From NCBI RefSeq assembly GCF_000194945.1, contig NZ_GL878511.1, positions 62,001 to 126,000 on the forward strand: 64,000 nucleotides of DNA, read 5' to 3'. The translations under genes and the position numbers were made by a program. Below the pieces are notes generated by a model that was given only the letters and a program-made list of their open reading frames with translations, made no database searches and was not told where the DNA came from. The DNA comes from Streptococcus sanguinis SK1 = NCTC 7863. GTDB taxonomy: Bacteria > Bacillota > Bacilli > Lactobacillales > Streptococcaceae. Shown in pieces: positions 1 to 64,000 of this stretch. Each line of letters begins with the position of its first letter. Within the stretch, counting starts at the first letter, position 1.

Positions 1-20
1 CATAAAATAACTCAGTAAAT

Positions 21-53
21 TTAAAAATCTCTCAATCTATAAATTGAGAGATT
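21..53 (-). terminator. Rho-independent terminator after the aldo/keto reductase
   Basis: An 11-bp perfect inverted repeat (AATCTCTCAAT, 26-36, with its complement at 43-53) has a 6-nt loop. Read on the minus strand it is followed by a T-rich run, so it most likely ends the minus-strand aldo/keto reductase transcript whose stop is at 135. Confidence 0.7.
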
Positions 54-134
54 AATTTTATCTACACCATTTTCGTGTATAAAATGAAATAAATTAGACA
101 TTGACTTCTAGCAATTTCCTATTTATGTTTTCAC

Positions 135-980
135 CTAAAAATCCATCCCATCCGGATTTGGTGCGCCACCGGCCAAACCGCTGACATTTTTGAGCACTTC
201 CAAATCAGCAGCATCTAACTCGATGCCAAAGCAGTCCAGATTGCTGGCAATCCGGCTCGGAGTGACCGACTTAGGCAGGGGCAGGAAGCCTTCCTGCAAG
301 CTCCAAGCTAGCGCGACTTGGGCAATAGTCTTGCCATACTTGTAAGCCACAGCCTGTACGGCCGGATTTTGGAAGAGTTCTCCTTGGCCAAATGGTCCCC
401 AAGCTTCCAGTAAAATCTCATGCTCACGGCAGAAGTCCACCGCCTCTGTCTGATAGACACCTGGAGCCAGGCGGATTTGATTGATAGCAGGAGTCATGCG
501 CGCTGTTTCAAGCAAGGCTTCTAAGTGATGAGGCAGGAAATTGCTGACGCCAATCGCTCGAATCTTGCCGAGATTATAAAGATCTTCCATAGCCCGCCAG
601 ACTTCGGCATTGCGCTTTTTCCAAGCATCGTTTTCCCTCAGGGGTTTGGGATTAGGCCAGTGGATGAGGTATAGGTCCAGATAGTCCAGTCCCAACCGCT
701 CCACTGAGGCAGCAAAGGCCTCTTGAGCCTCCTCATAAGTATGAATGTCATTCCAGAGCTTGGTCGTGATGAAGAGTTCCTCCCGCGGAATGCCGCTGTC
801 CTTGATTGCCCGTCCGACACTCTCTTCGTTCTTATAGATGGCTGCCGTATCAATGTGACGATAGCCTGCCTTAAGAGCGGCTAATGTTGCCTGATAGGCT
901 TCTTCGCCATCCTGAGCCTTCCAAGTACCGAAGCCCAGCACCGGAATGCCAACACCATTGTTCAAAAGATATTCTCTCAT
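135..980 (-). CDS. Aldo/keto reductase (2,5-diketo-gluconate reductase type)
   Basis: A soluble NADPH-dependent oxidoreductase of the aldo/keto reductase family, 281 residues, the usual length for bacterial members. The TIM-barrel signature is clear: the catalytic tetrad is Asp44 and Tyr49 (in HIDTAAIY), Lys74 (in ITTKLWN) and His107 (in YLIHWPNP), followed by GVSNF near residue 145. The substrate cannot be read from sequence; such proteins reduce aldehydes, methylglyoxal or keto-sugars. It lies 76 bp downstream of a small membrane-protein gene on the same strand with no terminator between them, so the two may be co-transcribed. A strong hairpin follows the stop. Confidence 0.93.
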   Translation of the reverse strand: MREYLLNNGVGIPVLGFGTWKAQDGEEAYQATLAALKAGYRHIDTAAIYKNEESVGRAIKDSGIPREELFITTKLWNDIHTYEEAQEAFAASVERLGLDYLDLYLIHWPNPKPLRENDAWKKRNAEVWRAMEDLYNLGKIRAIGVSNFLPHHLEALLETARMTPAINQIRLAPGVYQTEAVDFCREHEILLEAWGPFGQGELFQNPAVQAVAYKYGKTIAQVALAWSLQEGFLPLPKSVTPSRIASNLDCFGIELDAADLEVLKNVSGLAGGAPNPDGMDF

Positions 981-1056
981 CTCATGTCTCCTTTACAAGT
1001 TCCATCTACTGCCTTCAGCAAGGCAGCTGCTACAGCAATCACAAGAGCAGAACTGC

Positions 1057-1251
1057 TCACTTCTTTTCCTTTTTCTTCAGTATTGGCTTGGGTTTAAAGA
1101 TATTTTCCTTGGTCGGCTCCATGCCTTTACTGAAAAAGCTATAGATAATGAAAGCAACTCCTGCAACAAGGATCAAGATTCGACCAAAGATCAGTCCCGC
1201 CAGCAGTAAAACAAGTCCCATTATCAAAAATTTCGCATCAATTCGTTTCAT
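1057..1251 (-). CDS. Small two-helix membrane protein, unknown function
   Basis: 64 residues. Two hydrophobic stretches (about residues 8-24 and 26-40) are followed by a lysine/proline-rich tail ending KKKEKK, which suggests a small integral membrane protein with a cytoplasmic basic tail. I do not recognise a named family. It sits between nagA (upstream, ended by its own terminator) and the aldo/keto reductase. The regular hydrophobic pattern and the basic C-terminus argue that it is a real gene, but there is no functional evidence. Confidence 0.6.
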   Translation of the reverse strand: MKRIDAKFLIMGLVLLLAGLIFGRILILVAGVAFIIYSFFSKGMEPTKENIFKPKPILKKKEKK

Positions 1252-1345
1252 AGCCTACTCCTGTTTACATTATAGTCTCATTATATCACGCCTAAGAAAG
1301 CAATTCAAATCTAGGAGAAGGCTATCAAGTAGCTTGACAAGCAAA

Positions 1346-1367
1346 AAGAACAGGTTTCCCTGCTCTT
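1346..1367 (-). terminator. Terminator downstream of nagA
   Basis: The minus-strand hairpin AAGAGCAGG-GAAA-CCTGTTCTT (one G-T pair) runs directly into a T tract, 40 bp past the nagA stop. Confidence 0.65.
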
Positions 1368-1408
1368 TCTGAAAAATATAAGGAGACTAATTTAAATACC
1401 TGCGGTTC

Positions 1409-2560
1409 TCATACATGGAATCGTTCTTGACCATCAAGATAAGTAGCTACCAGCTCTAAATCTTTATCTAAAACGATAAAGTCAGCATCGTAGCCTTCCT
1501 TGATCTGTCCGCAGACATCATCAATATGGACGGATTTTGCTGGAATCAGGCTAGCCATCATGACTGCCTGATGAGGATTGGCAATGCCCCATTTGACCAC
1601 ATTTTTCAATCCGTCCTTGAGCTTGAGGATAGAGCCAGCTAGATTGCCCGTTGACTTGAGCCGAGCTGTTCCTTCCGCCACAACCACTGGAAATTCTCCC
1701 AGCATGTAGTCACCATCTTCAAGACCTCCTGCGGTCATACAGTCAGTAATGAGGGCAATATTTTCATGTCCCTTCTGCTTGAGCAAGATGTCACAGGCCT
1801 TAGGGTCCACATGGTGGCCGTCACAAATCAGTTCCGCATAGGTGTGGGGCAACTCATACATGGCACCAACCATGCCTAGCTCCCGATGAGTCAAGCCCCG
1901 CATACCATTGTAAGCATGCACCCAGACACTGGCACCTGCTTCGACCGCAGTTTTGGCTTCATCATAGGTTGCGTTAGAATGCCCCAGTGCAACAGTCACG
2001 CCTTCATCAGTCAGCGTGCGGACAAAATCCTCCACGCCATCACGTTCTGGCGCGAGAGCAATTTTATTGAGCAAGCCATTTGCGGCCTTCTGCCAAGCAC
2101 GAAACTCATCCATGCTAGGATCTTTCATATAGGCAGGATTTTGGGCACCCTTATACTTCTCGGTGAAGTAAGGCCCTTCAAAATAGAGACCGCGAATCTT
2201 GGCCCCGCTGGCTTCTTGATAGCGTGCACCGATATTTTCAGTTACTGCTAAGAGCCGCTCATAGGATGAGGTCAGGGTTGTCGGTAAAAAGCTGGTCACA
2301 CCGGTAGTCAAGAGACCCTCACTCATGGTATGAAGAGTTCCTTCGATGTTATTGTCCATGACATCAACACCGCCGAAGCCGTGAATATGAGTATCCACCA
2401 GACCTGGTGCAATCGAGTAGCCACTGTAGTCTATGACTTCTGCATCCTGCGGAACAGACTGCACCAACTTGCCGAACTTGCCGTCAATCAGCTCTAAATA
2501 ACCGCCCTGACGAATTCCCTGAGGATAGAAAAATTGATCTGCTTTGATATATGTAGGCAT
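1409..2560 (-). CDS. nagA: N-acetylglucosamine-6-phosphate deacetylase
   Basis: Deacetylates GlcNAc-6-phosphate to glucosamine-6-phosphate and acetate in amino-sugar catabolism and wall recycling; cytoplasmic. With the chosen start the protein has 383 residues, normal for NagA. The amidohydrolase metal motif HxH is at residues 58-60 (GLVDTHIHGFGG), the HxxxT-type loop lies mid-protein and the catalytic Asp is in ALITDCMTAGG. An in-frame ATG exists 14 codons upstream (2602), but the ATG at 2560 has a strong GGGAGG Shine-Dalgarno 7 bp ahead and starts MPTYIKAD as expected. It has its own promoter with a GntR-type palindrome, so it is probably induced by amino sugars. Confidence 0.95.
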   Translation of the reverse strand: MPTYIKADQFFYPQGIRQGGYLELIDGKFGKLVQSVPQDAEVIDYSGYSIAPGLVDTHIHGFGGVDVMDNNIEGTLHTMSEGLLTTGVTSFLPTTLTSSYERLLAVTENIGARYQEASGAKIRGLYFEGPYFTEKYKGAQNPAYMKDPSMDEFRAWQKAANGLLNKIALAPERDGVEDFVRTLTDEGVTVALGHSNATYDEAKTAVEAGASVWVHAYNGMRGLTHRELGMVGAMYELPHTYAELICDGHHVDPKACDILLKQKGHENIALITDCMTAGGLEDGDYMLGEFPVVVAEGTARLKSTGNLAGSILKLKDGLKNVVKWGIANPHQAVMMASLIPAKSVHIDDVCGQIKEGYDADFIVLDKDLELVATYLDGQERFHV

Positions 2561-2689
2561 AAGACTGCCTCCCTTGTTCTTGACTTCTGTATTCTCTGCC
2601 ATTCAAAGCGGAATTCTGTGATAGAGCTAGCATCTTTCTATAGCTACTTTCTAACTCCCGCTTTTGAATCTTTGAGTTTTCTTGACTAT

Positions 2690-2729
2690 ATTATAACTCT
2701 TTCTTTTTTATTTGTAAATGGTATATACC
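2690..2729 (-). promoter_or_regulatory. nagA promoter with palindromic NagR-like (dre) operator
   Basis: On the minus strand, TTTACA (2713-2718) and TATAAT (2690-2695) are 17 bp apart. The perfect palindrome GGTATATACC (2720-2729) abuts the -35 box. It resembles the dre sites bound by GntR-family NagR in streptococci and bacilli, inferred from the pattern TGGTATA-ACCA. nagR is not in this window. Confidence 0.6.
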
Positions 2730-2769
2730 TATTTTTATAAAAAATTGTTATATTAAATTTAAAAATAAG

Positions 2770-2800
2770 AAAACCCAGCCATAACAGCTGAGTTTCTGCT
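2770..2800 (-). terminator. Terminator of the rimP-nusA-infB-rbfA operon
   Basis: Minus-strand stem AAACTCAGC/GCTGGGTTT (one wobble pair) is followed by TTCTTATTTTT, immediately after the rbfA stop. Confidence 0.65.
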
Positions 2801-3151
2801 TTATTTTTTCTCTAAATCGCGCAGCATCTGGTCGATTTTATTGCCATACTCGATGGATTCGTCCTTGACAAAGGTCAAATCTGGAATCTTGTACATCTTC
2901 AGATTGTGACCCAGCTCTCGCTTAATGGTACCGGTCGCTTTTTCCAGACCGGTCTGAGCTTTTTGATTATCAGAGGCCAGATTGCTCATAATCGTGTAGT
3001 AGACCTTGGCCATGGATAGGTCGCCCAGCATCTGGACATCAGTGATGGTCACTCCCTGCACCCGCGGGTCACGAACTTTCTTCTGCAAGATTTCATTGAC
3101 TTCGCGCTTGATTTCCATGCCTACACGGTCTGTACGAAAATTATTTGCCAT
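2801..3151 (-). CDS. rbfA: Ribosome-binding factor A
   Basis: A 116-residue KH-type protein that binds the free 30S subunit and helps late 16S rRNA maturation (5' helix) and cold adaptation. The sequence begins [22 protein letters not shown] and includes [15 protein letters not shown], both diagnostic of RbfA. It is the last gene of the minus-strand operon that starts with rimP, 176 bp after infB and followed directly by a terminator. The relatively long infB-rbfA gap carries an unusual perfect hairpin (3183-3211). Confidence 0.95.
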
Positions 3152-3182
3152 GAGATTTCCTTTCTAATTTTTCTCTTCTGCA

Positions 3183-3211
3183 ATATAAGCTAGGCCTAGC
3201 CTAGCTTATAT
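3183..3211. other. Perfect 12-bp inverted repeat in the infB-rbfA intergenic region
   Basis: ATATAAGCTAGG (3183-3194) and its exact complement (3200-3211) enclose a 5-nt CCTAG loop. On the minus strand, where transcription of infB-rbfA runs, no T tract follows, so it is not an ordinary terminator in that direction; a T-rich run follows only on the plus strand. It could be an mRNA processing or stability element. Confidence 0.5.
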
Positions 3212-3327
3212 GTTTTGTTTTAGTTGAATAAGGTTTCTTCTAAACTCTTGGTGAAAAAACGTGGGACTAGAAGTATAAACTTCCACCAAATATGATTTCA
3301 CTGCAAGTTTTTAACGGACTACTTATC

Positions 3328-6120
3328 TTATTTCTTAATTTCTTCCATGATATAGGCTTCGATCGTGTCATCTACTTGGATGTCATTGTAGCCATCAATC
3401 ATGAGTCCACCTTCGCGGCCGTTAGTAACTTCCTTAACATCATCCTTGAAGTGCTTGAGGCTGGCAAGCTCACCATCGTAAATCACGACGCCGTCACGGA
3501 TAACACGAACCTTGGAATCACGGGTAACTTTACCATTGATAACCATAAATCCACCGATAGTACCAACCTTGGAAACCTTGAAGGTCTCGCGGATAAGAGC
3601 TTCCCCGATGATTTTTTCTTCGTATTCTGGATCCAGCATTCCCTTCATGGCATCTTCCATTTCTTCGATAACCTTGTAGATAATGCTGTGGAGACGGATT
3701 TCGACATCATCAGCTTCTGCCTGCTGGCGAGCTTGAGATGTTGGACGAACGTTAAATCCGATGATGAAGGCATTTGAAGCTTCTGCCAGTGTTACGTCAG
3801 ATTCATTGATAGCACCAACCGCTGAGTGGACGATAGTAATCTTAACGCCTTCCACTTCAATCTTCTGCAGAGAAGCAGACAGGGCTTCTACAGAACCTTG
3901 CACATCAGCCTTGATGATAACATTGACAGACTTAACTTCACCAGCTTTGAGAGTATCAAAGAGATTTTCCAGACTGACGCGGTGAGTAGCTTGACGCTGT
4001 TTGAGAAGGGCACGTTTGGCACGTTCTTCACCGGCTGCACGCGCAGCTTTTTCATCTTCATAGACCGCAAAGTGGTCACCAGCCATCGGAGTTTCATTGA
4101 GACCAGTGATAGAAACCGGTGTAGATGGTCCTGCCACCTTCACGCGACGGCCCAGGTCATTGGTCATAGCCCGAACCCGACCGAAGGTATTTCCAACAAC
4201 GATTGGATCCTGCACATTCAGAGTTCCCTGCTGAACCAGAAGGGTTGCGACAGCACCTTTTCCTTTATCCAGACGGGCCTCGATAACTGTACCAATCGCT
4301 CGAACAGTCGGATCTGCCTTGAGCTCTTGGATTTCAGCCACCAAGAGGACTGTTTCCAGCAAGCTGTCGATATTTTGATTGAATTTCGCTGAGATTTCAA
4401 CAAATTCAGAATCTCCGCCCCAAGCTGTTGACATGACACCATGCTCAGCCAATTCACCAATCACGCGCTCAGGATTCGCTCCTGGCTTATCAATCTTGTT
4501 GATAGCTACGATGATTGGGACATCAGCCGCCTTGGAGTGGTTGATAGCTTCAATCGTTTGCGGCATAACACCGTCATCAGCCGCTACGACCAGGATAGTG
4601 ATATCCGTCACAGAGGCACCGCGGGCCCGCATAGAAGTAAAGGCCGCGTGACCAGGCGTATCCAAGAAAGTAATCTTCTTGCCGCTTTCCTCGATCTGGT
4701 AAGCACCGATGTGCTGAGTAATACCACCAGCTTCACCTGTTGCTACGCGAGAGTTACGCAGGGTATCCAAGAGGGTTGTTTTACCATGGTCAACGTGTCC
4801 CATGATGGTGACAACTGGCGGACGCTCTACCAAGGCATCTTGGTTGATATATCCTTCTTCTACGAAGAAGCGCTCAATGTCAGCTGTGTCAACTTCCACC
4901 TTCTTCTTAGCTTCGATACCATAGTCCACCATGAGGAGCTCAATAGTATCGCCGTCAAGAGATTGGTTTTGCGTTGCCATCACGCCCATCATAAAGAGTT
5001 TCTTGACAATTTCAGCTGGCTCGCGCTTGATCCGTTTTGCAATTTCTGCAACGGTCATTCCGTCTGTATATTCAAATTCAGTTGGCAACTCATGGAACTT
5101 ACGTTCTGTAACAGGTTTTGGTGCCTGATTATTGTTGCCCTTTCCTTTTTTATTTTTCTTGTTTTTATTCCAATTACTATTTCTTTGATTTCTCACTTGA
5201 TTTTGACTGCTTCGATTCTTTTGTTGTTTTCTTGGACCTTCTTCTTCGCGATCAAAATCATCGCGCTTCTTATCTGGTCGAGCTTGCTTCTTACGACGCG
5301 TATCCACAGCGGCTGGCGCTGGGCTTGGATTCGCTGCTGGTGCAGATGGAGCTGGTGCAGGCTGAACTGGTGCACTTGCTTCTGCCTTAGGCTGCTCCTT
5401 GCGGCGGTTTTGCCGTTCCATAACTTCTTTTGCTTCCTGAGCTTGCTTAAAGCGTTCCTCGCTGGAGCGAGCGTATTCAGCATTCTGCTCTGCTTTCAAA
5501 GCTGCTGCCCGAGCCTTAAAGTCAATCTTTGGTCCTTGAGGCTGTTGGCGATTTTGGCCGTTAAATCCTTGATGATTCTGACCATTTCGGCGGCCATCTT
5601 GACCACGATTATCGCGACGGTCATTTGGACGATTGCCCCTATCTCGGTCGTTGCGGTTTCCGCGATTCTTATTTCGATTATCGCGGTCCTCACGCTTGCC
5701 TTGCTCTTTATTTTGTGGTTTGCGGTTGCCTTGCTGCTTACGGCGCTCTGCCTCTTCTTTGGCTCTCGCTTCACGCTCTGCCTTAAAGTTCCGGCTTTGC
5801 GGGCGCTTGACAGGCGCTGCCGTTTCTGCTTTCGCTTCTGGCTTAGCAGTTACTTTTGCCTCTGTCTGTTCTGCCTTGACTGGCGCAGCCTCTTTGGCAG
5901 GAGTTTTTTGCGGTGACGGCTGAGCTGCTACAGGCTTTTCTGCAGTGGCTTGAGGTGCGGCTGCTTTTGTAAAGCTGGATTTGATTCGCTCACCAGCGTC
6001 AGCTTCTACGCTGGACGAATGACTTTTGACATCCAGACCCAGCTCCTTCGCACGAGCCACTACCTCCTTGCTTTCTTTTCCCAGTTCTTTGGCGATTTCA
6101 TACAATCTTACTTTAGACAA
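3328..6120 (-). CDS. infB: Translation initiation factor IF-2
   Basis: The GTPase that delivers fMet-tRNA to the 30S subunit and promotes subunit joining. 930 residues. An IF2-N domain at the start ([21 protein letters not shown]) is followed by a long low-complexity linker rich in Ala/Pro/Lys and then Arg/Asn/Asp/Gln repeats (about residues 60-340). The conserved core has a second IF2-N domain, the G domain with GHVDHGKTT (G1), DTPGHAAF (G3) and NKIDKP (G4), then domains II, III and the C-terminal tRNA-binding domain. It lies 19 bp downstream of ylxQ in the nusA operon. The linker probably varies in length between strains. Confidence 0.98.
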
Positions 6121-6139
6121 ATCTTGTCCTCCTCTTCTA

Positions 6140-6436
6140 TTACATAAGAGACCTCATTTTCTTTGTAAAACCAGCATCTGTCACGGCGAGCACTTTTCTG
6201 GCCTTGCCAATGGCAGAGCTTAATTCCAGTGTTGAAAACACGGTTGATACTTCTACTTGGTAGTAACGACTTTTATCAGTGATTTTCTTGCTGAGATTAG
6301 GAGCTGCATCCTGGGCCAAAAAGACCAGATGTGCTTTTCCCTCCTGGATAGCTTTGACGGTCAGCTCCTCACCAGAAATGATGCGGCCAGCCCGCTGAGC
6401 CAGACCCAGCAAATTTGCAAGTTTCTCTTTATTCAA
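6140..6436 (-). CDS. ylxQ: L7Ae/L30e-family RNA-binding protein YlxQ
   Basis: 98 residues of the ribosomal L7Ae family (K-turn RNA-binding fold), always found between ylxR and infB in Firmicutes; its exact role is not settled. The recognisable core is [15 protein letters not shown] with [19 protein letters not shown]. The start is TTG at 6436: it overlaps the ylxR stop by 8 bp (translational coupling), and no ATG nearby would keep the conserved N-terminal [17 protein letters not shown]. Confidence 0.88.
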
Positions 6437-6725
6437 GACCTAACTCTCTTCTTTTGACCTTATGATCGACATAAGCGATTAACTCATCATAGAAAGCCTC
6501 ATCCACTTCCATACTAAAGCTGCGGTTAAAGACCCGCTTCTTCTTAGCCTGAAGGGCTTCTTGATTGTCCAGCTTGATATAGGCCCCACGGCCGTTGGCC
6601 TTGCCTGTCGGATCGATAAAGACTTGACCTTCCTTATTCTTGACAATCCGCAGCAAATCACGCTTGTCAATCACTTCGTTGGACACCACTGATTTTCTTA
6701 AAGGGATTTTTCTTGTTTTTGCCAT
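6429..6725 (-). CDS. ylxR: YlxR family RNA-binding/regulatory protein (DUF448)
   Basis: 98 residues. The conserved YlxR patch RKSVVSNEVIDKRDLLRIV and the GRGAYI motif are present. Family members are small nucleic-acid-binding proteins of the nusA-infB operon. In Bacillus YlxR has been linked to glucose-responsive transcription and to RNase P, so the role here is inferred only. It follows nusA by 10 bp and overlaps ylxQ by 8 bp. Confidence 0.9.
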   Translation of the reverse strand: MAKTRKIPLRKSVVSNEVIDKRDLLRIVKNKEGQVFIDPTGKANGRGAYIKLDNQEALQAKKKRVFNRSFSMEVDEAFYDELIAYVDHKVKRRELGLE

Positions 6726-6735
6726 TCCAGCCCCC

Positions 6736-7998
6736 TTAGTCTAGTTCTTCAGCTTCGCTTTCTAAACCAGCTGTTTCTAGTACAGTTTCCTCTGCAGCTG
6801 CGTCAAAGTCTGTTGCTTCTGCTGCTGAAACTTCTGTCTCTAAGACAGCTGCATCCCCAAGAATTTCTTCAGCTTCCTGAGCAAATCCGCCCAGTTCATT
6901 GGCTGCTTCCATTTCTTCAAACTCTGTGGCAGACTTGATATCGATTCTAAAGCCTGTCAAATGAGCTGCCAAGCGTACGTTCTGTCCGCGACGGCCGATA
7001 GCCAGAGAAAGCTTGTTGTCCGGTACAACAACCAAAGCCCGCTTGTTATCTTCTTGGTTAAAGATAACTTGGTCAACCTCTGCTGGAGCAATAGCATTGT
7101 AGATAAATTCAGCTGGATCTGCTACCCACTCGATGACGTCGATATTTTCTTCAGTCGGCACCATACGGCCACTCTTCGGATCGTATTTGGCAGGATGGAA
7201 CTTGCTCGTAATTTTCTTGATATTGGCTCCACCGCGTCCGACGATTGTTCCAATGGCATCCACATTAGGGTTGTGGCTGCGAACCGCTACCTTGGTCCGA
7301 TCGCCTGCTTCCCGTGACACGCTCATGATTTCCACAGTTCCGTCATAGACTTCAGGGATTTCCTGCTCCATCAAGCGCTTGATCATTTCTGGATGGCTGC
7401 GGCTGACAAAGACATTGACACCGCGAGGATTATCTTCTACCTTGTAGACAAAGACTTCGATGCGATCATGAGAGGCAAAGACCTCACCAGGAATCTGGTC
7501 TTGCTTCGATAGCTGCGCTTCAATGCTACCAAGATTGACATAGATAAAGCGATTGTCAAAGCGCTCCACAGTCCCGCTCATGATTTCATTTTCATGTTCT
7601 TTATAGGTATTGTAGGTGATAGCACGAGTTTGTTTGCGCATCTTTTCCATGATGGTTTGCTTGGCAGACTGAGCAGCGACCCGGCCAAATTCAGCTGGTG
7701 CTTCTTCAAACTTGATTTTATCTCCCAACTCATAGGCTGAACTGATAGCCAAGGCATCTTTGAGGCTGATTTCCAAACGGCTGTCAAAGACCTCGTCCAC
7801 GACTTCGCGAACAGTATAGACGCGGAAATCTCCTGACTTTTCGTCAAACTCAATGGCTGCGCTGTCTGCCTGACCATAGCGACGACGATAGGCTGAGCGG
7901 AGTGACTCGGTCACTGCGTCAATGATATCTTCTTTCTTGATTCCTTTGTCTTCTTCCAAAATGCGGAAGGCCTCTAGCATTTCTTTACTCATTTTCAT
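6736..7998 (-). CDS. nusA: Transcription termination/antitermination factor NusA
   Basis: Binds RNA polymerase and nascent RNA, modulating pausing, intrinsic termination and rrn antitermination. Domain order: N-terminal RNAP-binding domain (MKMSKEMLEAFRILEEDKGIKKEDII), S1 domain (EIMSGTVERFDNRFIYVNLG), then KH1 (GTIVGRGGANIKKI) and KH2 (LAIGRRGQNVRLAAHLTGFRIDI). The last 65 or so residues are an Ala/Glu-rich acidic tail (from about residue 355), making the protein longer (420) than minimal Gram-positive NusA. It is second in the operon, 53 bp after rimP. Start at 7998, with MKMSK following the usual alignment. Confidence 0.97.
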   Translation of the reverse strand: MKMSKEMLEAFRILEEDKGIKKEDIIDAVTESLRSAYRRRYGQADSAAIEFDEKSGDFRVYTVREVVDEVFDSRLEISLKDALAISSAYELGDKIKFEEAPAEFGRVAAQSAKQTIMEKMRKQTRAITYNTYKEHENEIMSGTVERFDNRFIYVNLGSIEAQLSKQDQIPGEVFASHDRIEVFVYKVEDNPRGVNVFVSRSHPEMIKRLMEQEIPEVYDGTVEIMSVSREAGDRTKVAVRSHNPNVDAIGTIVGRGGANIKKITSKFHPAKYDPKSGRMVPTEENIDVIEWVADPAEFIYNAIAPAEVDQVIFNQEDNKRALVVVPDNKLSLAIGRRGQNVRLAAHLTGFRIDIKSATEFEEMEAANELGGFAQEAEEILGDAAVLETEVSAAEATDFDAAAEETVLETAGLESEAEELD

Positions 7999-8051
7999 GT
8001 GACTTTTGCCGAAACAAAAGTGTTCCTTTCTTTTCTATATTGCTTCTGCTG

Positions 8052-8522
8052 CTAAAACTTAACGGCTAATCTGGCTTTGGAAACCAGACTGTAGGGAATT
8101 TCGACTTCTTTTCTGCGAGTCTTGTCCAGATATTCCATGTGCAGAACATCCTCTTCAAAGCTCAGCAAGGTGCCTTCAAAGACTTTCTGCTTGTCAACAG
8201 CCTTATAGAGACTGACATTGATATAACTGCCGACTGCATCGGCTAGCTGTTCCTTGGTCTTGAGCGGGCGCTCCAAGCCTGGACTGGTCACTTCCAGAAA
8301 ATACTGTTCCGGGAAGGGATCTGGCTTGATTTGATCCAAGAGCGGACTGATAATATCCGTCAAATCTGCTGTATCATTGACCGTAATGCCCTCAGACTTA
8401 TCTACAAAGACACTGAGAACGTAGTCCCCGCCCATCTTTCCGTACTCAATATCGATTAATTCATAGGGGGCCAAAATGGCTGGTTCAATAACCTCCCTCA
8501 CCAATTCAACAATCGTTGCGAT
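8052..8522 (-). CDS. rimP: Ribosome maturation factor RimP (start codon uncertain, possibly AUC)
   Basis: RimP acts in 30S subunit assembly. The conserved protein begins [16 protein letters not shown] and includes LDIEYGK-like, [11 protein letters not shown] and [14 protein letters not shown] motifs; 156 residues from the proposed start. The open frame extends upstream, but a near-consensus promoter lies within it (8593-8621), so the far upstream ATG at 8621 cannot be used. The only strong Shine-Dalgarno (AGGAGG, 8532-8537) sits 9 nt before ATC at 8522. In-frame alternatives are GTG at 8540, inside the Shine-Dalgarno, and ATG at 8585, at the predicted transcript 5' end and therefore leaderless; these would add 6 or 21 residues. 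Confidence 0.9.
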
Positions 8523-8545
8523 ATGACGACACCTCCTCACAGATA

Positions 8546-8571
8546 AGAGGCGAAGATACTTCCTCGCCTCT
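8546..8571 (-). promoter_or_regulatory. Hairpin in the 5' leader of the rimP-nusA operon
   Basis: An 8-bp perfect stem (AGAGGCGA/TCGCCTCT, arms 8546-8553 and 8564-8571) with a 10-nt loop lies in the transcript between the predicted start site and the rimP Shine-Dalgarno. No T tract follows, so it is a candidate translational control or mRNA stability element rather than a terminator. Confidence 0.5.
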
Positions 8572-8592
8572 CTTTCCTTATTCATTACTAGT

Positions 8593-8621
8593 ATTATAGC
8601 ACGACAAGTCCCAGAATGCAA
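8593..8621 (-). promoter_or_regulatory. Promoter of the rimP-nusA-infB operon
   Basis: TTGCAT (8616-8621) and TATAAT (8593-8598) are exactly 17 bp apart, with a TGC extension directly before the -10 box. The predicted transcript start, about 7 nt downstream, falls near 8585, on the A of an in-frame ATG. Confidence 0.75.
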
Positions 8622-8699
8622 GGGAAATATGCCATGTAAGCTTGTTAAGACGGAATTTCACTTAAAACGTTCTTATTTTTAAGCAAAATTCTTTCCCAA

Positions 8700-8738
8700 T
8701 AATAAAGTCTTCAAGGAGTATTTCCTCAAAGACTCTTT
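8700..8738 (-). terminator. Probable terminator after trmB
   Basis: An imperfect hairpin (GTCTT..AGGA paired with TCCT..AAGAC) lies right after the trmB stop and is followed on the minus strand by TTTATTATT. Confidence 0.5.
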
Positions 8739-8739
8739 C

Positions 8740-9378
8740 TTATTCAAATGCTGCTTCCACCCGGTAGATGACTTGTCCCTTGTTAGCAAATTTCTGCTCA
8801 TACTCAGTCAGGACATTGTCCTCAAAGTCGCTGGCATGCAAATCTAACCACACACCCTTTAACTTCATACCATACTGAGAAAAGCTTACTAGGCTATACT
8901 CAAAAAGACCGCGGTTGTCCGTTTTGAAGTGGATTTCTCCATTTTCCGGCAAAATCTGCTGATAGGTTGCCAGAAAGGACTGATAGGTCAGACGGCGCTT
9001 TTCATGACGTTTCTTGGGCCAAGGATCTGAGAAGTTCAGATAGAGGCGGTCAATCTCGCCATCTTCAAAATAATCAGTCAGATCCGAACCGTCCACCCAT
9101 AATAACTTGATATTGGGCACATCTGTTGCCAGCACCTTGTCTAAGGCATAGCTGAGGACCGATTTTTGAATATCAATCCCAATGTAATTGATCTCAGGAT
9201 TGGCCTTGGCCATACCGGACACAAAAGCTCCTTTGCCACTGCCAACCTCTACATGAATGGGGTGATCATTGCCAAAAATCTCCTGCCATCTGCCCTTGGC
9301 GTCTGCCGGATTCAAAATCACATACTGGGGATGCGCCTCCAGCAGTTCCGTCGCTCCCTTACGATTCCTTACTCTCAT
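8740..9378 (-). CDS. trmB: tRNA (guanine-N7-)-methyltransferase
   Basis: SAM-dependent enzyme making m7G46 in the tRNA variable loop. 212 residues. The Rossmann SAM-binding motif [11 protein letters not shown] and the TrmB signature [16 protein letters not shown] are both intact. The start overlaps the end of ccrZ by 4 bp (ATGA), so the two genes are translationally coupled, the standard streptococcal arrangement. Confidence 0.96.
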
Positions 9379-10169
9379 TGTCCTCTTCCGTATTTAGAAC
9401 GGAAGTTTCGTAATGCGTAAATCTCCCGGTTCACATTTTCTAAATCATTATTTTCATAGTATTTGGCAATCTGCATCAGATAAGAATACTGACCAAACCA
9501 GTATAGCTTATTGAAAACAGTCTGATTATACTTATAGCCATAGGCGCTCAGCCACTCTTGCCAACCTGAATCAGGCACATAATGGCTCAAAATATGAGCC
9601 ACATCCATCATCCTGTCTGTCAGGCGCACAGAATCCCAATCCACTAAGTAAATAAGCCCGCTGTCGGTCTCTACCCAGTTGCTGTGGCGCACATCTCCGT
9701 GAACGATGGTCGCATAATCCTCACGAAAGGCCGGCACAGTCTGGCGTAGGTCGCGGATAACAGATTGCAGATATTGATTATTTCTCAAAGCAAGCGGCAC
9801 TTGATTGAGCCAAGCATTCAGCAAATCAGTTGGCGTTTCCAGTGTATAGCCCAGCTTGGTCAGCTGCGTCATCAACGGGCGCGAGCGATGCAGCCGAGTC
9901 AAAATATTGATTACTTGCTTTTTGGACATATCATTTGGGGTCAGTATAGTGCCTGAAAGCCATTCCTGCCCGCTCATTACGTTGCCGTCCGGCATCCGGC
10001 GGCTCCACAAAAGCTGTGGTGCGATTTGTTCTCGAGCTAAGCCTGCTAAGATAGGGGTTGTATTCATCTTGACGAAAACGCGTCCCCCGTCCGGATAAGT
10101 CCCCATATAGGCCTTTCCGCTCTTACCAGCTATCGGTGTCAGGGTCAGCTCGTTATCAACCAAGTCCAT
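9375..10169 (-). CDS. ccrZ: Cell-cycle regulator CcrZ (choline/aminoglycoside-kinase-like)
   Basis: 264 residues of the APH/choline-kinase fold, with the catalytic loop [10 protein letters not shown] and the metal-binding LVDWDSVRL. The position directly upstream of trmB and downstream of pptAB matches the gene (formerly ytmP-like) shown in Streptococcus pneumoniae to couple septum formation with DnaA-driven replication initiation. The fold predicts a small-molecule kinase; substrates such as ribose and 2-deoxyribose have been reported for CcrZ. The assignment rests on synteny and motifs. Confidence 0.85.
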
Positions 10170-10219
10170 GTTTCCCCTCCGTAAAAAGTTTCTTTATCAT
10201 TTTACTAGTTTTACCTCTT

Positions 10220-11266
10220 TTAGTCAACCAATCTCCGTAACTTAAACGGCAGATAGAACAGATAGAGTAGGGCAGTTGCTCCCAGCATAGCCAGCACTGC
10301 TGTCTTGTCTTGGAAAAATAGCAGAGCAGTCAGCACTTCAGCCAAGAGAACACTGCTGCCAATAGATGTGATAATTTGTCTTGCTCCCTTCAGCTTTTCC
10401 TCTATTTCAATCGGAAAAAGCTGGGTCAAAAATTGATAGTCAAAAGCTTCGTATAAGGCCGTCAGCTGGAAGAGCAAGAGGTAATTGAATAAGACCGCAA
10501 AAGCTGCAGCAATCCAAGCTTGACTGACAAAAATCAAGGCCAAAAGAGCTAGAAAGAGTAGTCTTAGGGTTAACGCAAACAAATCTCCATTTCGCAAGTA
10601 AGAACGCAAAAAGAGATTCTGCCAGGTCTTACTATGCTGCTTGCCCACAAGTCTCGTCAAACCATCAAGATAGGCCCTGCGCTTGACACTGTTTGAAATG
10701 CCTTTAACATTGGTAAAGAGAGCAAAGAAGCGCAGAATCGTCTGCTTTCGGGCTGCTTCATAAGCCACCAGAGCCTGCCAATCTAAACCATTTTCAGTAA
10801 AGAACTTCTTAGCCTTAGCCTGAAACAAAAACCATTTTAAGACTAGCATAAGGAGGCAGTAAAGCCCGAAGCCCCAAACAGGCAATCCCAGAGCCAGAAA
10901 AAGCGGAGCCAGTAACAGTAAGATTCCAGTCTGTAAGACTGCATACAAGAGATAGGAACGCAGAATCTGAGCCTTGATAAAAGCCCTGACTTCTGCTTCT
11001 CTGACCAATAGAAAGAGAGCATCCGGCTTTTCCAGATAGGTCGCAATCCGTCCAAAAGGCAGGATAAAGAGCGATAGAATAACCAGACTAGCAATAATGG
11101 GGAGGTGATTAGTCGGAAAGTGCCGCAAAAGCTGACTGTACTGAACACCTAAAAATCCCATAAAAATCAGTAGAAAGAGCACGAAATGATCATTAAGAAC
11201 ATAACGCAGGTATTTCAGACACTGCTGACGAAAATCCTGCTTTCGTTTAGCAAATAATTCTTTCAT
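10220..11266 (-). CDS. pptB: ABC transporter permease, EcsB/PptB type
   Basis: 348-residue polytopic membrane protein with about 6-8 hydrophobic segments, beginning MKELFAKRKQDFRQQCLKYLRYVLNDHFV as in EcsB-family permeases. Its start overlaps the ATPase gene by 4 bp. In streptococci the PptAB pair exports and matures short hydrophobic peptide pheromones (SHP, ComS), and EcsAB-type transporters also affect membrane proteolysis. The function here is inferred from family and gene order. Confidence 0.85.
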   Translation of the reverse strand: MKELFAKRKQDFRQQCLKYLRYVLNDHFVLFLLIFMGFLGVQYSQLLRHFPTNHLPIIASLVILSLFILPFGRIATYLEKPDALFLLVREAEVRAFIKAQILRSYLLYAVLQTGILLLLAPLFLALGLPVWGFGLYCLLMLVLKWFLFQAKAKKFFTENGLDWQALVAYEAARKQTILRFFALFTNVKGISNSVKRRAYLDGLTRLVGKQHSKTWQNLFLRSYLRNGDLFALTLRLLFLALLALIFVSQAWIAAAFAVLFNYLLLFQLTALYEAFDYQFLTQLFPIEIEEKLKGARQIITSIGSSVLLAEVLTALLFFQDKTAVLAMLGATALLYLFYLPFKLRRLVD

Positions 11267-11994
11267 AGCGCTGCCTCTTCTGTCAGGGCCAGATAGATGT
11301 CATTCAGACTAGCATCCGGCATTTGAAATTGAGCACGCAACTCAGTCAAGCTGCCCTTGGCCCGTACTTGGCCCTTGTGCAAGATTACAAAACTATCACA
11401 CATCTTCTCGGCAGAGTCCAGGACATGGGTGCTCATCAGAATCGACTTACCCTTCTTCTTTTCCTCATCTAAGAGTTGGATAAGGTCTGCAATAGCTACC
11501 GGATCCAGACCCAGAAAAGGCTCATCTACGATAAAAAGGCTGGGATCAACTACAAAAGCACAGATAATCATCACTTTTTGCTTCATCCCTTTTGAAAAGT
11601 GAACAGGGAACCAATCTAATTTTTCCTTGAGTCGGAACATTTCCAGCAACTTATCCACACGCTCAAAAGCTGTCTCCTGCTCAATGTCGTAAGCCATAGC
11701 TACCGTCTCAATGTGCTCGCGCAGGGTCAATTCTTCGTAGAGACTAGGCGTTTCCGGAATAAAACCGATTTTCTTGCGGTAATCACTGGGATTAGTCCGC
11801 AGCTCCAGTCCATCAATTTGAATCTGCCCCTTATAAGGCGTCAAAAGACCGATAATCTCATTGATAGTCGTGGACTTGCCCGCACCGTTGAGACCAATCA
11901 GACCAACCAGCTGGCCATTGCCCACTTCAAAGCTGACATCCTTTAAAACCGGGATATTAACATAGCCGCCCGTAAGCTCTTTGATTTCTAACAT
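11263..11994 (-). CDS. pptA: ABC transporter ATP-binding protein, EcsA/PptA type
   Basis: 243-residue nucleotide-binding subunit: Walker A GLNGAGKST, a degenerate signature FSKGMKQK, Walker B LFIVDEPFLGLD and the H-loop MSTHV. The start at 11994 (MLEIKELTGGY) is preferred over an in-frame ATG at 12060, because GGAGAA lies just ahead of 11994 and the longer version would run through the divergent promoter region. It works with the permease encoded immediately downstream as a peptide/pheromone exporter (PptAB). Confidence 0.88.
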   Translation of the reverse strand: MLEIKELTGGYVNIPVLKDVSFEVGNGQLVGLIGLNGAGKSTTINEIIGLLTPYKGQIQIDGLELRTNPSDYRKKIGFIPETPSLYEELTLREHIETVAMAYDIEQETAFERVDKLLEMFRLKEKLDWFPVHFSKGMKQKVMIICAFVVDPSLFIVDEPFLGLDPVAIADLIQLLDEEKKKGKSILMSTHVLDSAEKMCDSFVILHKGQVRAKGSLTELRAQFQMPDASLNDIYLALTEEAAL

Positions 11995-12012
11995 ATTTTC
12001 TCCGAATTCTGG

Positions 12013-12033
12013 TATAATGGTTCTTATATTATA
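12013..12033. promoter_or_regulatory. Divergent promoter region, pptA / HIT gene
   Basis: Two TATAAT boxes lie 9 bp apart on opposite strands: plus 12013-12018 (toward the HIT gene) and minus 12028-12033 (toward pptA). The -35 boxes are weak. The overlapping layout means the two directions probably compete for polymerase. Confidence 0.5.
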
Positions 12034-12062
12034 ACAAAATCTAGCGAATAGAGGTACCATTT

Positions 12063-12473
12063 ATGGCTGATTGTATTTTTTGTAAAATTATTGTCGGAGA
12101 GATCCCTTCTTCTAAAGTCTACGAAGACGAGAAAGTCCTTGCTTTTCTAGATATTTCCCAGGTAACACCAGGTCATACCTTGGTTGTCCCTAAAGAGCAT
12201 TTCCGAAATGTGCTGGATATGGATGCTGACAGCACCAGTCTGCTCTTCGCTCGCGTACCTGATATTGCTCGAAAGGTGATGAAAGCCACAGGTGCAGCTG
12301 GTATGAATATCATCAACAACAACGAAGAAATTGCTGGACAGACTGTCTTTCATACCCATGTGCATTTGGCACCGCGCTACAGTGATGCAGATGACCTCAA
12401 GATTACTTTCGCAGCCCACGAACCAGACTTTCCATCTCTGGCCGAATTAGCTGAGAAGATTGCGCAAGCTTAA
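12063..12473 (+). CDS. HIT-family nucleotide-binding hydrolase
   Basis: 136 residues with the histidine-triad motif HTHVHLAPRY preceded by ADCIFCKIIVGEIPSSKVYED, typical of the Hinge-nt (HinT-like) branch. Such enzymes hydrolyse nucleoside phosphoramidates or AMP-lysine-type adducts; the physiological substrate is not known for streptococci. The two Cys residues near the N-terminus (CIFC) may help bind zinc. It is transcribed divergently from pptA and followed 9 bp later by a coiled-coil membrane protein gene. Confidence 0.92.
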   Translation: MADCIFCKIIVGEIPSSKVYEDEKVLAFLDISQVTPGHTLVVPKEHFRNVLDMDADSTSLLFARVPDIARKVMKATGAAGMNIINNNEEIAGQTVFHTHVHLAPRYSDADDLKITFAAHEPDFPSLAELAEKIAQA

Positions 12474-12482
12474 GGAGGGAAT

Positions 12483-12770
12483 ATGAAACTTTCAAATATT
12501 TTCCTATTTATCGGTGCCGCTGCAGCCAGTTACAAGCTGGTTGAAAACCGTCAAAAAATTCAAGAAGAAATCATTGAAACAACAGATAGCCTAGACAAAG
12601 TTAAGGACAGTCTAGCCAATATCCAACGAAATATTGCCATCATTCAAGAGCAAAAAGAGCAAGTCAAAGACATCGCTCAAGATCTTACCTATAAATATAA
12701 AGTCCTTGAAAACCAAGCTCAAGTGCAGATCCAGCAAGTCAAAGACATCTGGGAAAAGTACGAGTCTTGA
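12483..12770 (+). CDS. Small membrane-anchored coiled-coil protein, unknown function
   Basis: 95 residues: one N-terminal hydrophobic segment (about residues 4-19, LSNIFLFIGAAAASYKL), then an extended heptad-rich, Lys/Glu/Gln-rich region to the C-terminus. It resembles YtxH-type proteins in layout, but I cannot assign a family. AGGAGG precedes the ATG. It is co-transcribed with the HIT gene and closed by a perfect terminator. Confidence 0.75.
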   Translation: MKLSNIFLFIGAAAASYKLVENRQKIQEEIIETTDSLDKVKDSLANIQRNIAIIQEQKEQVKDIAQDLTYKYKVLENQAQVQIQQVKDIWEKYES

Positions 12771-12772
12771 TA

Positions 12773-12808
12773 GAGAAAAACTCCAGTTTTTAGCTGGAGT
12801 TTTTCTCT
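12773..12808 (+). terminator. Terminator of the HIT operon
   Basis: A perfect 15-bp inverted repeat, AGAGAAAAACTCCAG and its complement around a 7-nt loop. The T-run is in the descending arm and the structure could act in both directions. Confidence 0.85.
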
Positions 12809-12901
12809 ATCAAAAGGTGCTGTTTTTGAAATACGAAATGGTTCTCTGAAAACTTTTTCTACATCTATTTATCACAACTTATTCTTCTTCATAAAAAGGG
12901 A

Positions 12902-15562
12902 CTATTTTCCTTTACGGATATTTCGAAAAAGGAGGATTAGCATAAGGACAAATAGTCCTTCTAGAAAGAAGAAAGCAACCTCACTATTCATTATAAGGGA
13001 ATCAACTTCAATACTATATCGGCGTAACCCTGCTATATTAAAAAATAGAATCCTAAGAAATCGTCGAAGAAAGATAAACAGCTGCAAACTATAAATTATG
13101 AAGACCTTTTTAACTCCAATTATTAAACGTTGTTCTTTTGTAAAATAAGACATAGCAACAGCATTTAATAGCAGCATGACTGTTAGGCTAAGGGTGTCTT
13201 GCCGAAGAATCATAGGATCAAAGTAACTAAGTCTAAAGTGAATGAGAGGAGAAAATTGAAAAAGAAGAATCCCTATTAAACTTGGAAAGAAAATTTTCTT
13301 AAGCGAAGGCGGAAAGTCTAGACTCAATCTCGTAAAGGACAAAATAATGAGCAGGATAATCAGAATAATGCTATAGAATATGACAACACCTGAAACCAAT
13401 TGGCTTCTTTTTGCCAAAGCAGAAAGAAAACCAGCAGAAAGAAAAATACCAATAGGAGTAAGCCAATCTAGTGAATAATTCCATTTTGGACCCTTATTAA
13501 CCTTAAATCCATCAATAAAGCAGAAAAATGTTATAAAAGAGAGTCCAACGATAAGTCCAAGAGGTAAAAACGGAATGGCTAAGAAAAGGAATAAAATTCC
13601 CATAACCCACATATTGAGATTGTAGTAAAGTTTGGGCTTCATACCTCGAGCAAAATCCCCTTCTTCCATGGGTGTTTGTCGCATTCTCAATATATAATAG
13701 TAAAAAAGAGATACCATTCCTACATAAACCCAAGAATTTAATCCAAGACGTTGCTCTTGGGTACTTTGTATGAGGCTAAATACAGTCAAAACAGCAAATA
13801 CAAACTGCAGAAATTTATTGGTGAATATCTGTCTTTTTTTCCAAGACGAATAGGATAGTTTCGACTTAGGATAACTGAGCTCATAGGCATAGGCTGTCAT
13901 CTCTTCAAGTTTCTTGTCCGTCTCCTCTGTCATCATATGTGGAGCAATTTTAGAAGTAGTAAATCTTCCAAGAACAAATCTCAAGACTTCTCCATCTGTG
14001 AAGCGTCGATACTCCTTGTATATCTGTTCAAACAAGACAGTTAGAATACGAGGCTTTTCTTTAAAATATTGCTTCCACTCATCCCAATCATTGATGAGTT
14101 CATCACTTTTCGTTAGTTTTTCAACATAAAGATAGCCTTCGTAATACCAATATTCAAAATTCTCCTTATTATCTAGTTCAAACTCTTTTACAACAGAAGG
14201 ATAGGACTGAACAATATTCCAGAATTGTAGCTTTTTCAGATAGGGATTCGACTCCTCGTCACTTGAACGCTCTACAAATTGGAGTATCAGGGTTAAAACC
14301 TTTTTATTCTTTAAAGGATAGACATCCACTTTTTCTAACAAAGATAGTAAAAGTGATTGATCCTTAACCCTTTCAAAAAGAAATTGCCAATCACGCAATA
14401 GACTATAGTCGTCTTCATAATGAGCGTTTAGCAGTTCATAAAAAACTACCTCAACCTCATCAGGGTTATCTAAAGAGTATTGATTAAAGTCAACATTTTC
14501 ACCAAGTTTTACCTTTAATTTCTTTAAGTACTCAGCTAGGTCATCAAACTGTTCACGATCCTCTTCAAACATTACTTGTCGCACCTTTTCAAGGATATAA
14601 GTTAAAACAGGGACACTCTTAATTATCTGACGCTTCTGACTCACTTGAAACAGCACGACAAAAGCAAGATGCGGGTGCTTAAAAAAATCTATCCAAGATG
14701 TTAGTTGATTTGCTTTTTTAGAATCTTTGAGAATTTCTTGGCATAAAAGATATGAAGCGTAAAATTGCTCAGTCTCTTCTTTTGCACTTGCAATAGATTT
14801 CTGTTTTTCTACTGCCCCTGCCCTTTTGATTTCCCAATGATTCAGTTTGTAATAGTAACTCCAGTTGCGAAAATCAGGGACATAGTCTTTCAGTAAAGGT
14901 ATGATGATAGAGAATTGTTCAGGCTTGTTAAAAATATAAACATCCATTTCCTCTAGGACAGTCTGAACAACACTCATGTCATATCTATACTGACTAAAGA
15001 ACTGGCTCCAAAGATTTTCTTGCTCTTCAAAGCTATAATCAGCATTGCCGATTATGCTTTCAATCGAATTCCGAATTATATACGAAGTTTCATTATAGTC
15101 GCTAAAATCCAGGGTAGACTTTGCGGTTTCTTCTTGTAACTGCGCTTCCTCCACCTTCAACGTTTCAAAGTTTAGAGAAGTCTCTGGTTCTTCATAGTTT
15201 CCGATTGAAGCAGTTGAACGTTTATAGTCACTAAAGTCAAGTAGAGACTTTGCACCTTCCTCTTGCGACTGCTCCTCTTCTATATGTAAAGTATCAAAAT
15301 CAAGGAAACTTGAAGCAGAGTCTTGGGTTTCCTCACATGTCTGGCTTTCTTGCTGATGGGAAATCGGTTTTCTTAGACCAATCTCTGAGCTAGCATTGAT
15401 TGATCTTGCATAATTTAAGGCTACTTGATAGGCTTCAACAATTTGCTGATAGATTTCTGGTTGGTCTTCAGGATGATAATGTCGAACCAGCTCAGCATAA
15501 CGTCTCCGAATTGCTTTGACATCATGAGTTGGCTCAATACCTAAAGTTTCCCATATACTCAT
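12902..15562 (-). CDS. Large polytopic membrane protein with N-terminal J domain (Djl-like)
   Basis: 886 residues. Residues 2-50 form a divergent J domain (WETLGIEPTHDVKAIRRRYAELVRHYHPE) in which the canonical HPD loop reads HPE (residues 30-32), as in DjlB/DjlC-type co-chaperones. A linker follows with two copies of an acidic repeat about 43 residues apart (about 86-113 and 130-156, each ending LDFSDY). A soluble alpha-helical region reaches to about 570, then about nine predicted membrane segments to the C-terminus. The start lies 13 bp after the stop of an Hsp70 gene, so the two form an operon. The layout suggests a co-chaperone that tethers the Hsp70 to the membrane. The client is unknown. 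Confidence 0.85.
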   Translation of the reverse strand: MSIWETLGIEPTHDVKAIRRRYAELVRHYHPEDQPEIYQQIVEAYQVALNYARSINASSEIGLRKPISHQQESQTCEETQDSASSFLDFDTLHIEEEQSQEEGAKSLLDFSDYKRSTASIGNYEEPETSLNFETLKVEEAQLQEETAKSTLDFSDYNETSYIIRNSIESIIGNADYSFEEQENLWSQFFSQYRYDMSVVQTVLEEMDVYIFNKPEQFSIIIPLLKDYVPDFRNWSYYYKLNHWEIKRAGAVEKQKSIASAKEETEQFYASYLLCQEILKDSKKANQLTSWIDFFKHPHLAFVVLFQVSQKRQIIKSVPVLTYILEKVRQVMFEEDREQFDDLAEYLKKLKVKLGENVDFNQYSLDNPDEVEVVFYELLNAHYEDDYSLLRDWQFLFERVKDQSLLLSLLEKVDVYPLKNKKVLTLILQFVERSSDEESNPYLKKLQFWNIVQSYPSVVKEFELDNKENFEYWYYEGYLYVEKLTKSDELINDWDEWKQYFKEKPRILTVLFEQIYKEYRRFTDGEVLRFVLGRFTTSKIAPHMMTEETDKKLEEMTAYAYELSYPKSKLSYSSWKKRQIFTNKFLQFVFAVLTVFSLIQSTQEQRLGLNSWVYVGMVSLFYYYILRMRQTPMEEGDFARGMKPKLYYNLNMWVMGILFLFLAIPFLPLGLIVGLSFITFFCFIDGFKVNKGPKWNYSLDWLTPIGIFLSAGFLSALAKRSQLVSGVVIFYSIILIILLIILSFTRLSLDFPPSLKKIFFPSLIGILLFQFSPLIHFRLSYFDPMILRQDTLSLTVMLLLNAVAMSYFTKEQRLIIGVKKVFIIYSLQLFIFLRRFLRILFFNIAGLRRYSIEVDSLIMNSEVAFFFLEGLFVLMLILLFRNIRKGK

Positions 15563-15575
15563 ATTTTCTCCTCTC

Positions 15576-17240
15576 TTACAACCCTCGTTCTAGATAATCT
15601 AAGTAACGAGAAAATGACTGGTAAACCTTAGGTAATTGATAGACAGACGCCTGTTTGACCTCTTCCTCAAATCTCTTTGTTTCCTCCATCAGATTATCTC
15701 TTCTCCTGCCGAGTAGCATACTATAGACGCGATTGGCCTTCTCAATCAAGAAGCGGTAGACCTCTGTCTCCTGTGCATTAATCTTATAGCGAGATAATTC
15801 AGATTGTTTGGCCTTGATTTCCTTTTCTGTCAGCGTAATACTATCTTGCAAGATGACATGGCTAAAGATTTCTTGAGTCGAGTCAATTTTCACTTCCACA
15901 TCCAATATTCCATTAAGATCATAGGTGAATCGGACTGTAAAACCTTCATTAGCTCGATAATTTACAGGAACTGGAACTTCCAGTTCTCCTAAGAATAAGT
16001 TTTGGGTCGCCTTCATCATCTCGCCTTGGTAGACCTTTATCTTCACCTGGCTCTGTCCCATTTCAGCAGTATAGTAATGCTCCAACCGCGAAGCAGGGAG
16101 GGTGGAATTTCGCTCTATTATTGGTGAAAAATGATCACCGACTACCTTAATACCGAGTGTGAACGGGCAGATATCAGAAAGCAACAGGTCTCGTATCTCT
16201 CCTTGACGTTGCTTGATTCCTGCAAGGAGCGCACATCCTCTTGCAATCATCAGATCAGGATCATCAGATACTTGCACCTTTTGATCAATACAGTAAGATA
16301 GAAAATCCTGAACCAATCTCAATTTTGAAGTTCCTCCAACTAGGACAAAATTATCAGAGGTTACATAGCTAAAACGTGCATCCATTAAAGCGCGGTCTAA
16401 AACTGCCTTAACACGGGCTAACAGAGGTTGACAAAGCTCATAAAAACGCTGATAGGTCAAATTTAAAGAATATTTCTGTTTCTGGTCAAGTACTGACATT
16501 TTCACTTCTTCTTTGTCATTCAAGTCCAACTTAGTTTTCTCAGCTTGCACCAAAATTTTGCTATAGAATTCGCGCGAAATGGAGTCCTTGGTCAATTGAT
16601 TGAAGACTAAAAATTCCTCAGCAATAGCTGCAGTGAAATCCTCTCCTCCCAAACGATTGTCACCTGCTATAGACACAATCTCAACAATATTATCAAACAA
16701 CTCTACAACTGAGATATCCAGAGTACCTCCACCAAAATCGACTACAATGAAAGATTGATCCTCTTGATGACTCATGGAGCTTTTAGCAAGGGCAGCTGCA
16801 GAAGGTTCATTGATAATACGATCAATCTTAACCCCTGCAAATTTGCCTGCTAGTTTTGTCGCATAGCGCTGAGCATCATTGAAATAGGCTGGTACACTAA
16901 CGATAACTTCATCAACTTTCTCTCCAAGATAAGTTTCTGCATCATCTACCAACTTTCGAATCACAAAAGAGCTTAATTCTTCAGCCTTATAAGTTCTATT
17001 TCCTAGTCTTAAGTCGTGCTTAGTTCCCATAAAGCGTTTAAATTGAGAAACAGTCTTGTCAGAATGAGTGACCAAGCGCTCCTTAGCGATTTTCCCAACT
17101 ATGATTTCGTCATTATCGTCTAAGGCCACAACAGAAGGAGTCAAAAACTCTCCAAAAGCATTTGGGATCAGCTTAACCTGACCGTCTTGATAAATTCCAA
17201 CCAAAGAATTTGTTGTTCCTAAATCAATACCTACAATCAT
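15576..17240 (-). CDS. HscC-like Hsp70 family chaperone
   Basis: 554 residues, shorter than housekeeping DnaK (about 607) and close to Escherichia coli HscC (about 556). The ATPase domain is intact: GIDLGTTNSLVGIY phosphate-1 loop, VVDFGGGTLDISV phosphate-2 loop, VGGTSKLRLVQ adenosine motif and INEPSAAALA. LIPNAFGEFLTPS and LGGEDFT also match HscC better than DnaK. The substrate-binding domain follows (about 360-500), then a shortened helical lid without the DnaK EEVD-like tail. It is the first gene of an operon with the J-domain membrane protein. No CIRCE or CtsR heptad repeats are visible upstream, so heat induction is not indicated. Confidence 0.9.
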   Translation of the reverse strand: MIVGIDLGTTNSLVGIYQDGQVKLIPNAFGEFLTPSVVALDDNDEIIVGKIAKERLVTHSDKTVSQFKRFMGTKHDLRLGNRTYKAEELSSFVIRKLVDDAETYLGEKVDEVIVSVPAYFNDAQRYATKLAGKFAGVKIDRIINEPSAAALAKSSMSHQEDQSFIVVDFGGGTLDISVVELFDNIVEIVSIAGDNRLGGEDFTAAIAEEFLVFNQLTKDSISREFYSKILVQAEKTKLDLNDKEEVKMSVLDQKQKYSLNLTYQRFYELCQPLLARVKAVLDRALMDARFSYVTSDNFVLVGGTSKLRLVQDFLSYCIDQKVQVSDDPDLMIARGCALLAGIKQRQGEIRDLLLSDICPFTLGIKVVGDHFSPIIERNSTLPASRLEHYYTAEMGQSQVKIKVYQGEMMKATQNLFLGELEVPVPVNYRANEGFTVRFTYDLNGILDVEVKIDSTQEIFSHVILQDSITLTEKEIKAKQSELSRYKINAQETEVYRFLIEKANRVYSMLLGRRRDNLMEETKRFEEEVKQASVYQLPKVYQSFSRYLDYLERGL

Positions 17241-17275
17241 ACTTCTTCTAACTCCAAATTTTTATACATATTCCC

Positions 17276-17281
17276 ATTATA
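17276..17281 (-). promoter_or_regulatory. -10 box of the hsp70/J-protein operon
   Basis: TATAAT on the minus strand, preceded by TG-rich sequence, lies 35 bp ahead of the ATG. The ATG has GGAG upstream. The -35 region is A/T-rich without a clear match. Confidence 0.5.
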
Positions 17282-17337
17282 CAGGAAATATTCTATTTTT
17301 TTAAGAAAAATCTGCTAGTCATACAATACAAGCACGA

Positions 17338-17375
17338 AAAAATGTATGCAACTTTTTCTAGCTACATACATTTTT
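17338..17375. other. Inverted repeat in the hsp70-LCP intergenic region
   Basis: AAAAATGTATG (17338-17348) and its exact complement (17365-17375) flank a 16-nt loop. On the minus strand the right arm runs into T residues, so it could end read-through from the LCP gene about 290 bp upstream; its function is not certain. The rest of the 424-bp gap (17241-17664) holds only a candidate plus-strand small transcript. Confidence 0.4.
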
Positions 17376-17564
17376 CAAGATATTTTTGTTTTTACATTCA
17401 AACTTGTTCATTTTTACTATTTCGGTTTGATTATACTATGAAACTTTCAAAAAATATTATAGGAAAAACTGCTGTCAGAAAACATTATTTCTTCATGTGC
17501 TTGTAGTGCATCACTTGCTAGATTCAATTCAATAATAACAAGAGAAGTTTGATATAATTGACAA

Positions 17565-17653
17565 ATGTTTTAAAAAGAGAGAATCAATAACAACTTCACT
17601 TGATGTTACTTTTTGTCACCAACTACAATTTACAAAGAGCTGGCCTCTTTTTA
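17565..17653 (+). ncRNA. Candidate small RNA in the LCP-hsp70 gap
   Basis: On the plus strand an extended -10 (TGATATAAT, TATAAT at 17553-17558) is followed about 90 bp later by a short hairpin (AAAGAG/CTCTTT, 17634-17650) with a T run. There is no open frame between. This is consistent with an 85-90 nt small RNA convergent with the LCP gene. There is no clear -35 box and the terminator stem is short, so this is tentative. Confidence 0.3.
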
Positions 17654-17664
17654 TATTTAACTTT

Positions 17665-18903
17665 CTACTCTGTAGTCGCATTGACTACTGGCTGACTTTG
17701 TGGGGGGCTGACACTGACATCTGCCGCTGGGGCAGAGGAAGCTGCTGGAGCAACCGGAGTCGTATTCGTAGTTCCAACTGTTGTATCTGTCGTCGGATAA
17801 GAATAATTTTCATAACCATTATTATAAGTAGGCTGACTATAAGAATTCTGGTAACTGCTATAGCTTTCTGTGCTACTAGATGTACTACTGCTATTGCTGC
17901 TTCTTAGACTATTGCCGCCCATAATATCTTCATAGAGAACAGCATTGGTCTTCAGACTCTTAACTGTGTCCAAGCCTAGAGACTTGCGGATTAGATTCTG
18001 CATGCTCAGCAGATGCTCCGACGTCACCAGCTGATAGCTTCCACCATCAGGCAAGGTCGCATCTTCTCCACGTAGTTGCTCGGACTTGATGTTCTTAAAG
18101 GCATCCTGATAGCCTAGCAGTTGTGGAATGCTTTTTGAATCAAGCGCGATATTGGTCTGCATGTTGCTGCTGACAGCTTTTAAAATAGCCTGATAATGGC
18201 TGACACTGTTGAGACTGAGAACTTTTTCAACCACTTTCTTAATTACTTCACGTTGACGCTTCTGGCGGCCATAGTCACCCTCTGGATCCTGATAGCGCAT
18301 GCGAGCATAGACCAACGCCTGATCACCATTGATGGTTTGCTTGCCTGGTTCCACCTTAGCAGTATACTCAGGCTCATTATCTTCAATAGAAATTGGGAAG
18401 TCAAAGGTATTATTGACTTCAATACCACCTACTGCGTCTACTAACTGAACCAAGCCCTGCATATTAATCATCACATAGCGGTCAATGTGGATATTCATCA
18501 GGCTCTCAATGGTCGAAATGGCTAACTCTGCTCCGCCATTCGCATAGGCAGCATTCAGTTTGGCTTCAACTGTCTGACCGTTCTCATCAATCTGAGTCAA
18601 AATATCACGTTCCAAACTCATCATGACTGTTTTCTTGGTCTTGGGATTGGCACTCAGGAGAATCATGGTATCACTGTTCCCGACCCAAGTATCCTCGCGG
18701 GAGCCGCTCCCTGTATCTACACCCATCAGCAAGATAGTCATGGGTTTAGTCGCAGAAATGACATCTGTCTCATTTCCCAAGCCCTTATAAGTCTTGGATA
18801 GTTCATCTGTTGACTGACCATAAATCGTCCATGCATAAGTACCGATACCAGCTGTCGTTACGACAAGGAGGCTGAGAAACATCATTATAATCTTTTTAAA
18901 CAT
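17665..18903 (-). CDS. LytR-CpsA-Psr (LCP) family cell-wall polymer transferase, BrpA-like
   Basis: LCP enzymes attach undecaprenyl-linked wall polymers (teichoic acid, rhamnan, capsule) to peptidoglycan outside the membrane. 412 residues: an N-terminal signal-anchor helix (about 5-27), then the LCP domain with GVDTGSG, DTWVGNSDTMILLSANP, the Arg-containing SLERDILTQI and YARMRYQDPEGDYGRQKRQREV. The last 80 or so residues are a Ser/Tyr/Thr/Pro-rich tail that looks disordered and extracellular. Its place after tsaE and a GNAT gene matches brpA of Streptococcus mutans, linked to biofilm and envelope stress. It starts 7 bp after the GNAT stop. Confidence 0.92.
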   Translation of the reverse strand: MFKKIIMMFLSLLVVTTAGIGTYAWTIYGQSTDELSKTYKGLGNETDVISATKPMTILLMGVDTGSGSREDTWVGNSDTMILLSANPKTKKTVMMSLERDILTQIDENGQTVEAKLNAAYANGGAELAISTIESLMNIHIDRYVMINMQGLVQLVDAVGGIEVNNTFDFPISIEDNEPEYTAKVEPGKQTINGDQALVYARMRYQDPEGDYGRQKRQREVIKKVVEKVLSLNSVSHYQAILKAVSSNMQTNIALDSKSIPQLLGYQDAFKNIKSEQLRGEDATLPDGGSYQLVTSEHLLSMQNLIRKSLGLDTVKSLKTNAVLYEDIMGGNSLRSSNSSSTSSSTESYSSYQNSYSQPTYNNGYENYSYPTTDTTVGTTNTTPVAPAASSAPAADVSVSPPQSQPVVNATTE

Positions 18904-18910
18904 ATCTTTT

Positions 18911-19432
18911 TTAGTCTATCAGTTTACCCATCAGGTAAACATCAAGAAATATCCCTTCTTTTAAATAGGCTCCTCTTTTTTGTAAGCCTTCAATTTCAAA
19001 TCCTAAATCTTTATAGAGATGAACTGCTCGTTCATTTCTAACCTGAACGCTCAATTCCAAACGTCGAATAACTTGAGAATCTTCTGCCCAAGTCAGTGCC
19101 TCTTCCAGCAATATGCGTCCCAGTCCTTGGTTCCAGAAAGTTTTCTTCACCACGACAAAGACTTGACCAATATGGCGAATTCGCTCATGGAAATCAGCTG
19201 TGATGCTGATAAGACCGGCAATCTCACCATTTAAAAGAGCCAACAGATAAAGCTGATTACTAGAAGCAGCCTGATGCTCAATGAATGAAGCCATCTCCTC
19301 TTGATTCATCAAGATTCCAGCCTCATCCAGCGTCATATAATCTGACTCAGACCCGACCTGATTGAGGAAGGCAATCAGCTCAGCAGCATCTGTTTTTTCC
19401 GCTTCACGCAAGCATAATTCATATTCAGTCAT
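18911..19432 (-). CDS. GNAT family N-acetyltransferase
   Basis: 173 residues from MTEYELCLREAEKTDAAELI. The GNAT acetyl-CoA loop is VVVKKTFWNQGLGRILLEEAL, and RRLELSVQVRNERAVHLYKDLGFEIEG forms the conserved C-terminal half. The start at 19432 overlaps the tsaE stop by 8 bp; an upstream in-frame ATG at 19492 lies deep inside tsaE and is less likely. The acceptor substrate is unknown. It lies in the tsaE-GNAT-LCP operon, conserved in streptococci. Confidence 0.88.
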   Translation of the reverse strand: MTEYELCLREAEKTDAAELIAFLNQVGSESDYMTLDEAGILMNQEEMASFIEHQAASSNQLYLLALLNGEIAGLISITADFHERIRHIGQVFVVVKKTFWNQGLGRILLEEALTWAEDSQVIRRLELSVQVRNERAVHLYKDLGFEIEGLQKRGAYLKEGIFLDVYLMGKLID

Positions 19433-19865
19433 TCTGCAGTTCCTCAAGCAACTCTTGGGCTCGTGTTCCTTTGGCTTCAAAAACCAATTCACGCCCGTCT
19501 TCCTTTTTCAAGAGGCTTAATTTGAGATAGTCTTCAGGCAGATTTTCTCCCATCAGCTCTCCCCATTCAATGACCGTCACACCCTCCCCGAAGAGAAAGT
19601 CATCCAAATCAATGGAATCTGGATCGTCTCCAATGCGGTAGACATCCAGATGATAGAGCGGCAAGCGCCCCTCGTATTCCCGAACAATGGTATAGGTAGG
19701 ACTTTTAATCATTTGACTGATGCCTAAACCTAGAGCCAGACCCTTAGTAAAGGTTGTCTTCCCTGCTCCTAAATCTCCCGTTAAAACCAGTACGTCCCCT
19801 GCCTGAAGCAATTTGCCCAGACGTTGCCCCCACTGGATTAATTCTTCCTCATTATGACTAAACAT
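19425..19865 (-). CDS. tsaE: tRNA threonylcarbamoyladenosine biosynthesis ATPase TsaE
   Basis: 146 residues. P-loop GDLGAGKTTFTKGLA, the conserved SPTYTIVREYEG and LYHLDVYRI motifs, and TVIEWGELMGENLP are all present. TsaE works with TsaB/TsaD to make t6A37 in ANN-decoding tRNAs. No Shine-Dalgarno precedes the ATG: a TATAAT box ends only 6 nt before it, so the message appears to be leaderless. Confidence 0.95.
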   Translation of the reverse strand: MFSHNEEELIQWGQRLGKLLQAGDVLVLTGDLGAGKTTFTKGLALGLGISQMIKSPTYTIVREYEGRLPLYHLDVYRIGDDPDSIDLDDFLFGEGVTVIEWGELMGENLPEDYLKLSLLKKEDGRELVFEAKGTRAQELLEELQND

Positions 19866-19871
19866 TCTCTT

Positions 19872-19880
19872 ATTATACCA
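19872..19880 (-). promoter_or_regulatory. Extended -10 promoter giving a leaderless tsaE mRNA
   Basis: Minus strand TGGTATAAT (TATAAT at 19872-19877) is followed by AAGAGA and then the tsaE ATG at 19865. A start 7 nt after the -10 box would be the A of the ATG itself. Confidence 0.6.
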
Positions 19881-19911
19881 GAAAAAATTTTTTTCTGCTT
19901 AATTTTGCAAA

Positions 19912-19943
19912 AGAAAAATCAGCTACCAAAAGCCGATTTTTTA
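19912..19943 (-). terminator. Terminator after the purine permease gene
   Basis: Minus-strand stem AAAATCGGCT/AGCTGATTTT with a 6-nt loop is followed by TCTTTT, between the permease stop and tsaE. Confidence 0.65.
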
Positions 19944-20004
19944 TACTGAAAATATAAGCTATCCAAACTTCACTAGACACAAGGAAATCCAGCAATGTTT
20001 AGAC

Positions 20005-21426
20005 CTAATTTAAAGCCAGATTTACGAAATTCAAAATAAAGAGAAGATCCAAAATCCAAATCATAGAATGCACATCCTTGGCTTGACCTTTGAAGACTTT
20101 AACCAAGGTGTAGGTGATAAATCCAGCTGCTATCCCGTGAGTGATAGAATAGGCAAATCCCATAAAAATAGAAGTAAAGAAAGCTGGAATGGCTTCTGCC
20201 ATATCATCCCAATGGATGTTTTTCAGACTAGCCAGCATCATAATCCCCACGATAATGAGAATCGGTGCAGTTGCAGCATTAGGAACAATAGCCAAGAGTG
20301 GGCTAAAGAAGCTTGACACCGCAAAGCAGATGGCTACGACCAAGGCTGTCAGACCTGTTCGGCCTCCAGCTCCGATACCAGCTGCAGACTCCACATAAGT
20401 CGTCACGTTAGAGGTTCCAGCAATGGCGCCAATAGAGGTTCCAATGAGGTCCGAGTAAAGAGCCTTATCCAGACCTTCTGATTCATGGTTTTCCCCAGAA
20501 GTCGCCACAATCCCGACCTTTTCACCTGTCCCAATCAAGGTACCAATGGTATCAAAAATATCTGTCAATGAAAAAGCCAGAATAGCCATACATGTCTGGG
20601 GCCAGCGAGCTGAATCTGCTAAAAGGGCACCCAGACCTTTCGGTCCTACTGCCACCCCAAAAATCTGTCCCAGTTCACTTACAGCACTGCCAATGTTATT
20701 CTGCCCAAAGTCAATAGCTGACAAATCAACCAAACCAACCAGAATAGCCACAACTGTCGTTACTAGGATGGATAGGATAACACCACCCTTGATGTTTTTC
20801 ACAATAAAGAAGATTGTGATGGCCAAACCGACCAAGGCTACGAGGACTGCTGGATTGTTAAAGTCTACCAGACCAGGAGTTGCTGCAGAATTAGCTGTAA
20901 TAGCAGCTGCAGCCTTATCTGCTCCCTTGCCAGCTACTGTATAATTGCCCGGATCGATTGAAAACTTGAGCAAGCCAGCATTTTTAATACCTACATAGGC
21001 CAGAAAGACTCCGATCCCTGCTGAAATAGCTGCTCGCAAGGAGCCTGGAATTGACTCAATGATCATCTTACGCACCTTGGTCAAAGTGATAATGAGCGAA
21101 ATAATCCCGCAGATAAAGACCATGGCCAAGGCTTCCTGCCAAGTATAGCCCAAGGCAAAGACGACCGTAAAAGTGAAAAAGGCATTCAACCCCATACCTG
21201 GTGCCTGCGCATAAGGCAGGTTGGCGAAGAAGGACATCATCAAGGTGCCGGCAACAGCCCCGATAATCGTAGCTAGGAAAACACCCTGCTTGGGCATACC
21301 TGTCTGAGCCAGCATAGCTGGATTGACGAATAAAATGTAGGACATAGCAAAGAAAGTCGTCAGACCAGCCAAAACTTCTGTACGGGCATCTGTCCCTTTT
21401 TCGGTCAGTTTGAAAAATTTATCCAT
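20005..21426 (-). CDS. NCS2 family purine permease (guanine/hypoxanthine, PbuG/PbuO-like)
   Basis: 473 residues, 12-14 predicted membrane segments. It begins MDKFFKLTEKGTDARTEVLAGLTTFFAMSYILFVNPAMLAQTGMP, typical of the AzgA-like branch (hypoxanthine, guanine and adenine transporters). Conserved transport-site segments include PGMGLNAFFTF, FSLTDIFDTIGT and SNVTTYVESAAGIGAGGRTGL. It is transcribed alone, between terminators, with an upstream PurBox-like site that suggests purine control. The exact base specificity cannot be read. AAGGAG lies 12 bp before the ATG. Confidence 0.93.
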   Translation of the reverse strand: MDKFFKLTEKGTDARTEVLAGLTTFFAMSYILFVNPAMLAQTGMPKQGVFLATIIGAVAGTLMMSFFANLPYAQAPGMGLNAFFTFTVVFALGYTWQEALAMVFICGIISLIITLTKVRKMIIESIPGSLRAAISAGIGVFLAYVGIKNAGLLKFSIDPGNYTVAGKGADKAAAAITANSAATPGLVDFNNPAVLVALVGLAITIFFIVKNIKGGVILSILVTTVVAILVGLVDLSAIDFGQNNIGSAVSELGQIFGVAVGPKGLGALLADSARWPQTCMAILAFSLTDIFDTIGTLIGTGEKVGIVATSGENHESEGLDKALYSDLIGTSIGAIAGTSNVTTYVESAAGIGAGGRTGLTALVVAICFAVSSFFSPLLAIVPNAATAPILIIVGIMMLASLKNIHWDDMAEAIPAFFTSIFMGFAYSITHGIAAGFITYTLVKVFKGQAKDVHSMIWILDLLFILNFVNLALN

Positions 21427-21503
21427 TTTTCAATAAATCTCCTTTTGAGTAAAATTTCTAATATCTAGTTCAATAACAAAGAAAAATAGATTTAAATCTG
21501 TTT

Positions 21504-21516
21504 ATTTACGAACGAT
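21504..21516. promoter_or_regulatory. PurBox-like site upstream of the purine permease
   Basis: ATTTACGAACGAT matches 11 of 13 positions of the PurR PurBox pattern AWWWCCGAACWWT known in lactococci and streptococci. It lies 78 bp upstream of the permease ATG. In these bacteria PurR acts as an activator. The assignment is by motif only. Confidence 0.4.
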
Positions 21517-21535
21517 ATTTTAAATTATAATAAAA

Positions 21536-21560
21536 AACATTCACTTTTTCAAGATGAATG
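21536..21560 (-). terminator. Terminator after the DUF1361 gene
   Basis: Minus strand: ACATTCA/TGAATGT stem with inner CTT/AAG pairing and TTTTTTATT after it, 12 bp past the DUF1361 stop. Confidence 0.7.
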
Positions 21561-21571
21561 TCTCGCTTTTC

Positions 21572-22174
21572 TTATTTTTTATTATCTCTCATCAGAAATA
21601 CCAAACTCATAAACTGCAAAAAAGTAAAACCAAGAATGAAAGGCAGACGATCAGGCTGCAAAGTTTGCAAGAGTTTCTGTAGAACCAGCTGAGGATGAAG
21701 CAATAAATCCCAGCTATTAAGGCGATCATAACGTCCTATGTAGATAGCCAGACTGGACAAAGCCGACAGAGCTGCCGTCAGCAACAAATCCAAATACCAG
21801 TTAAGCTTCCAGCCTTCCTTGATGACATACCAGCTCTCCATACCACAGAAAATACCGAACAAAATACTAGAAACAAAAGCTAAAAAGAGCAGGAAAACAC
21901 TTGGCTTACTCAGAACATCTGCCACCCAAGTCATATGAATCAAATCGGTAATCATATAGAAAGTGTTGGGGAAGAAAAGCAACCACAAGAGGAAAAGAAG
22001 AGGATAGGTCCACTTCTGCTTCTTGAATAAAAGCGTCAAGACAGCTGCATCATAGCTGATTAAGGCCAAGGTCATATTCCAGATGAGATAGGTAGGACCG
22101 CCATTTAGAGATTGGATATAGATAAAAAAGGCAATCATCAGAAAAAGAGCATGAATCATGATCGGTTTACGCAT
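21572..22174 (-). CDS. DUF1361 domain membrane protein
   Basis: 200 residues, six or so membrane segments. The DUF1361 hallmarks WNMTLALISYDAAVL, LFLLWLLFFPNTFYMITDLIHM and FGIFCGMESWYVIKEGWKLN are present. The function is unknown for the family. The start at 22174 (MRKPIMIHAL) is chosen because GGAGGA lies about 9 bp ahead of it; an in-frame ATG at 22201 would place that site inside the gene. It diverges from the HAD phosphatase gene, each with its own TATAAT box. Confidence 0.85.
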   Translation of the reverse strand: MRKPIMIHALFLMIAFFIYIQSLNGGPTYLIWNMTLALISYDAAVLTLLFKKQKWTYPLLFLLWLLFFPNTFYMITDLIHMTWVADVLSKPSVFLLFLAFVSSILFGIFCGMESWYVIKEGWKLNWYLDLLLTAALSALSSLAIYIGRYDRLNSWDLLLHPQLVLQKLLQTLQPDRLPFILGFTFLQFMSLVFLMRDNKK

Positions 22175-22297
22175 ACGAAAAGCTCCTCCTTGCTGTGTCA
22201 TAATTGTGACTGATTAGAGCACCATTATAACATAAGTCGTGTTATTTACACTGAATTCTGTTATAATAGTCTGTATTATCACTGAAAAGAGACTCAC

Positions 22298-23110
22298 ATG
22301 ACAAAAAAAGTAATCGCTGTGGACTTGGACGGAACCTTGCTGGATTCAAATAGCAATCTGTCTGATTTCACCAAAGAAACCATCAAAAAAATTTCCCAAA
22401 AGGGCCACAAGGTCATTATCACAACAGGCCGGCCCTACCGCATGGCTTTGAAATATTATAAAGAATTAGAGCTCAATACGCCCATGATCAACTTCAATGG
22501 CTCTCTGACTCACATTCCAGAAAAGAAATGGGACTTTGAAAAATCGCTGACGCTGGACAAGTCCTTTCTGCTGGATATGGTTAAGCGCAGGGATGAGATT
22601 GAAGCTGATTTCATTGCCGGCGAATACCGCAATAAATTCTATATCACCAATCCCAATGAAGAAATTGCTGATCCCAAGCTATTTGGCATCGATGCTTTTA
22701 AGCCTGAAAATCAGTTTCAAGCTAATCTGGTAACGGAGAATCCTAACGCCATTCTCCTGCAGACACGAGCAGCTGATAAATATGCTCTGGCAGAGGAAAT
22801 GAATGCTTTTTACCAGCATGAACTTTCCATCAACTCTTGGGGCGGACCACTCAACATTCTCGAGTGTGCTCCCAAGGGTGTCAACAAAGCCTTTGCCCTT
22901 CAGTACCTGCTTAATGTTCTCAATGTAGACCGCAAAAATCTGATTGCCTTTGGCGATGAGCAAAATGATACTGAGATGCTGTCCTTTGCTGGCACTGGCT
23001 ATGCCATGAAAAATGCCAATACTGACCTGCTGCCATACGCCGACCAGCAGTTGTCTTTGACTAACGACCAAGATGGCGTCGCCCACGAGCTAAACAAACT
23101 CTTTTTATAA
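22298..23110 (+). CDS. Cof-type HAD-IIB family phosphatase
   Basis: 270 residues. HAD motif I AVDLDGTLLDSN near the N-terminus, motif II ITTGRP, motif III Lys in the middle of the C2B cap/core junction, and motif IV IAFGDEQNDTEMLSFAGTG with GYAMKNA. It probably dephosphorylates sugar phosphates or flavin-type substrates; members are promiscuous. It has its own promoter (TATAAT at about 22261) and a downstream terminator, so it is monocistronic. Confidence 0.93.
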   Translation: MTKKVIAVDLDGTLLDSNSNLSDFTKETIKKISQKGHKVIITTGRPYRMALKYYKELELNTPMINFNGSLTHIPEKKWDFEKSLTLDKSFLLDMVKRRDEIEADFIAGEYRNKFYITNPNEEIADPKLFGIDAFKPENQFQANLVTENPNAILLQTRAADKYALAEEMNAFYQHELSINSWGGPLNILECAPKGVNKAFALQYLLNVLNVDRKNLIAFGDEQNDTEMLSFAGTGYAMKNANTDLLPYADQQLSLTNDQDGVAHELNKLFL

Positions 23111-23124
23111 AAGTAGACAATTAG

Positions 23125-23157
23125 GCAAACTCTGTTCGAGAGTTTGTCTTTTATTTT
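23125..23157 (+). terminator. Terminator after the HAD phosphatase gene
   Basis: Stem CAAACTCT/AGAGTTTG with a 5-nt loop, followed by TCTTTTATTTTTT. Confidence 0.8.
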
Positions 23158-23250
23158 TTGTATTCTCTCGACCTCAATCATGCTCAAAAGCTTTAAAAAT
23201 CGGAGCTTATCCGCAGTACCATAGTTTTAAAGGTTACTTTTACTTGAAAT

Positions 23251-23288
23251 TGTAAGCGTTTGCTATTTGTTTGAGTTTGTGATATAAT
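23251..23288 (+). promoter_or_regulatory. adh promoter with overlapping cre-like site
   Basis: TTGCTA (23260-23265) and TATAAT (23283-23288) are 17 bp apart. TGTAAGCGTTTGCT (23251-23264) matches 12 of 14 positions of the CcpA consensus TGWAANCGNTNWCA and overlaps the -35 box. That position suggests catabolite repression. Confidence 0.6.
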
Positions 23289-23327
23289 TAACATAATCGA
23301 AAACTAAATAACAGGAGGAAACTACTT

Positions 23328-24347
23328 ATGAAAGCAGTTGTTGTAAATCCAGAAGGAACCAATGTCCAACTCATCGAAAATAAGGAACTTCGTCCTCTTG
23401 AAACAGGGGAAGCTCTCGTTGACATTGAATACTGCGGTGTCTGCCATACTGATTTGCACGTCGCGCATGGTGACTTTGGCAAGGTACCGGGCCGCGTTCT
23501 TGGCCATGAAGGTATCGGTATTGTCAAAGAAATCGCTCCAGATGTAAAAAACCTCAAAGTCGGAGACCGCGTCAGTGTAGCTTGGTTCTTTGAAGGCTGC
23601 GGCGCTTGTGAATACTGTACAACTGGACGCGAAACCCTTTGCCGTACTGTAAAAAATGCTGGTTATTCTGTTGACGGTGGGATGGCAGAGCAATGTATCG
23701 TAACAGCCGATTATGCTGTCAAAGTTCCTGAAGGACTGGATCCTGCTCAAGCTTCTTCTATCACTTGTGCCGGTGTAACGACCTACAAGGCTATCAAAGA
23801 AGCCCAGCTGCAACCAGGCCAATGGACAGTAATCTTTGGAGCAGGTGGATTGGGTAACCTAGCGGTTCAATATGCCAAGAAAGTCTTTAATGCCCATGTT
23901 GTCGCTGTTGATATCAACAATGATAAGCTAGCTTTGGCCAAAGAAGTCGGTGCTGATATCGTCATCAACGGCCATGAAGTTGAAGATGTCGCTGCTCTTA
24001 TCCAAGAAAAAACTGGCGGTGCGCATTCTGCCGTAGTAACAGCCGTTTCTAAAGTTGCCTTCAACCAAGCTGTTGACTCTGTTCGTGCTGGCGGTCGTGT
24101 AGTTGCCGTTGGATTGCCATCTGAAATGATGGACCTCAGCATTGTCAAAACCGTTTTAGATGGTATCCAAGTCATCGGTTCCCTCGTTGGAACACGCAAG
24201 GACTTGGAAGAAGCCTTCCAGTTTGGCGCTGAAGGATTAGTGGTTCCTGTCGTTCAAAAGCGCCCTGTTTCAGATGCAGTGGATGTCTTTGACGAAATGG
24301 AAGCGGGTACCATTCAGGGACGTATGGTACTTGACTTCACACACTAA
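23328..24347 (+). CDS. adhP: Zinc-dependent alcohol dehydrogenase (AdhP/AdhA type)
   Basis: 339 residues of the MDR superfamily. Catalytic zinc ligands are in [16 protein letters not shown] and GHEGIGIV; the structural zinc site is [15 protein letters not shown]. The NAD-binding Rossmann motif is [15 protein letters not shown] with Asp after beta-2 (VDINNDK), which favours NAD(H). It probably interconverts ethanol and acetaldehyde in fermentation. AGGAGG precedes the ATG. It is monocistronic, with a cre-like site on the promoter and a strong terminator. Confidence 0.93.
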
Positions 24348-24438
24348 TGCTTTAAAGCATGTCAATCCCAACATTTACCAAACTCTTGGAAACTAATGAT
24401 GGACAGGCTTGATATTATTTAGAAACTTTTGCCATTAT

Positions 24439-24498
24439 AGAGGGAGACTAAAGACATAAGATGCGATTTTCTGTCTTTGGTCCTCCTCTTTCTTTTTT
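24439..24498 (+). terminator. Terminator after adhP
   Basis: An 18-nt arm (24439-24456) pairs with 24472-24489 with two mismatches or wobbles and is followed by a T run. The remaining sequence up to the man promoter (24500-24700) is A/T-rich with no recognised feature. Confidence 0.75.
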
Positions 24499-24716
24499 GA
24501 TAAATAAACACTTTCTCAAACAAAATTCTCTGCTTTCATTTCAAAAGTCTCTTTCATATTATTTCAACATTTTTTCATATATTAATCTGTTGTATTTTTA
24601 TTTTCCTAATTTATTAAAACATTTCTATAGCTAAGGTTTGCTTATACCTATATTTATCAGGGGTTCAGCAAATACTGACATTTTTGAAAGAAAAAGTCGT
24701 TTTTAGGAACAAACGC

Positions 24717-24745
24717 TTGCATTTTTCATGAAAACGTTTTATAAT
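24717..24745 (+). promoter_or_regulatory. manLMN promoter with cre-like site
   Basis: TTGCAT (24717-24722) and TATAAT (24740-24745) are exactly 17 bp apart. TGAAAACGTTTTAT (24729-24742) matches the CcpA core and spans the spacer and -10 box, so CcpA binding would be expected to block polymerase. A second partial match, AAACGCTTGCA, lies just upstream (24711-24721). Confidence 0.65.
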
Positions 24746-24807
24746 AAACTTGCCTTAAAGTTTTCTTAAAACTTAAGTCAAACATTTTATAAGGAGGAAT
24801 GTCAATA

Positions 24808-25803
24808 ATGAGTATCGGAATCATTATTGCTAGCCACGGTGAATTTGCTGCTGGTATTCATCAATCAGGTTCTATGATTTTCGGTGAGCAGGAAAAAGTA
24901 CAAGTTGTAACTTTCATGCCCAACGAAGGACCAGATGATCTCTATGCAAAGTTCAATGACGCTGTGGCTTCGTTTGATACGGACGATGAAGTGTTGGTCT
25001 TGGCTGACCTTTGGAGTGGCTCTCCATTCAACCAAGCTAGCCGTGTCATGGGTGAAAATCCAGACCGCAAGTTCGCTATCATTACAGGCTTGAACCTGCC
25101 TATGCTGATCCAAGCTTATACAGAAAGGATGATGGATGCCAACGCCGGCGTTGAAGCTGTTGTTGCTAACATCATCAAAGAAGCCAAGGAAGGAGTCAAA
25201 GCTCTGCCTGAAGAGCTGAACCCTACTGCTGAAGAAGCAAATGCTCCTGCTGCAGCTGCTCCAGTTGCCCAAGCTGCCATCCCTGAAGGGACTGTAATCG
25301 GTGATGGCAAGCTCAAAATCAACCTTGCTCGGATCGACACACGCTTGCTACACGGTCAGGTAGCAACAGCTTGGACGCCAGATTCAAAAGCAGATCGTAT
25401 TATCGTTGCTTCTGACTCAGTAGCTCAAGATGAACTTCGTAAAGAATTGATCAAGCAAGCTGCACCAGGTAATGTCAAAGCCAATGTTGTCCCAATCGAC
25501 AAATTGATTGCTGTTTCAAAAGACCCTCGCTTTGGCAACACACATGCCTTGATTCTGTTTGAAACTCCTCAAGATGCCCTTCGTGCTGTTGAAGGCGGTG
25601 TGCCAATCAAGACCCTTAACGTTGGTTCTATGGCCCACTCAACTGGTAAAACAATGGTCAACAACGTACTGTCAATGGACAAGGAAGACGTTGCTACTTA
25701 TGAAAAGCTGCGCGACCTTGGCGTTGAATTCGATGTACGTAAAGTACCAAATGACTCTAAAAAAGATTTGTTTGATTTGATTAAGAAAGCCAACGTGCAG
25801 TAG
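24808..25803 (+). CDS. manL: Mannose/glucose PTS component IIAB
   Basis: 331 residues. The IIA domain carries the phosphorylated His10 ([10 protein letters not shown]), an Ala/Pro-rich linker spans about residues 140-160, and the IIB domain carries phosphorylated His182 ([16 protein letters not shown]). It takes phosphate from HPr and passes it to the sugar entering through ManMN (glucose, mannose, glucosamine, some 2-deoxyglucose). ATG 24808 is preferred to the in-frame ATG at 24799: AGGAGG (24792-24797) is 10 bp from the former but only 1-2 bp from the latter. First gene of manLMN, the main glucose PTS of streptococci. Confidence 0.96.
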
Positions 25804-25847
25804 AATCAAACGTTTTGCTTTTATTAATTTACGAAAGGATTTAGAAC

Positions 25848-26654
25848 ATGTCTATTATTTCTATGGTTTTAGTAGTCTTTGTTGCCTTCTTAGCTGGTCT
25901 GGAAGGTATCTTGGACCAATTCCAATTCCACCAACCGCTGGTTGCTTGTACCTTGATTGGACTGGTAACTGGTAATTTGGCTGCCGGTGTTATGCTGGGT
26001 GGCTCTCTCCAGCTGATCGCTCTTGGCTGGGCTAATATCGGAGCTGCTGTAGCACCTGATGCTGCCCTCGCTTCTGTTGCCGCTGCCATCATCATGGTAC
26101 TGGGTGGAGACTTCTCAAGCAAAGGAATCGCTGTAGCACAAGGTGTTGCTATTCCACTTGCTGTTGCTGGTCTCTTCTTGACTATGATTGTCCGCACTTT
26201 GTCAGTCGGTTTGGTTCACGGTGCAGATGCTGCTGCGAAAAAAGGAGACATTAAAGGAGTTGAACGCGCTCACTTTATCGCTCTCTTCATGCAAGGAGCA
26301 CGTATTGCTATCCCTGCAGCACTTCTTTTGATGATTCCTGCTGAGTCTGTTAAATCTGCTCTTGAAGCTATGCCAGCTTGGCTATCAGAAGGTATGCAAA
26401 TCGGTGGTGGTATGGTCGTAGCCGTTGGTTATGCCATGGTTATCAACATGATGGCAACTCGTGAAGTATGGCCATTCTTCGCTATTGGTTTTGCTTTAGC
26501 TGCTGTCAGCGAACTCACTCTGATTGCCCTCGGTGCAATTGGTGTCGCTATTGCCCTCATCTACCTCGCTCTGTCTAAAAAAGGCGGAAATGGCGGTGGC
26601 GGAGCAACAGCTTCATCTAACGATCCAATCGGCGATATCCTAGAAGACTACTAA
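25848..26654 (+). CDS. manM: Mannose PTS component IIC
   Basis: 268-residue polytopic subunit beginning MSIISMVLVVFVAFLAGLEGILDQFQFHQPLVACTLIGLVTGN, the diagnostic IIC-Man start. With ManN it forms the membrane sugar channel. AAAGGA precedes the ATG. Besides sugar transport, Man-IIC/IID is a known receptor for class IIa bacteriocins. The C-terminus has a Gly-rich cytoplasmic tail (GGNGGGG). Confidence 0.96.
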   Translation: MSIISMVLVVFVAFLAGLEGILDQFQFHQPLVACTLIGLVTGNLAAGVMLGGSLQLIALGWANIGAAVAPDAALASVAAAIIMVLGGDFSSKGIAVAQGVAIPLAVAGLFLTMIVRTLSVGLVHGADAAAKKGDIKGVERAHFIALFMQGARIAIPAALLLMIPAESVKSALEAMPAWLSEGMQIGGGMVVAVGYAMVINMMATREVWPFFAIGFALAAVSELTLIALGAIGVAIALIYLALSKKGGNGGGGATASSNDPIGDILEDY

Positions 26655-26672
26655 GAAAGGAGACACACTATC

Positions 26673-27614
26673 ATGACAGAATTAAATACTGTAAAACCTG
26701 ATGAGTCAGGAAAATTGACTCTTTCAAAGGCTGACCGTCAAAAAGTTTGGTGGCGTTCTACTTTCTTGCAAGGCTCTTGGAACTACGAACGTATGCAAAA
26801 CTTGGGCTGGGCTTATTCACTGATTCCAGCTATTAAGAAGCTTTATACTAAAAAAGAAGATCAAGCTGCTGCTCTTGAGCGTCACTTGGAATTCTTCAAC
26901 ACTCACCCATATGTAGCAGCTCCAATCATCGGAGTTACACTTGCGCTTGAAGAAGAAAAAGCAAATGGTGCAGCAATTGACGATGCGGCTATCCAAGGGG
27001 TTAAAATCGGTATGATGGGACCTCTGGCTGGTATCGGAGACCCTGTCTTCTGGTTCACAGTTCGTCCTATCCTTGGAGCACTTGGTGCATCTCTTGCTTT
27101 GACTGGAAATATCATTGGTCCACTTATCTTCTTCTTAGCTTGGAATGCTATCCGGATGGCTTTCCTCTGGTACACACAAGAATTGGGCTACAAGGCTGGT
27201 TCTGAAATCACTAAGGACATGTCTGGTGGTATCCTCCAAGACATTACCAAAGGTGCTTCAATCCTAGGTATGTTTATCTTGGCTGTTCTGGTTGAGCGCT
27301 GGGTATCTATTAAGTTTGTCTTTAATGTTTCATCTGTTAAGCTAGATGATAAAGCATATATCCATTGGGACAAATTATCTAGTGGCTATAAGGGTATCCA
27401 AGAAGCCTTTGCTCAAGTAGGTCAAGGACTATCTCAAACCCCTGAAAAAGTTACAACTTTCCAACAAAACTTGGATTCCTTGATTCCTGGTTTGATGGGA
27501 CTGCTTCTAACTTTCGCTTGTATGTGGTTGCTTAAGAAGAAAGTGTCCCCTATCACGATCATCATCGCCCTCTTCGTAGTTGGTGTACTAGCTCACGTTG
27601 CTGGTTTGATGTAA
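26673..27614 (+). CDS. manN: Mannose PTS component IID
   Basis: 313 residues. The N-terminal half is cytoplasmic, starting TKADRQKVWWRSTFLQGSWNYERMQNLGWAYS-like; MMGPLAGIGDPVFWFTVRPILGALGASLAL is the core IID signature. The C-terminal membrane segments end VVGVLAHVAGLM. It partners ManM in the membrane complex. A clean terminator follows, separating it from manO. Confidence 0.96.
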   Translation: MTELNTVKPDESGKLTLSKADRQKVWWRSTFLQGSWNYERMQNLGWAYSLIPAIKKLYTKKEDQAAALERHLEFFNTHPYVAAPIIGVTLALEEEKANGAAIDDAAIQGVKIGMMGPLAGIGDPVFWFTVRPILGALGASLALTGNIIGPLIFFLAWNAIRMAFLWYTQELGYKAGSEITKDMSGGILQDITKGASILGMFILAVLVERWVSIKFVFNVSSVKLDDKAYIHWDKLSSGYKGIQEAFAQVGQGLSQTPEKVTTFQQNLDSLIPGLMGLLLTFACMWLLKKKVSPITIIIALFVVGVLAHVAGLM

Positions 27615-27616
27615 TC

Positions 27617-27643
27617 AAAAAGAAGGTTTCGACCTTCTTTTTA
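27617..27643 (+). terminator. Terminator after manN
   Basis: Stem AAAAGAAGGT/ACCTTCTTTT with a TTCG tetraloop and a T tail. Confidence 0.85.
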
Positions 27644-27649
27644 TTGTGG

Positions 27650-27655
27650 TATAAT
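27650..27655 (+). promoter_or_regulatory. Extended -10 promoter of manO
   Basis: TGGTATAAT sits directly after the manN terminator and 30 bp before the manO ATG, so manO can be transcribed independently. Confidence 0.5.
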
Positions 27656-27684
27656 AGCTATATTATTTAAAAGGGAGTTACTCT

Positions 27685-28047
27685 ATGGCACAGTCACAAA
27701 ACAAAACAGTTAAGTTTAATACCACTGGCGTATCCTATCTTGGATTAGGCGGAAAGGTTGGGAAATTTCTAATCGGCGAGACAGCTCTGGAGTTTTATGC
27801 TGATGCCAATGTAGAAGATTATATTCAGCTGCCTTGGACTAGCATCACTACTATCGGTGCTAATGTTTCTGGCAAAAAAGTCAGCCGCCATTTTGAAATC
27901 TGGACTGACAAAGGAAAGTTTCTCTTTGCCTCCAAAGACTCTGGTAAGATTCTCAAAATTGCGCGAGAACATATCGGCAATGATAAGGTCGTTAGATTGC
28001 CGACTCTGTTACAAAAAATTGCTGGAATCTTTAAGAAGAAAAAATAG
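27685..28047 (+). CDS. manO: DUF956 family protein ManO
   Basis: 120 residues: NTTGVSYLGLGGKVGKFLIGETALEFY and PWTSITTIGANVSGKKVSRHFEIWTDKGKFLFASKDSGKILKIAREHIG match the DUF956 family encoded beside mannose PTS operons. A regulatory role on man expression or PTS activity has been proposed for relatives; it is not proven. It has its own promoter and terminator. GGGAG precedes the ATG. Confidence 0.9.
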   Translation: MAQSQNKTVKFNTTGVSYLGLGGKVGKFLIGETALEFYADANVEDYIQLPWTSITTIGANVSGKKVSRHFEIWTDKGKFLFASKDSGKILKIAREHIGNDKVVRLPTLLQKIAGIFKKKK

Positions 28048-28077
28048 GGTTGAAAAAGTTTCTGCCCTATTTTTTAT
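28039..28077 (+). terminator. Terminator after manO
   Basis: Stem AAAAAATAGGG/CCCTATTTTTT overlaps the manO stop. The following stretch to 28234 holds no gene I can support. Confidence 0.75.
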
Positions 28078-28234
28078 ATTTCCGACTAAGACAAAACCAG
28101 CTTGTACCACCAAAATGGAGCTAGCACAAAAAATTGGAAAGTGAATCAGTCTGAGAATGCACTATTTCAGCCCCCTTGAAATAATGGGATGAAGTAAGCT
28201 GATATTATCAATGCAAGACCGCATCATTAGATTT

Positions 28235-28867
28235 TCAAAAAGGATAAACATCAGCTAAATTTTTCTCGAAAGTCCATGTCTTGACACCTTCAACATCACG
28301 GACATCTAGTTGTTTAAATCCGTTCTTTTTGTAAAAACGACAGTTGCTTTCTGTATGAGTAATCAAAGTAAGCCGCTGGCATTTCTCTTCTTTGGCAAGC
28401 AACTCAAGTCCTTTTGAGATAAAAAGACCACCAACTCCCTGCCCTTGATAATCAGGCAGCACACCCAGTAGTTCAAGATAAAGAGTTGAAACACTCCTTT
28501 TCTTAGCTTCTTTACTGCCCTCCCCAAAGACTTTTTGAAAGGCTAAAAGCTGGGGAATATATTGCCACATCCTCCATGCTCCTGCCCGCAAAAAGGAAAG
28601 TATACCGACAGGATGGTTACCGATCTTATGAATAGTAGCGACTGCCATAAGACGTCCGTCCACTTCAGCAAGTAGGCAAATATGATGACGCATCGCTGCC
28701 TTAACCATAACTGCATGCAATCTATTTAGAAAATCAATATAAGACTGACTGCTGCCAAAGAGAGGACGGAATTTTTCTCTGTAGATTTCATGCTCAGCAA
28801 AAGCAGCAGTTAAAACCGAGACTGCTGCAGCAAGATCCCTTTCATCTGCTCTTCTAAAACGAATCAT
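28235..28867 (-). CDS. GNAT family N-acetyltransferase
   Basis: 210 residues. MIRFRRADERDLAAAVSVLTAAF leads the GNAT fold; the acetyl-CoA binding loop is LLGVLPDYQGQGVGGLFISKGLELL, with NCRFYKKNGFKQLD near the C-terminus. The substrate is unknown. It lies 13 bp downstream of the flavodoxin-fold reductase gene and is probably the third gene of the TetR-controlled operon. Confidence 0.88.
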   Translation of the reverse strand: MIRFRRADERDLAAAVSVLTAAFAEHEIYREKFRPLFGSSQSYIDFLNRLHAVMVKAAMRHHICLLAEVDGRLMAVATIHKIGNHPVGILSFLRAGAWRMWQYIPQLLAFQKVFGEGSKEAKKRSVSTLYLELLGVLPDYQGQGVGGLFISKGLELLAKEEKCQRLTLITHTESNCRFYKKNGFKQLDVRDVEGVKTWTFEKNLADVYPF

Positions 28868-28880
28868 GATAACTACCTCT

Positions 28881-29459
28881 TCAAATCTTTTCTGATAGTT
28901 TTTCTAAAAAAGCTTGACGTTTTTCAGCTGTAGACTGAGAAATATTCCCGAAATTCAACCAACGGCGCTGTCTAGCACCGATAGACTTAAAGGTATGTCC
29001 CAACATAGCTTTCTTGACGACGTCACCACAGAAATACTTAAGATAGAAGGTCGGTGCTGCAGAGGTAGTAATAGCCAATACCTCTTTAATATTGGTCAGA
29101 CGACCAACTAACTGGCGAGTTTTGCTCTCCTCGTAAATCTTATTTTTCAAAAAGACCTTATCTTCAAATCCCTTGACAATAGCTGGCATATCCGCCCACC
29201 AGATAGGAAAAATCATGATAAGGCGGTCACAGGACGCAAGAGCTTCCTGATATTTTAAAACTAGTGGGTCTAGTGCCTGCCCCTTATTAAAAAGCGCTAG
29301 CTCTTCCTTGGTATAGACAGGATTAAAACCATCCTCATAGAGATCGACCAGTTCATAGGTCTGACCTTTCTTCTCCAACAAGTCCTGAACCTGCTCTAAA
29401 ATAGCATGGTTAAAGCTTTTATCATAGGGATGTGCATAAACAATGAGATTTTTACTCAT
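28881..29459 (-). CDS. NAD(P)H-dependent flavodoxin-fold quinone reductase
   Basis: 192 residues of the Flavodoxin_2 family (YwrO/MdaB/KefF-like): MSKNLIVYAHPYDKSFNHAIL gives the FMN/FAD phosphate loop and DRLIMIFPIWWADMPAIVKGFEDKVF the flavin ring site. It is likely to reduce quinones or other electrophiles by two electrons. Its start overlaps the end of the TetR gene by 8 bp. The TetR-reductase pairing points to an inducible defence against electrophilic or redox-cycling compounds, as inference. Confidence 0.9.
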   Translation of the reverse strand: MSKNLIVYAHPYDKSFNHAILEQVQDLLEKKGQTYELVDLYEDGFNPVYTKEELALFNKGQALDPLVLKYQEALASCDRLIMIFPIWWADMPAIVKGFEDKVFLKNKIYEESKTRQLVGRLTNIKEVLAITTSAAPTFYLKYFCGDVVKKAMLGHTFKSIGARQRRWLNFGNISQSTAEKRQAFLEKLSEKI

Positions 29460-30009
29460 ATTTGTAACCTCCTAGTAAATCATTGAACATTGAGCGATAA
29501 ACTTCCTCATCAAAAGGCTCCAAGCCTTTAGCAATAAAATGCCCATAGCCTGTGATGAAGGTGTCCAGCTTGAGCAAAAGAATCTTTTTCTCTTTTTGAC
29601 TCTCAATAGGCAGCCGATCCAGATAAACCACTGTCTTATTCCCGATTTCCAGAAGCTCACCTTTCCGGTAAGCCTCTGTCGCTACAGGGCTGAAAAAGAG
29701 AAAATCCATCATCTGACTGTTAGTTTCATATTCCGATAAAAGAAAGAGTCCTATCTGCCAAATGCAACCCAGAGGATCAGAGACTCCATCTAGATACTGC
29801 TCCTCTAAACGCTTAAGCTGCTTCTGGTTTTCCAAAAGACAGACCTGATAGTAAAGTTCCTCCTTATTCTCAAAAGCCTTGTAAAAAGCGCCAGTCGTAA
29901 CCCCCAGCAGAGATGCCAGTTTCCTCAAGGGGATATTCTGATAGCCATACTCTCTGATAAGCTGGCTTGCCTTCTCAATCATACGGTCGCGCGTTGTTTG
30001 TTTTACCAT
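29452..30009 (-). CDS. TetR family transcriptional regulator
   Basis: 185 residues. The N-terminal helix-turn-helix is MIEKASQLIREYGYQNIPLRKLASLLGVTTGAFYKAFENKEELYYQV; the C-terminal ligand domain is divergent. Two operator-like palindromes lie over its own promoter, so it is probably autorepressed and controls the two downstream genes. AAGGAG precedes the ATG. Confidence 0.93.
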   Translation of the reverse strand: MVKQTTRDRMIEKASQLIREYGYQNIPLRKLASLLGVTTGAFYKAFENKEELYYQVCLLENQKQLKRLEEQYLDGVSDPLGCIWQIGLFLLSEYETNSQMMDFLFFSPVATEAYRKGELLEIGNKTVVYLDRLPIESQKEKKILLLKLDTFITGYGHFIAKGLEPFDEEVYRSMFNDLLGGYKYE

Positions 30010-30021
30010 AAGAACTCCTTT

Positions 30022-30074
30022 AGATAACTTCGTTACCTTTATTTAAAGATAACATAGTTATCTTTTTCTGTCAA
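30022..30074 (-). promoter_or_regulatory. TetR operon promoter with two operator palindromes
   Basis: On the minus strand TTGACA (30069-30074) and TATCTT (30046-30051) are 17 bp apart. AGATAACATAGTTATCT (30047-30063) is a perfect 7-3-7 palindrome covering the spacer and -10 box. A second copy with one half-site change, AGATAACTTCGTTACCT (30022-30038), lies between the promoter and the ATG. The centres are 25 bp apart. Confidence 0.7.
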
Positions 30075-30093
30075 GATTTTTCCTATCCTGGGA

Positions 30094-30122
30094 TTTACAT
30101 TTTCCATAAAATCCTGTATAAT
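30094..30122 (+). promoter_or_regulatory. serS promoter
   Basis: TTTACA (30094-30099) and TATAAT (30117-30122) are 17 bp apart, just ahead of the T-box leader. Confidence 0.65.
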
Positions 30123-30127
30123 AGTCG

Positions 30128-30312
30128 AAACGGATAAGTACTATTGGGCACTTTTCAGAAAGTCTGCGGTGGCTGTGAGCAGATAAGGAGAAAATAGGAA
30201 ATTCTACCGTTAGTTTAAAAATGAATAATTAAGCAAGTGCACTTTTGTGAAGTTGGATGGAACCGCGGCTATGCCGCTCCAACAGTTTCATAAAGTGCTT
30301 TTTATTTTTGGA
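30128..30312 (+). promoter_or_regulatory. T-box riboswitch of serS (Ser specifier UCU)
   Basis: A T-box leader in front of serS. The conserved T-box core TGGAACCGCGG lies at about 30259-30269 within the antiterminator region. A terminator helix pairs the GTGCACTTT region near 30238 with AAAGTGC near 30293 and ends in TTTTTATTTTT. The stem I specifier region reads GAAATTCTACC, giving UCU at 30203-30205 followed by ACC, the usual context after a specifier codon; UCU encodes serine, which agrees with the gene. Uncharged tRNA-Ser should stabilise the antiterminator. Confidence 0.88.
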
Positions 30313-30319
30313 GGTACCT

Positions 30320-31597
30320 ATGTTAGATTTAAAACGCATCCGTACAGATTTTGATTCTGTCGCTGAAAAATTAGCTACACGAGGTGTTGACGCTGCTACC
30401 CTTAACCAAATGAAAAGCATTGACAAAGAACGTCGGGATTTGTTAGTCAAGGTCGAAGAACTCAAGGCTGAGCGCAATACTGTTTCTGCTGAAATTGCTC
30501 AAGCTAAACGCAACAAAGAAAATGCAGATGATAAGATTGCTGCCATGCAAAAACTCTCTGCTGAAGTCAAAACCCTAGACGCAACTTTGGCTGAGCTGGA
30601 CGCTAAGTTGACTGAATTCACTACCACTCTGCCGAATATCCCGCACGAAAGTGTTCCTGTCGGAGCAGATGAGGACGAAAACGTTGAGGTTCGTCGCTGG
30701 GGGACACCGCGCCAATTTGACTTTGAAGCTAAAGCTCACTGGGATTTGGGTGAAGAACTGGATATCTTAGACTGGGAGCGTGGAGCAAAAGTTACTGGTG
30801 CTCGTTTCCTCTTCTATAAGGGGCTGGGAGCTCGATTAGAGCGTGCTATCTACAACTTCATGCTGGACGAGCATGGCAAAGAAGGCTACACCGAAGTCAT
30901 CACTCCTTACATGGTCAACCACGATTCTATGTTTGGGACTGGGCAATATCCTAAGTTCAAAGAAGATACCTTTGAGCTAAGCGATACCAACTTCGTTCTG
31001 ATTCCGACTGCTGAAGTTCCACTGACCAACTATTATCGAGATGAAATTTTGGACGGAAAAGAATTGCCAATCTACTTCACAGCTATGAGCCCATCATTCC
31101 GCTCTGAAGCGGGCTCTGCTGGCCGTGACACGCGCGGTCTCATCCGTCTGCACCAATTCCACAAGGTTGAAATGGTAAAATTTGCCAAGCCAGAAGAATC
31201 ATATGAAGAGCTAGAAAAGATGACTGCCAACGCTGAAAACATCCTGCAAAAGCTTAATCTGCCTTACCGAGTTGTAGCACTCTGTACTGGAGATATGGGC
31301 TTCTCAGCAGCTAAGACTTACGACTTGGAAGTTTGGATTCCGGCTCAGAACACCTACCGTGAAATCTCTAGTTGCTCTAACACAGAAGATTTCCAAGCTC
31401 GTCGAGCTCAAATCCGCTACCGTGACGAAGCAGATGGTAAGGTCAAACTCCTTCATACTCTCAACGGTTCTGGACTGGCTGTCGGACGTACGGTGGCAGC
31501 TATCTTAGAGAATTACCAAAACGAAGATGGTTCTGTAACTATCCCAGAGGTTCTGCGTCCTTACATGGGTGGATTAGAAGTCATCGCGCCAAAATAA
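30320..31597 (+). CDS. serS: Seryl-tRNA synthetase
   Basis: Class II synthetase of 425 residues. The N-terminal long coiled-coil arm (about 30-100) binds the variable arm of tRNA-Ser. Motif 2 [25 protein letters not shown] and motif 3 [20 protein letters not shown] are intact. The start is ATG 30320 ([12 protein letters not shown]) with GGAGG at 30310-30314; an upstream in-frame ATG at 30257 falls inside the T-box and is not used. Expression is controlled by serine tRNA charging through the leader. Confidence 0.97.
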
Positions 31598-31651
31598 TTC
31601 ACCTCATCTAACAGATAGTTTGTACCAGGGATATAAGCCTAGCTCATATCA

Positions 31652-31688
31652 AAAGCTAGCACCAAAAGATGCTGGCTTTTACTTTGTT
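31652..31688 (+). terminator. Terminator after serS
   Basis: Stem AAAGCTAGCA/TGCTGGCTTT (one G-T pair) with a short loop and T-rich tail, 55 bp past the serS stop. Confidence 0.6.
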
Positions 31689-31717
31689 CAAGCTTCATTG
31701 CTCTTAACTCGTTACAA

Positions 31718-31732
31718 GCCTCTCAAAGAGGC
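31718..31732. repeat. IS200/IS605-type subterminal hairpin
   Basis: GCCTCT-CAA-AGAGGC is a perfect 6-bp stem 8 bp beyond the end of the decayed transposase. IS200/IS605 elements carry such imperfect or perfect subterminal hairpins as transposase recognition sites. It probably marks the right end of the remnant. Confidence 0.45.
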
Positions 31733-31739
31733 GTTTGCA

Positions 31740-32200
31740 TTACTTACCGCTACCCCTAATTAGATATTTACCTTCTTTCAAACTTAATCTATCCATTGCT
31801 ATATTGTGCTTTTCCTGATCTTGCATATCTTTCTTGATTGTGGCTTCGTTGGGTTCAACTGTACTCATGTAATAGCTTTCTGCTCAAAAATACCTTTTCT
31901 CAAATTTATACTTAGGATTGACATGTTTACAAAACATCACAAGAGCACTTTTACCTTTCAAGTAACCCATAAAATTTAAAACACCTATTTTTGATGGGAT
32001 ACTCATTAACATATATACATAATCCGGAATAAAGTACCCTTCTATAATTTCAATATCTTTATAAACACATAATAGGTGGAATATTCTACCTAAACTACTT
32101 CGATATTGATTATAGATCACTTTTTATATATATTTAAGTGTAAACATAATGTGATAGAACACATCCACTTTATATGTGATAAACTATGTACTTTTTGTGA
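31740..32200 (-). pseudogene. tnpA: Decayed IS200/IS605-family transposase (TnpA)
   Basis: Reading the minus strand from about 32200 and joining frames recovers a TnpA-like protein: SLSHIKWMC, then after a 1-base deletion YHIMFTLKYI-stop-KVIYNQYRSSLG, the longest open part (31884-32118) with PDYVYMLMSIPSK, FMGYLKGKSALVMF and HVNPKYKFEKRYF, then a frameshift into AESYYMSTVEPNEATIKKDMQDQEKHN to a stop at 31740. The catalytic HUH (normally HVH) reads YVY, and the position of the catalytic Tyr (KKYIQ in relatives) reads Asp. AGGAGG survives at 32206-32211. So it is inactive: at least two frameshifts, one internal stop and both active sites lost. Confidence 0.85.
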
Positions 32201-32350
32201 TTTTTCCTCCTTTCACTTTACAATTGGCTTGAACACCTTTATTGTATCGTGTCTGGAGTTTTTTGATATAATCCTTGATACGCAATCGCATAGTGGGTGA
32301 TTTATTTGTCTTGCACCTAACGAAGTGAGACAAACTGAATGTCACAAATC

Positions 32351-32378
32351 AAAAAAAGCCAAGACATTTGTCTCGACC
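32351..32378 (-). terminator. Terminator after nusB
   Basis: Minus strand GTCGAGAC-AAAT-GTCTTGGC (with G-T pairs) runs into a 7-T tract just past the nusB stop. Between it and the IS remnant (32212-32350) no gene is evident. Confidence 0.6.
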
Positions 32379-32384
32379 TTCATT

Positions 32385-32816
32385 TTATTCAACGATAAAT
32401 TTACTCAAAATCCCGTTAATAAACTTACTGGACTTTTCGTCAGAGAATTGCTTGGAAAGCTCAATGGCTTCGTTGACTGCTACCAGCTGTGGGGTATCAA
32501 ACTCTGTAATCTCAAAGATCCCCAGACGCAGGATATTTTTCTCTACCAGCGTCAGACGATCCACTGTCCAGCCCTTTTTGAGGTGCTGGGCAATTTTCTT
32601 GTCCAAGTCGTCCTTGGACTGGACCACACCGGAGACCAGATTGAGCAAGAAGGCTGGAATATCAGCTTCCGCAGCTTTGTCTGCCTCTTCGTCCTTATCA
32701 TACGAATAAGCAAAACGGCAAGCTTCTACAAGATCCCCTTCATACTCTAGGCTCATCAGGGCCTGAAAAGCCCGCTGGCGCAGACCTCTTCTGGATTCCA
32801 ACAGTATATCAGTCAT
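32385..32816 (-). CDS. nusB: Transcription antitermination factor NusB
   Basis: 143 residues from MTDILLESRRGLRQRAFQALMSLEYEGD. With S10/NusE it binds boxA RNA in rrn antitermination. Conserved NusB segments: WTVDRLTLVEKNILRLGIFEI, QLVAVNEAIELSKQFSDEKSSKFINGIL. The start at 32816 overlaps the stop of the Asp23-family gene by 8 bp (coupled); an ATG 6 codons upstream is also in frame but lies further inside that gene. Last gene of the efp-asp23-nusB operon. Confidence 0.95.
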   Translation of the reverse strand: MTDILLESRRGLRQRAFQALMSLEYEGDLVEACRFAYSYDKDEEADKAAEADIPAFLLNLVSGVVQSKDDLDKKIAQHLKKGWTVDRLTLVEKNILRLGIFEITEFDTPQLVAVNEAIELSKQFSDEKSSKFINGILSKFIVE

Positions 32817-33198
32817 TGAGGAAGTCCTCATCAAATAGATCTTTCAAGTCTGGCTTAGGTGCCTTTTCTGGAACAATGCCTGCCACATGGATATTGACCG
32901 CAGACAGCTCTACCTCAGCCATATCAAAAACAGCGCTTTTTACAGCCTTCTGGATTGCTACTGCAACAGTCGGAACGCTGACACCGTATTCCAAATACAG
33001 ATAGATGTCTACAGTCACATCACCTGTCTCATCTGTATGGAGCGATACTCCACGACCGAGTGAGCGCATAGAAAGACTGTCTGACATACTCTTATTTGCG
33101 AAGGAATAAACACCTTCTACCTTTGCCGTTGCAATGGCAATGATTTTTTCCAAAACACGTGGCGCAATGACGATTTCACCTAATTGTTCAGCTGCCAT
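32809..33198 (-). CDS. Asp23/Gls24 family envelope stress response protein
   Basis: 129 residues. ELGEIVIAPRVLEKIIAIATAKVEGVYSF leads the family domain, with a central VDIYLYLEYGVSVPTVAVAIQKAVKSAVFDMAEVELSAVNIHVAGI. This is the YloU/AmaP-related small Asp23 protein encoded between efp and nusB across streptococci. Members associate with the membrane through AmaP-type anchors; the role of this one is not established. Confidence 0.9.
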   Translation of the reverse strand: MAAEQLGEIVIAPRVLEKIIAIATAKVEGVYSFANKSMSDSLSMRSLGRGVSLHTDETGDVTVDIYLYLEYGVSVPTVAVAIQKAVKSAVFDMAEVELSAVNIHVAGIVPEKAPKPDLKDLFDEDFLND

Positions 33199-33217
33199 AG
33201 TTATTACCTCTTCTATA

Positions 33218-33778
33218 TTATGCGCGAGAAACGTAAGTTCCTTCTGCTGTGTTGATGATTAATTTTTGTCCAACTTCGATGAAGTCTGGTACGTTGACAA
33301 CAAGACCTGTCTCTAGTGTCGCTGGCTTACCAGATCCGGTAACAGTAGCTCCCTTGATAGATGGCTGAGTATCTGTTACGACCAATTCAACTGTTGTTGG
33401 CACAGTCACACCAATCACTTCTGTTCCGTAGAACTGGATTTTCACATCAGAGTTTTCAAGGATGAATTTCAATTCTTCTTCTACATTGACTACTGGAATT
33501 TCATATTGATCGTAAGTCTCAGTATTCATGAAATAAGCAGTGTCATCCATTTGGTACAAGTATTGAGCTGGAACAGTTTCAATAATGGCTTGTTCAAATT
33601 TTTCTTCTGGGCGGTAGCTGGTATCAAATGTAGAACCAGTACGAACATCACGCAATTTCATACGCATAATCGTATTTCCCTTACCTGGCTTGTGGTGGCT
33701 CGCTTCCAAAACGCGGATGAGTTTTCCATCAGCTGTTTCGAAGGTCATTCCAGCTTTCAGCTTACTTGCTTCAATCAT
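33218..33778 (-). CDS. efp: Elongation factor P
   Basis: 186 residues, three beta-barrel domains. It relieves ribosome stalling at polyproline stretches. The modification loop near Lys32 reads [24 protein letters not shown]; the C-terminal OB domain ends with [26 protein letters not shown], which is diagnostic. It leads the efp-asp23-nusB operon, 61 bp downstream of the Xaa-Pro peptidase gene. Confidence 0.97.
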
Positions 33779-33839
33779 TCTATATTACCTCTTTTTAAAA
33801 TTATATTTCTACTTATTCTATCATAAAGCCTGATAATTC

Positions 33840-34901
33840 TCAAATAACAATCAACTCTTTCGGCGCAAGAGTTAGGACTTCACAGCCTGTTTCTGTGATG
33901 AGGAGATCGTCTTCGATGCGGACACCATATTTACCGTCCAGATAAATACCCGGCTCATCAGTCAGGACCATACCGGCCTCAATCGGCTCTTCTGACTTGC
34001 CAAAGTAAGGAATCTCATGGATGTCCAGGCCGATACCGTGGCCAATCCCATGGCTAAAGTAAGGACCGTAGCCAGCATCGTTAATAATCTGGCGCGGAAT
34101 CCGGTCAAAATCAATTCGGCTAAGCCCAGCCTTGGCTGCTTCTATCAGGGCTTGATTGCTGCGCAGGACAATATCATAAATCTCCCGCTCCTCGTCCGTC
34201 ACCTGTCCCACATGAACAGTCCGCGTCATATCACTGACATAATGATTGTAGTAGCAGCCAAAGTCCATGGTCAGGGTTTCCCCTTTTTGAATGACCTTGT
34301 CACTAGCCACACCATGCGGCATAGCAGAGCGGTAACCCGAAGCGATGATGAAGTCAAAAGAGGCACCTGAAGCACCTAGCTGGCGCATACGGGCATCTAA
34401 AAAGTTCATAACCGCCAGTTCTGTCGTCTCACCAGGCTTGATAAAATCCAGCACATCTAGGAAAGCTTGATCCGACATCTGACAGGCCTTGCGAATAGTC
34501 GCGATTTCTTGCTCATCTTTAATCATGCGCAGATTTTCAATAAAGGCTGTCATGGGAACCAGCTCGTAGGCCGAGAAGACACTTTCCAGCATTTTGAAGT
34601 AGGCATAGGAAATCTCGTCATCAAAACCGATTTTTTGCAGCTTGTCATCCGCAATAATCTTGACAATCTCACCAATCGCGTCGCGCGTTTCGATAATATC
34701 AAAACCTTGGACTACTCCCTTGGCAATCAGCGAATAGCGTGCATCCGTCAGGAAAATCCGACGATTCTTGCTGATGAAAACTGTCGCTTCTGTCCCGCTG
34801 AAACCAGTCAGATAGTAAATATTTTTCAGATTGGTTACTAAAACAGCGTCGCATTCTGTCTGAGCCAATGCTGCTTCAAACTTTTCAACTCTTGATAACA
34901 T
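33840..34901 (-). CDS. M24 family Xaa-Pro peptidase
   Basis: 353 residues, creatinase-like N-terminal domain plus pita-bread metallopeptidase domain. The five metal ligands are visible in order: Asp in LTMDFGCYYNHYVSDMTRT (two Asp), His in HGIGHGIGLDIHE, Glu in LTDEPGIYLDG and Glu in VRIEDDLLI. It cleaves Xaa-Pro dipeptides or N-terminal Xaa-Pro bonds and supplies proline-containing residues from peptide nutrition. It has its own TATAAT box (34930-34935, minus) and GGAGG before the ATG. Length fits YqhT/PepQ-type enzymes. Confidence 0.93.
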   Translation of the reverse strand: MLSRVEKFEAALAQTECDAVLVTNLKNIYYLTGFSGTEATVFISKNRRIFLTDARYSLIAKGVVQGFDIIETRDAIGEIVKIIADDKLQKIGFDDEISYAYFKMLESVFSAYELVPMTAFIENLRMIKDEQEIATIRKACQMSDQAFLDVLDFIKPGETTELAVMNFLDARMRQLGASGASFDFIIASGYRSAMPHGVASDKVIQKGETLTMDFGCYYNHYVSDMTRTVHVGQVTDEEREIYDIVLRSNQALIEAAKAGLSRIDFDRIPRQIINDAGYGPYFSHGIGHGIGLDIHEIPYFGKSEEPIEAGMVLTDEPGIYLDGKYGVRIEDDLLITETGCEVLTLAPKELIVI

Positions 34902-35016
34902 GAGCCACCTCCATGAAATAACTAAGCTTATTATATCAAAAAACCAGTCAAATAGGACATTTTTTTGACAAACCTTATCTAGGGCTTAGAATCCGACGAG
35001 CATTCTCTGACACGAA

Positions 35017-35048
35017 AAATCCCTATTTTTAATATAAAACAGGGATTT
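35017..35048 (-). terminator. Terminator after uvrA
   Basis: Arms AAATCCCT (35017-35024) and AGGGATTT (35041-35048) with an A/T-rich pairable inner region; T run on the minus strand. Confidence 0.65.
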
Positions 35049-35054
35049 GACGAA

Positions 35055-37886
35055 TTATTTCACGTGCAGCTTGCCTTTCAAGTACTGGCCGGTATAGCTG
35101 GCTGGATTAGCAGCGACTTCTTCCGGTGTCCCCGTCGCAATGATCGTACCGCCACCTACACCGCCTTCCGGTCCTAAGTCGATGATATGGTCAGCTGTCT
35201 TGATAACATCCAGATTGTGCTCGATAACGAGTACTGTATTGCCATCGCCCACAAAGCGTGATAACACATGAAGGAGCTTGGCAATGTCTTCAGAATGCAG
35301 ACCCGTTGTCGGCTCATCTAAGATATAGAAAGACTTACCAGTCGAGCGCTTGTGAAGCTCGCTGGCCAGCTTCATTCGCTGGGCTTCACCACCTGACAAA
35401 GTGGTGGCTGGCTGCCCCAGAGTCACATAGCCCAGCCCTACGTCCTTGATAGTCTGGAGTTTGCGGGCAATCTTGGGAATATGCTGGAAGAATTCTACCG
35501 CATCATTGACCGTCATGTCCAGAACCTGAGCGATATTCTTCTCCTTGTAATGAACCTCTAAAGTCTCGCTATTATAGCGAGTCCCGTGGCAGACCTCGCA
35601 GGCCACATAGACGTCAGGCAGGAAGTGCATCTCAATCTTGATAATTCCATCACCCGAGCAAGCCTCACAGCGGCCACCCTTGACGTTAAAGCTGAAACGG
35701 CCCTTTTTATAGCCACGAATCTTGGCTTCATTGGTCTTGGCAAAGAGATCGCGAATATCGTCAAAGACTCCAGTATAAGTAGCCGGATTAGAGCGCGGTG
35801 TCCGGCCAATCGGACTTTGGTCAATATCAATCAGTCGATCCACATGCTCAATACCACTGATTTTCTTGAACTTACCTGGCTTAGCAGAGTTGCGGTTGAG
35901 TTTTTGGGCGATGGCTTTTTTAAGAATAGAGTTGACCAGCGTTGACTTGCCAGATCCAGAAACTCCCGTCACAGCGATGAATTTGCCCAAGGGGAATCTA
36001 GCCGTGATATTCTGCAAGTTATTTTCCTGAGCACCAGTCACTTCGATAAAACGGCCATTGCCTACACGGCGTTCCAATGGTACTGGGATCTCGCGCTTAC
36101 CTGACAAGTATTGGCCTGTGATAGATTTCTTACTCTTAGCTACTTGCGCAGGAGTGCCGGCTGCGACGATTTCACCGCCGAAAACACCGGCTCCTGGTCC
36201 CACGTCAATCAGCCAGTCAGCCTCCCGCATGGTGTCCTCATCGTGCTCAACCACGATGAGGGTATTGCCCAGGTCGCGCATCTTCTTGAGGCTGGCAATC
36301 AGGCGGTCATTGTCACGCTGGTGCAAGCCAATAGAGGGCTCGTCCAGGATATAGAGGACGCCACTCAAGTTAGAACCAATCTGAGTCGCCAAGCGAATCC
36401 GCTGGCTCTCGCCTCCTGATAGAGTTCCTGCCGAGCGAGACAAAGTCAGGTAATTGAGGCCAACGTTATTGAGGAAGGTCAGGCGGTCGTGAATTTCTTT
36501 GAGAATAGGCCGAGCAATCGTAGCTTCATTGTCAGTCAAGCTAAGCTTGTCCAACTGAAGCAAATGATCAGCAATGGACAAGTCTGAAATCTCACCGATA
36601 TGCAAGCCGTCTTCGCCGCCAACCTTGACAGACAAGGCCTGAGGGCTGAGTCGATAACCATGACAAGCCGCACAAGTCAGCTCATTCATATAAGCCCGCA
36701 TCTGTGTCCGAGTAAAATCACTATTGGTTTCATGGTAGCGACGGTTGATATTGGTGACAACCCCCTCAAAAGGAATATCAATATCGCGCACGCCGCCAAA
36801 TTCATTTTCATAGTGGAAATGAAACTCTCGTCCATCTGAGCCAAAGAAAATCAGCTGCTTTTCTTCCTCCGTCAGCTCCTCAAAAGGCTTATCCATATCA
36901 ATGCCAAAGGCTGCCATGGCCTGCTCCAGCATCTGCGGATAGTAGTTGGAGGAGATGGGATTCCAAGGTGCTAGCGCTCCTTCGCGCAAGGTCTTGCCAG
37001 CTTCTGGCACAACGACATCTAGATCCACCTTCAGCTTAACCCCCAGACCATCACAGTCCGGACAGGAGCCAAAGGGCGCATTAAAAGAAAAGAGTCGCGG
37101 CTCTAGCTCTGGCACTGTAAAGCCACAGACTGGGCAGGCATAGTGCTCAGAAAAGAGAAGCTCTTGACCGTCCATGGTATCAATCACCACATAGCCCTCA
37201 GCAATCCGCAGAGCAGCTTCGACCGAGTCAAAGAGGCGACTGCGCACCCCTTCCTTGATAACAATTCTGTCTACCACAACCTCAATATCATGCTGCTTGC
37301 TCTTAGAAAGCTCTGGCACTTCCGTCACATCGTAAATATCGCCATCCACGCGCACACGGACATAACCGTCCTTCTGAATCTTATCAAAAACGGTCTTATG
37401 CTGGCCCTTTTTCTTGCGGATGACCGGGGCTAATATCTGCAGCCGCTGACGCTCTGGCAATTCCAAGACCTTGTCAACAATCTGTTCAACAGACGAAGCC
37501 GTAATAGCTCCATGACCGTTGATACAGTATGGAGTTCCAACACGAGCATAGAGCAGGCGCAGGTAGTCATTGATTTCGGTAGCTGTTCCCACTGTTGAGC
37601 GGGGATTTTTACTGGTCGTCTTCTGGTCGATGGAAATAGCCGGGCTGAGACCATCAATCGAGTCTACATCCGGCTTTTCCATATTGCCCAAAAACTGCCG
37701 AGCATAGGCCGATAGACTCTCCACATAGCGGCGCTGCCCCTCGGCATAGAGGGTGTCAAAAGCCAGACTGGACTTGCCTGAACCAGACAGACCGGTCACC
37801 ACGACCAGCTTGTCCCGCGGAATTTCTACATCAATATTTTTTAAATTATGAGCTCGCGCTCCATGAATCACAATTTTATCTTGCAT
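35055..37886 (-). CDS. uvrA: Excinuclease ABC subunit A
   Basis: 943 residues, full length. Damage-recognition ATPase of nucleotide excision repair, acting as a dimer with UvrB. Two ABC modules: Walker [21 protein letters not shown] and [15 protein letters not shown]; signatures [16 protein letters not shown] and [15 protein letters not shown]. Zinc-binding cysteines are in CPVCGF..CPDCDG and [14 protein letters not shown]. Nothing is missing. Divergent from corA. No LexA/HdiR-type box was recognised in the short upstream region. Confidence 0.98.
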
Positions 37887-38014
37887 CTTGACCTCGTTTC
37901 ACTTATAAACCTTCTCCATTATAACAAATTTTTCTGCAAACTTTTGCCCCAAAAGCCCGAATTTGTAGTATAATAGTACGGTATGCAAAAAACACTCTGG
38001 AAAGGAAAAAGATC

Positions 38015-38959
38015 ATGAAGCAAGTCTTTTTATCAACTACGACAGAATTCAAAGAGATTGATGCGCTCGAATCAGGCTCTTGGATCAATCTTGTCAATCC
38101 TTCCCAGAGCGAATCAATCGAAATTGCCAACGTCTTTGGCATTGACATCACTGACCTGCGAGCGCCACTCGATGCGGAAGAAATGTCTCGGGTTACTATA
38201 GAGGATGAGTACACGCTGATCATTGTTGACGTGCCCATCACAGAGGAGCGGAATAACCAGACTTACTATGTCACGATCCCCCTTGGTATTATCATCACGG
38301 AAGAGGCGATTATCACCACTTGTTTGGAAAAATTACCTCTGCTGGACATCTTCATTCACCGGCGCCTGCGCAACTTCTATACTTTTATGAAGTCACGTTT
38401 TATCTTTCAGATTCTCTACCACAATGCCGAATTATATCTGACAGCCCTGCGCTCCATTGACCGTAAGAGTGAGCAGATTGAGAGCCAGCTGCACAAGTCC
38501 ACGCGAAATGAAGAACTGATTGAGCTCATGGAGTTGGAAAAGACCATCGTCTATTTCAAAGCCTCTCTTAAGACAAATGAGCGTGTGATTAAGAAGCTGA
38601 CAAGCTCCACCAGCAATATCAAGAAATACCTGGAAGACGAGGACTTGCTGGAAGACACCTTGATTGAGACCCAGCAGGCCATTGAGATGGCTGATATCTA
38701 CGGCAACATCCTCCACAGTATGACTGAGACCTTTGCCTCTATCATTTCTAATAACCAGAACAATATCATGAAAGCCTTGGCTCTGGTGACTATCGTCATG
38801 TCTATCCCGACCATGATTTTCTCGGCCTATGGGATGAACTTCAAAAATAACGAACTGCCTCTCAACGGTGAACCTCATGCCTTCTGGATTATCATGTTCA
38901 TCGCCTTTGCCATGAGTGCTTCGGTCATGGCCTATCTCATGCACAAAAAACTATTTTAA
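38015..38959 (+). CDS. corA: CorA-family Mg2+/Co2+ transporter
   Basis: 314 residues. Large cytoplasmic N-terminal domain with a long helical region (SIDRKSEQIESQLHKSTRNEELIELMELEKTIVYFKASL), then two C-terminal membrane helices. The selectivity-filter motif GMN appears in FSAYGMNFKNNELP between them. The TATAAT box is at about 37970, and GGAAAGGA precedes the ATG. It mediates divalent cation uptake. Followed 18 bp later by a DUF1129 gene. Confidence 0.94.
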   Translation: MKQVFLSTTTEFKEIDALESGSWINLVNPSQSESIEIANVFGIDITDLRAPLDAEEMSRVTIEDEYTLIIVDVPITEERNNQTYYVTIPLGIIITEEAIITTCLEKLPLLDIFIHRRLRNFYTFMKSRFIFQILYHNAELYLTALRSIDRKSEQIESQLHKSTRNEELIELMELEKTIVYFKASLKTNERVIKKLTSSTSNIKKYLEDEDLLEDTLIETQQAIEMADIYGNILHSMTETFASIISNNQNNIMKALALVTIVMSIPTMIFSAYGMNFKNNELPLNGEPHAFWIIMFIAFAMSASVMAYLMHKKLF

Positions 38960-38977
38960 CCTTTAGAAAGAACGCCT

Positions 38978-39652
38978 ATGTCACAAGTATCCCTCGACAA
39001 ACTCAGCAAAAAAAACAAAGAATTTATCCATATCGCGACTAACCAACTCCTACAAGACGGCAAATCCGATCAGGAAATCCAGACTATCTTAGAAGGCATT
39101 CTGCCGGAAATTTTGGAAAATCAAACCAAGGGAATCACTGCCCGCGGCCTCTACGGAGCCCCAACTACTTGGGCAGCATCTCTGACTGCAAAAGAGCGCT
39201 ATGATGCCGAGCATCCAAAGGAAAATGACGATCCTAAATGGATGATGCTGGACTCTGTCCTCTTTATCTTTGGTTTCTTTACCCTCCTGACCTCTATCGT
39301 CAATCTGGCTTCCTCTCAGCCATCTGTCTATGGACTGACGACTCTCGTACTTGGAAGCATCGTCGGTGGCCTTTCTTTCTATGCTCTCTACCACTTTATC
39401 TACCGTTTCTACGGACCAGATAAGGACCGTAGCCAGCGCCCTAAACTGCTCAAGTCCATCCTTACCATGGCAGCAGCTATTCTCCTCTGGAGCATGTCCA
39501 TCGTATTGACCAGCCTCCTGCCTGAATTCCTCAATCCCCGCCTGTCCAATGTCGTAGTTGCTATTGTCGGCGCTATTACCCTAGCCCTGCGTTTCTATCT
39601 CAAAAAACGCTTCAACATCAAGAGTGCGACTATGGGACCGACGAGATATTAA
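38978..39652 (+). CDS. DUF1129 family membrane protein
   Basis: 224 residues. The soluble N-terminal part (LSKKNKEFIHIATNQLLQDGKSDQEIQTILEGILPEILENQTKGITARGLYGAPTTWA) matches the DUF1129 family; four membrane helices follow in two pairs. Function unknown. Consistently placed after corA in streptococci, and co-transcribed here (18-bp gap, AAAGAA before the ATG). Confidence 0.85.
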   Translation: MSQVSLDKLSKKNKEFIHIATNQLLQDGKSDQEIQTILEGILPEILENQTKGITARGLYGAPTTWAASLTAKERYDAEHPKENDDPKWMMLDSVLFIFGFFTLLTSIVNLASSQPSVYGLTTLVLGSIVGGLSFYALYHFIYRFYGPDKDRSQRPKLLKSILTMAAAILLWSMSIVLTSLLPEFLNPRLSNVVVAIVGAITLALRFYLKKRFNIKSATMGPTRY

Positions 39653-39657
39653 TATCA

Positions 39658-39690
39658 CACAAAAAGAGGTCAATGACCTCTTTTTGATTT
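39658..39690. terminator. Bidirectional terminator between corA-DUF1129 and the ABC operon
   Basis: AAAAAGAGGTCA and its complement form a stem with T/A runs on both sides; it lies between two convergent transcripts. Confidence 0.8.
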
Positions 39691-39879
39691 GCTTCGGAAA
39701 TATTTCCAATAAAGAGAGTAGGGAATGGGCAAACCAAGAATCAACCAAAAGCGATTGACAACAATGTCCGCCTTTCCTACCCTGTTAAAATGAATGGGGA
39801 CCTGCTCTGGCAGCAGGCAGATAATCAGAAATATGATTACTGCTAAGAAAAACAAAACGAATAAATCTTTCTTTTTCAT
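39670..39879 (-). CDS. Small DUF1648-like membrane protein
   Basis: 69 residues: one N-terminal membrane helix (LFVLFFLAVIIFLIICL), then LPEQVPIHFNRVGKADIVVNRFW, which matches the DUF1648 motif found at the start of SdpI-type immunity proteins, and a second hydrophobic stretch with a basic tail. Its start overlaps the stop of the ABC permease gene by one base. It could be an accessory subunit or a minimal immunity-like protein. The terminator overlaps its last codons. Confidence 0.7.
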   Translation of the reverse strand: MKKKDLFVLFFLAVIIFLIICLLPEQVPIHFNRVGKADIVVNRFWLILGLPIPYSLYWKYFRSKSKRGH

Positions 39880-41420
39880 TAGCCATGGACCTCCTTAAAA
39901 TATCCTTGTTTTATTAAATGCCTATAAAGGACGACAGCCAAAAGCAAAAGTCCAAGAGCTGAGATTCGCAGCGACATCTCCAAGTCCATACCAAATAGTA
40001 AGGAAAAGCAAAGAGGGAACACAAGAACCAAGATGCCAATTCCTCCAGACAAGATAGCCGAAAAACTTTGCTTAATAACAATCATTTCATTGTCCCAGAT
40101 GAACTTAGGATAATGAAAATTGACCACAAGTCCCTGAAGAGCTGTAAATAGAGAATAAGGCAGTGAAATAAGGACCAAGTCCACTACTTGCAATCCTCCT
40201 AGCGAGAAACGCCAAACCAGAACAGGCAAGCCCAGCAGCAAGGCCACGAAATGTAAAGACACCGTCAAGGCCAGCTTTGCCATCATTATCTGCCTCATAG
40301 AAACCGGGAGCGTCTGAAGCAGCCAAATCTCTTCACCCTCTAAGGAAATACTGACAGCTGCAGGATTGGAAATACTGAGACAGCCAGCCAGTAATAGGGG
40401 TAAAAATTCTCGGCTATCGCTGAGTCCTATCGAAGAAAAGAGGACATCAGGACTCATAAAACAAAGTGAGATGGCTAAAACGATGATTAAAATAGTTCCC
40501 AGCCCACTATTGAGCATATAAAGATAGGAACTCACAAAATTCGCAAATTCTCTCCTATAAAGAGCCATAAAGGGAGACTTCTGCCAGCTTCTATAGACTT
40601 TGCTTTCTGACTTCACTCCTGTTATCATCTGATTCATTTTTAAATAATTTCTACTTAAATACCTTAGAAAAAGTCCTGTCAGCGCAAACGATATAAGCAT
40701 CAACAAAAGGCTAGCCCACAAAAAATGCTGAGGGTTAAAAAACAAGCTTGCCGGAGGATAGAGAGAAGTCAGTTGCTTGGTAAGCAAGAGACCAACATTT
40801 TCTGCTGACATTCCTGCCCTCATAGCCCACATACTGCCTGTTGCCAGCCCCAAAAGCAAGAGAAGAGAAAAAAGGAAGGCAACTAGATTCTTATGAGGGG
40901 CCTTTGAGGCTATGTAGGCAACGCACAAGCCAAGTAAAGAGGCTAAACAGAGAGGTAAAAGAGGAACAAATCCCATTAAAAGCAGATAAAGAAGCAACTC
41001 CAACAAGGACGCACCATATCCAAACCAAACGAGGCCTGCTGGCAGCATGAGAAGGACAGCAAACACACTGTTCAAAAGATAAAGAAAAGCAGATTTCTCA
41101 TAGACAATCTCTCTAATACTGAGCGGCAATACGATGAGCCTGTCAAGTTCCTCTTGGTCAAACAAGATACCATTTGACTGCATTAGACTAAAAAAGAAAA
41201 TAATAAAACTAACCAAGGCAATCATATAGGCTGGTATCAAATTTGCCTGCCCCAACTTGACTAAACTCAAAGCCGTCAAAAGGTTATAGCCTGAAAATAG
41301 CAAAAGAAGAATGAAGAGCAGGCCAAGCTTAAAATACCTGCCAAATCCCCCTTTCCTTAAATCATTAAGCGAAAATGTGCTGTATAATTGTACTTTTAAA
41401 AGCAAAAGAATATTAGTCAT
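39879..41420 (-). CDS. ABC transporter permease (large, ABC-2-like)
   Basis: 513 residues from MTNILLLLKVQLYSTFSLNDLRKGGFGRYFKLGLL, about 12 membrane segments. Start at 41420 chosen because it overlaps the ATPase stop by 8 bp, whereas the in-frame ATG at 41486 is deep inside the ATPase gene. The layout resembles permeases of exporters for bacteriocin-like or peptide substrates, but the substrate is unknown. It works with the ATPase encoded immediately upstream and the small DUF1648-like protein. Confidence 0.85.
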   Translation of the reverse strand: MTNILLLLKVQLYSTFSLNDLRKGGFGRYFKLGLLFILLLLFSGYNLLTALSLVKLGQANLIPAYMIALVSFIIFFFSLMQSNGILFDQEELDRLIVLPLSIREIVYEKSAFLYLLNSVFAVLLMLPAGLVWFGYGASLLELLLYLLLMGFVPLLPLCLASLLGLCVAYIASKAPHKNLVAFLFSLLLLLGLATGSMWAMRAGMSAENVGLLLTKQLTSLYPPASLFFNPQHFLWASLLLMLISFALTGLFLRYLSRNYLKMNQMITGVKSESKVYRSWQKSPFMALYRREFANFVSSYLYMLNSGLGTILIIVLAISLCFMSPDVLFSSIGLSDSREFLPLLLAGCLSISNPAAVSISLEGEEIWLLQTLPVSMRQIMMAKLALTVSLHFVALLLGLPVLVWRFSLGGLQVVDLVLISLPYSLFTALQGLVVNFHYPKFIWDNEMIVIKQSFSAILSGGIGILVLVFPLCFSLLFGMDLEMSLRISALGLLLLAVVLYRHLIKQGYFKEVHG

Positions 41421-42126
41421 CTTCCTGTAACTCCATAAATACTTCTTCCAAACTGGATGCCCCCTTAACTTCAGAGGTCCTTCCATTAGCCACCAAACGT
41501 CCCTTTTGCAGAATTGCTACCTTATTGCAGAGTTCTTCCGCAACCTCTAAAACATGGGTAGAAAAGAAAATCGCATGCCCTTGACTGGCTAGGTCTCTCA
41601 TAATCTGCTTAAAATAATAAGCACCTTTCGGATCTAAACCGACAAAAGGTTCATCTAAAATCAATAGTTCTGGCTCATGCAGGAGGGCAGCTATTAGTGC
41701 CAATCGCTGCTTCATCCCATGCGAATAAGCTGATATCAACTGATCCAAAGACGTATCCAGCTCAAACATTTTAGAATACTTTTCTATAGCTGCTTGCCTC
41801 TTTTCCATAGAAACCCTATAAATGTCTGCTACAAAATCCAAAAACTGCCTTGCTGTCAGATTTTTATAAAGGTCTGGGTTATCCGGCAGAAACGCCATCC
41901 TTTTCTTACAAAGCAAGGGCTCCTTCCTGATAGAGTGCCCACAGATATAAATCTCTCCTTTATCAAAATCATGAATCCCTACAATGGACTTAATGGTGGA
42001 TGTCTTACCTGCTCCGTTGGCGCCAATGAAGCCATAAATATCCCCAGGCTCCACCATCAGACTAAGATCATCCACTGCTTTTTTACCGTTGCTATATACT
42101 TTTGTTAAATGTTCTATTTTTAACAT
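41413..42126 (-). CDS. ABC transporter ATP-binding protein
   Basis: 237 residues. Walker A GANGAGKTST, signature YSHGMKQRLALIAALLHEPELLILDEP (degenerate signature typical of ABC-2 exporters), H-loop STHV. Preceded by AGGAG. First gene of a three-gene exporter operon repressed, by inference, by the TetR encoded just upstream: two of the three matching operators lie in its 5' region. Confidence 0.93.
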   Translation of the reverse strand: MLKIEHLTKVYSNGKKAVDDLSLMVEPGDIYGFIGANGAGKTSTIKSIVGIHDFDKGEIYICGHSIRKEPLLCKKRMAFLPDNPDLYKNLTARQFLDFVADIYRVSMEKRQAAIEKYSKMFELDTSLDQLISAYSHGMKQRLALIAALLHEPELLILDEPFVGLDPKGAYYFKQIMRDLASQGHAIFFSTHVLEVAEELCNKVAILQKGRLVANGRTSEVKGASSLEEVFMELQEDD

Positions 42127-42146
42127 GAATTTCTCCTTTTATTTAA

Positions 42147-42229
42147 ACTGACATCTTGTCAGTGTTAGTGTAAAATTTTTTAAATATCAGGATTAAAAGA
42201 TTGAAAATTAAAACTGACATTTTGTCAGT
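42147..42229. promoter_or_regulatory. Two TetR operators upstream of the ABC exporter genes
   Basis: ACTGACATCTTGTCAGT (42147-42163) and ACTGACATTTTGTCAGT (42213-42229) are perfect 7-3-7 palindromes 66 bp apart (about six helical turns), flanking the probable promoter of the ATPase gene. A third copy lies at the tetR promoter. Confidence 0.75.
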
Positions 42230-42239
42230 ATGCTCTCTA

Positions 42240-42262
42240 AATAAAAGGCAGAAAACTGCCGA
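42240..42262 (-). terminator. Terminator after the TetR gene
   Basis: GGCAG-TTTT-CTGCC stem and TTTTATTT on the minus strand; it separates tetR from the ABC genes. Confidence 0.7.
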
Positions 42263-42267
42263 TTATT

Positions 42268-42882
42268 CTAAAAAATAGATTCTTCTATTCCTAAGCTTCT
42301 TTCTAGGATTGCCTGGAAGCTGGTGAGATAATCCTGCAAAGTCTCTGGTTCTTCCTGACTCATCTTAATATCATTTGACACAAAGACGTAGGCAGTCATG
42401 AGAAAAGAAGCCATCTCGTGTGGATATTTTAAATGAAAATCTCCAGATTTCTGTCCTTCCTCCAAGATATGAGTGAAGAAAACAATCATCCGCTCACAGA
42501 GTCTATGATAAAAGCGATCTAAAACATAGCGATTTGTTTCTAAATTGACTGTTTCCTGCAAGACTTGATTTTCCTGTGTTCTGCTTTCCTCTGGGATAAG
42601 GGTTGCCTCAATAAAGGCTCTGATTTTTTCCTTGGCTCCGATATTTGGCTGATAGCTGATTTTTTCGAGCTTTCTCAGCAAGGGTTCAGAGTTCTTTTCA
42701 ATCAGACAATAGAGAATGTCTTCCTTATCCTTAAAATGATAGTAAAGCAGGCCTCGAGAAATTCCAAGCTTATCAATAATGTCTTGAGTTCTAGTCTTTA
42801 GATAGCCTTTTTGGGCAAAGAGCTGCAAGGCTCCAGACATAATCTCTGCCCGCCGCACCTCTACTTCCTTGACATCACGCAT
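42268..42882 (-). CDS. TetR family repressor of the ABC exporter
   Basis: 204 residues from MRDVKEVEVRRAEIMSGALQLFAQKGYLKTRTQDIIDKLGISRGLLYYHFKDKEDIL, a textbook TetR helix-turn-helix. ATG 42882 has AGGAGG upstream; in-frame ATGs at 42954 and 42924 lie in or before the promoter. Its own promoter carries the same palindrome as the exporter promoter, which supports direct control of both. The inducer is unknown, plausibly a compound exported by the pump. Confidence 0.93.
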   Translation of the reverse strand: MRDVKEVEVRRAEIMSGALQLFAQKGYLKTRTQDIIDKLGISRGLLYYHFKDKEDILYCLIEKNSEPLLRKLEKISYQPNIGAKEKIRAFIEATLIPEESRTQENQVLQETVNLETNRYVLDRFYHRLCERMIVFFTHILEEGQKSGDFHLKYPHEMASFLMTAYVFVSNDIKMSQEEPETLQDYLTSFQAILERSLGIEESIF

Positions 42883-42903
42883 GGTTTCTGCCTCCTTGTG
42901 GTC

Positions 42904-42933
42904 AGTATAGCACTTCACTGACATTTTGTCAAT
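42904..42933 (-). promoter_or_regulatory. tetR promoter with third operator copy
   Basis: TTGACA (42927-42932) and TATACT (42904-42909) are 17 bp apart on the minus strand. The operator (42917-42933, one half-site change) covers the -35 box and half of the spacer, which indicates autorepression. Confidence 0.75.
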
Positions 42934-42941
42934 TATAAAAT

Positions 42942-42970
42942 AAAAAAACAGCAAGCCAGAGCCTGCTGTT
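42942..42970 (-). terminator. Terminator after rpsR
   Basis: AACAGCA/TGCTGTT stem plus inner GC pairs, with a long T run on the minus strand. Confidence 0.7.
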
Positions 42971-42977
42971 AATCTAA

Positions 42978-43217
42978 TTAGTCTTCATTTACGAAAGGCA
43001 TCAAAGCCATTACGCGAGCGCGTTTGATAGCTGTTGTTACTTTACGTTGGTTTTTAGCTGAAGTTCCTGTTACGCGACGAGGAAGGATTTTCCCACGTTC
43101 TGAAACGAAACGGCTAAGAAGCTCAGTATCTTTGTAATCAACATATTCAATTTTGTTCGCTGCGATGTAATCAACTTTTTTACGGCGTTTGAATCCGCCA
43201 CGACGTTGTTGAGCCAT
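42978..43217 (-). CDS. rpsR: 30S ribosomal protein S18
   Basis: 79 residues, very basic: [76 protein letters not shown]. Binds S6 in the 30S platform. Last gene of rpsF-ssb-rpsR; the terminator follows at once. Confidence 0.98.
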
Positions 43218-43253
43218 GTGTTTTCTCCTTTATATTATAGTTAGATTCGATCC

Positions 43254-43748
43254 TTAGAAAGGTAGATCGTCGTCTGAGATATCCATTGGGTTAGAATTGC
43301 CAAATGGGCTCTCATCACGAGAAAAGTTCGGTACTTGGTTAGACGAGTCTGCACTGCCATAACTTGGAGCAGAGCTGCCGCCGAAGCTGTTCCCACCGTA
43401 TCCGCCAGATGACTGACCTTCACGATTAGAGCGGCTTTCCAAGAGTTGGAAATTGTCCGCAACAACTTCTGTGACATAGACACGCTGGCCTTGCTGATTC
43501 TCGTAGTTACGCGTTTGAATACGGCCTGTAATTCCGATCAGGGCTCCTTTTTTGGCCCAATTTGCAAGATTTTCTGCCTGCTGACGCCAGATGACAACAT
43601 TGATAAAGTCTGCTTCTCGCTCGCCACTTTGATTTTTAAAGTTGCGATTGACAGCCAGAGTAAATGTTGCGACCGCTTGGTTCTGCGGTGTATAGCGAAG
43701 CTCGGCATCACGGGTCATGCGACCCACCAGTACAACGTTATTAATCAT
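43254..43748 (-). CDS. ssb: Single-stranded DNA-binding protein
   Basis: 164 residues: OB-fold [35 protein letters not shown], then a Gly/Ser-rich disordered linker and the acidic tip DISDDDLPF that recruits replication and repair partners. Middle gene of rpsF-ssb-rpsR, 12 bp after rpsF. This is the essential housekeeping copy type. Confidence 0.97.
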
Positions 43749-43759
43749 AGTCTACCTTC

Positions 43760-44050
43760 TTAAGCGTCAAGTTTGACGATCATGTGACGAAGAATGTCAG
43801 CGTTGATTTTTGAAAGACGGTCAAACTCTTTAAGAGCTGCGTCGTCGTTTGCTTCAACGTTAACGATGTGGTAAAGTCCTTCACGGAAATCTTGGATTTC
43901 GTATGCAAGACGACGTTTTTCCCAGTCTTTTGATTCAACAACAGTTGCACCATTGTCAGTCAAGATAGAATCAAAGCGTGCTACCAAAGCGTTTTTAGCT
44001 TCTTCTTCAATGTTTGGACGAATAATATAAAGAATTTCGTATTTAGCCAT
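43760..44050 (-). CDS. rpsF: 30S ribosomal protein S6
   Basis: 96 residues from [30 protein letters not shown], the family length. ATG 44050 has AGGAGG close upstream. A longer in-frame start at 44152 is impossible because it lies in the promoter. S6 pairs with S18 in the 30S platform. The leader may contain an S6:S18-binding structure that gives feedback control. Confidence 0.98.
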
Positions 44051-44105
44051 TGATTTTTCCTCCTTTTGGTCTAATGACCCCGAGACTTTGCAAGGGGTAA
44101 GTGAG
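44051..44105 (-). promoter_or_regulatory. Candidate S6:S18-binding mRNA leader
   Basis: The rpsF leader contains a stem with ACCCC (44096-44092 on the minus strand) and GGGGT arms closing a loop just before the Shine-Dalgarno. An autoregulatory S6:S18 leader is known in many bacteria; the fold here is compatible with it but I could not check the conserved CCG-containing bulge. Confidence 0.35.
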
Positions 44106-44123
44106 GTTTGCTCACAAATAACT

Positions 44124-44152
44124 ATTATAGCAGACTTCGAGCAGAATAGCAA
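44124..44152 (-). promoter_or_regulatory. rpsF-ssb-rpsR promoter
   Basis: TTGCTA (44147-44152) and TATAAT (44124-44129), 17-bp spacer, with a TGC extended -10. Confidence 0.75.
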
Positions 44153-44172
44153 GGGAAAGTTTTGATATAAGG

Positions 44173-44202
44173 AAAACTCTCTCTGTCACCAGAGAGAGTC
44201 CG
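44173..44202 (-). terminator. Terminator after hutI
   Basis: A perfect 10-bp stem ACTCTCTCTG/CAGAGAGAGT with a 4-nt loop, TTTTCC on the minus strand. Confidence 0.75.
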
Positions 44203-44228
44203 AAAAATACGATTCGTTTTTAGAGAGG

Positions 44229-45494
44229 CTAGACAATTCTACCTTGATCGACGACCAGTTTTCCAGCCTTGTAAACCTGATGGATCAGGTTAGTCGCAAA
44301 GAAATAAAGTGGATAATCAATATTCTTAGCGTCTAGGATGGTAATGTCAGCCTGCTTGCCAGTGTCAAAGCTACCAATCTTATCTTGGCGGTTAACTGAG
44401 TAGGCTGCATTGATGGTTACAGCGTTCAGAACTTCTACTGGCGTCAGACGCATCATAAAGCAGCCCAGCTGCATAACAAACTGCAGGTTAGCTGTTGGAC
44501 AGGAGCCTGGATTGCTGTCGGTGGTCAGGGTGATGGCCATACCAGCTTCCAGCATCTTACGGGCTGGTGCATAGGTATCTTCCATCAGACTGAAGGTAGT
44601 CGCTGGCAGGAGATTGCCGATAACTTTGGCTTCTGCCATCTTGCGAATGCCCTCATCGGTCGCTACCATCAAGTGCTCTGCACTAGTTGCTCCTAGCTCA
44701 GCTGCTACATCTACTCCACCGATAGATTCGATTTCATCAGCATGGATACGGAGCTTGAAGCCCATTTCCTTAGCCTTAGAAAGCAAGTAGCGTGACTCGT
44801 CAGCTGTAAAGACGCCCTTTTCACAGAAAATATCACAAAACTCAGCTAGATTTTCTGCTTTTACCCGAGGTAGCATTTCCTCGACGATGAGCTCCAGATA
44901 TTCCTGAGAGCGTCCCTTGTATTCTGGTGGAACGGCGTGGGCAGCCATAAAGGTCGAAACCAAATCAATATCGTGGTCACGGTCCAAAGCCCCAACGACA
45001 TCCAGCTGGCGCTTCTCTGTTTCCCAGTCCAAACCATAGCCACTCTTGGCCTCAACAGTCGTCACCCCATGTAGCAGCATATAGTCCAGCAGTCTCTTAG
45101 ACTTATCATAGAGAGTGTCAAAAGAAGCTTCTCGCGTCGCGCGAACTGTACTGAGAATACCGCCGCCTTGGGCAAGAATTTCAAGATAAGGGACACCTGC
45201 TAATTTCTTAGCAAATTCATGCTCCCGACTGCCACCGTAGACCAAGTGAGTGTGACAGTCGATCAAGCCAGGGGTGGCAATCTTGCCTTCATAAGACTGG
45301 ATCTTAGTATCCGGTCCAACCAGACTGGCATCCGGCTCTCCGCTGCCAACTGCTAGGATTTTGCCGTCTTTGACTGCAATGTAGCCGTCTTCCAAGACCT
45401 GAGCTTCCTTCATCTCCTCACCAAAAAGGGGATGCCCGAGATCCTTGGGACAGAAGACTTGATTAAAGTGAGTTAATAGTAAATCAGCAGTCAT
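44229..45494 (-). CDS. hutI: Imidazolonepropionase
   Basis: Third step of histidine degradation: 4-imidazolone-5-propionate to N-formimidoyl-L-glutamate. 421 residues, amidohydrolase fold: metal-binding [41 protein letters not shown] and [10 protein letters not shown] are all present. GGAGG precedes the ATG. It is the only hut gene on the minus strand, sharing the 199-bp control region with hutU. Confidence 0.97.
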
Positions 45495-45537
45495 GCTTGT
45501 TCCTCCATTTCATTTTCCGACATATTTGCTTTTCATC

Positions 45538-45566
45538 ATAATACACTATCGTCAAATTATAGTCAA
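45538..45566 (-). promoter_or_regulatory. hutI promoter
   Basis: TTGACT (45561-45566) and TATTAT (45538-45543) on the minus strand, 17-bp spacer, 44 bp before the ATG. Confidence 0.6.
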
Positions 45567-45617
45567 AAGCTTGTAAAAGATAGGAGCCCCACTTTTTTTA
45601 CTGTTTTTGTCATTTTC

Positions 45618-45647
45618 TTGACTCTTTATGGACGGGAGTCTTATAGA
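45618..45647 (+). promoter_or_regulatory. hutU operon promoter
   Basis: TTGACT (45618-45623) and TATAGA (45642-45647) with an 18-bp spacer, 46 bp before the hutU ATG. The imperfect -10 box suggests dependence on an activator. Confidence 0.5.
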
Positions 45648-45693
45648 ATGTAGGAGAAAGATATTTTACACTTGACTAAAAGGAGGATTTTTC

Positions 45694-47724
45694 ATGTCAT
45701 ACTTTAGCGAAAATGAAATTGCAGCAGCAATGACCATCAAATTAGACGATGTACTGCCTGAAAAAACAGTTTTCCAAGAAGGCATCCGTCGAGCACCTGA
45801 CCGGGGCTTCCGTTTGACTCAAGCTCAAACCGAAATTGCTCTTAAAAATGCCCTTCGCTATATTCCAAAGAGATTCCATGAGGAAGTAATTCCAGAATTC
45901 TTAGAAGAACTGAAGACTCGCGGACGGATTTATGGCTACCGCTGGCGTCCAAAAGAACGCATCTACGGCAAACCAATTGACGAGTACAAAGGGAACTGTA
46001 CTGCAGCCAAAGCTATGCAGGTCATGATTGACAACAACCTGAGCTTTGAAATCGCCCTTTATCCTTATGAATTGGTTACTTATGGGGAAACTGGATCTGT
46101 CTGTGCTAACTGGATGCAGTACAACCTAATCAAGAAATACTTGGAAATCATGACCGACCATCAAACCTTGGTCGTGGAATCTGGCCATCCGCTCGGACTC
46201 TTCAAGTCCAAACCAGAAGCACCTCGTGTTATCATCACCAACGGCCTCTTGGTCGGTGAATACGACAATATGAAGGACTGGGAAATTGCAGAAGAAATGG
46301 GTGTGACCAACTATGGTCAAATGACAGCTGGCGGCTGGATGTACATCGGCCCTCAAGGTATCGTCCATGGCACTTTCAACACCCTCCTCAATGCTGGGCG
46401 CTTGAAACTGGGTGTAGCTGATGATGGCGACCTGACTGGCAAACTCTTCATCTCTTCTGGTCTAGGTGGTATGAGTGGAGCTCAAGGGAAAGCAGCCGAA
46501 ATTGCTAAAGCTGTGGCAATCGTAGCTGAAGTAGACCAATCTCGGATTGAAACTCGCCACTCCCAAGGCTGGATTAGCCAATTGGCTGAAAGTCCGAAAG
46601 AAGCTATCAACTTGGCTCAAAAAGCTCTGGAAGCTGGCGAATCAACTTCTATTGCCTATCATGGTAACATCGTAGATCTCTTAGAATATGTCAACGAGAA
46701 CAATATCCATGTAGATCTGCTGTCTGACCAAACTTCTTGCCACAATGTCTATGACGGTGGCTACTGTCCAGCTGGTATCAGCTTTGAAGAGCGGACTCGC
46801 CTTCTGGCTGAAGACAAGGAAACATTTGCTAAGTTGGTTGACCAAACCTTGGAACGTCACTTCAAGGCAATCAAGACCCTGACTAGCAATGGTACCTACT
46901 TCTTTGACTATGGTAATGCCTTTATGAAGGCCGTCTATGACTCTGGTATTAAGGAAATTTCTAAGAACGGCTTTGACGACAAAGACGGCTTCATCTGGCC
47001 ATCCTATGTAGAAGATATCATGGGCCCAATGCTCTTTGACTATGGTTATGGTCCTTTCCGTTGGGTATGTCTGAGCGGTAAGCACGAAGACCTGGTCGCT
47101 ACTGACCATGCAGCTATGGAAGTGATCGACCCTAACCGCCGCTACCAAGACCGCGACAACTACAACTGGATCCGCGATGCAGAAAAGAACCAGCTGGTTG
47201 TTGGAACTCAAGCTCGGATTCTCTACCAAGACTGTATGGGTCGTGTCAATATCGCCCTCAAGTTCAATGAATTAGTACGCGAAGGCAAGATTGGTCCTGT
47301 CATGATTGGTCGTGACCACCACGACGTATCTGGTACTGACTCTCCATTCCGTGAAACTTCTAATATCAAGGACGGTTCTAATGTCACCTGCGACATGGCT
47401 GTGCAATGTTACGCTGGTAATGCAGCTCGCGGTATGAGTCTGGTAGCTCTCCACAACGGTGGCGGAACTGGTATCGGTAAAGCAATCAACGGTGGCTTTG
47501 GCTTGGTACTGGACGGTAGCGAACGCATTGATGAAATCATCAAATCTGCTATCGCTTGGGATACGATCGGCGGAGTCGCTCGTCGTAACTGGGCTCGCAA
47601 TGAGCATGCTATTGAGACTGCTATTGAGTACAACCGCCTCCACCAAGGAACAGACCACATCACCATTCCATACTTAACTGACGAAGATTTGGTCAAAGAA
47701 TCTGTCAAGAAATTGTTCGAATAG
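45694..47724 (+). CDS. hutU: Urocanate hydratase
   Basis: Second step of histidine degradation: urocanate plus water to imidazolonepropionate, using tightly bound NAD+. 676 residues, longer than the approximately 555 of proteobacterial enzymes, as in the Firmicutes/animal-type subgroup. The catalytic region includes SCHNVYDGGYCPAG with the conserved Cys/Tyr. AGGAGG precedes the ATG. It starts a seven-gene plus-strand run. Confidence 0.95.
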   Translation: MSYFSENEIAAAMTIKLDDVLPEKTVFQEGIRRAPDRGFRLTQAQTEIALKNALRYIPKRFHEEVIPEFLEELKTRGRIYGYRWRPKERIYGKPIDEYKGNCTAAKAMQVMIDNNLSFEIALYPYELVTYGETGSVCANWMQYNLIKKYLEIMTDHQTLVVESGHPLGLFKSKPEAPRVIITNGLLVGEYDNMKDWEIAEEMGVTNYGQMTAGGWMYIGPQGIVHGTFNTLLNAGRLKLGVADDGDLTGKLFISSGLGGMSGAQGKAAEIAKAVAIVAEVDQSRIETRHSQGWISQLAESPKEAINLAQKALEAGESTSIAYHGNIVDLLEYVNENNIHVDLLSDQTSCHNVYDGGYCPAGISFEERTRLLAEDKETFAKLVDQTLERHFKAIKTLTSNGTYFFDYGNAFMKAVYDSGIKEISKNGFDDKDGFIWPSYVEDIMGPMLFDYGYGPFRWVCLSGKHEDLVATDHAAMEVIDPNRRYQDRDNYNWIRDAEKNQLVVGTQARILYQDCMGRVNIALKFNELVREGKIGPVMIGRDHHDVSGTDSPFRETSNIKDGSNVTCDMAVQCYAGNAARGMSLVALHNGGGTGIGKAINGGFGLVLDGSERIDEIIKSAIAWDTIGGVARRNWARNEHAIETAIEYNRLHQGTDHITIPYLTDEDLVKESVKKLFE

Positions 47725-47737
47725 AAAAAACTTGTCC

Positions 47738-47790
47738 CCCGACTTCTGAACTGAGCTAGGTCTCACATCTAGCTCAGCTGGAAGTTCCAC
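47738..47790 (+). other. Intercistronic hairpin between hutU and ftcD
   Basis: A perfect TGAGCTAG/CTAGCTCA stem (47752-47776) with an outer pairing (ACTTC with GAAGT) lies in the 114-bp gap. No T tract follows, so it may be an mRNA processing or stability site that adjusts hutU relative to downstream genes. Confidence 0.45.
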
Positions 47791-47838
47791 TTTATTCACT
47801 CTGTAATTTTAATAACATATAACACGAGGTAATATCTT

Positions 47839-48738
47839 ATGGCAAAAATTGTTGAATGTATTCCTAACTTTTCTGAAGGCCGCAACCAAGCGGTCATTGA
47901 CGGTCTAGTGGAAGTAGCCAAGAGCGTGCCAGGTGTAACACTTCTGGACCACTCTTCTGATGCCAGCCACAACCGCAGCGTCTTTACCTTGGTCGGTGAT
48001 GACCAAAACATTCAGGAAGTTGCCTTCCGTTTGGTCAAATACGCTTCTGAAAATATTGACTTGACAAAGCACCAGGGTGAACACCCTCGTATGGGCGCAA
48101 CTGATGTCCTGCCTTTTGTACCTATCAAGGACATCACAAGTGAGGAATGCGTAGAAATTGCGAAGACAGTATCTGAGCGGATCAACCGTGAGCTCGGTAT
48201 CCCTATCTTCCTCTATGAAGATGCAGCGACTCGTCCAGAACGTAAGAACTTGGCTAAGGTTCGTAAAGGACAGTTTGAAGGCATGCCTGAAAAACTCTTG
48301 GAACCTGACTGGGCTCCAGACTATGGTGAAAGAAAGATTCACCCAACTGCTGGTGTCACTGCTGTCGGAGCTAGAATGCCGCTCATCGCCTACAATATCA
48401 ACTTGGATACAGACAATCTGGAAATTGCCAACAACATTGCCAAAATCATCCGTGGTTCAAGCGGTGGCTACAAATACTGTAAAGCGATCGGTGTTATGCT
48501 GGAAGACCGCAACATTGCTCAGGTTTCTATCAACATGGTCAATCTGGAAAAATTCCCACTCTATCGTGTCTTTGAAACTGTTCGCTTTGAAGCTAAGCGC
48601 TACGGAGTTGGAATCCTCGGCTCAGAAGTCATCGGTTTGGCTCCAGCTAAGGCTTTGATTGACGCAGCAGAATACTATCTGCAAATCGAAGACTTTGACT
48701 ACGGCAAGCAAGTTCTGGAAAACCATTTGCTGGGCTAG
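47839..48738 (+). CDS. ftcD: Glutamate formimidoyltransferase
   Basis: Transfers the formimino group from formimidoylglutamate to tetrahydrofolate, releasing glutamate. 299 residues: only the transferase part of the bifunctional animal FTCD, starting MAKIVECIPNFSEGRNQAVIDGLV. His in SDASHNRSVFTLVG is part of the active site. The cyclodeaminase half is encoded separately by the next gene, 14 bp on. Confidence 0.95.
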   Translation: MAKIVECIPNFSEGRNQAVIDGLVEVAKSVPGVTLLDHSSDASHNRSVFTLVGDDQNIQEVAFRLVKYASENIDLTKHQGEHPRMGATDVLPFVPIKDITSEECVEIAKTVSERINRELGIPIFLYEDAATRPERKNLAKVRKGQFEGMPEKLLEPDWAPDYGERKIHPTAGVTAVGARMPLIAYNINLDTDNLEIANNIAKIIRGSSGGYKYCKAIGVMLEDRNIAQVSINMVNLEKFPLYRVFETVRFEAKRYGVGILGSEVIGLAPAKALIDAAEYYLQIEDFDYGKQVLENHLLG

Positions 48739-48752
48739 GAGGATAGAAACCT

Positions 48753-49379
48753 ATGAAATTAGTAGATTTAAGCTTGACAGAATTTGCCCAAGTCCTAGGC
48801 TCAGATGCTCCTGCACCAGGAGGCGGCTCTGCCGCTGCTCTTTCCGCAGCGAACGGTATTTCCCTGACTAAGATGGTCTGTGAATTGACCCTTGGCAAGA
48901 AAAAATACGCAGAATTTGAAGCAGAGATTGCTCAAGTGCACGCAGAAAGTGCACGCTTGCAAGAAAGCTTGCTCGCAGCTATTGACAAGGACACTGAAGC
49001 CTTCAATCTAGTCTCCGCCGTCTTTGATATGCCTAAGGAAACAGAGGAAGACAAGGCTGCCCGTCGGGAAGCTATGCAGCAAGCCCTCAAGGAAGCGACC
49101 AAGTCGCCTTATGGCATGATGGAAGACATCTTGGCTGCCCTGCAAACAACTCAAAAAGCTGTTGGCAAGTCCAATACCAATGCTGCCAGCGACCTGGGAG
49201 TCGCAGCTCTCAACCTTAAGGCTGGTCTGCAAGGAGCTTGGCTCAATGTCCTCATCAACCTGTCAGGTGTCAAGGATGAAGCATTTGTCGCAGACTACCG
49301 CAGCAAGGGTGAAGATCTCCTACAAAAAGGCTGCGCTCTAGCAGATGAAATTTATCAAGAAATTTTGAAAGTTGTCTAA
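48753..49379 (+). CDS. fchA: Formimidoyltetrahydrofolate cyclodeaminase
   Basis: 208 residues, all-helical. Converts 5-formimino-THF to 5,10-methenyl-THF and ammonia. Family hallmarks: DAPAPGGGSAAALSAANGISLTKMV and SNTNAASDLGVAALNLKAGLQGAWLNVLINL. GGAGG precedes the ATG. Together with FtcD it replaces HutG as an outlet for formimidoylglutamate. Confidence 0.95.
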   Translation: MKLVDLSLTEFAQVLGSDAPAPGGGSAAALSAANGISLTKMVCELTLGKKKYAEFEAEIAQVHAESARLQESLLAAIDKDTEAFNLVSAVFDMPKETEEDKAARREAMQQALKEATKSPYGMMEDILAALQTTQKAVGKSNTNAASDLGVAALNLKAGLQGAWLNVLINLSGVKDEAFVADYRSKGEDLLQKGCALADEIYQEILKVV

Positions 49380-49445
49380 TAGATAAATGGAAGATAAGTC
49401 CGCTCATTCCTATGAATGGACTTCCTCTTCTCAAGAGGTAACAAT

Positions 49446-51119
49446 ATGGTTTTATCAGATATTGAAATTGCGAATTCGGTTCAAATGAAGCCCATCAAAG
49501 AGGTGGCAGAAAAGCTAGGAATTGCTGAAGACGCCCTGTCTCTTTATGGAAATTACAAGGCAAAAATCAGTGCCGGCCAACTGGAAGCCTTAAAAGACAA
49601 GCCAGACGGCAAACTGATTCTCGTGACAGCTATTTCTCCGACACCAGCCGGAGAAGGCAAGACCACGACTTCTGTCGGATTGGTCGATGCTCTGGCTGCT
49701 ATCGGTAAAAAAGCCGTTATCGCTCTGCGGGAACCTTCACTCGGACCTGTCTTTGGTATCAAGGGCGGAGCTGCTGGCGGTGGGCACGCTCAGGTGGTGC
49801 CCATGGAAGACATCAACCTCCACTTCACTGGTGACTTTCATGCCATCGGTGTTGCCAACAACCTATTGGCAGCCCTCATTGATAACCACATCCATCATGG
49901 AAATGCCTTAGGCATTGACTCTCGCCGCATCACTTGGAAGCGGGCAGTGGATATGAATGACCGGCAACTGCGCCATATCGTAGACGGCTTGCAAGGTAAA
50001 GTCAACGGTGTTCCTCGTGAAGATGGTTTTGACATTACAGTTGCTTCTGAGGTTATGGCTATTCTCTGTCTGTCAGAAAATATCACTGACCTCAAGAACC
50101 GTTTGGAAAAAATCATCATTGGTTACAGCTTTGAAGGTAAGCCAATAACTGCCAAGGACTTGAAAGCTGGTGGCGCTATGGCCGCTGTGCTCAAAGACGC
50201 TATCCATCCAAACTTGGTTCAAACTCTGGAACATACGCCAGCCTTGATTCACGGTGGACCTTTTGCCAACATTGCCCATGGCTGTAACAGTGTCCTAGCT
50301 ACCAAACTGGCTCTCAAATATGCCGACTATGCAGTCACAGAAGCTGGTTTCGGTGCTGACCTTGGTGCTGAAAAATTCATTGATATCAAGTGTCGTGCAT
50401 CTGGTCTTCGTCCATCAGCTGTAGTTCTGGTTGCTACCATCCGCGCTCTCAAGATGCACGGTGGTGTGGCTAAGAGCGACCTGGCTGAAGAAAATGTCCA
50501 ATCCGTTGTAGATGGTCTGCCAAACTTGGAAAAACATCTGGAAAACATTCAAGATGTTTATGGATTGCCAGCAGTCGTTGCCATTAATAAATTCCCGCTG
50601 GATACCGAAGCAGAATTGCAAGCAGTTTATGACGCCTGCCAAAAACGCGGCGTTGACGTCGTGATTTCTGATGTCTGGGCAAATGGCGGAGCTGGCGGTA
50701 AAGAATTGGCTGAAAAAGTCGTTGAACTGGCCGAAGGAGACAATCACTTCCAATTTGTATATAATGAAGAGGACTCTATTGAAACCAAGCTGAACAAAAT
50801 TGTTACTAAGGTCTATGGAGGCAAGGGCGTTCGCCTGACTCCTGCTGCTAAACGTGAGCTCAAACAACTGGAAGAGCTGGGCTTCTCCAACTATCCTATC
50901 TGTATGGCTAAGACTCAGTACTCCTTCTCAGATGATGCTAAGAAACTGGGCGCACCTAAAGACTTTGTTGTGACTATCAGCCAGCTCAAAGTTTCTGCTG
51001 GTGCAGGCTTTATCGTTGCTCTGACTGGTGCAATCATGACCATGCCAGGGCTGCCTAAAGTACCAGCCAGCGAAAAGATTGATGTTGACAAAGACGGCAA
51101 TATCAGCGGTTTGTTCTAA
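49446..51119 (+). CDS. fhs: Formate-tetrahydrofolate ligase
   Basis: 557 residues from [28 protein letters not shown] 49446 has AGAGGT ahead, whereas the longer in-frame start at 49416 has none. P-loop [14 protein letters not shown], then [26 protein letters not shown]. It links formate, ATP and THF to 10-formyl-THF, and run backwards could recover ATP from one-carbon units released by histidine breakdown. In other streptococci a second fhs serves housekeeping, so this may be a pathway-specific copy (inference). Confidence 0.96.
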
Positions 51120-51131
51120 TAAATACCAAAA

Positions 51132-51731
51132 ATGACAAATGTAACCCTTCTAAGAGCAAACGATTTTCAAGTTTCCGATTGGTCGGGGGGAAAGACAAAA
51201 CAACTTTATCTTTCCCCGCCAACTGGCCACTATGGCAAGCGGAACTTTGACTATCGACTCTCGACAGCAACTGTGGAGTTGGCTGAAAGTCAGTTTTCTG
51301 ACCTCAGCGGCTTTCACCGCATTCTCATGAGCCTGGACCACACACTTCATCTCCACAATGCCAGCCGGCAGGAGGAAACGGTTCTAGCTCCCTTTACTCC
51401 CTATGTCTTTGAAGGGAGTGATTCTATCACAAGTCGTGGGACTTGTACCGACTTTAACTTAATCTACAGCGACCATTATCAGGGACAGATGATTGCCATC
51501 TCGAATGGGCAAGAGCTTAGACGAGATGAAGAAATTCAATTTATCTATGCCTTAGAGGATCTGACGGTAACGGGAACAAACCTGCCATCGCTTAACCTAA
51601 AGGCAGAACAGCTTCTGATAGTGGAAAAAGAGACTCAGGAAACTGAGCTGCATATAATGTTTTCGAGTAACCAGCCAAAGGGCGCTTACCTTGCTATATG
51701 GGCTGGTTTGACCCACATCCCTACTAAGTAA
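51132..51731 (+). CDS. hutD: HutD family protein
   Basis: 199 residues, double-cupin HutD family: TLLRANDFQVSDWSGGKTKQLYLSP and a DFNLIY stretch near residue 110. HutD is proposed to limit or tune hut flux in pseudomonads; the mechanism is unproven. There is no clear Shine-Dalgarno before ATG 51132, which is only 12 bp after fhs, so translation may depend on coupling to fhs. Confidence 0.85.
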   Translation: MTNVTLLRANDFQVSDWSGGKTKQLYLSPPTGHYGKRNFDYRLSTATVELAESQFSDLSGFHRILMSLDHTLHLHNASRQEETVLAPFTPYVFEGSDSITSRGTCTDFNLIYSDHYQGQMIAISNGQELRRDEEIQFIYALEDLTVTGTNLPSLNLKAEQLLIVEKETQETELHIMFSSNQPKGAYLAIWAGLTHIPTK

Positions 51732-51806
51732 AGATACCATGATGTCTTGTCACCATTCTATCTTTACTTGGAAAGGATCCCATATCTCTAAAGGAGAAAC
51801 ATTATT

Positions 51807-53159
51807 ATGGATGCAACTAAACTCACTGCACAAGAACAAGAACAGGAAAAAGCGAAATTCAGCTTTTCCGGTGCAACCCTCTACGGTATCAATGCCGTTA
51901 TCGGATCAGGGATTTTCCTCCTACCGCAAAAGATTTATAAAGGACTTGGTCCTGCCTCTCTAGCTGTCATGCTTGGAACTGCCCTTCTCGTTATTCTCCT
52001 AGCCGTCTGCTTGGCAGAAACTGCTGGTTATTTTAATAAAAACGGCGGAGCCTTCCAATACTCCAAAGCAGCCTTTGGAGACTTTGTCGGATTTAATGTT
52101 GGCTTCCTAGGCTGGGCAGTTACCATCATCGCTTGGTCTGCTATGGCAGCAGGATTTGCGAGACTTTTTGTCATTACTTTTAAATCCTTTGCCCCCTATG
52201 AACTTCTGCTCAGTGTGAGCCTGATTATTTTGCTCAGTCTAATGAATATATCAGGTCTTAAGACTTCCAAAATGTTCACCTTGACCGCAACCGTAGCCAA
52301 GCTCATCCCAATTGTCGCTTTCAGTCTATGTGCGATTTTCTTCATCAAAGGAGGAATTGACAAAGGAAACTTCACTCCGTTTCTTCAGCTAGAACCTGGC
52401 GTAGATATCATGAAAGCTATCTCTAGTACAGCCATTTATATCTTCTACGGATTTATCGGATTTGAAACCATGTCTATCGTCGCTGGTGAAATGCGCAATC
52501 CAGAAAAGAATGTACCTCGAGCTATTTTGGGCTCTATCAGTATTGTCTCTGTTCTCTATATGCTGATTATCGCAGGAACTATCGCCATGTTAGGCAGCCG
52601 TATCCTGCAAACAGATGCCTCTGTACAAGACGCCTTTGTAGAGATGATTGGCCCTGTTGGAGCATGGATTGTTTCTATCGGAGCGCTGATTTCTATTGCT
52701 GGACTTAACATCGGGGAATCTATCATGGTTCCACGTTATGGTGCAGCTATCGCAAATGAAGGTCTGCTTCCTAAGAAAATTGCAGAAACCAACTCTAAAA
52801 ATGCCCCTATAGTTGCCATTATTATTTCAGGAATCCTGGCCATCGTCCTGCTCTTCTCTGGTAAATTTGAAGAATTAGCAGCTCTCAGCGTGGTCTTCCG
52901 CTTCTTCCAATACATCCCAACTGCTCTAGCTGTACTAGTATTAAGAAAGAAATATCCAGACAAGAAAGTAGTTTTCCGCGTTCCATTTGGTCCAGTAATT
53001 CCAATTTTGGCGGTTCTAGTCAGCCTCGTCATGATTTGGGGTGAAAACCCAATGAACTATGTCTACGGCCTCATCGGTGTCCTTATCGCCAGTGCAGTAT
53101 ACTTTATCTATATAGTACTGATTTGTAAAAATAAAGTTCTTGAACAAGAAGGAGAATGA
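51807..53159 (+). CDS. APC-family amino acid permease, probable histidine transporter
   Basis: 450 residues, 12 membrane segments, APC superfamily: ATLYGINAVIGSGIFLLPQKIYKGLGPAS in the first helix and FYGFIGFETMSIVAGEMRNPEKNVPRAI mid-protein. Its place inside the hut operon, just before hutH, points to histidine (or a histidine-containing exchange) as substrate; this is by context only. AAGGAG precedes the ATG. The 4-bp overlap (ATGA) near 53156 couples it to hutH. Confidence 0.88.
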   Translation: MDATKLTAQEQEQEKAKFSFSGATLYGINAVIGSGIFLLPQKIYKGLGPASLAVMLGTALLVILLAVCLAETAGYFNKNGGAFQYSKAAFGDFVGFNVGFLGWAVTIIAWSAMAAGFARLFVITFKSFAPYELLLSVSLIILLSLMNISGLKTSKMFTLTATVAKLIPIVAFSLCAIFFIKGGIDKGNFTPFLQLEPGVDIMKAISSTAIYIFYGFIGFETMSIVAGEMRNPEKNVPRAILGSISIVSVLYMLIIAGTIAMLGSRILQTDASVQDAFVEMIGPVGAWIVSIGALISIAGLNIGESIMVPRYGAAIANEGLLPKKIAETNSKNAPIVAIIISGILAIVLLFSGKFEELAALSVVFRFFQYIPTALAVLVLRKKYPDKKVVFRVPFGPVIPILAVLVSLVMIWGENPMNYVYGLIGVLIASAVYFIYIVLICKNKVLEQEGE

Positions 53160-53164
53160 ATCTT

Positions 53165-54706
53165 ATGACACATGTAATCAATTTGGATGGCGAACACCTT
53201 ACTTTAGAAGACGTCATCGCAGTAGCTCGTCATGGAGCCATTTGCGAAATCGACCAAGAAGCTAAGAAAGCTGTAGAAGCTTCCCGCAAAATCGTAGATG
53301 ACATCGTCCGCGAAAAGCGGGTCGTATACGGTGTTACAACCGGATTCGGCTCTCTCTGCAATGTCAGCATCTCACCAGAAGATACGACTCAACTGCAAGA
53401 AAACCTAATTCGGACGCACTCCTCAGGCTACGGTGATCCCCTGCCTGAAGATGCAGTCCGTGCGATTATGCTAATCCGGATTAATTCCTTGGTCAAAGGT
53501 TATTCTGGTATTCGTCTCTCTACTGTCGAAAAGCTCCTGGAATTGCTCAATAAAGGCGTTGTCCCTTACATTCCAGAAAAAGGCTCTTTGGGAGCTTCTG
53601 GTGACTTGGCACCACTGGCTCACATGGTTCTGCCTATGCTAGGACTGGGCCGTGCTTACTATCAAGGCCAATTGCTCTCTGGACAAGAAGCTTTGGCCAA
53701 GGCTGGTATCGAGAAAATTGCTCTAGCAGCCAAGGAAGGGCTGGCGCTGATTAACGGAACGACTGTCCTGACAGGTATCGGAGCTCTGGCTACCTACGAT
53801 GCCATCCAGCTGCTTAAACTGTCAGATGTCGCTGGCGCTCTTTCCATGGAAGTCCACAATGGTATTACCAGTCCTTTCGAAGAAGACTTGCATACCATTC
53901 GACCTCAAAGCGGACAGCTGGCTACAGCCCGCAATATCCGCAACCTTCTAGAAGGCAGTGGCAACACAACCGTAGCCACTCAACAGCGGGTCCAAGACCC
54001 ATATACCCTGCGTTGTATTCCGCAGATTCATGGTGCCAGCAAGGACTCTATCGCTTATGTCAAGACCAAGGTTGAGATTGAAATCAACTCTGTTACAGAC
54101 AACCCTATCATCACCAAGGAAGGCCATGTTATCTCAGGCGGTAACTTCCACGGTGAACCAATGGCTCAGCCATTCGATTTTCTCGGCATCGCTATTTCTG
54201 AAATCGGTAATGTATCCGAGCGTCGTGTAGAACGTCTGGTCAACAGCCAACTGAGCAAGCTCCCATCCTTCTTGGTCAAACACCCTGGCCTCAACTCTGG
54301 CTTTATGATTACCCAGTATGCTTGTGCTTCGCTCGCTTCTGAAAACAAGGTTCTATCTCATCCAGCCAGCGTAGACTCTATCCCATCTTGTGAAAACCAA
54401 GAAGACTTTGTCAGCATGGGAACAACCGCAGCACGCAAGGCAGCTGAAATTCTCAAGAATTCTCGCCGCATCGTGGCAACAGAAATCATGGCAGCCTGCC
54501 AAGCTCTGGATCTGAAACCAGAAAACCATGAACTTGGTAAAGGAACCAAGCCGGCCTACGACCTCTTCCGTCAGCATGTCCGCTTTATCGAGTTTGACAA
54601 GGATATCGAAATCTATGAGGAACTCAACAAGGCTTCTGAGCTGATTGAAAACGAAAAATTCCTAGCAGCCGTTGAAAAGGCTGTGGACTTGAGCATTCAG
54701 TTCTAA
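53165..54706 (+). CDS. hutH: Histidine ammonia-lyase
   Basis: First step: L-histidine to trans-urocanate and ammonia. 513 residues from MTHVINLDGEHLTLED. The MIO cofactor-forming triad Ala-Ser-Gly is at 144-146 in GSLGASGDLAPLAHM, at the usual place. ATG 53165 is preferred to 53156, because the GGAG at about 53150 is too close to the latter. Last gene before the operon terminator. Confidence 0.97.
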   Translation: MTHVINLDGEHLTLEDVIAVARHGAICEIDQEAKKAVEASRKIVDDIVREKRVVYGVTTGFGSLCNVSISPEDTTQLQENLIRTHSSGYGDPLPEDAVRAIMLIRINSLVKGYSGIRLSTVEKLLELLNKGVVPYIPEKGSLGASGDLAPLAHMVLPMLGLGRAYYQGQLLSGQEALAKAGIEKIALAAKEGLALINGTTVLTGIGALATYDAIQLLKLSDVAGALSMEVHNGITSPFEEDLHTIRPQSGQLATARNIRNLLEGSGNTTVATQQRVQDPYTLRCIPQIHGASKDSIAYVKTKVEIEINSVTDNPIITKEGHVISGGNFHGEPMAQPFDFLGIAISEIGNVSERRVERLVNSQLSKLPSFLVKHPGLNSGFMITQYACASLASENKVLSHPASVDSIPSCENQEDFVSMGTTAARKAAEILKNSRRIVATEIMAACQALDLKPENHELGKGTKPAYDLFRQHVRFIEFDKDIEIYEELNKASELIENEKFLAAVEKAVDLSIQF

Positions 54707-54734
54707 AGCTGGTGGCTCTGTAAAAAACTAACAT

Positions 54735-54768
54735 AAGAAGCCCGCTCTCATGCAGCTGGGCTTCTTTT
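54735..54768 (+). terminator. hut operon terminator after hutH
   Basis: A perfect 9-bp stem AAGAAGCCC/GGGCTTCTT followed by TTTT. The start of the duplicated 60-bp element overlaps its T tract. Confidence 0.75.
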
Positions 54769-54823
54769 CCCGCCAAAAGTCATTGACAGGCTTGGTGGAA
54801 ACTCTTATAATAAAGTCGCAAGT
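54764..54823 (+). repeat. 60-bp direct repeat, copy 1, containing a promoter
   Basis: Nearly identical (59/60) to 55668-55727. It contains TTGACA (54783-54788), a 17-bp spacer and TATAAT (54806-54811). The dyad CCGCCAA (54770-54776) and TTGGTGG (54792-54798) flanks the -35 box, with one change relative to copy 2. Confidence 0.9.
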
Positions 54824-55131
54824 GGCATTAAGAAAAACTTAATACTCAAGATCAAACTAACTGCTAACAGCAATGGCCTGCAGAAAGGCGATGCTGATGT
54901 GATTTGATGATGTTTTTTAATAGTATAAAGATGCCTGCACTGAGCAAGATCTTTGGTACTCGCCAATCCGGCATTTTAGTTTCCAAACTAGAGACCTCAC
55001 TAAGCGCTTCCACATCATAGAAGAGGCTAGATGGGTGACCAGACAGATTGTTTGGAAGCCGAATTGACATGACAATGCTAAAGAGAAAATCTTAGAAGCT
55101 TGAATGACTTTAATTAAGGAGATAAGCAATA
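54824..55131 (+). other. Leader of the inserted segment, no gene recognised
   Basis: About 300 bp between promoter copy 1 and the unknown membrane gene. Short frames on both strands are interrupted and match nothing I recognise. It may be a long untranslated leader or the debris of a deleted gene. Confidence 0.4.
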
Positions 55132-55644
55132 ATGAAAAAAGCGTTTAAAGTAGACTATTTTGCAATTATGCATCCGATTGCGTGCATCACTCTACCGATA
55201 ATGGCCCACCTTTTTTATCTTATGGTAAAAGCCTTCTTCTTTGATTTGCTAAACATTCTGATAAGCATTTGGACAAGAAAAGAAATTAAGGAAACAACAG
55301 ATTTCCTTCTTCCTGGATTTTATCTTTGTATTTTTATTCTTATCATTTACTTAGTGGGTTTTCTAGTCCAGTTGATTATCCACATTCGCAATCGCAAAGA
55401 AAACTCTCTTTTACCTGCTTGGTGTATGCTTACAGCTTTAATCGCTCTTGTTGCAACAGTTATAGACACCTTAATCCTTAACCCTGAATTGACCCCGTAT
55501 GCTTATTTCCTTTCAATTGCAGCCTATATTACCTATTTCTTTTCAAAGAGACCAAAGATTATTGAAAGCTACCTGTCCAATGCTAAGATACGTTATGCTA
55601 CATGGACTATTCTGATTCTCGCTATTATTCTATCTTTCTTATAA
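55132..55644 (+). CDS. Membrane protein of unknown function
   Basis: 170 residues with about five hydrophobic segments (roughly 15-40, 60-85, 97-117, 122-140, 150-170) and short basic loops. AAGGAG lies 8-9 bp before the ATG. It lies inside the segment bounded by the 60-bp direct repeats, so it is not part of the conserved hut layout and was probably gained or rearranged locally. I cannot assign a family. Confidence 0.7.
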
Positions 55645-55667
55645 AACATTCACTATCCGTTAGAGTA

Positions 55668-55727
55668 CTTTTCCCGCCAAAAGTCATTGACAGGCTTGGC
55701 GGAAACTCTTATAATAAAGTCGCAAGT
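55668..55727 (+). repeat. 60-bp direct repeat, copy 2: hutG promoter and operator
   Basis: Copy 2 of the element at 54764. It contains a consensus promoter, TTGACA (55687-55692), 17 bp, TATAAT (55710-55715), and a perfect 7-bp dyad CCGCCAA (55674-55680) / TTGGCGG (55696-55702) whose half-sites are 22 bp apart, on either side of the -35 box. A repressor that holds both half-sites would block polymerase. Confidence 0.9.
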
Positions 55728-55751
55728 ATCGTTATGGAAAAGGACAAAATC

Positions 55752-56741
55752 ATGTTAGAAGATTACTATCAGCTAGATAACAGCTACTATCATAAGAGAC
55801 TAGATGATGATTTATATGCTGCCAAATGGGGTATGGTTATTGAGTTTTTGGACTTAAATGACCCTAACTTAAGACCCTTTGACGGCGTCAACTTTGCCTT
55901 GATTGGCTTCAAGAGTGACAAAGGGGTTTATATCAACCACGGCCGAGTAGGGGCTGTCGAAGGGCCACAAGCTATCCGAACTCAGCTGGCCAAACTTCCT
56001 TGGCATCTGGGCAGAAACGTTCGCATCTTTGATGTTGGCGATATTGACGGCCCTAACCGCTCTCTAGAGCAGTTGCAACAAAGCTTGGCTCGAGCAGTCA
56101 AACGCCTGCGAGAGCTCAATCTCCGACCTATTGTCCTAGGGGGTGGCCACGAAACAGCCTACGGCCACTATCTGGGACTTAAGTCGTCACTAGCTCCTGA
56201 CCAAGACTTGGCCGTTATCAATATGGATGCCCACTTTGATTTGCGTCCCTATGACCAGACTGGTCCCAACTCTGGTACCGGTTTTCGCCAGATGTTTGAT
56301 GACACTCTAGCTCAGAAGCAGGCCTTTAACTACCTTATCCTAGGAATTCAGGAGCATAATAACAATCTCTTTCTCTTTGACTTTGTGGCAAAATCCAAGG
56401 CTATCCAGTTTCTGACTGGAATGGATATTTACCAAATGGGTTACAAGGAAGTCTGTAAAGCGGTTGATACTTTTCTGGCTGGCAAGGAGCAGGTCTATTT
56501 AACCATTGACATTGACTGCTTTGCAGCTGGCGCCGCTCCTGGTGTTAGTGCCATTCAGTCTCTCGGTGTGGATCCCAATCTAGCTGTTCTGGTCTTCCAG
56601 CACATCGCCGCGTCAGGCAAGCTAATCGGCTTTGACATCGTCGAAGTCTCTCCACCTCACGATATAGACAACCATACGGCCAATCTGGCTGCCAGCTTTG
56701 TCTTTTACCTGACCCAAGTCTGGGCACAAGCACATGACTAA
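55752..56741 (+). CDS. hutG: Formimidoylglutamase (arginase/agmatinase fold)
   Basis: Hydrolyses formimidoylglutamate to glutamate and formamide. 329 residues from [20 protein letters not shown]. Binuclear Mn ligands are visible: His in [18 protein letters not shown] in [13 protein letters not shown] and DID in [23 protein letters not shown] lies 7 bp before ATG 55752; a longer in-frame ATG at 55734 is possible. It has its own promoter, separate from the main hut transcript. Confidence 0.95.
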
Positions 56742-56772
56742 AATGGGCATTTAAAAACTTCATTACAAACAT

Positions 56773-56807
56773 CAAAAGAGGACGAACATAGAGTTCATCC
56801 TCTTTTA
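56773..56807. terminator. Bidirectional terminator between hutG and the SARP-type regulator
   Basis: Stem AAAAGAGGA/TCCTCTTTT with inner GAAC/GTTC, T-rich on both strands; it lies between convergent genes. Confidence 0.75.
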
Positions 56808-59800
56808 TTTTGTGTTTAATGCCTGAGATAGCCCTTGGCGTAAGTTTTCTAATTCCTTGAGCTGGTGCCGGTCACGGTAGGGATTGAGCTGGCTTTTAGC
56901 CGTTTCATAGTAGGTGTCAAAGTCCTGATCCAGCAAGACTTCAAAGCCTGCTCCCTGCAAGTTTCCAGTCAGCAGTCCATACTTAATCACAGCCATCAGA
57001 TAGTAGATCAGCCCCTTGTCCCGCGGATTGCCATAGCGACTGATGAGACTATCCTTTTTCCGCAGCAGATCAAGCATCGGCTGGTAATCTCTCTTCTCAC
57101 AGCCAATCAAGGCCAAATAAACTTCCAACTGGGTCTCTTTCCAAGGGAAGCTAAGGGACTTCAGAGCTGTTTTGGCTTTGAGGAAAATCCGCTCCGCCTG
57201 CTCATAATCTTTCAGCTGATAATAGGTCATACCCAAGCCGATGTAGAAAGCAAAAATCGAAGGCTCTGCTGTTTTATTTTCCGTCAGCTTAATGGCTTCC
57301 TTCTGATGGGTCAGCGCAGTCGTGAAATTTCCGCGAATCTGCTCAATCTCTGCCAGATAGTCTAGAGCCGCCGCAATCTGAATTGAGTACTTGGAACGCA
57401 GCGAAGCCGTCAAGCTGAAACAATCGATAGACTGGTAGAGATGGTGAAGCGACTGCTCCTCATCTCCAATCATGAGATGATAGAGCCCCTTGAGCCGAAG
57501 GTTGATAGCAATGGCCTCGTGATTGTTGGCCTGAACTGAAGCATCTAGAGCCAACTCCGTATAGTAGCGCATCTCAGGGATATTCTCCGTCTGGATGCAG
57601 TAGTAAATCATCTGCCGATAGCCTTCTAGGAGAAAATCCATCTGCTGCAGTTCCTTGGCAGAAATAATCACCTGCTGGATATTGTCCATCCCCTGCTTGT
57701 AATTCCCCGTCCGGATGGCATAGCGCCCTTCTAGATAGAGGAAGCGAAGAACCAATAGCTGAAAATCCTTGTGATTCTGGTGTTTTCTCTCTAAGCCCTC
57801 TATCTCCCGACGGATACGGTCAAACTGGTCTAAAACCGCTGACTGATTGCTATCATCCGTCTTTTCGATAAAGCCAAACTCCCGTGAATAAATTGGAAAG
57901 AGCTCGTGATGAAACTGCAAGGTGGCCTCAAGATAATGCAGCTCGTACTCCAGAGACTTAATCGGCTGCTTGGACATTTTGTAGTGATAGGCGATTTCAT
58001 TGAGCAGCTGGGCATGATAGAGAGAGTCTCCCAGCTGGTCTTCCATGCCTTGGGCAATCTGGTGATGCAACATTCGCTTCTTAGCAAGTGACAGGCGATC
58101 ATAGGCGTAGATTCTCAAAAGCTCCTGGCTGAACTGCACTACCAATTCCTCGCCCTGCTCCTCTTCCATCAACAGCTGCTTCCGTCCAAACTCCTCAGTG
58201 ATTTCGACCACTTCTTCCATCGACAGTCCTAGTAGCCTAGCTAAGAGCGAAACCGACGCTGGAGCCCTAAAGCAAGCCAGATAGTCCACCAACTCCTCCT
58301 CTTGACTGCTCAAATAATCCAGCTTCAAGGACAGCTTGGCCTTGATGGCCGGAGTCAGCGGATGAAACTTCTCTCCTCGCAGGAGCTGCTCAGCGTATTC
58401 CGACAGAAAGAAAGGGATACCTTGACTAACCCGATAAATATCCTCAAGGCTTGCTTCAGATATGGCTAACTGACCTGTCTGGGCTTGCAAGTATGCCACA
58501 CTATCCTTAAAATTCAGCGGCTGCAGCTTGATAAAGCCCAGCTTATTGCGTACCAGCAGGTGATTGAAAAAATGTTCCAAATAAGAAGGGGTGCTCAGAT
58601 GCTTGGTCAGCACAAAGGCCACAGGATAGCCGGTCAAATGATTCATAACCTGCTCCAAGACAGCAACACTGGCTTTATCCATCCAGTGACAGTCCTCAAT
58701 CAAGATTATCAAAGCTTTTTTCTTAGAAATCTTCTGCAGAATATCCACCACAAACTGAGCCAGCTTGTCCGCATCCAACTGAAGACTAGAAGCGCCACCT
58801 GTCAAAATGGGAAAATAACTCTCCAAAATGACCTCCCACTGACTGATAGAGAGAATCTGGTGCTGAATAACCAAGTCCCCCAGGCCGTCCAGCAAGCCAC
58901 GCCAAGGCTGGAGTTCTGCCTTCATCTCTTCCTTGAAGCACTCAGCCATGACAATCTGGAAATACTTGGTCTGATTGGCCAATACTTGACGAGTCACTGT
59001 CCGCTTTCCGATACCTGTACCACCGACTAGAGCCAGAGCACGCGCCTCCTGAGCCTCTATCACCTTAGAGAAATAAGATTCCAAACGCTTGATTTCATCG
59101 ACCCGCCCGAAAAAGTGATCCGTATTGCGCAGAAACTGCTTGGTCTTACGCTCGCTGCGGTCCTTGGCAAGCACTTCATGATATAGTTGCTGGATAGGTT
59201 CCGTAGGACTAATGCCCAGTTCCTTATCCAAAATATTGACCAATTTATAATAGGTCTCTATCACCTTGCCAGGCCGATCATGATCCTGATAGAGCTTCAT
59301 GAGCAGATGGTAATTCTTCTCATCAAACTCATCAATGCTGATCAAGCGGCGCAAATTCTGCTCAGCCTCTTCCAAATCCAACTGGTCTTTTTCCGTTTCA
59401 AGCTGTTGGTAGCAGGCTTGGATATAAAGCTGCTCATATCGCGTCCGCATCTTGGACACCCAGTAATCAAAGGCCTCGCTGTCCTTGAGATAGAAGCCCT
59501 GCAGAAAATCCCCTTGATAGAGCGACAGATGCTTTGCAGGATGGTCCGTAAAAAGTTCTACATCACTTTCAATCATACACTCGGGATTAAGCGACAGCAC
59601 AGTCCGGTTGGGAGCGACAATCCATTCCCCACCTAATAGCTTGTTAGCTTGATAAATGGTATTGCGCAGATTCTTTTTGGCGGTCTGGTTGTCCTTGTTT
59701 TCCCAGAGGATTCCTGCAATCTCTTCTCGATTGACTGCTCCATTGATGTGGAGATAGTAAAGCAGAGCATTGATTTTAGCAAAAGGAAAAAAGACTTCCT

Positions 59801-59861
59801 CCTGATTGAGAAAGACACTCGGACTTCCCAGCAATTTCAACCTCAACAGATTTTTCGACAT
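56805..59861 (-). CDS. SARP-type regulator with BTAD, AAA ATPase and TPR-like region
   Basis: 1018 residues. Residues 1-100 resemble the SARP winged-helix DNA-binding domain (LRLKLLGSPSVFL..FAKINALLYYLHINGAVNREEIAGILWE). Residues 100-240 form a BTAD (YQGDFLQGFYLKDSEAFDYWVSKMRTRYEQ). An AAA_16/STAND module follows (FFGRVDEIKRLESYF) with Walker B IILIED (about 385-390). The P-loop reads GGTGIGKR (280-287), with Arg where Ser/Thr normally contacts Mg-phosphate. About 650-1018 is helical, TPR-like. GGAGG and an extended -10 precede it. It faces the hut cluster, but a target there is only inference. Confidence 0.88.
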   Translation of the reverse strand: MSKNLLRLKLLGSPSVFLNQEEVFFPFAKINALLYYLHINGAVNREEIAGILWENKDNQTAKKNLRNTIYQANKLLGGEWIVAPNRTVLSLNPECMIESDVELFTDHPAKHLSLYQGDFLQGFYLKDSEAFDYWVSKMRTRYEQLYIQACYQQLETEKDQLDLEEAEQNLRRLISIDEFDEKNYHLLMKLYQDHDRPGKVIETYYKLVNILDKELGISPTEPIQQLYHEVLAKDRSERKTKQFLRNTDHFFGRVDEIKRLESYFSKVIEAQEARALALVGGTGIGKRTVTRQVLANQTKYFQIVMAECFKEEMKAELQPWRGLLDGLGDLVIQHQILSISQWEVILESYFPILTGGASSLQLDADKLAQFVVDILQKISKKKALIILIEDCHWMDKASVAVLEQVMNHLTGYPVAFVLTKHLSTPSYLEHFFNHLLVRNKLGFIKLQPLNFKDSVAYLQAQTGQLAISEASLEDIYRVSQGIPFFLSEYAEQLLRGEKFHPLTPAIKAKLSLKLDYLSSQEEELVDYLACFRAPASVSLLARLLGLSMEEVVEITEEFGRKQLLMEEEQGEELVVQFSQELLRIYAYDRLSLAKKRMLHHQIAQGMEDQLGDSLYHAQLLNEIAYHYKMSKQPIKSLEYELHYLEATLQFHHELFPIYSREFGFIEKTDDSNQSAVLDQFDRIRREIEGLERKHQNHKDFQLLVLRFLYLEGRYAIRTGNYKQGMDNIQQVIISAKELQQMDFLLEGYRQMIYYCIQTENIPEMRYYTELALDASVQANNHEAIAINLRLKGLYHLMIGDEEQSLHHLYQSIDCFSLTASLRSKYSIQIAAALDYLAEIEQIRGNFTTALTHQKEAIKLTENKTAEPSIFAFYIGLGMTYYQLKDYEQAERIFLKAKTALKSLSFPWKETQLEVYLALIGCEKRDYQPMLDLLRKKDSLISRYGNPRDKGLIYYLMAVIKYGLLTGNLQGAGFEVLLDQDFDTYYETAKSQLNPYRDRHQLKELENLRQGLSQALNTK

Positions 59862-60021
59862 GCAAACGCCTCCAAGAAACCTTATAGAACTAATATAAAC
59901 AAAAAGAGACAGTTTGGCAAGTAAAGTATTATACCAGCCCTTAATTTCCAGTTTTTAAATTGGTTTTATTTAGGATTTTTTTGTTATACTAGGATGAAAA
60001 TAAAATTTTAGAAAGTTACTT

Positions 60022-60843
60022 ATGAAGAAAAATATTGTTCTTTTCATTTTTCTCCTTCTGAGCGCGATTGGCTTAGAATACGAGACACAAGCCTATACTA
60101 CTGGCAGTATGTCAGGTACTTCCTATGGGATTGTCGGACTGTCAGCCCTCTTGGCCCTGCTCTATATCATCCCTGCCCTGCTCTTGATTCGCCAACTGGG
60201 TAAAAAATGGCAAACTCCTGCACTTAGCCTTGGAGTAGCTCTGCTAGGTGGCCTTTTCATTTCTGGCTGGACCTCTGGCTTGGCCAACACCTATATCCAC
60301 GAGTGGGTCAGCACCAGCTTCCCAAACACCTTGCTCAGCGACCTAGAAAACGCCATCGCAGCTCCACTGGTTGAAGAACCGCTCAAGCTGTTAGCAGTTG
60401 CCTTCGCTGTCTATCTAGTCCCAGTCAAAAAGCTCAAATCCTTCTTGATGCTGGGTATTACGGCTGGCATGGGTTTTCAGATTAGTGAGGACTTCTCTTA
60501 TATCCTCTCTGACCTGCCCGAAGGCTTCTCCTTCACTATCTCTGGTATCCTAGGCCGTATCACTGGCGGCATTGCCTCTCACTGGCTCTACACCGCCCTA
60601 ACCACTCTCGGTCTGGCTCTCATGCTACGCTATGCCAAAACTCAGAAAAATTATTTCCGAGTGGGGCTCTTCTACTTCCTAGCAGCCTTCGTTCTCCACT
60701 TCTTCTGGAACTCACCTCTGACTGCTATCGAAACAGATATCCCAATCATTGTACCGGCTATGACGGCTCTGGCTGTCTTTATCTTTTACCAAGCCTACCG
60801 AACAGCCCATAAAATTGATCAGGAAGAATTGGAAGTGGAGTAA
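60022..60843 (+). CDS. PrsW family intramembrane metalloprotease
   Basis: 273 residues, eight or so membrane segments. The PrsW-family motif EExxK is at Glu118-Glu119-Lys122 (APLVEEPLKLLAVAF), with a conserved GFQISEDFSYI and a His in VLHFFWNSPL. PrsW cleaves an anti-sigma factor in Bacillus; streptococci lack that sigma system, so the substrate here is unknown. The -10 box TATACT is at about 59985; a strong terminator follows. Monocistronic. Confidence 0.88.
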   Translation: MKKNIVLFIFLLLSAIGLEYETQAYTTGSMSGTSYGIVGLSALLALLYIIPALLLIRQLGKKWQTPALSLGVALLGGLFISGWTSGLANTYIHEWVSTSFPNTLLSDLENAIAAPLVEEPLKLLAVAFAVYLVPVKKLKSFLMLGITAGMGFQISEDFSYILSDLPEGFSFTISGILGRITGGIASHWLYTALTTLGLALMLRYAKTQKNYFRVGLFYFLAAFVLHFFWNSPLTAIETDIPIIVPAMTALAVFIFYQAYRTAHKIDQEELEVE

Positions 60844-60847
60844 GATC

Positions 60848-60876
60848 AAAAAAACGACCGATAGGGTCGTTTTTTG
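60848..60876 (+). terminator. Terminator after the PrsW-family gene
   Basis: ACGACC/GGTCGT stem with A and T runs on both sides, so it could also close the convergent operon. Confidence 0.8.
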
Positions 60877-60909
60877 GGTTACTTATCATAAAGACATCTT
60901 TATCTAATA

Positions 60910-61422
60910 CTAATTTTCATCAAATAGGATGCGACGAGTCTTATCTACTAAACTAGTATACTGACTCTCTTGTTTATGCAAGTTTCTCAAACTTTGATAA
61001 TTTACAATTAAAATGGCTAATAAGCAGAAATGACGGACATCGTACAACAAACCAATCTGGTTATACTGCAATAATACTTTAAAGATATTTTTAAAATAGA
61101 AGAGAACCACGACGCAATAGATCATACAAAGAAACATTTGCAGAAATGCTAAAAATGCTAAATTCTTGTGCAGTAGAATGCGTTTCAGAATAAATGACAA
61201 CACCAAAACAAGCGAGATTGACCATGACATCGATACTAGCAAGTCCAGATTAGAATGATTAATACTATCAACTGATTTCAAATCTGAGATTGACATAAAA
61301 ACTTTATCATCAATCACTACCGTTGGAAAAATAAATATACCAAAGTAATAAACCAAAATGAAAATTACTTCTGCCTTAAAATCTTCATCTTTAAAATTTA
61401 CACTCCCACGATATTTTCTCAT
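60910..61422 (-). CDS. Membrane protein of unknown function (module gene 3)
   Basis: 170 residues with four to five hydrophobic segments and a basic N-terminus (MRKYRGSVNFKDEDFKAEVIFILVYYFG). The ATG at 61422 shares one base with the stop of the previous gene and has GGAG 8 bp ahead, which suggests coupling; an upstream in-frame TTG at 61428 is less likely. No family recognised. Last gene of a tightly packed operon. Confidence 0.7.
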   Translation of the reverse strand: MRKYRGSVNFKDEDFKAEVIFILVYYFGIFIFPTVVIDDKVFMSISDLKSVDSINHSNLDLLVSMSWSISLVLVLSFILKRILLHKNLAFLAFLQMFLCMIYCVVVLFYFKNIFKVLLQYNQIGLLYDVRHFCLLAILIVNYQSLRNLHKQESQYTSLVDKTRRILFDEN

Positions 61423-62234
61423 CACCAATTCTCCAATCTTAATTTCCCATCCTCAACAGCAAAACCTTTTTCTTCTCCTTTTAAACGATAAATACCATTT
61501 GGCAAAGACTCTTCATCGTTCAATTCTTTCAGGCTTTTTTTAAAAAACTCTGTCTTCTCATTATTGCTCAAATTATTCGGTAAATCGATACTAACGTAAA
61601 TTAGACTATTTGCAATTGCATCTTTCACAGATAGTTCTTCTGCGCCGCCAAAAGTAGAATGACCTTTTCGTATATTACTTAGCCTGGATTCATCGAGCCA
61701 ATGGAGTGATTGACTACCTATAAAGTTATCAGAAAAAGTACTTTTAAGACTGATTCTAGCCCCCTTTAACTCAGATGACTTTTGTAACTTTTTTGCAAGC
61801 TCCCTCTCAATAACCTTATACTCCCCTTTTTCTTCAAAGACTTTCTTAAGCATTGGTTCGTACATTTCATACCCATAATCTCCCATTCCATTTCTTGAAT
61901 ATACAGACATGCCAGAAGAATTTGAGTAAGAAATCTCACCTTTGTAGGTTGGCAAAATAAGTTCCAACCAACTCATATTTTTTTTAATAGGAAAAGTATA
62001 AACCTTACTCCCAACATTTTCAGTATAAATATAAGATACTTCCAAAGATGCCCAATTTCTTTTATCATCAGGAATGAAGCTCTTAACTTGAACTTTTCCA
62101 CTAAAATATTGAGCTTGGTAGCCTGCTTTTAGGCGACTTTCTAAATTTTTTATCCCCAAGAACCATAGCAGAAGCAGAGAAAGGAAAAAAAGGAATAATG
62201 AAATAAAACCTCGGTATACTCTTTTAATCATCAT
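61422..62234 (-). CDS. Secreted or membrane-anchored protein of unknown function (module gene 2)
   Basis: 270 residues. One N-terminal hydrophobic helix (VYRGFISLFLFFLSLLLLWFLGI, about residues 4-26), no lipobox Cys, then a soluble mixed alpha/beta region predicted to lie outside the membrane. The ATG at 62234 overlaps the stop of the upstream gene (ATGA-type). The single anchor plus small extracellular domain resembles toxin-immunity or sensor-type proteins in layout only; I cannot name a family. Confidence 0.7.
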   Translation of the reverse strand: MMIKRVYRGFISLFLFFLSLLLLWFLGIKNLESRLKAGYQAQYFSGKVQVKSFIPDDKRNWASLEVSYIYTENVGSKVYTFPIKKNMSWLELILPTYKGEISYSNSSGMSVYSRNGMGDYGYEMYEPMLKKVFEEKGEYKVIERELAKKLQKSSELKGARISLKSTFSDNFIGSQSLHWLDESRLSNIRKGHSTFGGAEELSVKDAIANSLIYVSIDLPNNLSNNEKTEFFKKSLKELNDEESLPNGIYRLKGEEKGFAVEDGKLRLENW

Positions 62235-62854
62235 TTCTCCCCTCTTTTGACCCATGTAATCGCATCCTTACCGGTAATATCATCTTTAATTTCCCAGTCA
62301 AATAGTTCTCTTAGTTCTTTCCTGCTAACTTTCTGAGTCCGGAGATTGATATAGAGCATTTGCTTTTCTCTAGTCCAAACTCCAACATAGTCATCATTAC
62401 CATCGCCGTATAACTTTATTCTACCACTTAGCCCTACAAAACCTTGCTCATACGCAATCTTAAGCAAATCCATTGTCTCTTTTTTGATTCCTTTATGATC
62501 AAAACGATAATAGTGAATTTTAAAGTACTCATGTTGATCTTTGGTATAACCTTCATCTTTTCTTGTTCTAGAATCTTGGAAAACTATATAATGACTCCCA
62601 ATATCAATTGATTCATATTCATCCTTATCGAGAGGGCGTTTTAAGGAAGCAGACACAGACGGTATAGATATAATATAGTCAATTTCTACTATCCCCTGAT
62701 TGTGGCCTACAGTAAGATAATTTTCTTTTAAAACTAGTTTTTCATTATAACTTTGGTACCAGAATCCACAGATAAAAATTGACAAGAAAAACACCACTAG
62801 CCCGATCAAATGCACATGCCACATCTGCCATTTAAAGTTCTGAAATTTCTTCAT
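62231..62854 (-). CDS. Membrane-anchored protein of unknown function (module gene 1)
   Basis: 207 residues from MKKFQNFKWQMWHVHLIGLVVFFLSIFICGFWYQSYNEK: one N-terminal membrane anchor (about 12-32), then a soluble domain facing out with many charged residues. GAGGAG lies 6 bp before ATG 62854; a longer in-frame ATG at 62893 has none. First clear gene of the three-gene operon. No recognised family. Confidence 0.7.
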   Translation of the reverse strand: MKKFQNFKWQMWHVHLIGLVVFFLSIFICGFWYQSYNEKLVLKENYLTVGHNQGIVEIDYIISIPSVSASLKRPLDKDEYESIDIGSHYIVFQDSRTRKDEGYTKDQHEYFKIHYYRFDHKGIKKETMDLLKIAYEQGFVGLSGRIKLYGDGNDDYVGVWTREKQMLYINLRTQKVSRKELRELFDWEIKDDITGKDAITWVKRGEK

Positions 62855-62930
62855 CTGATTCTCCTCGTTTTCTGGATGCTTGATACTGAGCATTCATCCT
62901 TTTCCAATCTATATTCTTCTTTTTATCCAT
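62832..62930 (-). CDS. Possible 32-residue small protein overlapping module gene 1
   Basis: A short open frame, MDKKKNIDWKRMNAQYQAS..., highly charged and ending EEISEL. It runs into the first codons of the next gene in another frame. A weak GGAAG precedes the ATG. The frame stays open upstream through a hydrophobic stretch (LFGIVFVVKYWK), so it may instead be the surviving C-terminus of a lost membrane protein. Confidence 0.3.
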   Translation of the reverse strand: MDKKKNIDWKRMNAQYQASRKRGESDEEISEL

Positions 62931-63241
62931 CTTCCAATATTTTACCACGAATACTATCCCAAACAAATGGTTATTGGAATTTTTTATAAGATTTTAGAAA
63001 CTTTTCGATACTGCTGTTTATATATTACTTTTTTTAAAAAAGTCGGTCTTCTCTTGCTCCATCTTACATTTTATTCTACATTCTTAACTCTAATCCTCTC
63101 CCCACCAGCCTTTCTATCCTCTCCTTTCTCTGCTCTTTCCTTAAAGAAATGTTAACATTTTCTTAAAACTAACTTATATCAGGAACTTTTAAGCCGCAGT
63201 CTGTATACTTTCTAAAAATCATCTAAGAAAGAGGTATGGAT

Positions 63242-64000
63242 ATGGATTATCTAGTGATTCCGGTCTATGAGCCTGATTATAATCTTATTAAGCTGATAAA
63301 AAAAATTCACCATAAAGGTGATTTTCATATTATTGTTATCGATGACGGCAGCTCATCTAAATGCCAGATAGTCTTTGAGCAGGCAGAGCAGTACGCGATC
63401 GTGCTCCGTCATCAGGTCAATCAAGGCAAGGGGCAAGCGCTGAAAACTGCTTTTACCTTTATCCAAGCACTTAAGAACTATGGCACGGTGGTAACAGCAG
63501 ATGCGGACGGCCAGCACAAGGTCTGGGATATTTTCCGCGTAGCGAGCAAAGCTTCTGAAAATCCCAATCGGCTGATTCTGGGAGCACGCGCCTTTACTGG
63601 CAAGGTGCCTCTGCGCAGCCGCTTCGGCAATAGTCTGACTCGGGCTCTCTTCAAGCTTCAGACTGGTGTGGGTGTCTCCGATACTCAGACAGGCTTACGA
63701 GCCTTTACGACCAACATGATTCCATTTATGCTAAAGGTAGAGGGGCAGCGCTATGAGTATGAAATGAACATGCTCCTAGAAGCCAGCAAGGAATATCCCA
63801 TTTTGGAAGTTCCCATTGAGACGGTCTATATTAATGACAATCAAGGCTCGCACTTCCGGCCGATTCGGGATGGGCTCATGATTTATAAAAATATATTCAA
63901 ATTTGCCCTGACTTCTCTCAGCAGTTTCGTCGTTGACTACATCGTCTATGCTCTGGCTCTCTTGTTTTTAGCCGCTGTGCCAACCAGCCTGAGAATTCTT
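63242..64000 (+). CDS. GT2 family glycosyltransferase with GtrA domain (runs off the window)
   Basis: 253 codons are visible, no stop. GT-A fold: MDYLVIPVYEPDYNLIKLI, IIVIDDGSSSK, NQGKGQALKTAF, the metal-binding ADADGQHK (DxD-type) and SDTQTGLRAF, all typical of polyprenyl-phosphate sugar synthases of the DPM1-like group. Near the end FALTSLSSFVVDYIVYALALLFLA begins a GtrA-type membrane domain. GAGG is 7 bp before ATG 63242 (an ATG at 63236 is too close). It probably makes or flips a lipid-linked sugar for wall glycan decoration. Upstream, 62931-63241 holds only A/T-rich sequence with a likely promoter. Confidence 0.88.
   Translation, partial: MDYLVIPVYEPDYNLIKLIKKIHHKGDFHIIVIDDGSSSKCQIVFEQAEQYAIVLRHQVNQGKGQALKTAFTFIQALKNYGTVVTADADGQHKVWDIFRVASKASENPNRLILGARAFTGKVPLRSRFGNSLTRALFKLQTGVGVSDTQTGLRAFTTNMIPFMLKVEGQRYEYEMNMLLEASKEYPILEVPIETVYINDNQGSHFRPIRDGLMIYKNIFKFALTSLSSFVVDYIVYALALLFLAAVPTSLRIL

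Follow-up and report, generated by a model that had tools for sequence, protein, structure and literature searches.

An HscC-clade Hsp70 and its adjacent, predicted polytopic J-domain protein in Streptococcus sanguinis: a known type of chaperone pair with exceptionally extensive predicted membrane embedding

Within the 64,000-nucleotide stretch of the Streptococcus sanguinis SK1 genome analyzed here (the window), two adjoining minus-strand genes encode a putative chaperone pair. The upstream gene (15576..17240) encodes a 554-residue protein in which a Pfam profile search detected an HSP70 domain at 389 bits, and which a tree assigns to the HscC clade. Its partner gene (12902..15562) lies 13 bp downstream and encodes an 886-residue predicted membrane protein with a DnaJ domain (the J protein). 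Both open reading frames and the gap between them are as an earlier note, made from the sequence alone, had described them. The ordinary DnaK of the same genome, 607 residues long, is encoded on another contig. The pair is intact in a further 14 genomes of this genus sample, which excludes a chance arrangement.

The Hsp70 was proposed earlier to be distinct from DnaK, and this proved correct: in a 68-row tree, it grouped with Escherichia coli HscC (37% identity) in one clade split from DnaK and HscA at 100/100, ruling out a second DnaK. HscC-type proteins have 550-580 residues, a deletion in the GrpE-signature region, a deletion at DnaK 76-101, a nine-residue deletion in lid helix B and an insertion of 4-8 residues in loop L1,2, and their ATPase is stimulated by their own J partner, not by DnaJ (PMC8215388). 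The window Hsp70 falls inside this length range. Its GrpE-signature region has 17 residues versus 23 in DnaK (DnaK 278-300), a six-residue deletion, and its lid helix B has 37 versus 46, a nine-residue deletion that confirms the short lid noticed earlier. The deletion at DnaK 76-101 is present as well, but the genome's own DnaK shares it and the feature is therefore not discriminating. Loop L1,2 of the beta substrate-binding domain is 12 residues long, as in DnaK, in the window Hsp70 and 17 other streptococcal members, versus 16-21 residues in 36 other rows of the HscC clade, E. coli HscC among them (the length pattern gave no measurement for 8 rows). By this length comparison, the window Hsp70 lacks the insertion. 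Because the L1,2 insertion is absent, we refer to an HscC-clade protein, not to a textbook HscC. In the phylum survey, 20 matches (E 7e-101 to 9e-98) were taken to be DnaK and excluded; 10 of them were placed in the tree, where they lay on DnaK's side of the split, and the other 10 were outside the tree.

The J domain occupies residues 1-57 of the partner (15392..15562, minus strand). In the window protein, the Pfam DnaJ domain scored 25.9 bits over residues 4-47, just below the Pfam cut-off of 27.8; it was listed at E values up to 1 in all 11 family members, the best being 1.6e-6. An AF2 model of the J protein matched the solved J domain 2och (TMt 0.70, Foldseek E 0.76, prob 1.00). The domain is closest to that of E. 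coli DjlB (42% identity, E 5e-9), followed by DjlC (33%, E 6e-5) and, most distantly, DnaJ (32%, E 0.002). With DnaJ as the sole domain at a credible score, and with no G/F, zinc-finger or DnaJ C-terminal domains in Pfam, the partner is a class C J protein. Residues 30-32 (15467..15475, minus strand) are HPE in place of HPD, as the earlier note had seen, and the tripeptide is present in all 15 Mitis-group J proteins. It is not unusual, however: HPE is no mark of divergence, since J proteins linked to HscC carry it more often than any other tripeptide (28 of 58 loci, or 14 of 44 when the other Mitis-group copies are left out) and DjlB and DjlC also have it (PMC13254874; confirmed in the sequences here). 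DnaK R167 contacts the third residue of HPD (PMC8215388); alignment identifies Arg141 of the window Hsp70 (16818..16820, minus strand) as its equivalent, and this arginine is retained at 32 of the 33 loci with an HPE or HPD J protein. Where HscC-linked J proteins lack HP[DE], the partner HscC mostly lacks the contacting arginine, an association that depends on few changes along the tree.

The rest of the J protein comprises three predicted parts. An acidic flexible linker with a net charge of -18 (residues 59-158; 15089..15388, minus strand) was delimited by AF2 and sequence profile, and residues 55-158 have pLDDT < 50 in AF2. The duplicated acidic repeat reported earlier was recovered here, copy 1 (residues 84-116; 15215..15313, minus strand) carrying LDFDTL and LDFSDY and copy 2 (residues 127-159; 15086..15184, minus strand) carrying LNFETL and LDFSDY. 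At the DNA level, two 77-nt copies are 71% identical and separated by 129 nt; at the protein level, 19 of 33 residues are identical. The large soluble helical region postulated earlier is also predicted here, as an all-helical solenoid at residues 158-565 (13868..15091, minus strand; AF2 pLDDT 85.0, pTM 0.77), while the model of the full-length protein is poor (pLDDT 58.5, pTM 0.38). Foldseek matches to the full J-protein model and to the solenoid model all had E values above 0.001. The solenoid weakly matches unrelated alpha solenoids, and as the best VIA-align 2 Z of 9.2 (over 105 residues) lies in a range described as common for helical repeats, the modeled fold can be assigned only as far as "alpha solenoid". 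The C-terminal membrane domain (residues 584-879; 12926..13813, minus strand) is predicted from hydropathy, AF2 and topology models to contain 9-10 helices, in agreement with the "about nine" spans proposed earlier. Nine hydrophobic segments appear in the family-averaged profile, AF2 adds a weaker helix at 610-627 (family hydropathy 0.98), and a ten-span topology gave the best positive-inside fit among the three models tried. A stricter single-sequence threshold predicts six spans in the window protein and 6-8 in its relatives. Neither the solenoid nor the membrane domain matched a family at a credible score in Pfam, NCBIfam or PDB sequences.

Comparison with six relatives that have an empty site defined a 4.86-kb insert (12780..17641), whose left junction carries a perfect 20-bp inverted repeat with a 7-nt loop (12767..12813). 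The GC content is 35.8% in the J gene and 40.1% in the Hsp70 gene versus 43.7% in the window. In 14 other Mitis-group genomes, the pair occupies one shared site that differs from the one in the window. Taken as a whole, the insert is most likely an accessory two-gene arrival in this genome. A small gene at 12483-12770 has a 98-100% match in 8 of the 14 congeners searched. Among 72,556 plasmid and 50,697 phage records, nothing covered 80% of the J protein; the matches listed cover at most 17% of it, from the J domain on. One "phage" match (L196) comes from an unverified contig of faecal origin, on which an HscC-clade gene is accompanied by two J genes.

Upstream of the Hsp70 gene, a promoter-like TTAAAA-17-TATAAT (17276..17304, minus strand) was identified by consensus match only, and sites of this type number 23 in the region versus 14.9 +/- 4.4 in shuffles. 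No CIRCE element within three mismatches occurs anywhere in the window, and heat-shock control by HrcA was rejected on this ground. The window contains eight CtsR-like sites, each with three mismatches, versus 2.5 expected (a count reached in 0 of 100 shuffles), and none of the eight lies upstream of the Hsp70 gene.

Both genes are present in one identical set of 19 genomes among 147 congeneric ones and are missing from the other 128, that is, from most streptococci. In the wider HscC clade, a same-strand J gene lies within 25 bp of the HscC-clade gene or overlaps it at 57 of 61 loci, and four loci have no adjacent J gene; the co-occurrence named earlier as support was thus found, and the genes are not generally separate. 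One further locus (L195) has a J gene of the same kind with no HscC gene in its 10-kb stretch. Two comparisons among three loci (L065, L066 and L074) gave a dN/dS of about 0.2-0.3 for the J gene and 0.05 for the Hsp70 gene, synonymous sites being near-saturated in comparisons with the window genes. Both genes are under purifying selection.

Among the closest known systems is that of E. coli, with a same-clade Hsp70, HPE J domains, J genes near hscC and J partners that sit in the membrane (PMC8215388). In contrast to the 886-residue protein with 9-10 predicted helices described here, DjlB and DjlC have 475-483 residues and one predicted C-terminal span, bearing out the earlier statement that the E. 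coli proteins have far fewer membrane segments. Their genes lie on the opposite strand from hscC and are accompanied by DUF1266 genes, they show no detectable homology to the window protein beyond the J domain, and the L1,2 insertion missing from the window Hsp70 is present in E. coli HscC. Genomes of putatively Enterococcaceae-type and other Lactobacillales share the two-gene same-strand unit, but their J proteins mostly have one span, and HPD is often broken, the R167 position then usually not being arginine. Duffyella and Rahnella plasmids also carry an adjacent J gene, with four and three predicted spans, respectively, but the proteins have an RPD tripeptide, 459-497 residues and no homology beyond the J domain. 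Outside the J domain, no clear homology was found to DjlB, DjlC or the 31 other HscC-linked J proteins compared; against DjlB and DjlC, the J domain alone aligned (E 3.6e-9, next best E 0.17). Partners outside the Mitis group have 0-4 predicted spans, and Mitis-group J proteins have the most by the same threshold (6-8). The multi-span partner singled out earlier is therefore the extreme case but not unique, as four spans are predicted in L167 and in the Duffyella plasmid. Because J partners at 6 of the 31 other loci have zero predicted spans, membrane tethering does not appear, from sequence, to be general to the HscC-J module. In the eukaryotic ER, the multi-span J protein Sec63, whose J domain is lumenal, recruits the Hsp70 BiP to the membrane. 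A search of PDB sequences gave a weak J-domain match to Sec63 (E 0.67), but with no homology beyond the J domain the resemblance is an analogy.

HscC clade membership, the GrpE-signature and lid deletions, an adjacent conserved J gene under purifying selection and a hydrophobic multi-helix C terminus were computed directly. We interpret the pair as a variant of the HscC-J-domain protein module, a membrane-anchored HscC machine that probably acts on cytosolic parts of membrane proteins, and give this reading a probability of roughly 0.55. A 2021 review (PMC8215388) tentatively locates HscC to the plasma membrane and assigns it transmembrane clients. The polytopic domain would anchor the partner in the cytoplasmic membrane with the J domain in the cytosol, where HPE and Arg141 would trigger ATP hydrolysis. 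The flexible linker would give the J domain reach and, because E. coli HscC favours peptides with a positive charge (PMC8215388), its acidic residues may collect basic cytosolic loops of membrane proteins. The solenoid may serve as a client or adaptor platform, and nucleotide exchange would proceed without GrpE. The likely task would be folding, assembly or upkeep of the cytosolic parts of membrane proteins; since the partner shares nothing clear beyond the J domain with DjlB, DjlC or the other HscC-linked J proteins compared, its client or task may differ from theirs.

A real, if minor, possibility is that the polytopic domain works as a transporter, channel or enzyme in its own right, and that the Hsp70 chaperones or regulates this protein alone by way of the protein's own J domain. 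That other groups have only the J domain in common with it, as if J domains had been fused to unrelated proteins, fits such a private client, as does the remark that J domains joined cellular processes as late additions (PMC8215388); yet the membrane domain has no credible Pfam transporter or enzyme match, and HscC-linked J proteins of several lineages lack a membrane domain. By analogy with the G/F helix autoinhibition of eukaryotic class B J proteins (PMC8215388), the LDFSDY/LNFETF motifs might instead dock on and restrain the J domain, their copy number setting how tightly the Hsp70 is switched. The motifs are more frequent than in shuffled linkers for 14 of the 15 Mitis-group proteins (p 0.009 or less); the same holds for L082, L153 and L155 (p 0.001; the latter two are near kin), and the G/F linker of E. 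coli DnaJ contains ADFSDIF. We nevertheless consider a brake unlikely: the linker has pLDDT < 50, the pattern was defined after the repeats had been noticed, the five-residue similarity to DnaJ may be chance, and no enrichment is seen in 28 of the other 31 partners linked to HscC (24 with zero copies, four with one; p 0.06-0.20), which leaves the motif unsupported as a general feature of HscC partners.

The discrete, accessory, low-GC insert, at one site here and another in relatives, could also suggest a pair of defence or other mobile cargo genes and not a housekeeping chaperone. This is very unlikely given that the 14 other Mitis-group genomes sampled all carry the pair at one site, and that PADLOC defence models did not match the J protein and, for the Hsp70, gave nothing better than E 0.004 over 41 residues. 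Moreover, the two pair genes are the only ORFs of at least 100 aa in the insert, which therefore has no integrase. Decay of a duplicated DnaK beside an unrelated membrane gene would fit absence from 128 of 147 congeners, but is barely credible for a fully supported HscC-clade protein, the tree already refuting it, in a pair that is intact in 15 genomes with both genes under purifying selection.

The membrane-anchored HscC machine can be extended to a bolder, rather doubtful proposal. The membrane domain and solenoid of the J protein would bind unassembled membrane proteins and pass their basic cytosolic segments to HscC, forming a dedicated Gram-positive assembly or repair machine that spread among oral streptococci as two linked genes. 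On a wider scale, some HscC-J lineages may have rewired the HPD-Arg switch, the pair still working without HPD.

The earlier note regarded the locus as the best candidate in the window for an under-described system. A membrane-located J partner of HscC has been described before, in E. coli (PMC8215388). Among the literature matches inspected, none named a streptococcal HscC module, which falls short of showing absence from print. Loss of HPD in some J proteins has been called enigmatic (PMC13254874, a 2026 review), and the wider HscC set bears on this question, as the loss mostly accompanies loss of the contacting Hsp70 arginine. HscC itself is a poorly understood bacterial Hsp70 whose J partners in E. 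coli are all tail-anchored; with about ten predicted spans, the partner described here would make the membrane hypothesis for HscC directly testable in a Gram-positive bacterium.

On the minus strand at 12902-17240, the gene for a 554-residue Hsp70 (15576..17240) is followed after a 13-bp gap by that for an 886-residue J protein (12902..15562), confirming the open reading frames described in the earlier note. The genome (2.28 Mb, 7 contigs) encodes, by the Pfam model, an ordinary DnaK on a different contig and only the window Hsp70 besides. In a tree of 68 rows (LG+C20+F+G4 by PMSF), a 100/100 branch parts the window Hsp70, 48 similar proteins and E. coli HscC from 17 DnaKs and HscA, which places it on the HscC side, as had been proposed, and apart from DnaK. 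Of its residues, 37% are identical in E. coli HscC, 35% in the DnaK of the window genome and 32% in E. coli DnaK. From a checklist of HscC features taken from PMC8215388, it has the length, the GrpE-signature deletion and the nine-residue lid deletion, the last matching the short lid noticed earlier; it has the 76-101 deletion trivially, as does the genome's own DnaK. The L1,2 insertion of HscCs is absent from all 18 members of the streptococcal subclade that includes the window Hsp70, L1,2 being 12 residues long there versus 16-21 in 36 other HscC-clade rows (8 rows unmeasured). Because such sequence changes in HscCs are expected to alter client binding, according to PMC8215388, the window Hsp70 may differ from other HscCs in its choice of clients.

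The J domain (residues 1-57) matches a solved J domain in fold and is closest to E. coli DjlB. Its HPE tripeptide, correctly read in the earlier note, is not distinctive, being found in DjlB and DjlC too; according to PMC13254874, HPE is apparently the only replacement of HPD that is tolerated. Residues 59-158, predicted to be disordered and with a net charge of -18, contain a block in two copies, the acidic repeat already recognized, and relatives carry 1 to 10 copies of the linker motifs by a loose pattern. Residues 158-565, previously seen as a large soluble helical region, are modeled with good confidence as an all-helical solenoid for which structure comparisons found no specific relative among solved structures. 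The family-averaged profile has nine hydrophobic segments in residues 584-879, as estimated before, and AF2 adds helix 610-627, giving ten predicted spans. Lys/Arg residues per protein number 20.2 inside versus 8.0 outside with ten spans, 13.5 versus 16.0 with nine and 17.7 versus 13.2 with eight. Aromatic linker motifs of their own type are repeated in HscC-linked J partners at loci L153 and L155 (LNWQDQ-type) and L170 (WVPPSW-type; no enrichment by the pattern used), a parallel to the LDFSDY repeats.

Full-length J protein relatives occur in ten named genomes: S. oralis (four records), S. infantis, S. peroris, a strain labeled "S. pseudopneumoniae" and three unnamed Streptococcus species. 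On the strength of these relatives, the window genome is assigned to Streptococcus. The Hsp70 gene adjoins the J gene in all ten; identities are 54-67% for the J protein and 81-91% for the Hsp70, and unsaturated comparisons indicate purifying selection on both genes. Among 147 congeneric genomes, 15 have the full-length pair and four a diverged pair (Hsp70 43-49% identical; J protein of 269-451 aa and at most one span), the two genes being found in the identical set of 19 genomes. Eight pair-less genomes and the carrier G108 showed further Hsp70 matches; on a second search, the fetched stretches of seven of the eight held other Hsp70 kinds (G076 and a third G113 match left out), and the extra match in G108 was a DnaK interrupted by a masked run. 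HscC-clade genes occur in 27/345 genomes of the order sample, 9/398 of the phylum sample (excluding 20 matches set aside as DnaK), and 15/105 and 9/36 of the families of G274 and G198, these samples overlapping. At 57 of the 61 HscC-clade loci with a neighborhood, window and 14 near kin counted, a same-strand J gene lies at most 25 bp away or overlaps (none at L160, L162, L168 and L188), a count biased toward linkage since three loci (L193, L194, L196) were found via the J protein. The proposed co-occurrence thus holds. L195, also found via its J protein, has no HscC gene within its 10 kb.

Six relatives with flanks 94-97% identical bridge window positions 12779 to 17642 by only 83-89 bp, so 12780-17641 is a 4.86-kb insert carrying only the Hsp70 and J genes; of three further relatives, two gave no information because of a contig end and a scaffold gap, and the last was too diverged. 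The same pattern would arise had the relatives lost the pair, but its low GC content (J gene 35.8%, Hsp70 gene 40.1%, window 43.7%) favors gain in the window genome. At the left junction, an inverted repeat (12767-12813) of two perfectly matching 20-bp arms around a 7-nt loop is probably a terminator hairpin. The intergenic site beside the 12483-12770 gene may be a spot for insertions, as L201 (genome G132) carries other sequence and a scaffold gap there. The sample's 14 other Mitis-group genomes carry the pair at a different, common site downstream of a 119-aa gene, presumably rplT.

Under one strict threshold, Mitis-group J proteins have 6-8 spans, and 31 partners outside the group have none (6), one (18), two (6) or four (1). 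Eight further outside partners have one span each, and plasmid partners reach four (Duffyella) or three (Rahnella). In a profile comparison with 31 partners in nine groups and DjlB/DjlC (eleven other partners left out), only the J domain aligned; the next best match was a hydrophobic stretch of L167 (E 0.012, probability 3.6%). DjlB and DjlC thus have HPE in common with the window protein and no alignment beyond the J domain. Elsewhere, a 512-aa Hsp70-like protein (L221 6137-7675; L228 5835-7371, its reading frame broken into two) adjoins a protein of 455 aa whose J-like match is weak (E 4e-4 and 1e-3). A further streptococcal Hsp70-like kind of 530-535 aa (L222, L223, L224, L225, L226) is clustered with proteins of 507-629 and 158-179 aa and, judged by eye, an apparent ABC-transporter pair; no J gene was found in the surrounding 14 kb.

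HPD residue D35 bonds to DnaK R167, as stated in PMC8215388, and the window pair combines HPE with the equivalent Arg141. Across 58 two-gene loci including E. coli, HPD or HPE occurs with Arg in 32 and without it in one, and a broken tripeptide with Arg in six and without it in 19 (Fisher p 3e-9, or 2e-6 minus 14 Mitis-group copies, kinship ignored). Rough parsimony on a FastTree tree gives only two changes for Arg and seven for the tripeptide. Because the test ignores kinship and few changes are needed, this association is no more than suggestive of partnership. Broken-HPD J proteins (L145, L146, L156-L159, L161, L163-L166, L184-L187, L189-L192) have IPD, VPD, NID, RAD, VTD and others, and their HscCs have Asn, Ser, Gly, Gln, Lys or Leu at the R167 position.

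Clade, deletions, linkage, architecture and selection were computed for the window pair; its mechanism we infer. The J domain would trigger the Hsp70 at the membrane from the cytosol, the membrane domain would anchor or bind clients, and the solenoid would serve as a platform. The acidic linker might reach basic cytosolic loops; E. coli HscC favors positive charge (PMC8215388). The Hsp70 may work without GrpE. The window pair stands as a real unit, coherent and conserved. That HscC can have a membrane J partner is already known; new is a partner with about ten predicted spans and this solenoid. Most striking among the side results is that HPD and the Arg contacting it have been lost together in other HscC pairs, which possibly represent an HPD-independent Hsp70-J pair.
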